This document shows, piece after piece, positions 1 through 64,000 of a stretch of 64,000 bases of DNA. Below the pieces are notes generated by a model that did no database searches, was not told the DNA's origin, and saw only the letters and a program-made list of their open reading frames with translations. Every line of letters starts with the position of its first letter. The first letter of the stretch is position 1. Origin of the DNA: Lutjanus erythropterus (lineage: Eukaryota; Chordata; Actinopteri; Lutjaniformes; Lutjanidae); the NCBI GenBank assembly GCA_020091685.1, contig CM034609.1, positions 20,037,204 to 20,101,203 of the forward strand. The letters run 5' to 3'. The translations under genes were made by a program, and so were the position numbers.

Positions 1-308
1 TTTAATTCTCGTGTTTGGGACTACATTCACGCGTCTGTGTTAGAATTACAAAGAAGACTTTCACCGCAAAGTATCGGCTACATTTTATGCCCGCATAAAA
101 ACGTGTAGATCTGTTCCCATGTGACGATAAAGTGAGTGGATCTAAACTGTTTCGACCTGTTTTTGTCTCTGAGGTAAGTGAGTTTTATCCTGCAGGATCC
201 ACCGACAGATCTCCTCTCTGACTGTGGACACTGAGGCTGAAACTCACTCAGCTTTATAGTGGGAGGCGACTTTCTACTGCAAGTGTTGACTGTAGGAGGA
301 GTGAGAGG

Positions 309-334
309 TGTGTGTGTGTGTGTGTGTGTGTGTG
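309..334. repeat. (TG)n microsatellite
   Basis: About 13 uninterrupted TG units followed by a GT/GG-rich tail. Confidence 0.95.
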
Positions 335-599
335 GTGTGGTGGTGGGGGCATTCACATGATCATCTGTTAATTTTAATCCTTAACATAATTAATGAAGGG
401 CCTCCTTATTTTCTCAAGTATATTTCTGTTAGCTGGTCATATCCTAAAAAAAAATTCAAATAATATGTTAAAGACTCAGTATAGTTCTTTTTTTATATAG
501 CTTATTTCATTTGCTTAAGGGGACTTTTATTTCCAAATGCCAAATTTATTTCCATCTGTGATACAAAAATGAATGCGTGTGTTTATCTCACCGATTTAG

Positions 600-1880
600 A
601 ACAAAGCAGACTTTCAGCGGCTAGTTTGACACAAGGGATTACAGAACTGAGGTAGATTTCTCGCTAGCTTTGGCTCCTGGCACTCCAGTGGAGTTTCCTG
701 ATGGACAGATACCTTTGGGCTGCTTTGTGCAAAAGTAACTGCTAACTGCTGCTAACTGTAGCTGCCATTGGCTAGTAAATTCAGTTAGCCCAGTTAGCTT
801 TGCTGCTGTGCCCAGGTCCATCAACCCACACACGGATCCAGTTCTGGTGCCACCGGTCCCCACCATAGACAGTATAATAAATAGTGGATGGAGCATCCAT
901 AACATCAGAAGAATCAAAAACGCACATCCAAAAACAATAAATACTGGGTGCTGGACAGAGGAACAAAAACGTCACATGTGGTGATAGTATTAAATTTCCA
1001 AAAGGAGCAGTTTCTGGTCTGCGGCCCTGTTTTTGTATTTTTGCATCCATAACATCAACCATAGGTTTCTGAAGAGCCAGAGTCAATCTCAAAGTGTGGT
1101 GTCTCTGGTCGTTGCCATCCAGGCTAAAATGGGCAAAGAGGTGGAGCTAAGTGGAGCCAAGGTGGCCGAATGAAGCGTTACCTAACGGCTACCCACACGT
1201 GATGGTTCCTCACTGTCACTCAATGCGGCCACAGCCTTAATCAGGAAAACTTTAAGCCTTGATATGATTTAAACAGGCGAGTTATATAAAAATTCATACC
1301 CCGTACAGATAACATGAAGGGGGAAATTAGCTGTAAAGACCAAAACTGTTTTTTGTATCAAGCTGTAAACATTTCTGCTGTGAAGTTGAGTATTTTAATA
1401 TGAGGGTCCATGGTTAATGACTTCTTGTTAAAGCTGCAAGTGGCCATTTGAGGAACTGCAGTTTTTGACGCCTCCGTTTGGCTTCATTATTCAGCCCCAG
1501 AGGTTGCCGCTTGTTCCCGGCCAGCATTCCCAGCATGGTCCCTGAAAAAAATCCTCCTCCAGATATACAAAACCTCCTGTGAGGGGGTTGTAAACACCAA
1601 CACCAATTCTCAGAGTCTCAGTCTGGGCAGAGTCAGCTACAGTAATAGAGCAACTAACTGCATAGCTAACAGAGCTAACTAGCTATAGTTAGTGAAAGTT
1701 AGCATTTAATTCAGCCAAACTTTCTGTCCATCAGGACACTGGGTAAATTACAGAGAATTGAGGCAGAGCAGAGTGCCAGGAATGCCAGGAGAAAACCACC
1801 TTGGTACTGTCTTCCCTGGCATCAAAGTGGCCTCCATAATTCACTGACAAGTCAGTTCTCAGTATGTGTGAGCTGAAGTT
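600..1880. repeat. Composite dispersed repeat with inverted arms
   Basis: The stretch near 660-790, read on the minus strand, runs: several GTTAGC units, CTGTCCATCAGGA, then GAGTGCCAGGA. The stretch near 1660-1800 on the plus strand has the same order: AGCTAAC/GTTAGC units, CTGTCCATCAGGA at about 1725, then GAGTGCCAGGAATGCCAGGA. Between them lie other teleost-repeat-like pieces, for example AAGCTGCAAGTGGCCATTTG at about 1432. No coding capacity was recognised. Confidence 0.5.
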
Positions 1881-3361
1881 TCCAAAACACTCTTGTGTAA
1901 ATTGCATGCTGGATCATGAATGGCTGCAAAACAAGTTGTCACAACATTACATCACAAAACCCCTCTTGTGCGTACACGTCTTAAACTCACATTTTAGGTG
2001 AGCACAAAGTAACTTTCCCTCTTCAGTAGATGAATGTGAAACCAGCCTTCAGGTGTCAACCTCTACACATACATTTTCCACAAACATTCAAGTGAAGTAA
2101 AAAAAAAAATAAACACATTTTTGAGTGAAGGGGGGACCTTCAATGCATTTTCATCTTTTGTTGACTGGATGAAAGGACGTGTCAGTGATAACATGCTTAT
2201 TTAAAGCTGTTTTCAAGTGAAAAATGTTATATTATGTTGTCTGGTGGGTTGGTTGCTGGGCTTGTTGAAATACAAGATTACAAACACAGACAAATTGGCA
2301 AAACGTTGTCTGGATCATATGATCGTTGCCTCTAGTGATCTATAACTGATAAGATGATAGTGGTGTATGACAGAGGGAATTACAGATTTCTATCTCTTAC
2401 ACACTGAATGCTTAGTTAAGACTCCTGATGTGTTCCTGCTCAGAGGAAAGAAAGTTCCAAAACTAAATTACAGAACTCAAAGATAATTGTGAATGTTTTA
2501 GATATTTTAAAAATGAAATAAAAAGATCTCTGCAAACTATGAATATCACAATCTAATAAGACAGTAACTCTGCGTGAGTTTGTGTGTTTGTGTCTCTGTT
2601 TCAGGTAATAATTTCCACAATCTGACCTGCAGTCCGTGACTCTGGCTTTTCCAAGAAAGTGAAAACATGCTTATCTTTTCTGTGAAAGATGGCTGTTCTT
2701 TCCTGAGTGTGGCATTCTGCTGCATGCGTCACCCTTACGGCTGATGCGAAGTCCACCTCCTCCCGTCCAAATGTAACGGATAACAAACACATCACATGCT
2801 CTTTATTTCGTCAAGACATGGCTTGTCTCAACCAGTGAATTACTGAACCACTGAGCTACATGTCCAGGTTCTACAAAACTAACGCCAAATGTTTTAATCT
2901 TGGGTTCCAAGTGATGTATTGAATACAGCACAGGGGTCATATTTAAATCTTTGGAATTTGTATATTTCTTTGGTACAGTAGCACTGCAGACAGAAGTGAC
3001 ATTCATGTTTCCTCTTCATGTAAAATTTTGGCGCAGATTTGGTTTCCATTATCTCGCCCGAACAGTTGAGCCATTGCACCCACTGACGCCTTTAGGTGTG
3101 GCTCCCCCGAGTGCCTTTCATTGTTGATAGTAATGGCCTCGTATATTAGCCCAGGCAGCACACAAACATGACACCATGCAGTACAGCCCCACCTACACCT
3201 GCTATTAACATGTCATCTCTTTTAAAATGCTGCACAGGTTCAATTGAAGGGCATCTGAAGGTTTGAGCACACATAGCTCATTTTGATCCTGTTATGAAAC
3301 TTTTGTATCTAAAGAGCAGTCAATCCATTTTTTCCTGCAAGGATTTTGTTGCCTGGGTTGG

Positions 3362-3531
3362 AATAGCCATTGTGGCTATTTAAACCTGGATGTAGAGTAT
3401 ATAGCCTAGCATGCCAGAAACAAGCATCCAGTTGGCCATGGCTAACAATGCTATTTGCACCAGAGAGGTGTAAATAGCCAATGTGGCTATTACAGTCAGT
3501 GTGAAGCACCAAATAGCTGCCTTGTGCCTAT
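3362..3531. repeat. Three short hairpin palindromes
   Basis: AATAGCC-ATTGT-GGCTATT at 3362-3380 and AATAGCC-AATGT-GGCTATT at 3473-3491 are perfect 7-bp hairpins of the same family. A weaker third copy (AAATAG...CTATTT) lies at about 3510-3531. Confidence 0.75.
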
Positions 3532-3589
3532 TTGGCCTAGTCTACAGCCAGGCTAGCAGCTCTGTGATGCTGTGCTGCAACAGCGGTAG

Positions 3590-4300
3590 TTTTATTTAAA
3601 TGCTAATGCTAGCAGTGCTAATATCACAGCTCTAAAACACAATATGCTATATATATATTCTATATCTATAGCTAATATGCTGATTTTTAGCAAGTATAAT
3701 GTTAACCATGTTCATCATCCTAAATTAACACATTAACATGCTAACATTTGCCAGTTAGCACAAAGTTAAAACCAAGCACAGCTGAGGGTGATGGGAATCT
3801 CATTAGTTTTGCATGTATTTCATCATGAACCAAAATACTGGACAAATTGAAAAGCTATTACATTTGATACCAAGGGGAATATAAATGTACCAAACAGGGT
3901 TGCCAGGTCTGTGTGACAAAACCAGCCCAATGGCCAAACTGGCACAGGTAGTCGGAGAGCATAGCCACATCGTATTTGTGTGCGTATGCATGTGACATGT
4001 GGCAGGTCTATGTGTGGACATGCTGATCTGGAGCCAGTTTGGTAGGATTTAGGTAGAGGTAAATGATTTTATTTCAAATGTGTGTGTGTGTATTTATGGA
4101 TAATACTGATGTAATTTGTATGCAAAATAGGTCTACCCAACAAGTGGACAAAAAATTAATTCCACAGACACACTTGAATAGCTGTCCAAGACTTGGCAAA
4201 CCTGGTACCAAATTTCATGGCAATCCATCAAGTAGCTGCTGGGATATTTCAGTCTGGACCAGAGCGGTGGACCAACTAAGAGCCTAAGAGCCACACCACT
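3590..4300. repeat. Dispersed teleost repeat (GCTAAC-rich type)
   Basis: Alternating ATGCTAACATTTGCCAGTTA-like blocks lead into CAGCTGAGGGTGATGGGAAT. Farther on comes CCAAATTTCATGGCAATCCA at about 4207. I recognise these blocks as a common noncoding percomorph repeat. It is degenerate and interrupted here. Confidence 0.5.
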
Positions 4301-5354
4301 AGCATAGCTAAAAAATAGGCTACATACCGTACGACTCAGTCTGTTGGTATTTCACTGTTGAACACACTCCCATGTCTGAATGCCATCTGTCAAGACATCT
4401 TCAAATTGTGTAACACCCCTGAGCACTAGTCATCTGAATATTTTCATGTTTGCTTTCTGCCATGTGAACACCTGTCAGGGATTACAATCACTGTGTTTGA
4501 TGCTTGCTGTGATTGGGTCACAGAGTAGCATTTATTACTCTGGCACACCCATTATGATCAACAATATTGACAGACAGACTCCTGATAGTTGATTGGTATC
4601 TGATATCAAAAAACAACATTGGGTAGGAAAACTGACCAATGTGGTCCTGGTCCCATCAGAATAAAATACAAACCAAACATTTTGGACATTTCAGAAATGT
4701 GGCATTTGTCCTCTGGATTCGGGAATTCATAGGAAGGCTGACGCACAGCGGTTGCAGCGGTGGTAAGGAATGCAGACAGACAGTTCTTTATCAACACATC
4801 ACTGGAGACAAACACCTTTTGAAACTCTTAGCATTCATGAGCCTCATGACAGGCACCTGCTTTTATGGTATAGCATACCAACAGTATGTTTCTCGCTTGA
4901 GCATGTTTGGATTCATTCTTAAGACCTATGCTAATTCAGCTTTACGGAGTGTTTAGTGTCTTTCAGTCCATTGTTTCAGTTTTACAGTGGCCAAAAGTAT
5001 GATTTCATTCACTCTTACTTACTCATTGGTTGTTCCCAGCCTCAGTGGCCAACTGTTCAGTGAAAAAGGTCTGATAAACTCACTCCACACTGCCTGTCCA
5101 ACACCACACAGCAGACAAACAACATTAGCGAATAGCTAGTGGAACACTGCAGAGAATTAAGCAGCTCAAGAGTCAGATATTTACCTCAACACAAAGCTAA
5201 AAGTAAAGTCTTTATCTGTTCCTCATTGCACTGAATACAATAACATATGCTTAGAAATATAAACACTGTATTTACGCTACAATTTTTTCAATTTTGATTT
5301 GAGGTTAAAAATTATTATATTTATTTGCTATTAATTAGTAGTTTGATACTTTAC

Positions 5355-5755
5355 TGCCAAGCGTACCCATAACATTCCCAGAACATTTCCATAACATTCC
5401 TTCCAGGTTTTGGTAGCCAGAATGTTAGATTTACATCAGTAAAACTTGTCTATAATGAGGAATGTTAACAGGAAATATTTAAATAACATTCCTGAAACAC
5501 TCATCCAATCTTCCCAGAACATTCTGGGAATGTATCAACAACAGCCTTATATATATAAAAAAAAAAAAAAAAAAAAAGTTTGCCAGTATAACATCTATGG
5601 ACCGTTATGGGGAAATGTTCAAGTAATCTTCCTACTTGAAAATGTTAATTGTTGTTCTAACATCTTGGAAACGTTAGGCAGAAATGTTCAATAAGCGTTC
5701 CCATGACGAAAAAGCAAATGTTCCCAGAGTGTTTTGGGAACCAAAACAAGTGGGT
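5355..5755. repeat. Palindrome-rich GTTCCCAGAA repeat
   Basis: Repeated units of AACATTCC and GTTCCCAGAACATT, including the near-perfect palindrome TTCCCAGAACATTCTGGGAA at about 5511-5530. A (TA)/A20 tract sits at about 5548-5577, and the 3' arm ends GTTCCCAGAGTGTTTTGGGAA. It looks like a hairpin-forming MITE or minisatellite known in fishes. Confidence 0.55.
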
Positions 5756-7189
5756 GGATGTTTCAGCTTGGATACATCTGCTGCCACCCTGTGGACATGA
5801 TGTGAGAACACTAGAGATAAAACAGCAACCTTTAGTTTCCTCTGGCTGGAAGTTAGACTCAGACAGGTTGTTAGTGGAGTTGTGTCTATTGCTGGTTTTG
5901 TTGACTTCACCTTAGAAGGAAAAAGAACAACATATCTACACATTTCCACAAGGCACTGAATGGTAATTAAGGAAAGGTTCATTTAGGTGGCAAGTCTCAA
6001 GGGTAACACTTTATGCAGGCTGTTCTCTCTTACTGTTTGTACTAATGGAAACATACTGAGTTTATTACTATAAGGCTGTTTCCCATTGTTTAAGGTTACC
6101 AAAGCTACATGGCACATATCAAGTGCATACCACTCCTGCGAATGACTCAAGCGCTCAGGCTGTTCAGGTGTTCTCCATGGAGACAGGAATGAGAGAAACC
6201 TCTCACTGGCCAACAAGCCCTGTTGACCACTCAGGACCTCTGACGCAAAACTGCAAGGAAAACAGCATCTTTTGTGGGTTGACTCTTGAATTATCGCTCA
6301 CTGTTTGACTGCAAACATAATGAAATTGAAGTCGTACTCCCTGGGAACGCTGATGATGCTAATGAGTCTGCTGCCACCCTGAGTGTGTTTACTGTGTTGA
6401 TGGAGTTCACTGTGCAAAGGTTAAAAACTGTCTTTGGTGAGGTGTGGCATGATTCCAGGCCAAAACACAACACAATAAAAGTGGGTAATGTTACACAAGT
6501 CACAGAGAAACTGCTGATCGTGATATACCGCTGCTTTGTGTGGCCTATAAACAGATTGTCACTCCCATTTGACTGGAAAATACCACTGTCCACCAGCACA
6601 CCAGCGGTGTGCCTCATTTGTTTTAGTGTCAGATGAAGTTTCTGAGTGGTAGGCCAGGTATGACTAGGAATGTCACTGTTGTTCAGCTGGCACATAGCCT
6701 TCCCCAGCAGCATATGATGATTCTTACTGGCATTGTATATACGATGGACCACCATGGGACCTTACTTCGGAAAAAATATAATAATAATGATAATAATCTT
6801 TAATTATGGGCACTTTTCAAAATGCATGTTACAAAGTCCTTCACGCAAACAAACAAATTTAAAACAGAGAAGTTGTCAAACTATATCAATGGTACTCAAG
6901 GGACAAATATTTTTTGGATCCTGTTTGAATTGTGCCATGAATTACACATATGTTAATTTTGTTGTAAAACTGTTGAAGTCTAAGACTGTGAAGATTATTA
7001 ATAAGATAAGTTGCTGAAGTTGCATAAGTGACATCAAGACTTTCTTCATTCAAAAGCTAGTGTTTACCACTCAAGCTACGACGTCTGTGAGTGTTAGATT
7101 GACAACCGTATGTAATTTGTGAGACTCTTTGTCTCTTTCCACTGACTGCCATTCATTTTTTTCTGATTTGAAGTCTCATTGGGGAGCCA

Positions 7190-7450
7190 TAGCCATAGCA
7201 CCACTTTTGTTAAACTGACAGGTGCCACTTTGTCTAAAACGAAGGATAAAAGACAACTAATCATTGTAGGCAGCTGCCATCAAAGTGATGAACACTGACA
7301 GCTAAGCTAGCAGGGCTAGGCATAGGGGGACCGTCCATTGTTCCGACAGCAGACAAATGTCTCATTGGACCGAAAATCCATTTTTCCGAGGGCCTTTCCT
7401 GAAAACAAAAGCCCACTGCTCCTAAGGTCTGTTGTTCTGAAAACACATTC
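7190..7450. repeat. Probable dispersed repeat with GGAACAATGG units
   Basis: Read on the minus strand it shows spaced units CAGAACAACAG, CTCGGAAAAATGG and CGGAACAATGGACGGTCCCC. It is open for 61 codons on minus, but the sequence looks like repeated nucleotide units rather than protein. Teleost repeat membership is inferred. Confidence 0.3.
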
Positions 7451-8449
7451 TACTTGGAGTTTTTTGCCCTTAATATTTTAGGGACATGCAATTTTTATTT
7501 ATGTATTTATTCAATGTAAAAAGTGTTAAATGCAGGTGATATGCAGTGTACTAAGCATACTTTAATTTCAGGAGTGGAATATTGTCACCAAGAATCGTCA
7601 GATGCCATTGGGGAGTGGCGTGTGTGACACTTGGAACAGGAGTGCCATACTGGTCTTAAGTGCCAGTGATTCATTTCATTAATTGTGCCTGTTCCCCCTG
7701 ACACTCAAACACGCTCATAAAGTAATGACTAATACTGCTGACTGGAATTCAAGATCACCATTGCAGCTCCCTCTGTGCATGTAATTCATTTTTTATACAG
7801 AACTTTCACATTTAGTCCACATTTAGTTCAAGGTCACAGAAAAAGGGGACATATTCTCCAACAGACCAATGCATTATACTGATTTGGTGTCACAGTGACA
7901 GTAGTGTCCAACCACCAACACAAGTGACTTTCTGCTTGTTGATGAGCTGATGATACAATGATAAAGATGATTGTAATCAAAGCAGGGTGAAACTCCTTCA
8001 GCTCGTCAGCATGGAGGCCACACTGCAGATAAGGCCTTCATCTGATGTGACCCGCACCAAGGACAGACTCAACATATTACATAGTTTACACACTCCATCT
8101 CATGGTCAATCATAGAACAGCAGGTTAAAGGAGTGTTGATGGTGAGTCATGTAGAGGTAGATGAGTGTATGCAACATGTTACTGTGTGTTAACCAATGAA
8201 CTGGACTGTACAACAGCTTTGGATTTAGTGCTTTAATATGACTGGTCATATAGTTTTGTGCACAGATGCAGCTTATATGGAACAACTGTATAAACAATTG
8301 CAATAGCTTGCAATTTCCCTCTACAGAAGTGTTGGAACAAGCCCTGTGAGATGATGGAATACTTTTTTTTTTCCAAACTTAAGCGATGAATCGGGGTTTA
8401 AAATGTTAACCACTTCATCGTTTTATCCTATCAGACATTTGTGTGAAAA

Positions 8450-8545
8450 TTTTGTTGATAATTAGTGTATTACTTTCTGAGTTATGGACAAGTGTTTTGT
8501 GAGGTCACAGTGACCTCTGACCCGCAAAATCTGATCAGTTCAGAA
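8450..8545. repeat. Dispersed repeat fragment (GAGGTCACAGTGACC type)
   Basis: Contains GTGAGGTCACAGTGACCTCT followed by CAAAATCTGATCAGTTCA, a combination common in percomorph noncoding repeats. GGTCACAGTGACC is itself a 13-base palindrome. Confidence 0.45.
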
Positions 8546-8702
8546 ATAAAAGATTATGGAACATCATCAAGAGAGATTATGGTACACCGGAGCAGGGCTG
8601 GGAGCAGCTCCAAGAGCACTTCAAAGCATTTGAGATAATGAATGAAATGAATAACTGGTTTAGGTAGAGACAAGTCTCACACAATTATATACAAAACTAT
8701 GT

Positions 8703-8708
8703 TTTATT
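8703..8708 (-). terminator. slc44a2: Polyadenylation signal of slc44a2
   Basis: AATAAA on the minus strand (TTTATT on plus), 684 bases past the TAA of exon 22b. It gives a 3' UTR of about 0.7 kb made of AT-rich sequence. Assigned by position only. Confidence 0.5.
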
Positions 8709-9391
8709 TCAAAAACATTCTCAATTCAATTCCACAAACATAAAATAAGCACTGAAGTATAACCCTATACATCAATTACAATATAAACGTAGCTTTTGTT
8801 CTCATTCATAATCCTTCTTCAAAACGGCTTGCTGATAAAAGTTGTGACACAGATTGATGAGTAACAGTTTAATGGCTTTGGTAAGGAGGTTAAATATTTA
8901 TCCAAATATAATATGATTACACACTTAAAAAGCAACAAATACAAGGATAAAAGCATGAAGCAACAACTTTAATAGATTACATTTAAGCTTACCTTCATGT
9001 AACACTTAAAAAAAATAAAACATGCTAAAATTAAGATACATCTTTAATTTAAAAAAAAAAAATCCGACATACTAAAAATGTGTTTGGATATCAACCACAT
9101 TCAAAAAAGATATGAATAATCTCCAAATTGTTTAAAGCCACAGAGGTCTAAATTGCATACCAGACTGACAAACCAATGTCTGACTCATAATACACATGAA
9201 TGAGGTGTGGGAATGAAATATTTGGCAATAAGAAAACACAAATGAATGACACTACTAACTGTCACTTGTAGGCTCCTGGTGACTGACGGCATGAGGTTCC
9301 TGTCAAAGCCCGGTTCCACTGAATAAAACCAAAGTCACATTCAGCCCACAGTCACACCTCACTGGGGCTTGTTAGTGTTTCAGAAGGTGCT

Positions 9392-9498
9392 TTACTCTGC
9401 CGGCTGGGTCTTGTTCTTCTTATTCAGGACTTTGCGGAGGCTCTCAGGCATCAGGTAGGGCCTCTCTGCGCTGCCATCGTTCCTCTCAAGATCCTCCA
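9392..9498 (-). CDS. slc44a2: slc44a2 terminal exon 22b (main C-terminus)
   Basis: A 107-base exon completing the split codon T|TG (Leu) after exon 21, encoding [20 protein letters not shown] and ending ...[13 protein letters not shown]. The acceptor is strong (pyrimidine-rich, ctctttgcag). The tail length and its Lys/Asn-rich end match the usual CTL2 C-terminus, so this is probably the default last exon. Confidence 0.92.
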
Positions 9499-12400
9499 CT
9501 GCAAAGAGAATCAATAAAATGTCATTAAACTAAGTTAATTAGAGCCACAGTTTTTTTTTTTAATCTCAAACAGTTTGAGGCAAAGTTTTTTTCTTTTTTT
9601 TTTTGCAAAATACAGACATTCTGCAGCCTAAACAGACAAGGACTTTTAAATGAGTGTCAAGCTTCACAATTAATATTCATAACTCATAAATCTGGACGAC
9701 AAATTTAACAAACGTATGTAGCTTTAATCAACAGTTTAAACAACAAGACAATCACCAACAACATGCATCAATCTCAATAGTTTAAATTCCTTCGTTTTAT
9801 GCAGTGGAGACTTGTTGCCTCCATTACTGTTCATTTAACCAACTATACTAAAAAAGTACTGAAGGCAAAACTATGTTGCTTTACTGTAAAAACAAAAAAT
9901 AATCAAAGAAATACAGTACAAAGTACAAAGCAGCTAGCCTGAATGCACCTGTTATGGTTTAGTGCTAACAGAAATAAAAGTGCATTGGTAGTGCAGCGTA
10001 CTAAACAAACAGTACTGATGACCGCAAAAACTGTAAACAATTATGTACCCTTAAAATTTTAGGTCAAAGGTGCAAACAGACCAACATTAACACTGTAAAT
10101 TAGGCACATGAACGGCTTCAAGTTTCTATTGGTGAGTGGCAGTGGGAGGAACTATTAAAAGACTAAAACGGAGTTTAGAAATGTCAGATTACCTCAGAGG
10201 AAGCTGAAGATTCATACAATTTCCAGACATTTAGATGAGAAGGTTTTCCAATGTGTTCAAGAGAACCAAAAAAACAACTACAGTACCAACATTTCAAGCA
10301 CCATGTCATTAAAATTAAGGACAAACCTGGCTGTTAACGAGAGAAACTTTCTTAACTAATTAAAATAAAGAGTCCACCATTTCATAACCTTAATCACGCA
10401 ACAAATTAGCAATGTGCAGTATTCCTGTGCACATTTTAAAGCGCTCATTCATAGAGACATGTCCTTATGTACCACTCAACTGTGAATAAAGGAAACACTG
10501 AATCCCTGCTACTTTAAGGCATTATATTCTGTAGCTGTGCTTCAGTCTGCCTCTGTGAAATGAGTAGGTTGGATGCAAAGGAGAATTATCCAATGGACAA
10601 CAACAAAGTCCTTACTGTAACTTAAGATCTTCAACTTAAAAGATCTTTTTAATTATAGTCTTTAACTATAACAGTTAAAAAAAAAACTGATGACACTTGT
10701 AAACAGTGTCTTTTCCCACAAAGCCGCTCTTCTCTAAGCTGTGTCCTCCTGAGTCTCCTGTTTTTTCAACTGGATGTCTTCATTTTCCTGTAGCTGAGCA
10801 GTGGATGAAAACGGTTCCTCAGCCTTGTTCTTCCACAGAATCTCATGGAGGGTTGAGGACATGTAATAAGGCCTTGCGGCTGAGCCATCATTGCGCTCCA
10901 GATCTTCACCTTATTGCGTGTTTGTGTATTTGTATGTGTTAATGATGGAGCAGAAAATGTGTGTTGAAATCAAGGTAAGAAGGTGTTACAGGGTCAGTAG
11001 GAAGAAGAAAGGGAAGTGGTGAATTATGGGAAGTGAGAAAAAAAAGGGGGAGAGACAAAAAGAGAAAGACAGTCAAATAGCAAGCAAGCAAAGACTCCCA
11101 CAGGCATTTCAGATCCAGTTAACAATTCAACACCAAGCAGCAGAAATGTCCACATTAACATACTGTCAGCCACAGACTGTTATTTTGGAGTGTGGCACAC
11201 CAGATTCATGCAATTTGGAATTAGTGACAGCCCGACACCAAAAGCAATGTGAGACTTGAGGAGGCGAGGAGAGTTTTGATCTTCAATTTTACACTGAGCC
11301 CTTTTTCTTCAATGCAACATATCTGCAACACTTGTTTATCTTATGTAGAGTCCATCTGTCACTTGTGTGGACAATCTGGTTATACATTGAAGTCAACAAT
11401 GGCTGAGGAGGTGCTACTTACAGAAACAGAGGAAAAGAGTGTCTACACACATGGCGTACACACTGAAGAATCCATGAGCGATGAGGTAGGAGCCAATCAC
11501 CACAGTCTGGGGATGACGACAAGAACCATACACTCACATTTCATTCATAATGCACATATATACACCAACCCTGTCGTGTTTTTGATCAGATCATGTTTTT
11601 CCTGGATATAAAAAGGACCCTCAGACTCACCAGGATGGGTACCCAATAGTAGTGGAGATTGGGAGCTGTATCCTCAAAGGCCTTCACTCTCCCAGAGAAG
11701 AAAAAGAAGGCAAAGATCCCTGTGGAAGAAAGACCACAGAAAACTCACAATTTAATTCAAAGTCAAATCATGTTAAATTCTTGGTAGATAGCTGCTATGA
11801 CATATATGATAAAGTACTTTATTAACTGCAATCACCATAGACATCCATTGTATTTCAAGTGCTTTTTCCAGTTTGCTATCCACGTTGCTGCTGTAACACT
11901 GTCAATTTTCTTCAGATATATGCCAGATGCCACAAGTAGGTGGAGGTCAGAGAAAAAAAATACTGAGAACTGTCAATTATATGCCTTTCGATTCGATTAC
12001 TGAAAGCTAAAGCTCATTTCGATCAATTTTTGATCAAATATTGAAATAGTAACACACCTACTGTATTTACACTATATTACATTCACTGTATGCAGTAAAA
12101 ACTCCATTGATATTTCAAAATGTTCAGTGCTGCCAGCTGATTAAATATACATGAGCTCATTATGATGAGATGTATAATTTAAGAGTTATATTTTGCATTA
12201 AAGTCTATGGAGGCCCATGCGGTTCCAATGTATTTATGATATAGCACCTGCATACAGTACAAAATCTAGAGAAAACTTGTTCTATGCTACACAGTGACTG
12301 ACTGAATAAGCTCATTATGGTGACACAAATCACCAGTTTGTAATGCATACAGATATGATGTTGAGATGTTAGGTGGACACATTCAGATCAGTGTTTTCAT

Positions 12401-15400
12401 ATAACTGACCTTTCCTAAGTCTTGCCCCTTGTCGCTCTGTGCTCATAATTGAGCAAATATGCTACCTCAGTCAACTTTCTCTTTTTCCTGTAAAAGTGAC
12501 CTGTTGTCAAATCTAAATCTAAATGAGGCAATGTTAGCAAAATGATGCTTAAGTAGCTAGCTAATTATAGTAAAATGCCAGTTAACTATTAATATAGATT
12601 AGCTAGTGAATATATGCTACTTTTACAGGTCTTCTAAGCAATGATTTTTAACCATCTTCAAAATCTGGTTCTCTTTTCAACTTAACAACAACAACAAGCC
12701 TAGCATAGCATAACTAAATACAGGAAAGACAGGATACAGGAAACAGGAAAGGAGAAAGTTGACCAAAGTTTCAAGCTTGCTCAACTGTCATTGGACAGTG
12801 CACAGTGTGAAAAGAGCAGGGACTAAGGAAGGGTTAATTATGAATCCAAAAATCATCCCAATCAGCATCGATACACACAAATATCACGTTTTTTCTTTTC
12901 TGGTCCAAAATACTGTACATGGTCCACGAAAGGAAAATCAAGCTTTGGGAATAAGAATTAAACAAACAGACTCACCAACAAGCCCGACAATGAGCAGTTT
13001 GCCCAAAAACAAGAGGAAATCGGTCACTTTGTCCAAGACAGCAACCCTAAAGGATTAAAATAACCATTAACATTTTAAAAAACAGGAACAACCTTAAAAC
13101 ACATCATATGTATAATTGTTCAACATTATACAATCACAAACACTGTGTAGACACACCTGATCATGTTCCTCATGAGGAGGAAGAAGGCATCTCTGGCAGA
13201 GGTGCAAAAGTTTTTGCCATAAATCGCCACCTAGAGGCCAAATCCACTCATTACATTCAAATACTTCAACACATTTCTACGTCATTGATGAGTTGAATAC
13301 TGTGAAATAAAGGAATAACCCACACACCATTATGTAGGCATTTCTGTTTAGGAACTTGACAAATTTCTCCAGACACCAGAAGCAGCACTTCAGACAGCAC
13401 AACAGGAACTTGGCAAACTTATTTTGGGCTCCTGTGAATGATGATTGACAGATGAGTAAACATTTAAATAACACTGGAGACAAGTCTTTCACGTTATCCC
13501 GGGGATGGGGGGGCTTGAATACAGATTTATGTCTGAGCTTTGCTTTTTTGTTTGTCATTAATAGACCATGATTCAGATACAAATACTGAGCAACAAATAC
13601 ACTTTTAATCACTGACATTTTTGTAGCCACTTTTTGCAGATGTCTAATTAGTCAGAAACAGAACCAGACCTTTCAGCTTGTGGTCCAGATACTCCAGCAA
13701 AACCCTGATGATCTGAATGATTGAGAGGATAAGGGAGCCAAAGGCCAGAGTTCCTGTATGATACCTAAAACAAGATACGAGTGACTTTCAAACAAGGTAC
13801 AAAAACAGCATGTGCTATATATCATGTATGGGGAGAATCAACAAATGTTGGAGGTGAAATGTACAGCAACTTCCTCTAAACACACCTGAGAGATCTTCCA
13901 AGGGCAGAAAACACTGGAAAGGCAGGCATGTCATCTGGCTTGACGAAGGCCCAGTAGTACGAGGCGAAGGCCCCGGCCAAGGTCATCTGCCCCAGAGCCG
14001 TGACAAAATTGGCACACCAGAAGAAGAGGAAGACGTTGTAGAACTGCAGGCCGATCAGGTATTTGTGGTAAACCGTCTCTCCACCGTAGAAGGCAAAAAG
14101 GCACTCAGAGTCAGGGCACTGCGCTTTCATGGGGGTGGACGAGTAGTTCTGAGCACAGATACAAGTTATATATAGACGTTATATATACACACACATACAC
14201 ACAATGCAGAAGATTTCTGTTTAATGGGATGGCACAACCATAAATATTCACTCAATATGAGCTACAAATAGCAAATGATAACTGATGAAAAATGATCTAA
14301 AAACTGCAGTAAGAGTAAAACTTCTGCCCGGAGGTCCCAACATTATTTGATCAATAAAATGACAAAACTTACAGCTGGGTCACAAGTCGTTCTTGAGTGG
14401 ACGCAGTCTGTCTCATTGAAAACTTTGTAGATGGGTTCATTTGAGGTAGACAAGAAGCTGATCAGTGCTGTCAAGGACAACGATCAAGGACTACTTTCAA
14501 TGACTACAAATCCCAACCTCATTTAACATCCCATGATTATGACATTACATTCATTTTGGCACACTTTTGCCCTTAGTGACATATGTTTTCCCACACATAT
14601 GAGGGAGCAATTTTGGAGTTCAGTGGTCAAAGTGTCCAAAATCTCATATTATTAGCCTACCACCCGAGCTTAATTAGTTATCCACATGCACTAATAGCTG
14701 CATACCGCAAAACTATGATTAAGTCTAAATGTCCAGACTTCACCACATTTGCAGACTCACAAACTTAAGAAAGGAATAATAGTAACAATAAGAATGTGCC
14801 ATATTTAATTTTGGAAAAATCTGCATTTTTCATTTTTGAGGTATAAGTTTAGTGATGTAGTGTGATTTGAACATGCAAACTTACTGCATGCATATACCAA
14901 TTTATTGCCATAACATAAGCAGTGTTTGGCAGCTATGTAAAGAAGCAGAACCTTCAAACATTGCCAATGTTTGTAATGTACAAACTACTCTCAGAAATAA
15001 TTAAAAATGGGATACAAGGTCATGAATTTTAATTCATATCCTATCATTAATTCATGGAAACAATCAGGGTCTGAAATCCCATCTTTGCACGTTTGAGACA
15101 CTCACAACTCAAGGCTCGTAGTGATGAACACCTCACGGTAGAAGTCTGTTCAGTCCGCAAGTCCAAACATTTGGATTCAATTCTTTAAAGTTTGCTTTGT
15201 CGCCCTCTGCTGTCTGACCTGGACTTCCAAATGAAGTGGATGGTACTGCATATTTTTAAAATTACTCAGAGTTGCCGATTACTTCCAGTACCACAACCGT
15301 ACTGTTTGCCAAGGCAGGGATTGTTCATCTTTTCTGTTGCTGTTGTATCAAAAAATGCCATATTCATGAAAGTTCAAACAGTTACTCATCTTTAACATCT

Positions 15401-18400
15401 GAAGTGAAACATTAAGTTATTTTTTTCTTAAATCAAGCACTCCACTGTAGAAGCTGGTGGTAAAATGCCTGGCTCGCAGGCACTTCCACAAGTGCTGCTG
15501 ACTGTTAATTTTCTCTTCCTGCTGCTCCTTTGTTTTTTTACTACAGTCAACCTGAAATAATGACACTGACTGACAGCCATGTGAAGGATACACAGCAGTA
15601 ACTGCCCAGTAGGCGATGACCATTGCCAGGAGGAGGAAAGTGAACAATGGGTAGAAAAGGGATGACATCACATGCCCGATGGCTCTGTAAACACAACAAG
15701 CCAAAAAATACATCAATCATCACTTTGAGTTATACTTCAATTACTTCAGCAATGCCTCTGCCATTAGTCTGACACTTTAATCCATTACTACGAGTCACAA
15801 TAAAAGGACTTTTAAGTCAGAACAATTTAACATCTTAACTGTCATTGATCTGTTTTTCTACTCATCCCATCCTCTCATCTAAAAGTGCCTATAGCTCTAA
15901 TGTGAAGTCTGACCTGCTGGCTTCTTTGATGAGAGCAACGGCAATGAGGATCCTCTTCCTGAGGAAGATGAGCAGTAGGATGATGATGACTTCCACAATG
16001 GCCAGGATGATCACTAAAGGAGAAGCGTGGCAGAAGCAGAGATCATAAGAGTGTTCCAGTTTTACAGCAACATGTCATAATTTATATAAATGTGCAGATT
16101 ATGCGCTGAGTACTAACTAAAGGCCAGCCAGGTCTGTCTGATCTGCAGGTAGACAGTGAAGTCCGTCTGGAAGCCCAGTTGCTGTAGAGTTACATTAGCA
16201 CCTGGCTCTCCTTTCAGGGCAGCATACTCCATGTAGCAGTGGAAGATACCTGTACAGCAACAGCAAATGTGTCAGTTTTTAAATGGCAATAGTAAGCAAC
16301 AACTTTTTTAAACAAAATGGAAGCATTGTGCAACAAAGCAGAACCAGAAAAACAGTACTTTGGAAAAAAACATGCATATTTGCAGGGAACGTCACGGTTA
16401 TTGCTTCTGGGCTCGAAAGACCACAGTGGCCTTTTACAGAAAGCAAGTTCAATCAAAACTGAATTTGTTGTGAACTGTGCGATGAGGGAAACCAGCTTTT
16501 CTGTCCTAGAAAACATGAATTCCCTGCATCCCGTCTCCTGTTGAGCCTGAAGGAACTGTCTGACATCCAGCTGATACTTAAGCTAATAAATTTGCACAAA
16601 TTTATGTTGTAAAAGGAAGATAAAAATCACAGATGTCTCTTTTGGGGCATTGGCTTTATGTCATTCAGACACAGCTAAGTTTGATTAAAGCTGCAGGGAA
16701 CCTTAAAGTAAAACATGACAGCAAGGATGCACAATAATATTGGCACATCATTGGCATAAAAGCTTTAAAATGAAATATCAGCGCTGATGATGTGAGGAGG
16801 AGCCTAACTGCATTCCTTCAACACACACAAATTTCATGGCTCTTAAGAAACATCATCCCAATCATTACAATGAACTTGTGAACAACAAGGAGCAACAGAC
16901 ACCAGCCAAAAAACATGTCAGCCGTAGTTTTCTTATTTTGCCCCATGAATTTGATTGTGATTGTTTTCCGTTCTCTCACAGGCTGTATTACTGCATCACT
17001 GATGGTTGCAGACTTTATCATCTGTTGAGGACATCCAGGAAATAATGAGTGAGTGGATTCTGCAAAAATAAAATCTCCCCACTTCCCCCTCATTCGTCTT
17101 TAGCTGCAGTCACTGTGTTTTTTAAAAGATAATGAAGAAGAATGAAGACAAACGGTCCACAAATTGTGTGAGTCAAACAAACATCTCTGGCTCCACTGAA
17201 CTAAAATGAAGGCTCTGCTCTTTAGTCATCCATTACCAATTTGAATCATGGCTTTCTTTCATTCACCACACGTGCTCAATTCAAGATGTGCCTAAATATC
17301 ATTACATACAAGCTGTATGTAAGAGTATGTATTGTGCACACACTGGAAAAGTGTCAGTACAGTCAGTACAGATACTAAGACATTCAGATTTTTGAGTGCA
17401 CTGTTAATGGACAATATTGTCCCACAAAGTAATGCACAAAACAAATGGAGGGGCTGTTCATAGTTGAGAAAAAACTAATTGTGTCTTGCGGTAAAAATGC
17501 TCCAAGAACATAAACAAAAAATAATGAGCATTGCATCCTTTCCTTTTTTATACTAACTGCCAAAGCATCATATTATATAGACTACAGTATATATGAACAG
17601 TGACACAGTATTAGAAACATATTCAGAGTTTATTGAACTTAATCTGAACACTTTACATTAAGAATTGGTCAAACCTGCTTTCTCAACGAGGCCCCTGCTG
17701 TGCTGAACTACTTTGAGGTGAATATATACAAAGATAACGCATCATCATCATAACGCATCATCATAAGTGTGCTTTGGCCCTTACCATAACCAATGACCAG
17801 TATCACCAAGGCAATCATGACCCAGACCATGATCCCCGCCAGGAAGCGCAGGAGGACGATGAAGAGCAGGCTGGTGAGCATCGCAATAACCAACCCACTG
17901 CAGAGAGTGGATGGTGTGAGGAGGGGAGGTAAGAGTGAGAGGTGAAAGCAGCTGATGTTTCAATCTTTGCAGAAAAGCTGGATCAAAGTGAAAAGAGAAG
18001 GCGGTAACACAGTGACTTACATCAGGATCCAGTACCAGGACTGTGTGTAATCCTCAAAGATTTTCATGACCACCTGACGAGCCTCAATAACCACAGTGGC
18101 ATTCCTGTGGAGAGATTCCTGTGTGTTTATCGGATTAAGCACTATGAGGTCCCTCCTGAGGTCCTATTTGTAAAATCTAATGTGACAGTTTGGGACAGGC
18201 CAGGCCACAGCTATTTTCAAGCAGCGACAGATTAGTTTTTATTCTGCAATACACTCACTTGACTCCATCAACAAGATCCTTGGCATCTCTCATATTTCCA
18301 CTTTCATCTTCAAAGTGAGAGTTGTTTCCCACCGTTATCTTCCCACCTTTCTCACCCAAAGCTGGGAAACACCTACGAGTGACTGAATGAAAGTAGAAGA

Positions 18401-21400
18401 AACACCAAAAAATGAAAAAGGGGGCACGTCAATTTGATTTTTAAGAACTAACAAATCCAAAAAATACAATCCCAATTTGTTTAAAATGTAAATAAAAACA
18501 GAATGCAATGATTTGCAGATACTTTGACCTGGATTTAAATGAATATAGCCAAGATGTTTAATGCTTAAAGTTTGAATGTTTTGTACATATATACTCATTC
18601 TGAATTTGATGCCTGCAACATGTTTCAAAAAAGTTTGAGCAGGGGCAACAAAAGACTGGGAAAGTTCAGTGCTCACAAAAACACTTCCACAGGTAAACAG
18701 GTTAACTGGTAACAGATGATGGTATCATGATGAAGTATTAAAGGGGCATCCTCAAAAGGTTCAAGAGTAAGGTTCACCACTTTGTGAAAAACTTGTGTGG
18801 TCAAATTGTTCAACAGATTAAGAATGTTTCGCAACACAAAGCTGCAATGACTTCAGGATTTTCACCATCTACAATCCATAATATCGTTAAAAGATTCAGA
18901 GAATCTAGATAAATCTGTACAGGTACAGATGCCAATGGCATGACTAACTGAGGACACCATCATGCTGAAAGGTCAATACAGATTTTGGAGCAACATATGC
19001 TGCCATACAGCCGACATCTTTTTCAGACATGTCCCTGCTTATTTCAGCAAGACAATGGCAAGACACAGTCTGCATGCGTTATAACAGTGTGGCTTCAGAG
19101 TAAAAGAGTCCAGGTACTAGACTGACCCGCCTCTAGTCCAGACCTGTCTCCCATTGAAAGTGTGTGGTGCATTAGGAAGCAAAATACAACAATAGAGACC
19201 CTGGACTGCTGAGCACCTGAAGTCATATATCGAGCAAGAACAAGAAAGAATTTCACTTTAAAAACTTCTACCATTACTGTCTTCAGTTCCCAAAAGCTTA
19301 CTGGGTGTTGTTAAATGAAAAGGTGATGTATCATTAAATATCTTAACTGAATTCAATTGAATATAGGTAAAAAACGTTTTGCAAATCAATGCATTCTGTT
19401 TTTATTCACGTTTTACTCAAGTTTAATGGAATTGAGGTTGTACACATTTTATATGGCAGAACTCTCCAGATATATGGATCCTACTCACAGGGCCTGCTGG
19501 GGATCAGCATGGCAGGACAGAGACCTAACCTGAGGATTTGTGGTACACCCTGAAACACAATATATCCAAAACAGATAAAGTGTTTGGACAATCAAAATAA
19601 CTGATGTACAGAAAGAAAGAAGCATCCAAGGAGGTTTAAATCAAGGCTTTAAACTCACCATTGTACTTGTCGCACCTTCCTTGCAGAATTGCTTGTAGTA
19701 GTCAAAGTCATTTTTGTTGGTGACGGCTTTGAGTAATGTCATGGACTTTTCGGGGCACTTTTCCACACACATCTAAGGAGGAAGCAACATTTACAGCAGG
19801 TGCAGTTACACTGAGTGCAGGAAAAACATTCACTGTTTGCTTGTGATTTTGGTTACAAAATGCAGCATAGCAGGGAGAAAGACCATGCTGGGAAAAAGCT
19901 ATAGTCATGTCCCAAATACTACATACTAATTCTGGGCAGATTTTGAGTTTGTACTGTGCTCAAAGTCACTGAAAGTGACTAAAAATGAAACTCAAAAACA
20001 GTCATTCAGACTAAAAACACTTTTTGAATGAGCTGTTTATGGACATTCTTCTCCCACACAGCAATGTAAACAGGAAGTGGAGGAGCTGCTCTGGGAAACA
20101 TAATACACTGTGGATGGTGGTTGGATAAAGATTTTTTTTTACATTGCCAGAAAAAAATACATGATAAGAGAAAAGTGCAGTTCACACCTGTGTGGTCGGA
20201 CACTGGAACTCCAGCAGCACCATGGGGCTGGCACACTTCATGATGTTGAAGTAGAACAACAGTCGCTTGTTCCTGTTTCAAAACATATTCAAAATGTTCA
20301 GAGGAAGAACATGCTCCCAGAATAACTGCTTGCGAGGTGTTACGTGTGGTTTCATAAAACACAAAGGGTGTCTTTTTTTTTTTTTTTTTTTTTACATGTC
20401 TACATTTGTAAAAGAGCATGTAGGAAAAATACTGAGATTTATCCAGTTGCAGTTAAATATGTGGGTGAGAATGTGAGTTTGTCAAAGGGAAGGGGGCATT
20501 TACAGAAGGTAGGTGCCCCTTCAGAAAATTAGACCTTTTTTATAGACTTCTTGATAATATTTGTTCTGCAAGTCATTTTCAAAGGCATGAAATGCAACAT
20601 GAAGCCAGACACTGACATCCGACACTCTGTCGGTGCTAGAAATCAAAGCTGAGCTGGCCTCTAGTTTTTTCAGCACTCAATAAATCACACCAGGGATTTT
20701 TTGCTACCTCTGCTCCCATCTCCCCACAACTCCTGTGCCATGTTAATAGTGGAGGGAAAACATATTCTTGCAATTTGCCAGTTTCCACTTAACCCTGTCC
20801 TTTTTCTTGCCATGACAAAAATAATGCAGCTTGACAATCCATGTTCGCTGTCTCTATAAACGACTACTCATTGAGGCTGAGGCACTTCACTGGCAGTTTG
20901 GTGATATTGTAGGTGGCTACATTTGACCAGCTCATAGCTTTGGCACCAGTAGTGTGAACATAGAGTAAGTGACTTGTTGCTTCTTTATTTTTGCAAAGTT
21001 TCGCGAACTTGCTTCACCTTAAACCTATTTTATTTGTTCAAAATCAATGCAAATGTCCTTGACGTTTCTATTTCCTCTTCAGTCAGCAGTCAACACTGAT
21101 GACAAGAGGCTAATTTACTAAGTTAAGAAGCGAAGCACCACTTATATAATCTACAGCACCCTTTTACAGGGCTATCATCAAAAGGAAAACAGGAATTTTT
21201 TACATTGATTAAGAATAAATAACTTAGTTTACTTATCTGCAGAGAAATAAATCCCAAGAGACACCACTGCAACATCGCTCATTGTGTATCTGGGCATTTT
21301 TCCCCCCTTAAGCTGCTTGAGATTGCTCACTCGCTGTATGTTAGAAACCAGGAAGTTAGGAAGTGTAAGAGTTTTGTAAACAGCGTTTTTGAAGAATAGG

Positions 21401-24400
21401 ATGATGATTTATAGCAAGGTGATTTATTTGTCACATGACTGATCAATGGACTATATAGAAGAAAAGAGGCCTCAGAATCTACAAGTGAAGGCAAGATGGC
21501 AAGATGGCAAAGTGGTGAGATGGTGTGCTGGAGAATAATTGTGTGACGTATTTAAATTTTGACTGACATTTGATGCATTGAAGTTCACACCAGTCTGCAC
21601 AGCACTGTGTGTTTGTTCTCAAAGTTAGAAGGAAGTACCCAGCAGAGACACATGGACAATTATAATTAAGATCTATATTTGGAAAACAACTCACTCGAGT
21701 GGGGTGCCAGCCTGCCCACAGAACTGCCCTCGGCTGTCTGTGGGATAGATCACCTTCCTGGGGTCACCCTGGGACCAGGCTGGAGCACAAAAGTAGAAGG
21801 TATAGTTACAAAGGATTATTTGCATATCTATAAGACGATGTTTTATAGCTAAACAAAACTGCAGTGCTGTTTCCTTACCAAGTATCCCCACTGCAAAATA
21901 ACCCAGAATGGCAAGAATGAAGAGGATGCAGCACACAATGTCTGTGCAGCCCCTAGAGTAGAGAGAACAAAGTTTGAAGGGTTGAAAGAAACTATTTGTA
22001 GCCATTTACACACAGTAAAAGACAGAAGTACCGTAACATCTCACCTGTTATGGATTGGGCCCTTAAAGTTCGGGTCATACTTCCTTGGCTCACCTAAATA
22101 AAAAGAAAAAAGAAGCACATTAATCACGCAGTGAACTCTTCACTTTGTGTGACTACTGAAAACGTGGCATGGTGAGAGGTCTTGAACGGTTCGTGCACCA
22201 TGATATGTTAAAAACAGAAATGCACCCAGTCTGAGTCTTTAAAAAGTGAGTTAAGGTTAAGTAACAGTACGCCCCCCTCTTCCTCCCATTCTTCTGTCAG
22301 ATGACTTTTCCCTGAAGGCAGACACGCCTGGCAACCCAACAAATTCCTCCCTGGTGACTAAGCAGAAGCAAATTCATGCGAACGATGGTGCCAACATAAA
22401 CTGTACTGCCACTAGAGGGGGTCTACGTCATTTATTGTAGTACATCTAGTTTGACAAGGCAATAATGTCATGTTGTCATGTACAAGATTAATGCCATGAG
22501 CAAAAACATTAAAATGTGCAAACTTTGAGGTAAAAAAAGGTAAAACTAAACTAAATTTAAATTAAAAAACAGACATCACTCATTCAATCCAAAAAGCATT
22601 CAGAATAAGATGTCACTTATTTTATTTTGATAATCATGAGACTTCCTCCAAATGGAATGGCAGAAGCAAAGTTTCTCATTTGAGCATATTTAGCCTATTT
22701 AAACATACTAAAAGGTGTTTTAACTAGTATTGATTGTCAGTTTAATATTGATGCCACTATATGACCTACATAAGCAAACAATACTAATGAGAAGATTGGC
22801 TATTTCTTTACAGTAGTTGTTAATCTCTGCCATCGGGGCAGATTCTCCATGAAATTAGATGAAATAATTTTAGCATGCAGATCAGAGGAGCCAAGCAAAG
22901 TTACAGTAAGCAGTATGTTAACCAATTCAACAAAAAGCAGAGAGAGATCATATTTCTGATGTTATATTTGGTGTTTATGGCAGTGCAAACTACTGTTTTG
23001 TTCAAAGAGACCTTCAAAAGCAACTCAGTAAAGTCTCATGGCCACTCTAATAATCTCCTGTATTACACGGCATCTCCATGTGATTGCAAAGCATAAAACA
23101 AACACATTTTCTACAAAGTTTCATAATCAGGACTGCCATGACTTTATGTCATTTGAGATAAGAGTAGAGTAAATAAGTGATGTTCTGTGGGTAATTATTA
23201 CTGCAGGCTCAGGCATATAGTAAAATTTGCTGCAGGTTATCTGAGGTCAGCATGTCAGAGCATCCATTATCTAAGCAAATTCATCCTGCAGCTTTAGCCT
23301 ATAAATTTGTCAGGAAACATTAGTGCCACTTAACAGGTCAGTGCTCTCCTGGACAGAAATAAGAGAGTAGAGCTGCAACAATTAATCGACCAGCTATTAA
23401 ATTAACTGCCAATTATTTTGATAATAATTGGTTGTGGACATAACAAGACATTTCAGGATGTCACCTTGGGCTTTGGCAGGCAATTAACATTTTTTTTTAC
23501 CTTTTTCTGATATTTTATGGACCAAACAATAAACAATTATTTCAGAAAATTATTGAGAGATTAATCGATAATGAAAATCTGTAAGAGAGCAACATGCCCC
23601 CTGATTACTGAAGAGCAAATAAAAAATTCACAGATTAGAGGGCTGCAAGTTCACCTGTCTGACACAAAGGAAAATGATTTTATATCCAAAATCACCAATA
23701 TTTTGACATCATGGCCACCATGTTAAGGCTTTATATCGTTATATCAAAGCACCAATATCCATTCCATACTACCACAACATGCATACTATGTACATATGTA
23801 CCATTGGATCCAGACACCTTAGAGTCTAGACAGAGGACTATGATATTCTGTATGGCGTCTTTTCATATTAATTATGTATGTGGTTCAGAGGATAATGCTG
23901 CTGCAAGCATTTACCAGAGAAGACAAGCCACAGCTTCCTGTTTGACAGACCATGGGTGTAGAATTTCATATACATAGTAGTGTGTTGTCTGTATTGTGAC
24001 TCTAAAGTGCTATTTTTCAGAAGTTCAATTATTATGATGTTTGACATTTTCACATCTGGACACAAACAAAGTAAAAGGAATCTCTTACAGACTCAAAGAA
24101 AACTTCGGCCTTGTTAAAATTACATAGCTGTTATGGGATTAATGATCCTTTGATTCTGTTTTAGAAGTAAAGTCTGCTCTTTCACTGATCTACACACAGC
24201 ACAGTGATATTTGTACAAGAGAAAACACTGATAACTGATAAAAGAGCTCCCAGCTCTCACACACCTGTATAATCAGCAAAGCTGCCAGCAATAGCAGGTT
24301 CAACACAAACACACACACCCATTCTTCCCCCCATAATGTTGACATGCTGATACTGCCGCTCCAGTTTCACTCAAAACAACTTCCACACACCTCATGAGAG

Positions 24401-27400
24401 GGATTCACATAAGAAAAAACTTAAGATCAACCACTAATACTCCAGTCATTTGAAGTTTCTTAGATGGATACAGACTGAAAAAAGCTGTGAATCAATATAA
24501 AACTGAAGAAAAAAAGACCAATTACCATTCTTTCCAAAATATTCTCCATCCTCAGGCATGTTGAAATTCCTTTCTGGGCCAAATGTTGAAGTGTACAGAG
24601 AACCCTTTCACTCTTTTCCCTTTTATCTGGCTGACTTCTTTCTCCCTCTCTGCTGGTATAAATGAGCAGCAAGAGCGGGGAAAAACGGGTGTTGTGAAGG
24701 GAGAAACCAGTCCAACCTGTCCCTGAATAGCTGTGAGCCTGGGCAGCCAGCAACGCTCCACCTCAGATTTCCCTACTGTGTTTGTCCTGAAACAACTGCT
24801 TTTTTTCCAATCTGTGCCCCACCTGTGCATCTCCCTCTGTCTCCTCCCCCTTCCAAAAGACCTCTTTCTGTCTACTTTTCACCTTGTTTCTGTCTCAAAA
24901 ACCCCATCCAAACAAATGAACTAGACTACACGAGGGTGTGAGAGAATGAGAAAAGGCGTGGACATGTGAAAGACAGGAAGGGGACTGCTGTTGTATATGA
25001 GGAAGAAAACTACAGTCAAGTTGGTGAGATGTGATCAAAACCATGTGTTTGGACATAACAAGAGACATTCTGCTGCCTACTAGTTGTGTTGTGTTGTGTG
25101 GCTGTGGAGGAGGGGTGATCATATTCAGGTGTGCAGGATATTGTGTGTTGCAAATATGATCACCTGCAGAGACCTGAATGCACACAATATGAAACTGAAA
25201 AGATGTTTTAATATTCAATATTTTGATGTTGAATAATTGCCTTTAAACTGCCTCGTGAAGCAGATGGTCAAAGTCTCAAAATGACTGCTCCCATCTTGTG
25301 GAGACATGACAGTATTGCACTGGGACTGAATGACAAACACAAATCCTTCACGCACTACACATTTTGGATCATCCTCTGTTCTGTATTCCACAGCCAAAGG
25401 CAATCAGAGTCTGTTAGATGAATTCATAATTTTAACAAAGAGTCTACAGATGGACTAAATACCACAAATATTTTACAGACATTGGTAGAAACTTCATCTG
25501 GAATGACTGAAAGTTTCCATCCATTCTATTCCTGTTTTACGGCCAGCGTTACTCTGCGCATGGGAATTCCTAGGCTTCAAAAACAAAGAAAAACTTTTTT
25601 TGTAAAAGTGACTGAAACAGAGGCTGCTAGTTTCTGTGGAATTTGATTTCTTGGATGACAATACCAGGCACAACACAGAGCAGACAACACATCACAAAAA
25701 TAGTTCCTACTTCCATCTATTGTCTTTTCGCTGCTGAACTGTGGCAACTGATGCTATTAATCCTGGACCTTTTGCTTGGACTGGGAGACAGCTTTGATAC
25801 TGGGACAGTGCAGTGAATGATGTAAAGTGAAGTAAAACCCACTGGTCTGGTTTCTTAACAGGCTAAATGAATTATTGGTATTTTTTGGCAGTGAGCAACA
25901 ATTTTAATCTGTTAAAAGCTCTCCAGTGTATCTAATCTAATTCCAGTGAACCACCAAAGGGCAACCAGACAACCTTTGAGCATTCACTAAAACCATTAAA
26001 TAAAGAAAATTATATTACATGTTGTGTAGCAGCTTTGTTTTAATTAGCAAATTCTAAACAGTTTTTAAGACAAGTCTTAAAAAAGGCTCACATTGAAAGA
26101 GAAACATTTTGAATTTTTATTGTGCTTCTGTGTGTTTTGATTATAAGTACAGTATCAATATACCCATTCATTTTTTGCCCATTCTGCCCAGTATAGCCAC
26201 AGGCTGATCTGCTGGCCGCTGAGCAGCTCCGCTGGAGTTATTTGGGTTGAGGGCTTCATTTTCCTACCCAGATTTATCCTGCCTGTCAGGGGGATGAAGT
26301 TCACTACTCTAACCTTTAGGCCACCTCTGCCCATTGTCAACAATTAATCACTATTAGATATTCAGAAAAATGTAAACAGGCAAGGGTTGGATCATCATAG
26401 TTTATGTTGTGTTGGAGTGTTTTGTTTTCAGAGAAATAAAAGCAAAACTGAAGCCAAACTTGATGTCTTGCATTGTTTTCCAATGTGTGTCCTCCTCAGG
26501 TACAGTGTTTACTTTGGACATCATCTTACATATCCTGACATTCTTGAGTTTCCCTGCTTTCTTGTCCCCTCCCTTAGGTGTGACTTTGCTGGTCAAAGTT
26601 AACAAAAGTTGACCTCACACGAAGCAAAGATGCAGGTTCAGGCCAACATGCTCTTGCCATTAATCTACAAGAAATTTGGTAGGCCTTTTTCATGGAGGAA
26701 ACTTTGTCATGTCACAGTAGGAAAATCACAGATATCGATAAAAATCAGCAATGGATGAATATCATTTAGCTGCTTGGTCACACTCTCATGGCTCACTGGG
26801 AATAGACCACCATAGTTCATGTTATTAGTAACACCTGTGTTTATGACAAGTCAAATTGTCTGCTGTGTCTGTACAGCACAAATATATCATATCTAGTAAA
26901 GATCATTTGTCATGCTCCTGCCCCAGACACATAAACTTAATTAAATTTTTATCAACTGACAGGAATACTGCATATGTTAGTAACAAAAGTAGCCGAGTTG
27001 CATTTTTTCTGAAATAACACTAACAGTATCTATTTCACCCAAAGCGTGTTGACTTGGCAAAGCAGGAAATGCTCAGGTGGAACTTATAACACTAACGATG
27101 ACTCCCACCTGGCAATCACTGCACTGCTATGCAGCAATTAATGATATTATCTGTTACACCTGTGCTTGACAGACAAAAATGTCCACTGTGAATGAGATCT
27201 GTGCAAACAAACATTTTGTCTAACAGACAACCTTCACATAGCACTGTTAAAACCTTTTAACTCCAATTTTAGTCACTAATACCCCTTAAAAGGTCACTTT
27301 TAAGGCATCATGTTGTGTGATAGCATGACTTTTTTTTTTTTGCTTTTAGTTCCTAAAAACTAACAACCTAAAATCAAGATCAAATATTTAAACTAAGTTC

Positions 27401-30400
27401 TAGATATCCAAGGGGCAATATATTCTTAAAACAAAATTTGGCACATCCGCCTCATAATATCAGAGAAAGCCCATCTTAGTTTCTAAAAAAGTTGACATAA
27501 TGCCATACTTACATACTATTTTTTTTCTAAACTTGAATTCTAACTGCCTCTCCCACATAGTCTTGTAACCCTTAAAATGTGTCATCTCACTCAACAATGC
27601 TAAATCTTTGATTCCACTTCTAATGAACTCACTATCAAGCCCTTATCATTACTGGGAAGTTATTCCTGTATATCTGAGACACAAATACTGGAAGGTGAAA
27701 CCAAGATCCAATTTACACATGTGGGTTTTATGTACTAGACAGCCTACTTACTGACACAAGTGGAACGCAGGAAGCAACACAAAGATATTTTCTAGACTAA
27801 ATATTCTATTTGTATGTATAAGAGACATTTCAAGGAACATTTAAAGTAAGGAAATATAAAGCCAAGATCAGATAGAGCCAGGATCAACAAACTGGATAAA
27901 GAAAGTGACTAATGCAGTGGATAAATACAGAAGACAGCTCACTGGTTGTGGCCCTGCATACACATCCGAATCACTCTACATGTATATCGCTTCTTCTTCC
28001 CACACTCATTTTCCCTGACCTTAATAACAAATCATTCTCACACTGCTCTTACCATGCCTTTGTATTTCAGACTGCAGACAGTTAGCAGAGTCACATGATC
28101 TGGTTTGGGTTGTTAGGGTATGATGAAGCACATTTAAGTAGAAGCGGGCAGTTGCAATGGTGGAGATGTTTTTGGCTTTGTTATTGGTAGGGAGGAGACA
28201 ACTGCAGAGTACAGGAACTGAACTGAGCACAAATTGGACAGGGCAAAATCTGCAAACGAAGCTCAAAGACGCTTTTACAAACTGCATGAACATGAAAGAG
28301 AGGCCAGAGAAGCTCAGCATCGAATTTCAAACCTCCTCTCCTAAATATGGCTTATAATTACACCTAATCTGCACCAGGGCATGGCTGCCCGGCTGCTTCA
28401 AATCCTGTCATTGAGGTTTCTTGATATATCTCAGCCTGAAATTACTCCAACATGAAACTGTGGGGGATCCTGCTGTACAGTGTGTTCTTAAAGGCTCTCC
28501 CTATGGTATGTTTAGGTTATTATCCTCGTCTCCTTTTTTAGCTGGTTTAACTAAAGTCTCAAGATGCTCTGGGAAATATCAATGCGCGTTTTGCACTAAA
28601 AGTTTCTCGAGGCTGTTATCTCAGACCACAGTGATTTCATAAGTGAATCTGCAAACAGTCAGAACTATCTCGTCCCATGGGTCTCAATACAATTACGCTC
28701 TTCCTCTTTTTCTCCCTATATGCTGTCTTCTTCTGTGTCACAATGCCCAAATCACTAGCAAACTCCTTAGTATTTTTGTTATTACAAACAAGCACAAAAA
28801 GTATGGTAGTGTCTTCCCTGAATGGTTGGTAATGTGAGTCAATTAGCCATCATGTGGCAGGCAGAGTGAAGAAGGGTGTGTGCAGAGAGGAGAAGGAAAA
28901 CATCCACATCATGAGAACCATTAGCTGTTATTCATTCCTACTTGTAAACATCCTGACAAAGCTAAACATGCCCAACATGTTTCTGCAGAGCAATACACAA
29001 AGTAACTGTCCCCAAAGAAGGCAGTAAGCATGCTTTTTATTTTGTGTGAATTGATAAATGCTTCATTTGTTTAATGAAACACATGCCCCCTGAAAGATTA
29101 GCAAAGAGCTGTATTTCACATCCAGCACAAGACAGGGTGTGTCACTATCTAAACACATTTATGAGGGATAACGGGGTGAAGAGACCATAATTAAATCAAC
29201 ACAGTGGCAACTGAGACCCAACTAAAGATTATTTTCAATACTGACTAATCTGTAGATTATTTTCACAATTAATCATTTAGTCTATAAAGTGTCAAAAACT
29301 GCTTCTTTTGTTCCAGTCCAAAACCCAAAGATTCTTCATTTAGTATTAGGGCTGCACCACTGCTGGGATTTTGGGGCCAATATTGAAATTTTGGGGGTAA
29401 AGAAAATTCAGATATCAACTTTTTTTTTGCAGTCATCCCTCAAAAGTGTGTAATATTTATGATAAAGATATGTGCTGAAACATGAATTTTCCACTAGTAT
29501 TTCAGTGTTATAAATATTGATAAATAAAAAAACAAAGTATATGTATATATTAAACCTTGATTTATAAAAAGAGTCAAATATATGTAAAATATTGCCAATA
29601 AGGCCAAAAAATGAAGACATTTTGAATTGTCTTCTATTAAAAGTTTTCATATAGGTGCATATTGGACAGCACATGCATATACCGATACAGCTTTTCAAGT
29701 CCAATATCGGCCGATAATATCAGCAAACCAATATATCAGTCAGGCTCTATTTAGTATCATAACTGATGGAAAAAAAGCAACCGCCTCTGGCAATCCAAGC
29801 AATTTAAGAGAAAGAGTTTCCAACAGTAAAGATATATTTAAATGAGTTTATAAATAACGCATTTACATGAAAATGAGCGTGATATCTCTAATATGACACT
29901 ACCAATAGAGATTGAACACATGTAACTGCTAGTTGACAGACGGAGACCGCGTTCACATGTTTGGGGTATTTGTTTCTAATAAGCTCTATACATAGCTCCT
30001 GCTGCCTGCCATACCAGTCTGAGGAATGTGGCAGCAACTGGACAAGCACAGGATAAACTGGGACATTGTACACCCTAACAATATACGAGGCAGTGCGTAC
30101 CCTACTTACATACAATCTGAATTTTAAAAAGGTGACAGACGGAAAACTTTGTATTCAGTCTGTGTATCCGTAGGTACACCGTGGAGTCGCAATCTGAAGT
30201 ACAAGCTTGATTCACAACGCAGGAGAGAAAGTGGTTCACTAACGTTAGTAAGAGCTAACTTGCGACAAAGAAAAGCAGAGAACAATAAATATATTAATGG
30301 AAATGCTGAAACAATCTCAAGTGCCGTTTGCGCTATCACACAGAACAACGCTAACGTATTGCACCAAAACAAAACTAGCTAACCTCCCGTTCGGTTTACA

Positions 30401-30505
30401 GAGGTAACGGTAAAGAGTGGCAGCTATCCCAGGACAAAATGAAGTGAAACATGCCGTGTCGGACTTGAAATAAATACCATATTTCGGTTTCTCCTCCAGT
30501 TCCAT
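9392..30505 (-). CDS. slc44a2: Choline transporter-like protein 2 (SLC44A2/CTL2), complete
   Basis: Multi-pass transporter of the CTL/SLC44 family, which acts in plasma and mitochondrial membranes and moves choline and ethanolamine. Coding exons in gene order: 30478-30505 (1a), 22045-22093, 21879-21952, 21695-21779, 20188-20272, 19659-19772, 19489-19549, 18259-18382, 18021-18104, 17785-17897, 16118-16249, 15914-16013, 15592-15684, 14373-14457, 13886-14148, 13670-13764, 13328-13431, 13157-13230, 12976-13046, 11631-11719, 11422-11506, 9392-9498. All junctions are GT-AG and stay in phase, giving 704 residues (human CTL2: about 706). The first membrane span follows RGCTDIVCC (about residues 26-50). 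A large loop then holds [17 protein letters not shown] and paired cysteines. Further spans lie near residues 235-275, 317-340, 355-380, 435-525 and 590-665, with the family block [20 protein letters not shown] near 540-560. N-glycosylation sequons occur in the loop (NNS, NAT). Alternative first and last exons are listed separately. No frameshift or premature stop was found. Confidence 0.96.
10734..10909 (-). CDS. slc44a2: slc44a2 alternative terminal exon 22a
   Basis: An intact 58-codon exon that can follow exon 21 (11422-11506, ending in phase 1) in place of 9392-9498. It encodes [21 protein letters not shown], then a longer hydrophilic tail rich in Glu and Gln that ends QETQEDTA and a TAG stop. 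The first twelve or so residues are nearly the same as those of exon 22b. The RPYYMSSTL stretch is closer to mammalian CTL2 than 22b is. Joining at ag|GT gives Cys where 22b gives Leu. The upstream acceptor is poor: the 30 bases before AG are a mix of A and C with no pyrimidine run. An ATTAAA lies about 80 bases past the stop (10648-10653). A protein with this end would be 727 or 729 residues. It could be a regulated alternative or a decaying duplicate. Confidence 0.8.
18465..19442 (+). mobile_element. Degenerate Tc1/mariner element with both terminal inverted repeats
   Basis: The left end (TACAATCCCAATTTG...AACAGAATGCAATGATTTGC) and the right end, reverse-complemented (TACAACCTCAATTCC...AACAGAATGCATTGATTTGC), form imperfect inverted repeats of about 55 bp bounded by TA. 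Between them, in plus orientation, lie decayed Tc1-type transposase pieces. These include a helix-turn-helix-like block, a CAAGACAATGG block (second catalytic Asp region) and CCCATTGAAAGTGTGTGG (P-I-E-S-V-W, third acidic residue). The middle of the gene is deleted and frames are broken. It lies wholly inside the slc44a2 intron between exons 19489-19549 and 18259-18382. Confidence 0.8.
20379..20396. repeat. Poly(T) tract
   Basis: A run of about 18 T in an slc44a2 intron. It creates a spurious poly-Lys/poly-Phe open frame. Confidence 0.9.
23366..23590. repeat. hAT-like MITE (ATTAATCGA type)
   Basis: Starts AGCTGCAACAATTAATCGAC and ends GAGATTAATCGATAATGAAA, so the ends are inverted relative to each other. 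The same element type recurs at 29210-29330 and at 63895-64000. Confidence 0.55.
24526..24559 (-). CDS. slc44a2: slc44a2 alternative first coding exon 1b
   Basis: ATG at 24559 opens a 34-base coding exon encoding [11 protein letters not shown] plus one base, followed by a consensus donor (gtaatt). It ends in the same phase as exon 1a, so both join exon 2 (22045-22093) to read ...[12 protein letters not shown]. The encoded start resembles the longer N-terminus of mammalian CTL2, which has a Y-Y/F-G-K-x-G pattern. Exon 1a ([10 protein letters not shown]) resembles the shorter one. With this exon the protein is 706 residues. Mammalian SLC44A2 is known to use two promoters that give two N-termini, and this exon fits the internal promoter. 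The exon is too short to stand out as an open frame. The call rests on phase, donor and sequence similarity. Confidence 0.85.
26160..26341 (-). repeat. tRNA-derived SINE, degenerate
   Basis: Read on minus it begins GAGGTGGCCTAAAGGTTAGA (box-A-like tRNA head) and ends in a block with CTGCTCAGCGGCCAGCAGAT and TACTGGGCAG. I recall the pattern from teleost SINEs. The box-B region is damaged. It lies in slc44a2 intron 1, upstream of exon 1b. Confidence 0.5.
29210..29750. repeat. Two adjacent hAT-like MITE fragments
   Basis: 29210-29330 carries the ACTAATCTGTAGATTATTTT / AATTAATCATTTAGTCTATA signature. From about 29345 a second type begins GGGCTGCACCACTG and closes with CCAATATCGGCCGATAATAT at about 29700, ending near CAGGCTCTA. 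Both are noncoding. Confidence 0.5.
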
Positions 30506-30672
30506 GATAGCGGAGTGTTTCTTCTCGGTCAAAGTTGAGCACTACAGCATATTTCCAGTCTGGACAGAGGTTTTCGTGTGGCGCTTCTGTCAACTTGAAC
30601 ACTTGGAAGAAATCCGCTCCAAAATCTTGACTGTCCTGCTAACATTTAAAGGGAGATTCCTCAGAGGAGAGT

Positions 30673-30815
30673 GCTGGCCAATGAAAACGCAGAACGCCGT
30701 GACTGACAATGGGCTTTAACCAATCAGTGAGCGAAGGCGGGAGTTTATAGTCCTGGATACAGCGTTCATTTCCAGTGCAGTTAAGTGATACAGGCGCAAC
30801 TGAGCTGTCCAATGA
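30673..30815 (-). promoter_or_regulatory. slc44a2: Putative slc44a2 upstream promoter with three CCAAT boxes
   Basis: Upstream of the exon 1a ATG (30505) there are three CCAAT pentamers on the plus strand, at 30678-30682 (GGCCAATGA), 30720-30724 (AACCAATCAG) and 30809-30813 (GTCCAATGAG), so they are inverted relative to slc44a2. The flanks carry several CpGs in an otherwise CpG-poor window. The arrangement resembles an NF-Y-driven TATA-less promoter. No transcription start can be fixed from sequence alone. Confidence 0.5.
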
Positions 30816-30905
30816 GCAGTTATAACCTTCTAATAAGCAATGATGCATCAAATACAATTAACCTCAATATTTAATAAAACATTACGAGGTGTTTGTCCAT
30901 CATTA

Positions 30906-33290
30906 CTCATTCACAGTGAAAATGTGTCTTCATCCACCAAGCGTGCAGCAAATCAATGACATAGCATAACTTTTATTGGCCTGATGAAATTCAGGAGAAC
31001 ATTAATTATAAAAGCAATCTATTCATTCATAATTCAACTTACAGGCCTAACATTGCCTGATCTGACTCTGCACTCTGTGAGTCACGACAGCGGCTGGTAG
31101 GATGCAGAGGTGGAAAAGGTATAAAAATCCAAATATATTCAAGTAGGGACCTTAAAAAAGAAACTCCACAATGCAACTCCATCACAGGTAAAAACCCAGC
31201 TCTCAAAAACTGCCTTAAGTGATAATACAGAAGTATTAAGAGCTAAATGTACATATTACATTACATATTATGTATTTAAAGTAAAAATTATTCACTACGC
31301 AGAATGGCCTCTTTCAGACGATTATATAAACAGAACTGTAGAGCATGGATTGTACTGTAGCTTTTACAGCAAAGGCTGAGGAAAAATGATTATTCCAAAT
31401 AAATCATTAAGAAATTTTAATTTTGATTCTGCTTATCCATTCCTACACAAATTTCACTTGTGCTAGTTTTAAACCATGTTCTCCAAACACCTACTGTAAA
31501 TCAACCTGGCTATCTGTCTGGAGCAATAGACATACAAGTTAATACATGTATATCTTCCCATCTCCTAATGCAATTGTCTTAATAAATTGTAAGTCTTATT
31601 CTGCGTTAACCCACTCAGCCATTTGTTTAGTTGCTTGACAAGCAGTTGAATGGCACAAGTCTTATAACTACCACCTCAATTTAGCAAATGCTATACAACA
31701 AAATGCTTTATGGGGACAGGATACACCTCTATTAGCCTACGGAAACCCCAAAATATTCAAGAAACTAGAAAAGAGGCCGTTACTTTGCTGATGTTATAGC
31801 TTAGCTCAGTGTTTCCACTGGCAACATTTATCTGTAGTAATCAGTATTTCACATAACTCTGCTTTGATGAATGCAGGAAAACACTCGAAACTAAATCAAG
31901 AATCATCTATTAGGACCAAAATTGATAAGCAGACCTGGAATCAGAGTCTCTGAAATCCAAATGATACTCAGCTCTAATTATAGCAGCATTAAAGAGGCAG
32001 CTCTCCCATATTACAAACTCAGAGAGTACTAGTTAACCTGTGAAAACAGTTGTATAATGTCTTTTGTGGCTCTGGACAGAGCTTTCCACAGTCTGAAAAA
32101 AACAACCCTGAAGATGTCATCACAGTTATTTTGACATAGATTTAGAGATGTACTAATAAAGTGTGTGCTACATACTAGGGTCACGGAGTTTAAAAGAGAT
32201 AGGCCTTCACCAAGCACTGGGTGTGTAACAAAAAAACACTATTGGGTTGCATGACTGGAAACAGTCATAAGGATCCAGTGTTTTTAATATTTGAGACTAA
32301 TTTTAATTACTTAACATGTTGGATGGTAATGTATCATGTTGTATGAGCTGATTATGTTAAATAGTATCTGTAAAGTAACAGCTACTGTCAGGTAGTGGAG
32401 TAAAATGCATTTTATTACCAGCCACTGTCAGCTGTAATTTGTGAAATGTGTTTGCACTTGAATTTGTCCAAAAATCCCTGTGAATGAGCTGCTAATACAG
32501 TATATTTTGATTTCTAACATGCAAAAGTCAAAATGTGACATCAGTTTGAGTGGTCAGACAGGAAAAGGAGCCTACATAATACAAGCCAGTGGTCAAAGTA
32601 TTCAGAGCCATATGAGCAGCAGAATCAAACTGTAAAAATATTCCATTATCGCAGAAGTTTTTAATTAATTTTTTTTATTTAATAAAAAGCATCTCTAATT
32701 TAGGCTTTTTAAAGTAAAGAAATGAAAGTATCCACTATACAGACAAAATGACCTTTATCAGAGTTATATCATGTATTATAGTATATTTTATTACTGATGC
32801 AATTTCCAAGTATCATTTTACTGTATCTTGTAGCTGGAGCCATGGTGCCAATTGTAGCTGGGTAATTCAGTATATTTATTTATTTCACTTCTTTATGGAT
32901 AAAAATTAGATAAAAAGTAGCAGCTTGTACAACTCCAATGTTGATGATGGCTTAGAGCTGAAATGCATTTGTATTTGTTTATATATCAGCGAGTGCTGTG
33001 TCATGTAAACTTTTGATACCTATTTTATATGCTTGTTTTTAAACTCAGCATGTTAATGTAACTGAGCGTCAGACAGATGAAGTGCACTTTGAAATGAAGT
33101 GGAGGAGAAGTGGCATATAGTTTAGATATTCAAGTAAAATATAAGTACCTCACAATATTATAGCAGCCTGTAGGAGATGTAAATGCACCTCTTACTTTCC
33201 ACTACTGATTCAAACAAATCCTAAACTATCTTCTTTTTTCTGTGCCCAAGTTCTTTAATGTAACTTTCATCTAAAAACAGCTTATAAAGG
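30906..33290. other. Intergenic stretch between slc44a2 and the Tc1 remnant
   Basis: AT-rich. No exon, RNA gene or clear repeat could be assigned. Confidence 0.5.
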
Positions 33291-33300
33291 GTTTTCAGAT

Positions 33301-34215
33301 ACGGTGCCTGTAAAAAGTATTCACCCCCTTGGTTGTTTTCCCTTTTTTATTGCTTTTATAAATGTAATTGTGGTTGATATAATTTGGCTTTTCTGACACA
33401 AAAATTTACCCCCCCCAAAATTCTACAAAGTAATGTCAATTAATCAAACATACATAATGTGAAATAAGTGATGGCATAAATATTCAACCTCTTTAAAGTG
33501 ACAGACCTAATTCAACAGAGGTCCAGCCGTTTGGCGCTTGTACTTGCAGAGAATGTGTCTCAAGAGACTGTAGTAAAGACACCTGTGTCTGGAAGGTCCA
33601 GTCTTCCTGGCTACAATTACACCATAAAAACAAAAGACCACTCCAAGCAACTCAGAGAAAGTGTTATTGAAAAATATAAGTCGGGATGAAATAAAAAAAA
33701 AATCCCTGAACGTCACTGAAAGTCACTGAACATCCCCTGGAGTTCTGTTAAATCCATCATTAAGAAATGGAAGGAATATAGCACATGTGTAAATGTGCCT
33801 AGAGCAGGATGTCCTCACAAACTGAATGACCGTGCAAGAAGGAGACTAGTGACGGAGGCCGCCAAGACACCTATGACTACTCTGAAGGAGTTAAAAGCTT
33901 CAACAGCTGAGATGGGAGAAGTTCTACATACAACAACTGTTACCGGGTTCTTCGCCAGTCAAAGCTTTATGGGAGAGTGGCAAAGAGAAAACCACTGTTG
34001 AGGAAAGGTCCTTAAATCTTGTCTAGAGTTCACCCAGATGTATGTGGGAGACTCCATGGTCAGGTGGAAGAAGTTAATTGGTTTGATGAAACCAAAATGG
34101 AACTTTTTGGCCATCAGACTAGATGCTATTTTTGGCAGACACCAAACACTGCATATCACCACTGTACTGTACCACAATAGAACAAGTGGCGGTAGCTCAA
34201 GCCATCCTGGAGGTT
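33301..34215 (+). mobile_element. Truncated Tc1-like transposon
   Basis: Begins with a typical fish Tc1 terminus (GGTGCCTGTAAAAAGTATTC then CACCCCC). From 33498 it carries broken transposase pieces in plus orientation: SKQLRESVIEKYKSG (N-terminal DNA-binding part), a GCPHKLNDRARRRLVTEAAK-like block, and nucleotides encoding a W-F-D-E-T-K-like core near 34075. Several frameshifts separate the pieces. The C-terminal third and the right inverted repeat are missing, so it cannot move by itself. Confidence 0.75.
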
Positions 34216-35700
34216 TATTTTATTGAATGTTGTACCTTTCTGGTGTTGTTATGTCATGCATTGACTTGTGGAAAATGTTTGCAGTGAAAAAACTTGTTGG
34301 CCTGCTACAAGCAATATATTTGAGTGGAAAAGAAAATCTCAGAGAGTTTGTCCTTGAGTATCTCTGTTTGTGGTAAGTCTAAAGAATGTGAAGGTCGCAT
34401 TATCCAGTAGACAGGAGTACTGGAATGAGAACAATTTAAGTCGGGAAGATTGGGGACGGTAACAACAGTGGATGGTTGCAACAAGTCTTGTTACTTCAAT
34501 CAGAAACATGCTAGAGTGATGATACTTACACTGCGCATGCTCAGATAGACCCTCATCCTACCAGGCAGACAGGAGACACATTCAACAACTATAGATTCAG
34601 TTACTGAAAAACAAAACAAAACAACAACAAAAAAACAACTTTAGATTGAATAGCAACTCGTGACAACCCGGGTCTCAGCACCAGGATAGCCACACCTAAA
34701 CACACCCCCAGATACACCCACTCGCACACACATCCACGATTCACTCACCCATTGGTTTGCAGTTCGTGCCTCCGTTCATTTCACTCCCATATCCGAAAAA
34801 AAAAACAAACCAACAAACTAAACTATACCTGACTGTCTAATCTTAAAATGCCAGGAGAGACCTGGCTGGCACCCCCATGATAATAATAACAAAAACTCAA
34901 ACAACAGTAAACAAACAAACTGTCACAAACTGTAACATCTGCACATTGAGTCAAGGTTATATGCATGAACAGACAAAACTCCATAAGTTATTTAATTTAT
35001 ATTGTCTAAATAATACTATAATATATATTTTTTTTTTTAAAAAAAAAGCTGCTATAATACTATTATAACCCAATGCTTATTTTCAAAATACTATGCTTAT
35101 TTAGACAAAAAGAAGAAGTAATTAGTGTCATTTAACATATTTTTAATATGTTGCAACCATTCCCTGATCGTTTCACAGCTGTCCCCAGGGTTGTGGTCAG
35201 TGGGAGCATCTAACTTCTTCCTTTCAAATAAATATTGTGAATGATATGTCATATGTAATCATCACAGATGTTAGTTTAATATATAAAATGGTTGGTGGAG
35301 TCCATATAGTCTGTGAATAACTAAGAGAAATGCAAAAAAAAGTGATGCAACTGTCCCCAGCCTCCCCTACTTATTGTGTCTGCTGTCACAACTTGGGGTC
35401 TGAGCCTATTTGGAAAACAGCAGCTACTGTCATCCTTCCTTGCTTTTATTCTGGGAACTGAAACATGATTATTACAGTCACAGTTATCCACTCTGCCAAC
35501 ATCCCCGCCTCCTCTAATGAGCCAATCAGAGTCGTTTGCAGTGGGTGAAGTGTCCTCTGAAGGCAGCCATCTTCAGTGATGATGGCTTCCCTCAAGCAAA
35601 GAGCTCATTCATATTTTTATGTCTCAATCTCAGATTTTGTATGTATTTTGTATTTTGTATCTTAACACAGACAAAATTATGGATTTTGTACGAGAATAGT
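34216..35700. other. Intergenic stretch upstream of gcdh
   Basis: AT-rich with simple AAAC-rich and poly(A) patches (for example 34600-34640, 35025-35050) and no coding signal. A CCAAT box at 35522-35526 may belong to the gcdh promoter. Confidence 0.45.
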
Positions 35701-35770
35701 TGAGCACAATTTTTTAGCACACGGTTGAATGATGTCGCCACACTCAATATGGCACGCCCGCTTTACGTGA

Positions 35771-35778
35771 TGACGTCA
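35771..35778. promoter_or_regulatory. Full palindromic CRE upstream of gcdh
   Basis: TGACGTCA, the perfect CREB/ATF site, lies about 90 bases before the inferred noncoding exon's donor, in a CpG-rich patch. A second half-like site (TTACGTGA) sits immediately upstream, and a CCAAT box (GCCAATCAG) is at 35522-35526. Function is inferred from position. Confidence 0.5.
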
Positions 35779-35820
35779 GGTAGTGTTTTGACGTTCGAGT
35801 TGTTGCGCTGTCAACCTGAG

Positions 35821-35870
35821 AGGCAGAGAAGGGAAAACCAGGACAAGGATTGTTGTCACATTTGTCACAG
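35821..35870 (+). other. gcdh: gcdh 5' untranslated exon (3' end)
   Basis: A CpG-containing stretch ends in a good donor (CACAG|gtaaat at 35870/35871). The first coding exon begins after an acceptor (ttttatag, about 36883) only 14 bases before the ATG. A noncoding first exon spliced over about 1 kb is the simplest reading. Its 5' end is unknown, so the start given here is approximate. Confidence 0.55.
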
Positions 35871-36897
35871 GTAAATGCTCCTAATACAGTTTCCACCGAA
35901 TTTTTACTGCTAGTCTTAACACACAGTATTCATGTGTTGCAGTGTTGCACAGTGTTGATGTGGTCATTTGAAAATTAAGCTATTAATACCCAAGTTACTA
36001 GCTAGCTGTCGTGAGCTAGCGCTGTTAGCTTGTTGCTACAGTAAAGTTACCTAAGGCTACACAGGTTAGCAGAGCTAGCTTAGTTTGGCTTCATACCAGT
36101 TTTAGTTGACTGCGTCTGGACTTTAGATCTACTTGCTTGATACTGTGATATGTTTCCTTATTACAGTGAACACTTGACAATTTGATCAGGTTCACATAAA
36201 ACTCATTTGTATGTATAACTCCGCTCCTAATTCTCAGTTTAGGAAGACAGTTGGGAAAGACATGATAAAATGCAACTTCATGAGCCCCGGAGGAAATTCT
36301 TGTGTTAGAAATTGCTCCAAAATTGCAGTAAAGTAAAGTGAAATAGGAAATATAAACTGAATAAGTAGTAAATTCAAAAAAACAGTGCCTCATAGAATGG
36401 CAATAGAGCTAACATAAGATAAGTAAAAAAGTGAGCTAAAATAGATTAAAATGCAGTTATTTCCAGTAATACTGAAAAGTGATTTTACAAAAGTACTGTT
36501 GCACATGAACGTAATGTTGCACATGACATCAAACTTAATATTGCAGCTGACGATTAGAATGAAAAAATGAAAAGTAATTTTGCACATCATAATGAACGTT
36601 TGACATGACACATGCAAGACCTCAAGGCAGGGCGAGGGGAGGGGGACAGACTCTGTCTTATATCTTTATATCGATGATGATTTGTTCTCAGACACAGTCA
36701 AAGTTAATGGACAATGTTTCGTAGATCTTTTTGTGTGATGATAATAAATGTCCTTAATAAATGTCCTTAATTCCTTGATCAATTGATTCCTTTCAGTGCA
36801 AGCTACATGGTTTACTGATTAAAAAATGTGACTTTAAGTTACCAGTTTTATGAATGTGAAACGTAGATAATGTTTATTTTATAGACTAATCTTCAAC

Positions 36898-39800
36898 ATG
36901 GCATTGAGAGGCGCTGTGTGCCGTCTGTTGGTCAACCCTCGGAGATGTGCCATCATCTCAGCTTCCAGAGCACAGGCAACTGCAGCACCTGTCAGACAGG
37001 GTAAGTGCTCTGATACCATGCCAGCCAGTTTGGCATGGTGTTTAAACATTGTTTAAAGGAACAGTTCACCACCCACCACACTTTCAGTGTAATTTGAAGA
37101 TGTTTGGGGCTGGGCAATATCTTAATATTATATCAATATTATGATATGAGACTTGATATCTTCTTAGATTTTGGATATCATTATATCTTGATATGGCTTT
37201 AAGTGTTGTTAAGAGTTGTTTTAAAGGCTGCATTACAGTAAAGTGATGTGATTTCATAAACTTATTGGGCAGACCTATTGTGTTAATATTTTGTAAATGC
37301 ACCAGTAGTCACCCCTACAACATTCTCATAATATTGAAAAATACACATATTGAGTTATTTGCTCACAAAAAAATATTGTGATACTGGATACTGGATTTTC
37401 TCCAAATTGCTCTGCACAAGCAAAGGTTTAGAGCATTAATGGAGACCTAGTGTAGTATTTAATTTAAGTTATATTTGACAAAGTGGAGGCTGTAATTTGA
37501 AAGAGTTTTAAAGTATGTAATTACATGTGCAACTAAATGCGCCTTAGACAGTAGTAAATGTGCTAGAAGTATACAAATTAATAGTTACTTTTTCAGGGAA
37601 TGCAATGTTTTATCTTCCTTTTACATTTTAAAAAGTTAATCACAAATGAAATCCCTACATTTCTTGCACAATAGTGATCAGTTTTCTGGTTTGAATTTTC
37701 CACAGATGCAGAGAAGACTGAGCAGAAGTTTAAAGCACGTAGGTGTTAAAAGCTCCTTATTTCTTAAATCTACATTAGAGATTATGTTTTGAATTGTTAA
37801 ATACTCACTGGAACATATTGTAAGGGTTGTGAATTGTTTCTCTTTTGGCAGCCAAGGTCCAGTTCAACTGGCTTGATGCCTTGGACCTGGAGGGCCAGCT
37901 GACGGAGGACGAAATCATGATCAGAGATTCCTTCCGAACCTACTGCCAGGAGAAACTCATGCCTCGCATCATTTTGGCAAACAGAAATGAAGGTGAGTCA
38001 CTCAGTCATTTCTTGATTTTTCCTTCAGCTGCTGCCTTCATATGCATTTTAGGTGTCTGTAGAATATTGATGCTAAATACAAATTCTTAATGTGAGCTAC
38101 ACTGTTACCACTTTGTCAGTTTTTTTTAACATACTCTTAGTTGAGTCTTAGTTAGAATTTAATTCTAACTTAACCTCATGTAACAGCGGGTTGTGGGTTT
38201 TCGGTTGCAGTAACTCAGTCCATAAGGACTAGGTTTGGGGACTGGAAGGGAGCCAGTTCAAGTCCAGCTCAAACCTAAAAAAGTATGGAGTGGACTGGTA
38301 GTTAGAGAGGTGCCAGTTTGTCTCCTGAGCGCTGTCTTTGTTGCACCCAACTGCTCGGGACACCTGTCCCTGGGCAGCGTTCACCAAACCACCACCTCTC
38401 GCACAAATTGCATGTTCCCACACAAGTCCACTTGTGTGTTAATAATTAACAATGGAGTGAAAAAATGCCATTTCCCGCATGGGGCATAATAATAAAGAGA
38501 TGTTATTCTTCTTTTTCAGTGTTTCACAGAGAAATTGTGTCAGAGATGGGAGAGATGGGTGTCCTGGGCCCAACCATTAAAGGTGAGTATGTCTGTTTGA
38601 TTTGACATTCACACTTTTGACTAGATGAAGGTAATCCCAGATACAGCATACACCCTTTTATACTTTGATGACCTTAAACACAAAGTAACACAGGTGTGTT
38701 TATTGTAGCATTTTATTGTGAAGTGTAATTTTTAACCATACTTCTGTTGTAGAATAACATAATTTTTTTCACATAAATGATTGTCTGAAATGGACTTTGA
38801 CCATGTGCACACTGGATCTGTGTGTTGTTTGTTTTTGAGAAATCTCTTAAATGCATGACAGGTTTAGTCCATTAAACTTAACTTCATTATTAGCTTTAAT
38901 TCATTTAATACTTAATGTCCTGTTTTTAATAACTGACAATATCTCTTTGTGCATTTGATATAAAGGTTATGGCTGTGCCGGGACGAGCTATGTGGCCTAT
39001 GGTTTGATTGCCAGAGAAGTGGAGCGAGTGGACAGTGGCTATCGCTCAGTCATGAGTGTACAGTCGTCACTGGTCATGCATCCCATTAATGCCTACGGCA
39101 CAGAGGAGCAGAAACAGAAGTACCTCCCCAGGCTGGGTAAGAAGCAACAGCAACAATATTTTATCTAAAACTATAGATGTGTGAAATGATTGGTTTGTCA
39201 GGTAATAATGCTGTAACCATAAAAAGCCAATGATGAGTGACTGAGGTCTTGGTTTATTACCCTCTGTCACTCTTAGCTCGCGGAGAGATCCTGGGTTGCT
39301 TTGGCTTGACGGAGCCTAACCATGGCAGCGACCCCAGCAGCATGGAAACAAGAGCCAAATACAATCCATCCAGTCGCACCTACACTCTCACTGGCTCAAA
39401 GACCTGGTGAGTGGCCATTTAGGTTGTCAAAAGTATCGATACCTTAATACTTTTTCACTACTACGTGTTTAAAATGATACAATCTCTGTTAACTATACAA
39501 TTAATAGTATCAATAGTACCAAAGCTATAAAAAAAGAAAATCTAATTCAAGACCTCAATTAATTTCAACATTTATTGTTGTTTCTGAAAATTGTCTTGCA
39601 GCATAACAAAACCAAGAAGTTTTTGGTGACTTTTTCAGTTGGGGAAAAAATGTTAAAAAACATAATACTAAGAATACTAATTTGTTTTCCTATATGTGTA
39701 TTTTATATACAGTATTTTATACCATGTGATTTTTTTTTATCTGTTAACTAATTTCAGATCTTTTTAGTAAAGTAAAAACAAATTAAAACCTTTGAGAAAG

Positions 39801-42800
39801 TCATGTCATATTATAAATTAGGCTTTTTGTTACACATTTTAGCAAGAGCATTAATATGTTATATGTGTTTGTGGACTATTTGAAGGCAGCACAAAATAGC
39901 ACCACCAAAAAAAAGAGAAAACATTGTGATGTGTCTTATGAGGAAGATTAATATTGAGAGTTCATTTTATTGGTTGTCCTTAATTACCTGAATAATGATG
40001 ACATTAATTCTCTGTACTGTACACTGAAGCCACTGAAGAGTGTTTTCTTCAGTGATTTTCTGGTTTTAAATGTTTTTCCCTTCATCTAATATATTGTTTT
40101 ACATTTTTGTGTAATGTCTCTGTTTTTAAGACGTTCATGTCAGTAGTTGTCCACATGGTGGAGCTCTTCACAGTTAAAGCACTGAATGAAACTCAAAGTA
40201 CACAAGCAGTGGACTTGATTCATTTATTTATTTTTCAATTTCGTAACTTCATAGAAATAAATAAGTCTATTATGCCGTAGGTCCAAGATAAAAATAATAT
40301 TAAAAAATATCCACAGCACTGTGAGTTAATGAAGGTAAATCAATTCAGGTTCATTTGTATAGCAGCTTTCATTTACATATGCAGCTTCAGGCATTCACAC
40401 AAAGTGCTTCACATGGCAAAATTAAAACAACATGTACGGAAAACAAAAAAACTAAAAAAGAAGAAAAAAAATCACCAAGGATAAAAAATAATGTTAAACA
40501 AATGATGGAAGCATAGAAAAGATTATAACATTACTACATTATTCCCAATTAAAAATGAAGCCAGATTAAAAAGATAGGTCTTTAACTTTGCTTTTAAAAA
40601 TGCAGAACAGATTACAGTACATTTTCTGTAGTTGGTAAATACAGGTCTAACGTCACATACACACTCCCTTTGCTTTCACCTTCAGGATCACAAATTCCCC
40701 AGTGGCAGATATCGCTGTGGTCTGGGCCAAATGTGACGATGGGAAGATCCGCGGTTTCATCTTGGAACGTGGCATGAAGGGCCTCTCAACGCCTAAGATT
40801 GAAGGAAAGTTCTCCCTGCGGGCCTCCGCCACTGGGATGATCCTCATGGATGAGGTGGAGGTTCCTGAGGAGAACCTGCTACCGAACGCTGTTGGCCTCG
40901 GCGTGAGTGAAGTGAAACAATGAAGTTTCCAGATGTAGTAATGTGTTTACTAGACTTAAATAACTGTACCCCTTTACTCTGTTACATTCATGATATACTC
41001 CTATAACTTACTAACTCTGAGTCAGTGTGTTACAGTTTAAACAACACACAGCAGTAATTGCTCATCATTTTCCTTTTGCTGCCTCCAGGGTCCTTTTGGC
41101 TGCCTGAACAACGCTCGTTACGGGATTGCGTGGGGCGCTCTGGGTGCTGCAGAGTTCTGTTTCCATGCAGCTCGACAGTACACACTTGACAGGTCAGATG
41201 TTCAAATGGTCTGTCTAATGTCAGCTTTGGTGATACACACGTGTTGTTTCTGTGTTCAGTACTAGCCTCTGAGATTGATTATTTATTGATAAACACAAGG
41301 ATACCAGTGTTATTTGTTCTGTAACAGAAAACAGTTCGGTGTGCCATTGGCAAGGAATCAGCTGATGCAGAAGAAAATGGCTGACATGTTGACAGAGATC
41401 ACCATCGGCCTGCAGTCCTGTCTGCAGCTGGGAAGACTCATCGATGAGAAAAGGTAAAGACGACTTTATCCTCTAACTGAAGTGTATCAGATGAGGTGTG
41501 ACGTGGTGTTGGCACTAATGTTTCTCTCCATCGAACCACACTTGTCGGTCTCTCCTCTTCCTGTCAGGATGAAAAGGAAACAGTATTATCGCTTTGTGTC
41601 CTCAGCAGTGTTGTGGAACTGTTTAAGATTTCAAAATTCCCTTTCTAGAAGTTGTTAAGATATTTCAGTCTGCACTAAAGTGGTTGATGACAGACATTGC
41701 TGTCTCTAAGCCAGGCCATGTCAGCACTCATGACTCTGTTGTCATTTTGTAACGGTGCTTTAAAACTAATGCTCTCCGTCCACACAAACATTTTAGCACC
41801 ATTTAAGAAATAATCTGTGTCCATATTTACACACCTGGAAACATATATCTTATTACCACTCATGTACACAGGGTGTGCACATGCCCGTGTAAACAGGGTT
41901 GTTTAGTTGCAGAAAGTGGAAATAAAGAACAGCAATGACAAAAAATGAGACCAGAGATTTCTTTGCTTGGACCAATAATGAGATGGAACTGGAACAGGGT
42001 CAACAACATCTGCAATTTGCAATCCTTGTGGAATTAATTAAGGCTGATGTTTGTTTTCTTCTAGAAAGGTGTCATGTGATAGTGATGTGACAAATCAGGA
42101 CATGACATGATTGATTAGACCCAATCAGGATGCGAACATGGTGTGTTTCTACCTGTCCAGACTAAAATGGGGTCAGCATTGTTTCCAAAAGTTGTAGGGG
42201 TTTTAAGGGTTCTGAATCACTGGAATAGTGTGGATGCTAGAAGTAAACATAGCAAAAGTTCTGCGTTTTAAAAGGATAACGTATTGGTGTGGATTCAGCT
42301 TTAGACTAATGCAAAACAAATGTGGTGTGTTTCCTAACAGAGCAGCGCCAGAGATGATTTCCATGCTGAAGAGGAACAGCTGTGGTAAGGCCCTTGACAT
42401 TGCCAGGCAGGCCAGAGACATGCTGGGAGGAAACGGCATCGCGGATGAGTACCACATCATCCGCCACGTCATGAACCTGGAGGCTGTCAACACTTATGAA
42501 GGTGAGGCGGAGGAGTAGTTTAAGTAGTTTAAAACTGACTTTAGTTCCACATGAGACATTCATGTGCACACAGTAGATTTAAAGATACTAGTGTGTTTGA
42601 GTGATATTTTGACTGACTACAGATCTGTTACATTTATTTTAATGTTTCATGCTACTTTTTCTGAGAGAGTATATTAATCCAATAATCACCTGTGTCCCTT
42701 TTACACCTGAGTTGTACCTGTTGATCTTGTTTAATATTGTTGGTCTCCTCCTCCAGGTACTCATGATATCCACGCCCTGATCCTGGGCAGAGCCATCACA

Positions 42801-42830
42801 GGGCTGCAGTCCTTCACTGTGGACAAATAG
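36898..42830 (+). CDS. gcdh: Glutaryl-CoA dehydrogenase, mitochondrial
   Basis: FAD-dependent acyl-CoA dehydrogenase of the mitochondrial matrix. It oxidises and decarboxylates glutaryl-CoA to crotonyl-CoA in lysine, hydroxylysine and tryptophan breakdown and passes electrons to ETF. Coding exons: 36898-37000, 37706-37738, 37852-37992, 38520-38582, 38966-39136, 39277-39406, 40686-40902, 41089-41192, 41328-41453, 42341-42501, 42757-42830. All are in phase, giving 440 residues (human 438). The first ~35 residues are Arg/Ala-rich with no acidic residue, as in a matrix-targeting peptide. The flavin/substrate signature [19 protein letters not shown] starts near residue 179, and [10 protein letters not shown] follows near 213. 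The catalytic glutamate lies in [17 protein letters not shown], at residue 416, the same distance from the C-terminus as human Glu414 (Glu370 in mature numbering). No disabling change was seen. Confidence 0.97.
37105..37400. repeat. AT-rich MITE-like repeat in gcdh intron 1
   Basis: GGGCTGGGCAATATCTTAAT is followed by ATATCAATATTATGATAT and similar units, and the stretch ends ATATTGTGATACTGGATA. It resembles the hAT-like 'cactaATATCGATA' elements of fish genomes. Confidence 0.4.
38200..38506 (+). repeat. tRNA-derived SINE in gcdh intron 3
   Basis: The tRNA-like head has box A (GTAACTCAGTCCATAAGGAC) and box B (AGTTCAAGTCC, about 38257). The body follows with TGGACTGGTAGTTAGAGAGG, TGCCAGTTTG and CAACTGCTCGGG. 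The tail is AGTGAAAAAATGCCATTTCC, then AATAATAAAG. The order matches an abundant teleost SINE. Its end stops about 13 bases before the exon 4 acceptor at 38519. Confidence 0.75.
40340..40460 (+). repeat. Dispersed repeat fragment in gcdh intron 6
   Basis: TCAATTCAGGTTCATTTGTA-TAGCAGC leads to CACAAAGTGCTTCACATGGC. This is a damaged copy of a widespread teleost repeat usually reading TTTATTTATATAGCGCC and AAGGCGCTTCACA. Confidence 0.45.
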
Positions 42831-43519
42831 ACTCCTCCTCTCACTGCTGCTGCTCCCAACCAACTGGAGCCTGCTGTTAAAAATGTATCTCGCATGTCAG
42901 ATTACTTCAGATTATTTTGATGAATTCTCACCTGTATATTTCTTTTTTGTTTTCTCTCAGGATTGTAGAATATATATTTGAGTGCTTTATTTCGAGTGAA
43001 AGAAGAAGAAGTCATGTTTTAAGTCTGTTGCTGAACCTGTGGTGTTGTGAAGTGTAATTAATTCAGAAGTTAATTTTTTTTAACTGAAAAAAGGGCTATT
43101 TTTCTACTCCCAGTCACAATACCAGAGGACGGATTTCAGCTCCCTATTTCCCAGTTGTATTGACAAAGTCAAATTCATTGTATGGACACTACTGTAGAAG
43201 TATTAACAGTTCTTAATGAGACTTGCTGCTGGTTACTGATGTATGCGACGTTAATACAGCAGTTAACAAAATCAACAAAGCATAAGTAAACACATTTTGT
43301 TTGGAATTGCCTGTGACGCTTTTATGTTTTTAATTTGATCCAATTATGCTGACGTTGTCTCTGTAAAGTTGGTGTAAATCTTACATTGATGATTAGTTCA
43401 CTTCACTATTGTTAGGTACACCAAGGTGATTATCTCTGGCACTTTATTGGCTCAGTCACTAACATGTCATAACTTTGCATGGTTTACCAGAGGTCAAGGA
43501 TGTTGATCAGAGATTTAAT

Positions 43520-43525
43520 AATAAA
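43520..43525 (+). terminator. gcdh: Candidate polyadenylation signal of gcdh
   Basis: AATAAA about 690 bases past the gcdh stop codon at 42830, within AT-rich 3' UTR-like sequence. Position only. Confidence 0.4.
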
Positions 43526-43823
43526 AATTATTTAAGTGTTCCAAATGTCTGTGGGGGAATGAATTGCAAATTTAAGGCAAACCACACTCTTCTGTTACTT
43601 CATTCTTTTTACAACATGGTGAAAATGTTTTAGTCTTAATGGGAGAAGATAAACATGAGGCTTTTTCATATTTATTGTGACAACAAAAAGTCAGAAATAC
43701 TAGTTGTGGGGAAAAATATGCAGCCAGCCCACAGAGCAACTCCAGCTGCCATTGAAGTCTCAGTTTTTGTAGGAGGTCACAGGCCAAAAAGGATGGGAAC
43801 CACCTGTATGCATCGTTTTTATG

Positions 43824-44408
43824 CACACCCCAATTCCAAAACAGTTGAGATGCCATGTGAAATGTAAATAAAACCAAATGCAATGATTTGCAAATCCTTT
43901 TCAACCTATAATCAGTTTGAATACAGTGCAAAGACATGATATTCAGTGTTCACACTGATTTACTTTATTGTTTTATGTAAATATACACTCATTCTGAATT
44001 TGATGTCGACAGCATGTTTCAAAAAAGTTGGGACAGGAACATGTTTACCACTGTGAAGTTTTAAAGGTTTTTGCTTGATATACGACTTCAGTGGTTCAAC
44101 AGTTGAGGGTCTCCATTGTCCTATTTTTATAATGAGCCACACATCATCAATAGGAGACGGGTCTGGACTGCAGGCAGGCCAATCAGGTACTGGAACTGTT
44201 TTACTACGTAGCCATGCTGTTATAACACCTGCAAAATATGTCTTCCTGAAACAAGCAGGGATGTCTCTGAAAAAGACGGATGGCAGCATATGTTGCTCTA
44301 AAACCTGTGTGGACCTTTCAGCATTAATGGGACCTTCATAGAGGTGTAGGTTACCCATGTTGCCATGGGCACTAACACACCCCCATACCATCACAGATGC
44401 TGGCTTTT
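43824..44408 (-). mobile_element. 3' half of a Tc1/mariner element
   Basis: The terminal inverted repeat at 43828-43900 (CCCCAATTCCAAAACAGTTG, CAATGATTTGCAAATCC) matches the element in slc44a2. On minus, an open stretch of 144 codons (43960-44394) keeps the C-terminal half of a DDE transposase: MVWGCVSAHGNMGNLHLYEG, TAWLRSK and DWPACSPDPSPIDDVW. The usual glutamate of the PIE motif is replaced by Asp, and small deletions are present. The 5' half of the element is missing, with an abrupt end near 44408. Confidence 0.8.
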
Positions 44409-45482
44409 GAAGTTAGCGCTGGTAACATTTTTTTGACAGTCTGCATCTCTTCTTCTTCATCAAAATGCATTTGTTTATCAGTTGTGTTTGTTTACTGACT
44501 AATAAACGCACATTTATAGTTTTTGTCTTAATGTAACAAAAAGCCACAGCAGATCTAATTAGATTTGACATCCACACACTCTGCTCTTACATACTCTCGC
44601 CATCTCTACCTCACTTCATGTCCTGGATAATTAATGAGAAGTGAACCCCACAAAATGTTCTCAGTGCTGAGCAGATAATCTCTGTTTTGTTTTGTTTTTG
44701 TTTTTTTGTTTTTCTCTCTCTTTTTAAATCCATCAGGGCTTGAGGGATGTGGGGGTGGGCAGCACTGCTGGACAGATAAAGACCTCCATCCTCTCCAGCT
44801 TCATTGCATGTCTGCCACTGCCACTTTGAATTGGAGGGAATTAAAGAACCAGCAAATCCCTGTCCGTACACGGTGCCCAGCCATGTTCTACATGGCGCTT
44901 ACATAAGGAAATTGCTTTTCCATTATTTATTTTTTTCTTTTTGACCAATGGCCTTTCATCTTTTGGGCATGTGTAGATGTGACTCACTGTGACTAATTGT
45001 ACCTCGAATGGACTGTGTGTTCTGTGTCCTCTCTGTTGGGGATGATGGAGGTTGGCATGACGGCTCCTTTGTGATCTCAACATGTCCCCTGATGTCTCTC
45101 TCACTCCCTCATCCAGACATTAGCAGGGGCGATGGCAGTTTAATACTCAGATAATTAGGAAGCTTTTCATCTATAATAATGATCTGGATTATAACATCAG
45201 TGAGTTAGAAGCTCTGTCAAAAGGAGTCACTGTCATGATTGGACTTTACACTCTCAACCGACAGTCTTTGAGAGCATTTAACAGGGACAAATATGCTAAT
45301 CGTCTGAGTACACCAAAATACAAGATTATCATTTGAGTTGAGATTTGTGGGTATGCATCGTACAACCACTGTGCAACAGGTTACAGCACGTCTTCACCTC
45401 AAATTGAGGGCTTAAAGAATGCTGATCATTTGATCATAACTTTCTGGTTTTCTGTGATACTGCAACAAAAACAAAACATTTC

Positions 45483-45650
45483 GGGGCGACCCAGCAGCTC
45501 ACCTGGTAGAGCATGCGGCCCATGTACTAAGGCTGAGTCCTTACGTTCGACCCTTTGCTGCATGTCATTTCCTCTCTCCCTCTGCTCCCTTCACTGTCTC
45601 AGCATCAGCTGTCCAATCAAATAAAAGGCGAAAAAAGACCCCAACTGGAC
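45483..45650 (+). repeat. tRNA-derived SINE
   Basis: Starts GGGGCGACCCAGCAGCTCAC, then CTGGTAGAGCATGCGGCCCA (box A), ACGTTCGACCC (shortened box B) and CTTTGCTGCATGTCATTTCC. It ends CAATCAAATAAAAGGCGAAA. The layout is that of a common teleost SINE with a deletion at box B. Confidence 0.7.
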
Positions 45651-46359
45651 GAATGCACAGATCTCCACCAGGCAACCCATAAAGAATATTATGATGTATC
45701 CCCGTTGTAATCATCAACATTTTGACATGTACTTGTATGTACTTAAATCATTAATGCCCCTGACCATGGCTGTGTGGAGCCATAAAGAAGTTTTTTCAAG
45801 GTTTTGAAGCACTCACATGATCCCCTCCATTATAAGAGAGACGTCTGTAAAACTTTTGACAGTAAACCATCAACTGCAAACAATGTCACCTCTTTTTGTA
45901 GTGTAAATTTGAATCCAGGTTTTTATATTTGCCTAATTTTCACAGAGCTCAGAAAATATTTTTTATGTGTGACAAGACATTAATGTGTATGTACAGTGGG
46001 CCACACAAGACAGAAACAAAACAGGAAGATAGAAATGTTTTTTTGCTGTATGTGTTGGGTGAGGAAATTACCAGGGCCCTGTAGCGTGTTGGCCCTGCCT
46101 CCTACTTTGGCTGAAGCTTCCAGCATTGAAAGGTGGTTAGAGGCCCCTGAAAGTGTTTTACTGCCTTTTGTTGGTTTCAAATCTGTTGCATACAGTGACT
46201 GTAAATAAAGATGGACAAGGTTGGAGCCACAATATTGAGATCCTGATTGACTGATTGATTGATTGATTGCCTTTTGTGCCACTCCACAGTGGCACCTTTA
46301 AACCACAGGAGGTCAACAAAAATGAAAAGTTTCTCAGCTGCTGTTAAGTTGCTTTTTAT

Positions 46360-46675
46360 GGGTCTTAAAGGTCCACTGTGTAAATTTAGCGGGATTTATT
46401 GGCAGAATGTGGCAGAAATGGAGGATAAATTCAGTATGTTTTCATTGGTGTATAATCACCTGAAAATAAGAGGTGTTGTGTTTTCGTTACCTCAGATTGA
46501 GTTGTTTACATCTACAGGGGGTGCAGGTCTCCTCTTCTGTGGAGGCTGCTGTGTTGAACCCTCATGTTTCTACAGTAGCCCAGAAGAGACAAACCAAACA
46601 CTGGCTCTAGATACAGCCTTTCACGTTTTTCACGTTTTCAGGTTCTCCTACTTGTTTGGAAATGAAAGAGTGAGA
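46360..46675 (-). repeat. Dispersed repeat, copy 1 (minus orientation)
   Basis: Read on minus it has CGTGAAAAACGTGAAAGG, GCCAGTGTTTGGTTTGTCTC and CTACTGTAGAAACATGAGGG. Then come GTAACGAAAACACAACACCT and TTCAGGTGATTATACACCAA, ending near CACAGTGGACC. The same family is present in plus orientation at 62778-63095. Confidence 0.65.
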
Positions 46676-46855
46676 TGAGATGTTTGCAATCTGCAAACTC
46701 ATGTTGTTGGCCTCGTGTGTGTCAGCAGCAGGTGTGGTCACAAAGAGGCAGAAAACTTAAGCTTGTGTTCAGCTGAACTGCAGGATTTATTCTGTGGGGT
46801 TTTAAATTCCCCCCAAGATCTATGTACAAATTTTAACCAAATTTAACTTCTTCTT

Positions 46856-46857
<2 letters not shown>

Positions 46858-46917
<60 letters not shown>
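46858..46917. repeat. (TTA)n microsatellite
   Basis: About 19 to 20 uninterrupted TTA units. On minus it reads as a poly-Asn open frame that is not a gene. Confidence 0.95.
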
Positions 46918-46919
<2 letters not shown>

Positions 46920-47412
46920 TTTAGCAATGAAGAGTGCCATAGTCCCATAATGAACTCTAATATCGTCCCAATGACTTTTAACATCTCTTTAATGGCATTT
47001 CTATACATATACTGCAGTTGTAAACACTTAGACTGATTTTTTTTGACAGTTTTTAACCCTTCACACTCTCCATATTTATGTCTTGTATACACACATTTTA
47101 CTCCTTTACATTCAGCACCAGATACCACTAAATCTTTTTATTTTATTTTATTTTTTTTAACTTTTTAATACCTTTAAGACCTGTGTGATCGATTGTTACA
47201 CCTGATAATCTGGTCCAAACTAGTTTGTTGTGCGGTTATACTGTACTGTACTGTGAAGTCGTGTGTTCATGACCCGTTATAACGCTGCACTCCTCACATC
47301 AAGGAAACTCTCAACAACTTGGATCAGCGCGAATAGCTCTTGATTGATTTTCTACGAGACGACTTCTCGGTAACTTGAAGGCATTAGGCTCGACGACAGC
47401 AGCCTGTAAGCC

Positions 47413-47437
47413 TGTGTGTGTGTGTGTGTGTGTGTGT
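47413..47437. repeat. (TG)n microsatellite
   Basis: About 12 TG units just before the inferred first exon of the membrane-protein gene. Confidence 0.95.
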
Positions 47438-47479
47438 CTTAGAGACATGTGGACACAGCTGAGTGGTCCAAGTGGGCGG

Positions 47480-47640
47480 ACCTGACAGTTTACAACAGAG
47501 GCAGCGCTTCATTTCAGCACCAAGGACAGAGAGACCAGGAGACACCGCACATTAAAGACCCGGACATCAGTCCTGCAAACTGCTGAACAAGAAGACATGT
47601 CCTCTCAAACATTTGGATGGATTTAGAGCTTCAAAATAAG
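47480..47640 (+). other. 5' untranslated exon of the membrane-protein gene
   Basis: Sequence rich in GAC/CAG with some CpG, ending in a donor (AATAAG|gtttcc at 47641). The next exon starts at 47729 after ctttgcag and carries about 130 bases of leader before ATG 47862. The 5' end is a guess, placed just after the (TG)n tract. Confidence 0.45.
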
Positions 47641-47798
47641 GTTTCCACTGTTTGGGGTGAAATGCAAAGTGTTAAATGCTCTATTCAAATCCGTTTTTTT
47701 TCTTACACTTGTCTTCTTTTCTTTGCAGACTTGGAGAATCGATCCACCTGCTCATGACTCATGTGAGGAATATCAGTCTCATGTCCAGTTTTAAGTGA

Positions 47799-49827
<2,029 letters not shown>

Positions 49828-50236
49828 TCATGGACAAAGAACATGATCATGAACAGCCTTGACAAAGAGCAACCAAGTGTTTGAACTCCAGCACACATAA
49901 AAACACGCAGACACGTCTCTGATGTGTGTTTTGTGGCCAGTAAGACACTGTTGTCATGTGCAATGTGTAGAAACCCCAATGACTTCACTGTGCCGTCTTG
50001 TAAATGTTAAATTATGTCTCAAAATTATGCAACATGACTCAAGACTGTTGTCTCTCTCACACATAATATCGACAGGAAAGTCAAAGCAAACTGAGAAGAG
50101 GTTGCCCAAGGACCAAAGGGATTACCAGAGAAGATCACTGGATATTGTCTCTGTGTGCCTGAGCTTCAGAGAGAAGCTGTTTGACATGCTAGATTAAGTT
50201 TAGTAAACACTTCATGTTGGTTAACGCCATCATGGG

Positions 50237-50870
50237 TACACTCTTAGAAATAAGGTTTCCAAAAGGGTTCCTCCCAGAACCATTTATCTCTGTAGAACCA
50301 CTTTTTTTATTTTAAACATAAAGGTTTGCCAGTGGTTCTTTGTAAGTCTGCAAGTTCCAATCAGAACCCTTTTTGGAAGAAAGAGCTCTTCAAAGATCAT
50401 TTGATGAAAGGTGTTAAAAGATGTTTTTTAAATATAAATAATGGACATTGTAACAGATTGTTAACATGATGGACGGCCACAATATACGATCTATGAAATC
50501 CAATCACTTTTAGAATACGATATGGTTCTTCGTAGGACCCTCGGAAGATGAAGTGAAACCCTTATAAAAATCAGTCACCCCGGGAATGTTGCGATCACAG
50601 CTCTGTGAAATCTGCACAGCCTTGAAATTTTGTCCAATCACCCAAAATCTTTCACAAATTTGACCAAGTATTGTTCCACCAACACGTGTTCGTCTCATGA
50701 ACCAACTCAAGTTTGTCACTGTTATTGACATTTATTAATACTGTATGCATTTTTATATCTTCTAAATTTACACTTGCTGTTTCTGTGTTTGAGCTCTTGA
50801 AATATTTTGCTTCTTTGTGGAACCAAAAAAGGTTTCCCTATGGGGACGAGCCAACTACCTACTGTAGTTT
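50237..50870. repeat. MITE-like repeat in the 3' UTR of the membrane-protein gene
   Basis: CACTCTTAGAAATAAGGTTT with CCAAAAGGGTTCCTCCCAGA and AGAACCCTTTTTGGAAGAAA, followed by ATGGTTCTTCGTAGGACCCT and closing near GGAACCAAAAAAGGTTTCCC. These GGTTCTTT/AAAGAACC units are typical of a frequent teleost repeat family. Confidence 0.5.
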
Positions 50871-50884
50871 TTCTTTGTGGATGA

Positions 50885-50890
50885 AATAAA
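50885..50890 (+). terminator. Candidate polyadenylation signal of the membrane-protein gene
   Basis: AATAAA about 1.06 kb past the TGA at 49825-49827, just after a dispersed repeat. It is followed by a T-rich run. Position only. Confidence 0.4.
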
Positions 50891-50904
50891 GATTTTTTTT
50901 CGTC

Positions 50905-52440
50905 AAAGCTGAGCGAGTGGCTCTGAATATATAAGCGTGGAGCACTCAGTATATAGTGTGTCTTATGTGTGGAACTTTTATGTGTTCCTTATACTCTGCT
51001 AAGAGGCACAGGAGATCAGACTTTTGGCGGAGGTTACTACTGCACATTGTCTGTACTACTCGCATCAACAAAGCTGTTTCCAGCCTGTAAACTTACCAGC
51101 TGGCTGCCTCACACACACCAGTAAAACGTTATTTCAAGACACCGAGGGATTAGCTTAAGAGGGAGACTTAACGGAGTTCCTGCAATTCGACATGTACACA
51201 ACACTACTTAATCCTACTGCCTTTATGGCAGGTGACGTACAGTCTGGTATGCAGAGCCCATCAGCGCAGCTTATAGCACAAAAGTGTACCGTGTGGCATG
51301 CTGGGAAAATTAGCGAATTTCCCATTTAAAACCAGCTCACAGCAGCTTCTATTCTTAGACACCAACCGGGGTGAAGATCGTATGAAATCACAATTTATTT
51401 TGCTGCTTTGTTTGGACTGTTTTACTCAGTTCGGGACTCAATTAAATTCAATTTTTAAAGCTGCAGACTGAACCCAGAAACTCATTTGTATTTACAATTC
51501 CTGTTCAGTCAATGGCATGTGGTGCATCGAGAGCTTAGTAAGTTAATTTGAGCTCTGAACTTTCTTTGAACTAGAGTCTGGACCAGTGAAATGAAGAAAT
51601 CAGGGTCACAGGGTGCTTATACAAGTTGAACTGTATTCAATATGTGATTTAAGAATTTAAAGATTTGCAGATATAAGCATCGCTGCAAGTGACAGCTACA
51701 AAAGTAATTACATGGGATGAAGGATTACATGATGCAGATAAAAATGTATTTCAACGTATTTCCATCCCAAAATCTGTTCACACATTCTTAGTTATGTCTA
51801 TGAAGAAGCTTTTGTATGTTAACACAGTCCCAAATATTGAAGTTAGGAATGAAACAATGTGTGTTATATATATGGGCATATACCTACAACCACTGTCCAG
51901 CAACTCACAGTGGGCAGACACAGACACAAGGTTAACTTTAATACTACATCCTTGGAATTACAAACTGTTCAAGCACATCCAAACACCACAAGCCTACTGG
52001 ATATATAAATAGCGAAGGCAATTCTTATTTATTTTGGCAGACAACAATTTAGCAACATGTTCTTGTCTAAAATGTTGTTGAAATATTTTCACAAGCTCAG
52101 TTGCTGTCTGAGCTTGAATGAAGTCACCGTGTGTCTGCTGCAGTAGATGGAAACGGATAAAGTTAGAAACAGATCAATAAAATGTTCCTCGACCAGCAGC
52201 TAGAAACCTGAATTTAAATTCCTACATTATTGACATTTTGGCCTTCACTGCTGCCATGATTTTCAGTTGCAACAGACCTTTTTCACTGCAGACATTTTGA
52301 CGCTCGGGTGTAATTTATAACATTAATAGGGCTGTAAAACAAAAACAAATGGCGATCCTTCTGGTGCATTTACAAACGGCTTGGATAAATCCTACGTATT
52401 CTACCTTTAAGAAAGCCAGATGAAACCATTTCTTGTTTAT
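50905..52440. other. Intergenic stretch between the membrane-protein gene and farsa
   Basis: Convergent gene ends face each other here. No exon, RNA gene or distinct repeat was recognised. Confidence 0.5.
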
Positions 52441-52454
52441 GACAACAAACACTT

Positions 52455-52460
52455 TTTATT
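52455..52460 (-). terminator. farsa: Candidate polyadenylation signal of farsa
   Basis: AATAAA on the minus strand (TTTATT on plus), about 360 bases past the farsa TGA at 52819-52821. Position only. Confidence 0.45.
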
Positions 52461-52818
52461 GTACCATTGTTACATTCCAAAAGTAATATTTTTTCCTGTA
52501 CATGATGTAAAAAACTGCTCTTAGTGTGTAACAAACTCAAGACTTCCACTGATGTTTTGCATGGAAGCACAGTATCAAGTTCATACAATGGCTGCTCCTG
52601 TGTAGTAACAGTTTATTGTGATCTGTTGCCTTGACGATGGAGAAAATCAAACCCTCTTTCTGCTACAGCTGCTTTCAGACCAACTGGTTTTACTGGCCAA
52701 GCTTGGACTGGCAAGATTAAGTAGAGAGCGGAGCGCTTTCTCAAAGGAGACGTAGACATGAGTTGGTATAGGTAAGTAGGGTCCATCCAAAATAATAATG
52801 ATGAAGGCTGGGTGAACC

Positions 52819-54189
52819 TCAGGACTCGAGTCGACAGATGGGACTGTCGTAGACCATCTGGAGGTTCACCTTGTGTCCCACCAGCTCTCTGATGTTGTTG
52901 ATGCCGTATTTAATCATGGTGGGCCTGTGGGTGAGATGAGAGGGCTGCGTGAGTGACAATTCTTGTTACACAAAACGCAGCCACAACAGAGTACAAAGTG
53001 TTTGTGTTGTGTGTAATTCCAGGTCTGATGGGTCAGGGACAAACAACAGAGGGTTGGGTGAAAGAGGGAGGATTACTCATCGTGGATTATGGAGCCTTTT
53101 CCCAGCCTGCTCGCTCCATGGTTATTAGCCACGATGGTTGTCCCCAGTTAAACCTCACTTTTAACTACATTTAAACCCAAAGTAGCAGTTTGATCAACAA
53201 ATGAGGCAAAAGACCAAATTTAAAAAAAAAAACACTCCTTGTTCGGGGGTTCAAGTAAAACTCATAGACCGGGTTTGAAAAGTGAAGCCAATGCAGAAGT
53301 GCTTTAATTTTATGTATTCTTTCTTTAAAATTATGTTTTAGTTGCTTTTTAGCCTTTATTATCAGGACAGCATTAAACAGACAGAAGATTGGGGAGAGAG
53401 TAGAAGGGAAGACACGCAGTAAAATGACTAATTCTCAATTGATTTATTACAACTTTATGGTTTCTATCACTAGTTTTAAGTCTTCTTCAATTCAGTGTGA
53501 TGTTCATTGTGAAAAATTATGGTCCCGTTTAGAGTAATATAGACTATTAAGCAGGGTATGCTTTAAGGCAGGTCAGGTCATTCTCAGTCCAGTCAACACA
53601 GAGGGATCATAAAAACTCAGCTATCACTCAACTGTCAAACTAGGCAGTGCTGATCAATTATGGATCAAGATTCTGTTACTACATTACCTATTTCTAGCTT
53701 AAATTGTTTTCAGAAACATACATACCCCAATTCCAAAAAAGTTAGGATGCTGTGTAAAGATTAACAATCATCAGGGGTAACTGTCACATTTGTGAAGGTC
53801 TCAAATTTTACAGAACTTATCAGCTTCTTTGGAATTGGGATTTTCTCTTTTACTGTACTCTTTAGGTGTAATACAAAAAATGTCAATTGTGATTTAAAAC
53901 ATGTATAAACCAGACAATAAACCTAAATATGTGAAATGTGGGTCAAACTTGAGCGCAGTGGCTACACAGCTACAGGACTGATGACGTCTATAGACGGACT
54001 GAATCGCTCTCAAAATCACAAATGGTAGATCTGAGAGATTATCGACAAGATAAAGTTTTCATTTTCTAAAGCTGACATGGCAGTAAAAAAAATGCAGGTC
54101 ACTTCTGATCTTTCAGAATCACTGGTGCCAGTTTGTATTTTCTTTGTACACAAACAAAAATTCATATTGTGTTTCTGTAGCTTCACGTG

Positions 54190-54235
<46 letters not shown>

Positions 54236-57200
54236 CCTTTCCAGCGACAGCCCCCAGGCAATAACTGACACGTCCTCAGGCAGACCCATGGGCAGCAGCA
54301 TCTCTGGTCTGAAGACCCCCGAGTTTCCCACTTCCACCCATTTTTTTAGTCCTGTGTGTGCGCAAAGAGAAATGACACACAAATGACACAAACCAAAACC
54401 ACAAAACAGAACTGTTCTACAAAAGGCAGAGAGCCGTAACTAGGTGGCATAACCTCACCAAACTACATGAATTCACCCAGAGTCAAAAGCCAAGATGGAA
54501 AAACTGTGAAGTTATGATTTGTGGAGCTGGTTATCATTAAAGGGAATTAACAAGATGTCAATTCATAAAAGTGAATATTTTTTCCTTGAAAGGAAATAGA
54601 TAAGTAAATTTAATTTTGGCTTTAACTAAAGGTAACTGTGGTTCTCTCAAAGCAAGCTTTCAAATGATACAGACTTTAAAAAGTCAGATTTAGGTTTTAA
54701 CTCGTGTTGCCTTTTGTCTTTGTGGGGCAGAGAAAAGATATTTTATTTGTTTCTTAGGCATATCACCCCCCTATTTACTGTATTAATTTTCTAGCACCTA
54801 GCAAAAAACAATGAAAAGCCATTAGATGATTGAAACTGTAGCATACACTGACAAAAAAAACTGTAGTCAGTTAAATAACAGAGCGTCAGTGGTAGTAAAT
54901 TATCTAGAGCAGTTGAACTGTACCTTCATGGTAGCTGAACACTTCCATGCTGGGCTCTGTGTAGGGGTTGTAGGCAGGCTTGAAGCGGAGTTTGGTAATT
55001 CCTGGAAAAGAAACAGCAAAGGCTGGATTTATGTGGCTTGATAAACACATCTAACGGCAACAACAATCAGAAAAACTTGTGTAAAAACACTGCAGAAAAT
55101 ATTATTCGCAGGTATATGGTAGCTGCCTGTTTTGCACAAATGCAGTGTTTAAGACTTAAGAATTCACAGCTAGAGCGAGCGAGAGCGTTTCAACTTTGGC
55201 CACATTATGAAGGCCATGAAGTTTTTAATGCACATTTATCAAATCATGTTCACAATATCATGGAGTCCTGCTGACCTAGTTTAGTGAAGAACTGGTGCAG
55301 GATGCCCATGAGATCTCCCAGTGTGAGTCCGTAGTCGGCCACCACGCCCTCTATCTGGTGGAACTCGGCCAGGTGGGTGGCGTCTAAGGTCTCGTTCCTG
55401 AACACCCGGTCAATGGAGAAATACTTGACGGGGGTGAACTTCTCCTGGTGGATGGTTTGACATGTGTGGGTGACGAGACAGAGAGCAAGAAGAGCTTCAT
55501 GGTCAGTGACAGTACAGGCATAGCACATACACTGTATGATCAAAAGTATATAGACACCTCAACTAGAGAGTCACTTTGAGATTTGAGAAACAGCGATCAC
55601 ATTCTCCACCGTTTTCTGACAGTTTGCATGTCTATAGGTCCTGCACAAACAGGTCCTGCTGGTTTTATCACAAAAATGAGCTGAAACCTTCAAATACTAC
55701 GACATAAAAAAAAAACTGAATATGTGTGTGTGAAACTCACCTGTTGTGCAAGTTTATACAACATGCGTGCGCTGACTGCTGTAGTGTGAGTGCGGAGGAT
55801 GTTTTTCTGAGCCTCCTCTATCTTCCAGTCGTACTTGTATCTGACAGACAGCAAGATATCAGAGCACGTTGTCACAGGCTTCGTTTAAAGTTCATTAATG
55901 TTACCTGTGATCTGAATGTGTGATTATGTCTCACCCCTGTGAACCAAAGCCTCCCTCTGAGTGGACCTTCTTCACCCTCTCCAGGTAGTCCTGCGGGAAC
56001 TCGTGAGCGAGTGCTGGGTCTGGACAACGACATTTGCAATTAACGAACATCAGAAATGACTGAGAGCGACAGCACTGAGACAGAGAAATGTTTGACACGC
56101 ACCAGACAGGAAGAAGGTGTCGTGCTGGTCTCTGGCCGGGTGCTGCTGGGGCTGGAACAGGGAGTCAAAGTTCCAGAAAGAGCTCTCTATGAAGTTGTTG
56201 GTCGGCATCTCTGTGAAGCTACAGAAAGCAGAGAGTTGATTTTATGTGTTTTTTATATGTGGGGAAACGGCTTCTTTCACTGTGATGTTTACAGCAACTC
56301 ACCCCATCTCCAGGAAGATCTGCCTGAACTGTGTTCGCACCTTCAACAGCGGGTGCAGGTGGCCACAGTCGGGGGCAACGCCCAGGGCCTCAAAGTTGTA
56401 GGGCTTGAATTTCTTCTCCTTCCAGCTGCCACTGAAACGCAACACAAGCAGGCCTTAAAACGAGCAGTCAAGAGGAGTCTGAAGACTGAAGCTTTCACTT
56501 ATGCTGTACCAATTAACAACAGCATCCTGACTTCTTCATTAGTCAGCAAGTTTTCCACAATCAGGTAACAAAGACATAGTATTTCTGCCAATTCATTTAA
56601 TTCATCTGCAGCTTAGATAATCGAGAACATCAAATCTGTCATGAACAGTTTCAGAGCAGAGAAGTAAAAGCTGCATCAATTTGAATTTTGGGCATAGAAA
56701 GAAAAGAACATCTGGATGCTGCTTTTAGCTAAATCCTCTCTACGATATGATTACATGCAAACCTGAGACCAGGCATCATTTTAATGCCTTATCCTCATGA
56801 AAACTGTATAAGCTGTATTATGAGCTCGCCCATTATTTATTTATTTATTTATCCTTATTTTTTATTTCAAAGGATCTCACAGAAACAGCGAGTAATACAG
56901 GGTGCCTAAAAGTTTCATTAACATACATTATGTGAGTTTTGAAGGAAAGAAAGTAAGATAAAGAAGGAAAATCAGTTTTGTCAATGAAATATATTAGAAA
57001 TTAGCAGTTACTTTGGATGACTTCTGATCAGAAAAGCAAAATAAAGATGTACAACTGGTTATTAGATAACAGAATTTCAGCGATTTGAATCGTTTTGTTC
57101 TGCCCTGCCTTTAGGACAAAGCCCTCGTCTTTGGACTCATCCCCTTTTATGGGCAGACGTCTCTCTGTGTCCCCTGTCTGAGGTCCTGCACCCCGTCACT

Positions 57201-60200
57201 GACAGACAGAGGAGGGCAGATGGGACACATTTTACAGTCTTATTAAGCAGAATACATGAAACATACTTTAAATGAGACTGAAAGGGCGGCAACTGTACTC
57301 ACTTGGCAATCATCTCAGGAGTGAGCTCCGTCTCCTGTTTAGTGATGGTGGTGCTGAAGGAACTGCCCTTAGAGATCCAGTATGACTTCACCGTCCTAAA
57401 CACAGAAAAAAACATGGGAGGACAGGAAAAGACATAAGTGGCTTAGTGTTAAATGTGATCCTCTTCATATACCTGACTTTTACATTACAAAGTAAAGGAC
57501 TAGAAAGATTTTTCTAACTTGTTGATTCAGCTGTATTGTAGTGTTTAGTGGTGCTGTATTTAAATGAATGACAGTGTTTCTAATATCTTTTAACATGAAC
57601 ATGAAAGACATTGAAGAAACACGTGACATGTTTGGTGACTTAATAAACCTCAGCTCAGCTAGTGTTTTATGCTCGGTGGTGAATATCTCCTGATAATAGA
57701 GAAAGATGCTCAGTTAGATCAGCTTAGTACTTCCGACATCTCGCTTCCAGTTTATGTAAGATTGCTCTCTGAGTAAGAGGATTTGATCATAACCTTGGTA
57801 ACAATCCAGAGGATATTTCAGTGAGTTATCTAAAATGTCCTCGTCCATGTGCACTCTAATTTAAAGGTTATTCATTAGTTTTGCATCAACATACTGACCA
57901 ACTGTTCCCGTGACATTTTATCCAACAGATAGTTTATCTGCAAGGTGTCATTCATTTATGCAGATTGCAGGATATCTAAACGACAGACAAGTTCAGGACA
58001 ATCTGTGGTAGCTAAGAAAAAAACTCACAGAGAAGGACTAGTCAGGAGAGGATGTGATATTTTGATTTATTTTTTTAAATATTTTTTAGAACCTTAATTT
58101 ACCCACTCCTGGAGCTTTTGGGTGTCTCAGCAGCATGTCACATGTAGCTACAGCTCTCAGTTTAATCTGCTAGCTATTTTAATTTAAGTGTTTGAGTCAA
58201 ATATAAGACTGTGTTACAAGCATGCAACATGCAAACTGGTAAAGAGCTACATAATGACTGCTGGCAACAGGAACAGGATGCATCAAAACAATTACAATTT
58301 GTTCCCAGCAGACTATTCAATGAAACTGTTGTTAGATAGGGACCGTTTGAAATATAATTCCAACCTCATGCTGCCTTGTGACCACAACAAAGCTTCTACT
58401 GCCACCTACTGGTGGACAAAGGTACACAATCAACATTGACTGTGTTTATAAAGTGTTTGGGGACTTACACTTCAGAGAGCAGTTTTCTCTTCTTCAGCTC
58501 GTTCTTTTCTTTCTCGTCCAGCTGAGTTGTGTCGCCCTGCTTAACAAGAAGCAGCTTCTCTCTGACCTGGTCTTCGATGCTCTCCACCTGAGGATCAACA
58601 CGTAACCACACATACGCACCTCGTTTAGAACAGGACTTCAGATCACACAGAGCCATGATAACAGGCTGACGTAAACTTGACACATACGGTCCTGAATATC
58701 CTCGGGCCGCCCTCGTGTGCCTTGTCCACTCTGATCCACTTGTTGGACATGGCTTTGCTGAAGCCGATCTTCCCAAAGGATAGTTTCTGCACAGGGGCAA
58801 ACACAGAGGGAGCAGCAATGTCACTGAATATAATAAATAATATCATACAAGATAGCAAAAATGTAGAAATACAACAGTCTCTGCTGTCCACTCTGTGTTT
58901 ATATCACTAAAAAAAGCATTGAAGAGCAAATGCAACACAACATATTAAATAAATTCATGCATAAAAGTCAGAAGTGATGCACAGTTTGTCCATGCTTTAC
59001 TTAGGTCAATACCTTGTGCTGTAAAACAAAAAGAGTAGGATTAATTTTCAGTGAATGTGAATGTTCCCCACTTCTTTTCTTATATTTTCCTTTATTATAG
59101 ATGTTATGTATTCACTTGATGAACTTGAAAGACCTTTTAACCACTGGCTAAGAGGTTTTAGTCTGTTCTATATTGTAATTGTATGTTTGGTGTATAGATT
59201 ACAAAAATACCATTTTATTATATTCATTAAAGGTACTGCACGCATCATTTTTCAGTCTGATAAGTTAACTGAAGTAAAAACAGTCAGTGGATGTTGTTTT
59301 CTGTTTAACTGTTACCCAACAATGCATTTTCCAAATGTACACGTTCACTGGGCAAAATAAGAAAACTGATGATGAGAGTTTTTTCCTTTGTTCTCTACAA
59401 ATTCATTGGGATGACAGCTCTTACCACGGGCAATTAAATTTATAGAGTTGATTAAATATGATTTGGTGCTTCCTCACATGGCCAATGTTGAGCAATCGTC
59501 GCAAACGGCAACTCCAATGTTTGTTTCAATTCAGATGCTTAAAAAAAAAAACACACACCGCTGTCATACTTGCATAACATGCCCATAATTAAAGTGTCAT
59601 CACAATGGGGAGTAATCTCAGCTTCATTTAGTTATCAAAAATTATTGTGATTAATGTTCTGTAAATCAACCAATGGATTAATTGACTGATTTACTGCTCA
59701 ACATCAATTATTCCCTCATGACAGGGGTATTCAAAACTGGGGTTCTGGGGACTAAAAGAGGTCCTTTAATGGGTATGGGGGGCCCCAAGCAATTCATAGA
59801 AAACCTGTGATATACTTGGGGAGCTATTGAAAGAGCAGCTATCCTTCCTCTCTGTGTTTATATCAGGATGAAAGTTCCCACCAGTTTCATTATGTCAGTT
59901 TCAGTCCTGCAGGTAAAGTGCCGCTGTGGACTGCAGACCTGACCGGTCCACCTGTAACACTCACCATGAGCTCACTCTGTGCCAGACCCTCCAGCGGGAT
60001 GGAGCCGAACACCCGGGCTTCATGGCTGCCCTGCTCGGCTATCTCCGTGCCCTCCGCCGTCAGCTCCCAGTGCTTGGAGGACCGCAGCTCGGCAGAGATT
60101 ATCTGAGCAGCAAAAAAAGACACGCACCGTAAATATTCATCCTAACTGCGTTTTACTTTAATACATGTCACACAGTGCTGAGCCTGTCTGTTTGACAGTT

Positions 60201-60451
60201 CTCATCTCTTTAAACTCGACGTCCTGATTGCATCAGTCACACTCAATGAACACTGTTGACGGTGACAGACTGACTTCCGCTGCCGCTCAGTCCGGGACAC
60301 TCACGTCTCCGAGGGCCTGCAGACTCTTCACGGCTCCGACGATGACCTGGTGGTCCACCTCGAGGCTGTTCGCCACTTGCAGGCTGTCCACGCCATCGTC
60401 CACCTTCTCAATCCGACGGAGAAGCGTCTCCACCACACCGGTGTCCGCCAT
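52819..60451 (-). CDS. farsa: Phenylalanine--tRNA ligase alpha subunit, cytosolic
   Basis: Catalytic alpha subunit of the cytosolic (alpha-beta)2 phenylalanyl-tRNA synthetase, which charges tRNA-Phe. Exons in gene order: 60305-60451, 59965-60102, 58688-58786, 58469-58587, 57303-57395, 56303-56431, 56103-56218, 55935-56019, 55741-55840, 55276-55444, 54924-55001, 54237-54351, 52819-52924. All are in phase, giving 497 residues (human about 508). The N-terminal half holds the winged-helix tRNA-binding modules ([37 protein letters not shown]). Class II catalytic motif 2 is [19 protein letters not shown] from about residue 357, and motif 3 is [14 protein letters not shown] from about 458. ATG 60451 gives [11 protein letters not shown], aligning with the known start. 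The small beta-subunit partner is not encoded here. No defect was seen. Confidence 0.97.
53726..53845. mobile_element. Miniature Tc1-type element (MITE) in farsa intron 12
   Basis: About 115 bp bounded by CCCCAATTCCAAAAAAGTT on the left and, reverse-complemented on the right, ATCCCAATTCCAAAGAAG. These are the same termini as the Tc1 copies at 18465 and 43824, with no coding sequence left between them. Confidence 0.6.
54192..54230. repeat. (TG)n/(CA)n microsatellite beside a farsa splice donor
   Basis: About 19 TG units on plus, CA on the farsa strand. Exon 12 ends at 54237 and the donor is gtgaaa (54236-54231), so the CA run begins at intron position +7. Confidence 0.95.
55537..55640. repeat. 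Dispersed repeat fragment in farsa intron 9
   Basis: ACTGTATGATCAAAAGTATA-TAGACACC resembles the terminus of a frequent teleost DNA-transposon family, usually reading ACTATATGGACAAAAGTATT. Only a fragment is present. Confidence 0.35.
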
Positions 60452-60559
60452 GCTGTAGCCCTGCGAAGACCGAGAGAGACCGGAGGTGACGTAGCGTTCC
60501 AAAAGGCCGAATGTATTAGAGTAGAGAGACGTCAAAAGGAGTACCGTAAATACTGTAAT

Positions 60560-61540
60560 ACTGTTTAAGTCTGCTGAATAGCCCATATAAGAATATTATA
60601 TTGGATTGTTATATTAGGATTATTTAGTCATCATATCATTAATATTTAAATATGTTGCAGTTGGTAAAATTGGGCAAATTTTATACATATGTTTACTATG
60701 TAGGTGTTAGTCCATCCATCCATACAATATTTGCCTGTTGTGGTGAAAACACTTCCCACATTTTGTTTTAGGCTCCAAAATATACCAATTTATATATAAC
60801 CAAAGTATTATAAGGAATGGGATAATGACCCCCGAAAATTTATATGGGAAGATAAAAATACCAAGAGTGAAATAAAAAAATATGAAGTTGTTGAAACACT
60901 GTGGAGGGTTGACATTGGCAGATCTGAGGAGATACTTTTATAATTCTCAGATTAAACACTTAATGATGTGGATGAGTTACACAGAAGATCTGAGGAATTG
61001 AAATTAATTAGCAAAATCACTGGGTTCAATAGTATTCAGTGGAAATAAGAACATTTTTGGTTGTTAAACTTGGAGAAGGCTTTGAAAGTTAATGAACATA
61101 AAGGAAGTTGAAATGATTTATTTAAAGGAAATTTCAGGAGATCCAGACGTGAAACCAAATGCAACAGTAGCTTTAATTCATGGGCTAAAATAGACTGTTT
61201 TTTGCAATTTTTCCCTGAATATGAGATTAATTCTTTTGAAAATAGTTCAAAATGTTATAACATACAAACTAATCAGTTTTATAGATATGGATAAGACATA
61301 CAGAATATTCAGATACTTCTTGACCCCTGAATTTATTTTTGAATATAAATTTAAGCTCTCAGCAATGCAAATTATTTACATATTTTTATATTTATGCAAA
61401 TTATTAAATATATTTTAGTTAGAAGTTTTTTAACTTTATAAAAGGTTTATTTAGAAAAATGGTCAACCAGGTTGTTAATTTCTCAGTTTATATTAATAGT
61501 ATCGTAAGAACACATACCTGATATTTGAATCAAAACTGGA
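60560..61540. other. Intergenic stretch between farsa and ilf3
   Basis: Very AT-rich. Patches such as GGAAGATAAAAATACCAAGA and AAATAGACTGTTTTTTGCAA look like old reverse-transcriptase LINE debris, but no frame is long enough to name. CpG-bearing DNA at 60450-60540 is the likely farsa promoter side. Confidence 0.35.
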
Positions 61541-61569
61541 CTTAAGACCTCTATTCAAAATAAAAATCA

Positions 61570-61575
61570 TTTATT
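61570..61575 (-). terminator. ilf3: Candidate polyadenylation signal of ilf3
   Basis: AATAAA on the minus strand (TTTATT on plus), about 680 bases past the ilf3 stop, in AT-rich sequence with a second similar site near 61703. Position only. Confidence 0.35.
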
Positions 61576-62254
61576 AATACAAACACAGTTTGTTATACAT
61601 TAACAGGAACAAATCCAACCCAATCAAAAAAGCTAGACTGGGCAGAGACGTGGATATAACAGCAGAATGAAAATGTATTTTCCAGTAATCTCCAAAACCA
61701 TTTATTAAAATAACTATTACACTATTACAAAATAAGCCAAAATTACAAGCGATGCAGAAAAGAATAAGCTATTCTGGTCTATCGAATTGTTACAAAAAAT
61801 ACAACAACCTTTGTAGTATAAACTACAAGAGTTTACTAGTTTCACATGAGAAAAAAAAAAGTCAACCACACAACGGTTTTATAAGAAAGGAAACCAGTCA
61901 GAGCTAGTGAGTGAGTAATTTATAGAATCAGCCTTCATATTTAGTGATGAGGATGAGGACTGGTAGCAGAGATGATAAAAAAAAATACAGTAACCGAAAA
62001 ACACAAGACTAAGCACTGACCAGACCACTGAAACAGACCACTAAATTCAGCCAAAACTCAGCTCTGACACTTACAAGGTCCACACATTTCATTTTGTGCC
62101 CACGTGTGCCACACAGAAACCCAAAAGCACAGAAGAAGCAAACATGGAAAAGGCAGAGAGCACAGGCAAGCCGTCTATCACTTTCTTTGGAGAAGGCTCG
62201 AGACACTGACGCAGGGTGCTTGGTGCCAAGGATTCACAGACGGAGCGACACAGT

Positions 62255-63633
62255 CTATCTGTACTGGTAGTTCATGCTGCTGTCTCCCCTGCCGTAGCCC
62301 ACTGGGTTGTGGTACTGAGAGTGGTTGGTGCTGAAGCCCTGGTTGTTGCCTCCTCCTCCACCTCCTCCCTGTGAGTTGTAGTTGGACTGGTTGTTGAAAC
62401 CTACAAGTAAATGATTGTTAGTGGAGCAAATTTCCAAAAGAAAGGTGTTACAAAATTTCAATAAATTATTTTTTTTGGCTACTAGGTAGCAGAGGAAACA
62501 AGCTGTGAACACAATATATAACGTCTTTAGTTATGATATTAAGTTGATGTGGTGGACTACAGTTCCCTCTTTACACTTTCAGCAGTTAGCGAGCAACATT
62601 ATTATTGATTTGGAGTCGTGTTTCTATCTACCTCATGATTTTAAGTCCAATACTCACTCTCCTTTGTTCTTGTCCAAGCCCCGAGGGAAATATCCAACGT
62701 TAGGCACTTAACTGTATGTATCAAAATCACTTTATCCAATTTTGAGCACTATACATTCACCACCACCTCCCCCTTAACTAAAGGATCAGTGTGTAGGATT
62801 TAGTGACATCTAGCAGTGAGCCCGCAGTTTGAAAACACCTCATGTCGCCCTCCACTTCCAAGTGCGTAAAAACGCCAACACTGGCTGCAAAAAAAAAAGG
62901 AGAAAGGCCCCATCTACAGCCACTATTTGGTTTGTCCATTCTGGGCTCCTTGCAAGAGGAGCTGCGTCTTCTGTAGATATAAATGGCTGAGTCTAAGGTA
63001 ATGAAAACATGATTTTAGTTTCAGGTGATTACAGAATAGTGAAACAAAAATATTCTATTCAATTTCTGCCATATTGTGTCAATAAATCCCCCTGACTATT
63101 GGGTTTTTAACAAAAGATACATTGTCTGTTTCTTTGTTGTTTTTTTTGCCATATTTGATATATGTGATTTGTATCAAAAAGATTTCAGAACTGATCATTT
63201 TCATTCTCACCTTCATAACTGTAGTCTTGGCTCCCTCCAGCACCCCCCGTCACCTGGCTCGGATAGGCTGTGCTGTACGAGTATCCACCACCCGTCCCCC
63301 CCTGGTTCTGGTTGAAATTCTTCTTTCCCTGCCCATAGCCCTGGCCATACTGGTTATAGGAGCCCTGCCCTTGGGGGCTGCTGGACTGGTACCCCCCTGC
63401 AGATCCAGTGTTCGTCCCTGGGGGACCTGCAAAGGGTGGCTTCCCTCCCTTGTGCATGGGGGGTTTCTTTTTTGGGGTTTTGGCAGCAGAAGTGGCAGTG
63501 TAGGTTCCATCATTCTGGTAGTATGAACCATAGGAGCCCTGTGCTGATCCTGGTGCTGTGCTGGCTGGAGGGCCGCCTGACGGGCTGCTTGATGCCCCAG
63601 CTCCTCCATTTGTACCACCATTGTTGTAGTAAT
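62255..63633 (-). CDS. ilf3: Interleukin enhancer-binding factor 3 (NF110 type), C-terminal exons only
   Basis: Partial gene: only the last two coding exons are in the window, 63211-63633 and 62255-62400, joined in phase (GAA G|GT TTC). The earlier exons with the DZF and double-stranded-RNA-binding domains lie past the right edge. The penultimate exon encodes about 140 residues of Gly/Ser/Tyr/Gln-rich low-complexity sequence with a short basic block (KTPKKKPPMHKGGKPP). The last exon contains NNQSNYNSQ, a seven-glycine run and the ending GYGRGDSSMNYQYR. That ending is typical of the long NF110 isoform of ILF3, a nuclear RNA-binding partner of ILF2. Teleosts can carry more than one ilf3 copy, and I cannot tell which this is. 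Confidence 0.88.
62778..63095 (+). repeat. Dispersed repeat, copy 2 (plus orientation)
   Basis: AAGGATCAGTGTGTAGGATT begins it. Next come CATCTACAGCCACTATTTGG, TTTGTCCATTCTGGGCTCCT and CTTCTGTAGATATAAATGGC. Then TTTCAGGTGATTACAGAATA, and it ends AATTTCTGCCATATTG. It lies in the ilf3 intron between the last two exons and is inverted relative to the copy at 46360. Confidence 0.65.
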
Positions 63634-63718
63634 CTGGGAAATAACAGCATGGCACAGTCTTAACATGAGTAGAACTTGATGTGTTTTAACAGCTTCTGCT
63701 CTGTGCAACTAATTCTCA

Positions 63719-63845
63719 TGTACACTGTAAAAAAGGTTGAGAAAACTTAAAATATAAAGGCAGCTGCCTGACTTGCCATTTTGTGGTAGCTTGAAAATTA
63801 AATGGTTGTATTTGAAAATATAAAGCACAAAAAGTATATAGTACT
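63719..63845. repeat. Dispersed repeat (ACTGTAAAAAAGGTTGAGAA type)
   Basis: TACACTGTAAAAAAGGTTGA then GAAAACTTAAAATATAAAGG, the usual start of a common teleost MITE, in an ilf3 intron. Confidence 0.45.
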
Positions 63846-63894
63846 TCTTTCTGGCTTTCTATAACTCTAAGATTCAAGTTTATTTTATGAAGGG

Positions 63895-64000
63895 GGACTA
63901 CAATTAACGATTTTCACTGTTGATTAATCGATTAGTTATTTTGTCTATAAAATGTCAGAAAATCCAAAGATATTCAGTTTACGGTCATAAAAGTAATGAA
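63895..64000. repeat. hAT-like MITE (ATTAATCGA type), cut by window edge
   Basis: ACTACAATTAACGATTTTCA, then GATTAATCGATTAGTTATTT and TCTATAAAATGTCAGAAAAT. Same family as 23366-23590 and 29210-29330. Confidence 0.55.

Follow-up and report, generated by a model that had tools for sequence, protein, structure and literature searches.

Two described systems lie closest to the locus analysed here. The first is the class of exons spliced through distant branch points, recognised by an AG exclusion zone that spans no fewer than 100-150 nt upstream of the acceptor and, towards its 5′ end, contains a branch-point consensus with an adjacent pyrimidine tract. According to Gooding et al. (2006, PMC1431707), zones of at least 150 nt precede 165 of 67,334 human exons, and between half and a fifth of all zones of at least 100 nt were estimated to reflect distant branch points; the exons for which such a branch point is known from experiment are described there as all being alternatively spliced, with PTB regulation for the small group that was analysed experimentally. 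Silencers lying between the tract and the AG have been reported to be either CA-rich (binding hnRNP L) or G tracts (binding hnRNP H/F), and among G-tract introns of zebrafish, branch-point motifs that lie farther away are reported to accompany a larger share of alternative exons (88% vs 78%) (PMC4320613, PMC6339879).

The second system is the mammalian SLC44A2 gene itself. In human, exon 22 of transcript ENST00000380614 (104 bp) was reported by Sohail et al. (2014, PMC4320613) as a minor inclusion isoform in HeLa cells, the inclusion of which rises on knockdown of hnRNP H/F. A G tract adjoins the AG of its 3′ splice site; the paper scores this tract as shared by other mammals and by marsupials but missing from birds, reptiles and fish. 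In mouse, Table 1 of PMC5063418 gives for Slc44a2 a 128-nt cassette, with an 85-nt exon 449 nt upstream and, as its downstream partner, an exon of 1348 nt that we judge from its size to be the last. Depletion of SMN is listed there as increasing the skipping of the cassette (delta psi of -0.54 with a Bayes factor of 17.84); in the text consulted, this event is not one of those confirmed by PCR. Other isoforms in the family are mentioned more briefly: a C-terminal isoform of CTL2, and two splice variants of CTL1/SLC44A1 that differ in their C-terminal peptide, are both cited in PMC4320306, while the SLC44A2 isoforms P1 and P2 are discussed in PMC9994479 and PMC4636594, in the available text of which the term "C-terminal" is absent. 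A validated SLC44A2 splicing event in PMC6498542 concerns the 5′ end, if its primers are read correctly here. Among the matches listed for open-licence papers, no title dealt with an alternative last exon of fish slc44a2.

The gene and its two tail exons

The window (that is, the whole 64-kb stretch of DNA that was analysed) contains a complete gene of slc44a2 type on the minus strand, its coding sequence running from 24559 to 9392. The gene model has 21 shared exons with GT-AG borders, all junctions being in phase, and ends in either of two tail exons, giving a protein of 729 aa with exon 22a or of 706 aa with exon 22b; both ends are open. As judged from its translation, the gene is a member of the SLC44 (choline transporter-like) family: the Choline_transpo profile (PF04515) is matched over its full length (1-326) with 396.7 bits against a cut-off of 26.9 (E 1e-118), and structures of CTL1 match the protein with E 2.9e-74 in an alignment that reaches the start of the tail. 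When the 706-aa protein was compared with the PDB, three distinct sequences were found at E ≤0.001, namely CTL1 (two) and PNS1, with no CTL2 structure among them, and the end of exon 21 together with the 22b tail found two CTL1 entries at E ~0.09. The name slc44a2, in preference to slc44a4 or slc44a5, is a putative assignment that follows the human proteins and the earlier note on this DNA. The exons on which the argument turns are as follows (here and below, a slash marks an exon border).

11422 to 11506, minus strand: exon 21, 85 nt, with a phase-1 donor (TTTCT/gtaagt) common to both tails
10734 to 10909, minus strand: coding part of exon 22a, starting ag/GTGAAG at 10909; 58 codons including the stop, which ends at 10734
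9392 to 9498, minus strand: coding part of exon 22b, starting cag/TGGAGG at 9498; 35 codons including the stop, which ends at 9392

Exon 21 contributes one base of the junction codon, and from there both 22a and 22b are open to their stops, so that the proposal of an earlier note on this DNA, that two open tail exons share one phase-1 donor, is borne out by the gene model. That note also described nearly identical starts followed by divergence, and a terminal exon that had been duplicated; both descriptions hold. The two tails are identical at 18 of 32 residues (BLASTP, E 8e-11 for this pair), and of their first 14 codons 13 encode the same residue, with nine of the 13 nucleotide differences in this stretch falling at third positions, a pattern not to be expected of chance similarity. 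The proportion of synonymous differences far exceeds that of non-synonymous ones, both in the first 14 codons (pS 0.91, pN 0.13; a small count, with 9.7 synonymous sites) and over 27 codons (pS 0.80, pN 0.28; likewise small, with 18.2 synonymous sites), and dS between the two is saturated. The flanks of the two exons show no notable DNA similarity (best blastn piece E 0.04). Saturated synonymous sites, low pN and dissimilar flanks together suggest that the duplication is old and that the starts of the tails have been kept as protein; the pair thus looks like an old exon duplication, the first part of which has been constrained at the protein level.

How far along 22a this constraint extends is a separate matter. 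The comparison supports a protein-level constraint over about 27-32 codons, and to that extent the selection on 22a proposed previously is upheld, but it does not extend to the last 27 codons, which show no coding signal relative to intron sequence (0.0 bits per codon, a score equalled by 8% of 3000 stop-free intron segments). These distal codons are open and have no independent coding support. Such a lack of coding bias is what one would look for if 22a were a dying duplicate, i.e. an old last exon that has lost its working splice site and fallen out of use. Set against this are the frame, which is intact over 57 codons (a length reached by chance in 3.4% of 20,000 sampled intronic frames), and the retention of the start as protein in spite of saturated synonymous sites, which argues for constraint over much of the exon's history.

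The two tails differ in character. From residue 16 onwards 22a is acidic (four K/R, nine D/E) and 22b basic (five K/R, two D/E), and after the sequence LFLCF, next to the last membrane segment, 22a has an additional Cys where 22b has Leu. Inspection of both tails by eye for sorting motifs gave nothing notable. The sequence MSSTL, taken for a family motif in the earlier note, would agree with mammalian SLC44A2.

Some further observations on the gene and its surroundings may be recorded here. The donor of exon 13 is very weak (ACTGCTGT/gtatcc, score -0.8, window 15591-15590, minus strand), and the acceptor of exon 14 is poor (score -4.4, window 14457, minus strand), with another AG 8 nt upstream. 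Elsewhere in the window, exons of an acyl-CoA dehydrogenase lie at 40651-42515 on the plus strand (by Pfam, the match to the middle domain being under the curated cut-off; by eye this is glutaryl-CoA dehydrogenase), and exons of the phenylalanyl-tRNA synthetase alpha subunit at 55253-60595 on the minus strand (tRNA-synt_2d and PheRS_DBD1). A remnant resembling a Sleeping Beauty/Tc1-type transposase is present at 33720-33998 (plus strand; Pfam matches under the curated cut-offs), a transposase-like ORF with no Pfam match at 43963-44412 (minus strand), and at 46823-47137 (minus strand) an ORF that encodes an extended stretch of Asn, which is a trinucleotide microsatellite. A tRNA scan of the window found no tRNA.

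The acceptor of exon 22a

The sequence upstream of 22a contains the following features, which are listed from the 5′ side.

10912 to 11094, minus strand: AG exclusion zone of 22a, 183 nt, ending at the 22a acceptor
11073, minus strand: A of ATTTGAC (YNYURAY with one mismatch), a candidate distant branch point at -164 relative to 22a; followed by 37 pyrimidines in 40
11033 to 11072, minus strand: polypyrimidine tract, 37 of 40 pyrimidines, with PTB-like motifs UCUU, UCUCU and CUUUC
10994, minus strand: A of a perfect UACUGAC, the second branch-point candidate, at -85 relative to 22a; followed by 28 pyrimidines in 40
10918 to 10964, minus strand: CA-rich stretch with an hnRNP L-like motif, a presumed site of protein binding
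10939 (position -30), minus strand: near candidate branch-point A in CATTAAC, a perfect match to YNYURAY, followed by 15 pyrimidines in 40

The AG exclusion zone is the most conspicuous of these. At 183 nt it is the longest AG-free run on either strand of the window, and of the 8086 AGs there (4193 and 3893 on the two strands) none but the 22a acceptor has an AG-free interval of at least 150 nt before it. At the other 21 acceptors of the gene the corresponding zones measure 12-90 nt if AGs within about the last 12 nt are ignored, that of 22b being a conventional 29 nt. When intron 21 was shuffled with its dinucleotides preserved, the last AG was preceded by an equally long AG-free run in one of 2000 cases. 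Shuffling the whole minus strand in the same way produced an equally long run somewhere in three of 200 cases, and in another 60 whole-strand shuffles the longest AG-free run was 208 nt.

The composition of the zone calls for some caution, as it is poor in G (11 of 183), shuffling of its own bases leaves it without AG in 6.6% of cases, and the run without GG is about as long (185 nt). It could be, then, that the zone is a by-product of low-complexity, G-poor sequence and that the branch point lies near the exon, for which the perfect CATTAAC with its A at -30 would be well placed; this would alter the mechanism proposed below rather than bear on whether 22a is used. Against such an account stand the exact termination of the longest AG-free run in 64 kb at the acceptor and the few pyrimidines after the A at -30, 15 in 40 as compared with 37 in 40 for the distal candidate. 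We regard this explanation as rather unlikely, but one to be kept in mind.

Candidate branch points with at most one mismatch number 11 within the zone. In the 200 nt upstream of 22a, UCUU occurs six times (expected 1.47), UCUCU twice (0.41), CUUUC twice (0.38) and ACACA four times (0.27); the expectations are taken from introns 1-20, and the figures are raw counts, overlapping copies included, that carry no measure of significance.

An assessment confined to the immediate vicinity of the acceptor gives a different impression. Pyrimidines make up only nine of the 22 positions from -25 to -4, and for this interval the statement in the earlier note that the acceptor has almost no pyrimidine tract is correct; it overlooks the distal tract at 11072-11033, where 37 of 40 positions are pyrimidines. 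In a local acceptor model, trained on the gene's own acceptors, 22a scores -5.8, the lowest of the 22, and 80 of the 105 other AGs scored between exon 21 and 22b outrank it. The score of this model was considered as possible support for 22a and was rejected, as it tells against 22a by ranking that acceptor last of the 22. As a separate observation, an acceptor-like site at window 10787 (minus strand), inside the 22a tail, scores 8.6, second only to 22b among the 106 AGs; joined to exon 21 it would give a stop in the junction codon.

The lowest local score of the gene is also what a dying duplicate might show, and the earlier note had suggested on similar grounds that use of the 22a acceptor may be fading. 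That suggestion finds no support here, in spite of the score, for the anatomy is of the distant-branch-point type; with the distal tract and the branch-point candidates all lying within an AG-free zone, the acceptor was misjudged. Use restricted to certain tissues, which that note likewise suggested, may still apply. In an unused exon, moreover, the long AG-free zone and its tract would be expected to decay. Taken with the evidence from the reading frame given above, this leaves the dying duplicate as a quite improbable account of 22a.

The comparison with the described class can be made point by point. The zone, at 183 nt, exceeds the 100-150 nt by which such exons are recognised, and a consensus near its 5′ end (ATTTGAC, at -164) is adjacent to a tract (37 of 40). 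In these respects 22a resembles tropomyosin exon 3, PTB exon 11 and GABBR1 exon 23, for which zones of at least 150 nt, with tract and consensus towards the 5′ end, are described in PMC1431707; it differs from them in that both its branch point and its alternative use are predicted. Since the class is enriched in alternative splicing, the layout points to regulated splicing of 22a. The wording "terminal exon" is absent from the main text of PMC1431707, so that to find this layout at a tail exon may be out of the ordinary for the class.

The 3′ end of exon 22a

Whether 22a would be a true last exon depends on the sequence beyond its stop, where the following are found, together with the corresponding signals of 22b.

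10648 to 10653, minus strand: ATTAAA, candidate polyadenylation signal of 22a, beginning 81 nt past the stop
10615 to 10616, minus strand: donor-like site ACA/GTAAGG, score 5.2, 37 nt beyond the first base of the ATTAAA
about 10608 to 10595, minus strand: U/GU-rich stretch after the 22a ATTAAA
8703 to 9048, minus strand: candidate polyadenylation signals of 22b (ATTAAA at 9048, 8973 and 8873; AATAAA at 8708)

The donor-like site at 10616 raises the alternative that 22a is a cassette, spliced onwards into 22b, the main effect of which is to lower the amount of mRNA by nonsense-mediated decay. If this donor were used 22a would be internal, with 118 nt between its stop and the junction, and the mammalian exons, at 104 nt in human and 128 nt in mouse as reported, are of a size usual for internal exons. 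The score of 5.2 is below the median of the gene's own donors (8.4), though above the weakest of them (-0.8), and the ATTAAA that starts 37 nt before the site, with a GU-rich stretch after it, favours an end at this point instead; in addition, the constraint on the first 27 codons argues for a tail that is translated. A cassette acting chiefly through decay is therefore thought unlikely. More broadly, the sequence is compatible both with 22a as a last exon and with 22a as a cassette that bears a stop. The earlier description of 22a and 22b as mutually exclusive last exons can be retained for the protein tails, which are indeed alternatives, but is putative for the RNA, in view of the donor-like site at 10616 and the internal size of the mammalian exons.

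Relation to the mammalian exon and a proposed mode of splicing

Exon 22a sits between an 85-nt exon 21 and exon 22b. The mouse cassette also follows an exon of 85 nt, and the gap that separates the two is 449 nt in the mouse and 512 nt here; the cassette runs on to a further exon, whereas 22a, in which the stop is reached after 176 nt, may terminate at a poly(A) site. Human exon 22 shares with 22a its rank, a comparable size and its optional status (predicted in the case of 22a), the comparison with human covering its rank and its length of 104 bp. On the basis of rank, size and neighbouring exon, 22a is probably the counterpart of the optional exon of human and mouse, it being understood that the lengths differ (128 nt in mouse, 104 nt in human, 176 nt to the stop in 22a). 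Given that an optional exon has been published for mammals, an alternative tail is probably a known kind of variation at the SLC44A2 locus. The paralogue CTL1/SLC44A1, with splice variants that differ at the C-terminus, offers a parallel to 22a/22b at the level of the protein.

The two optional exons part company in the sequence upstream of the acceptor, where human has its G tract and 22a an AG-free zone of 183 nt that contains the distal tract and a CA-rich spacer.

Taking the evidence together, the reading preferred here, and one held to be likely, is that 22a is a real, old and regulated alternative C-terminal exon of slc44a2, probably at the place of human and mouse exon 22, that is spliced through a distant branch point across a repressed spacer. 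The mechanism, comprising a distal branch point, repressors on the spacer and choice of the first AG, is one that we infer from the anatomy of the intron. In it, the first step of splicing would take place at the distant branch point, either the A at 11073 or that at 10994, while U2AF occupies the distal tract; the spliceosome would then pick the first AG downstream, at 10911/10910. The spacer would be occupied by repressors, PTB-like on the tract and hnRNP L-like on the CA-rich stretch, such that in most cells 22a would be skipped and 22b used, yielding the ordinary 706-aa protein. Where the repression is lifted 22a would be joined, and a tail with a juxtamembrane Cys and an acidic distal part would replace the basic tail of 22b; the resulting mRNA would either stop at the ATTAAA or continue into the last exon.

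If a regulated 22a is accepted, a further and more tentative suggestion can be made, for which the chances seem to us somewhat short of even. The same optional exon may have persisted ever since fish and mammals shared an ancestor, its means of repression having meanwhile been replaced, with a distant branch point and pyrimidine-rich and CA-rich elements standing in the fish where a G tract with hnRNP H/F stands in mammals; weak inclusion would then have been conserved, and the means of achieving it not. What may be new is a distant branch point that does duty where human has the G tract.

Implications

The locus may thus represent an old alternative tail, the splicing control of which has turned over between lineages, and as such it would provide a testable case. 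It may also bear on how splice sites are predicted, in that the lowest rank among 22 acceptors in a local model may have gone to one of the distant-branch-point type, which such models overlook. The role of the SLC44 family in choline transport is itself disputed (PMC13160678). For those who work on SLC44 proteins, what is offered here is the possibility of another tail, which would gain a juxtamembrane cysteine and have a distal part of opposite charge.
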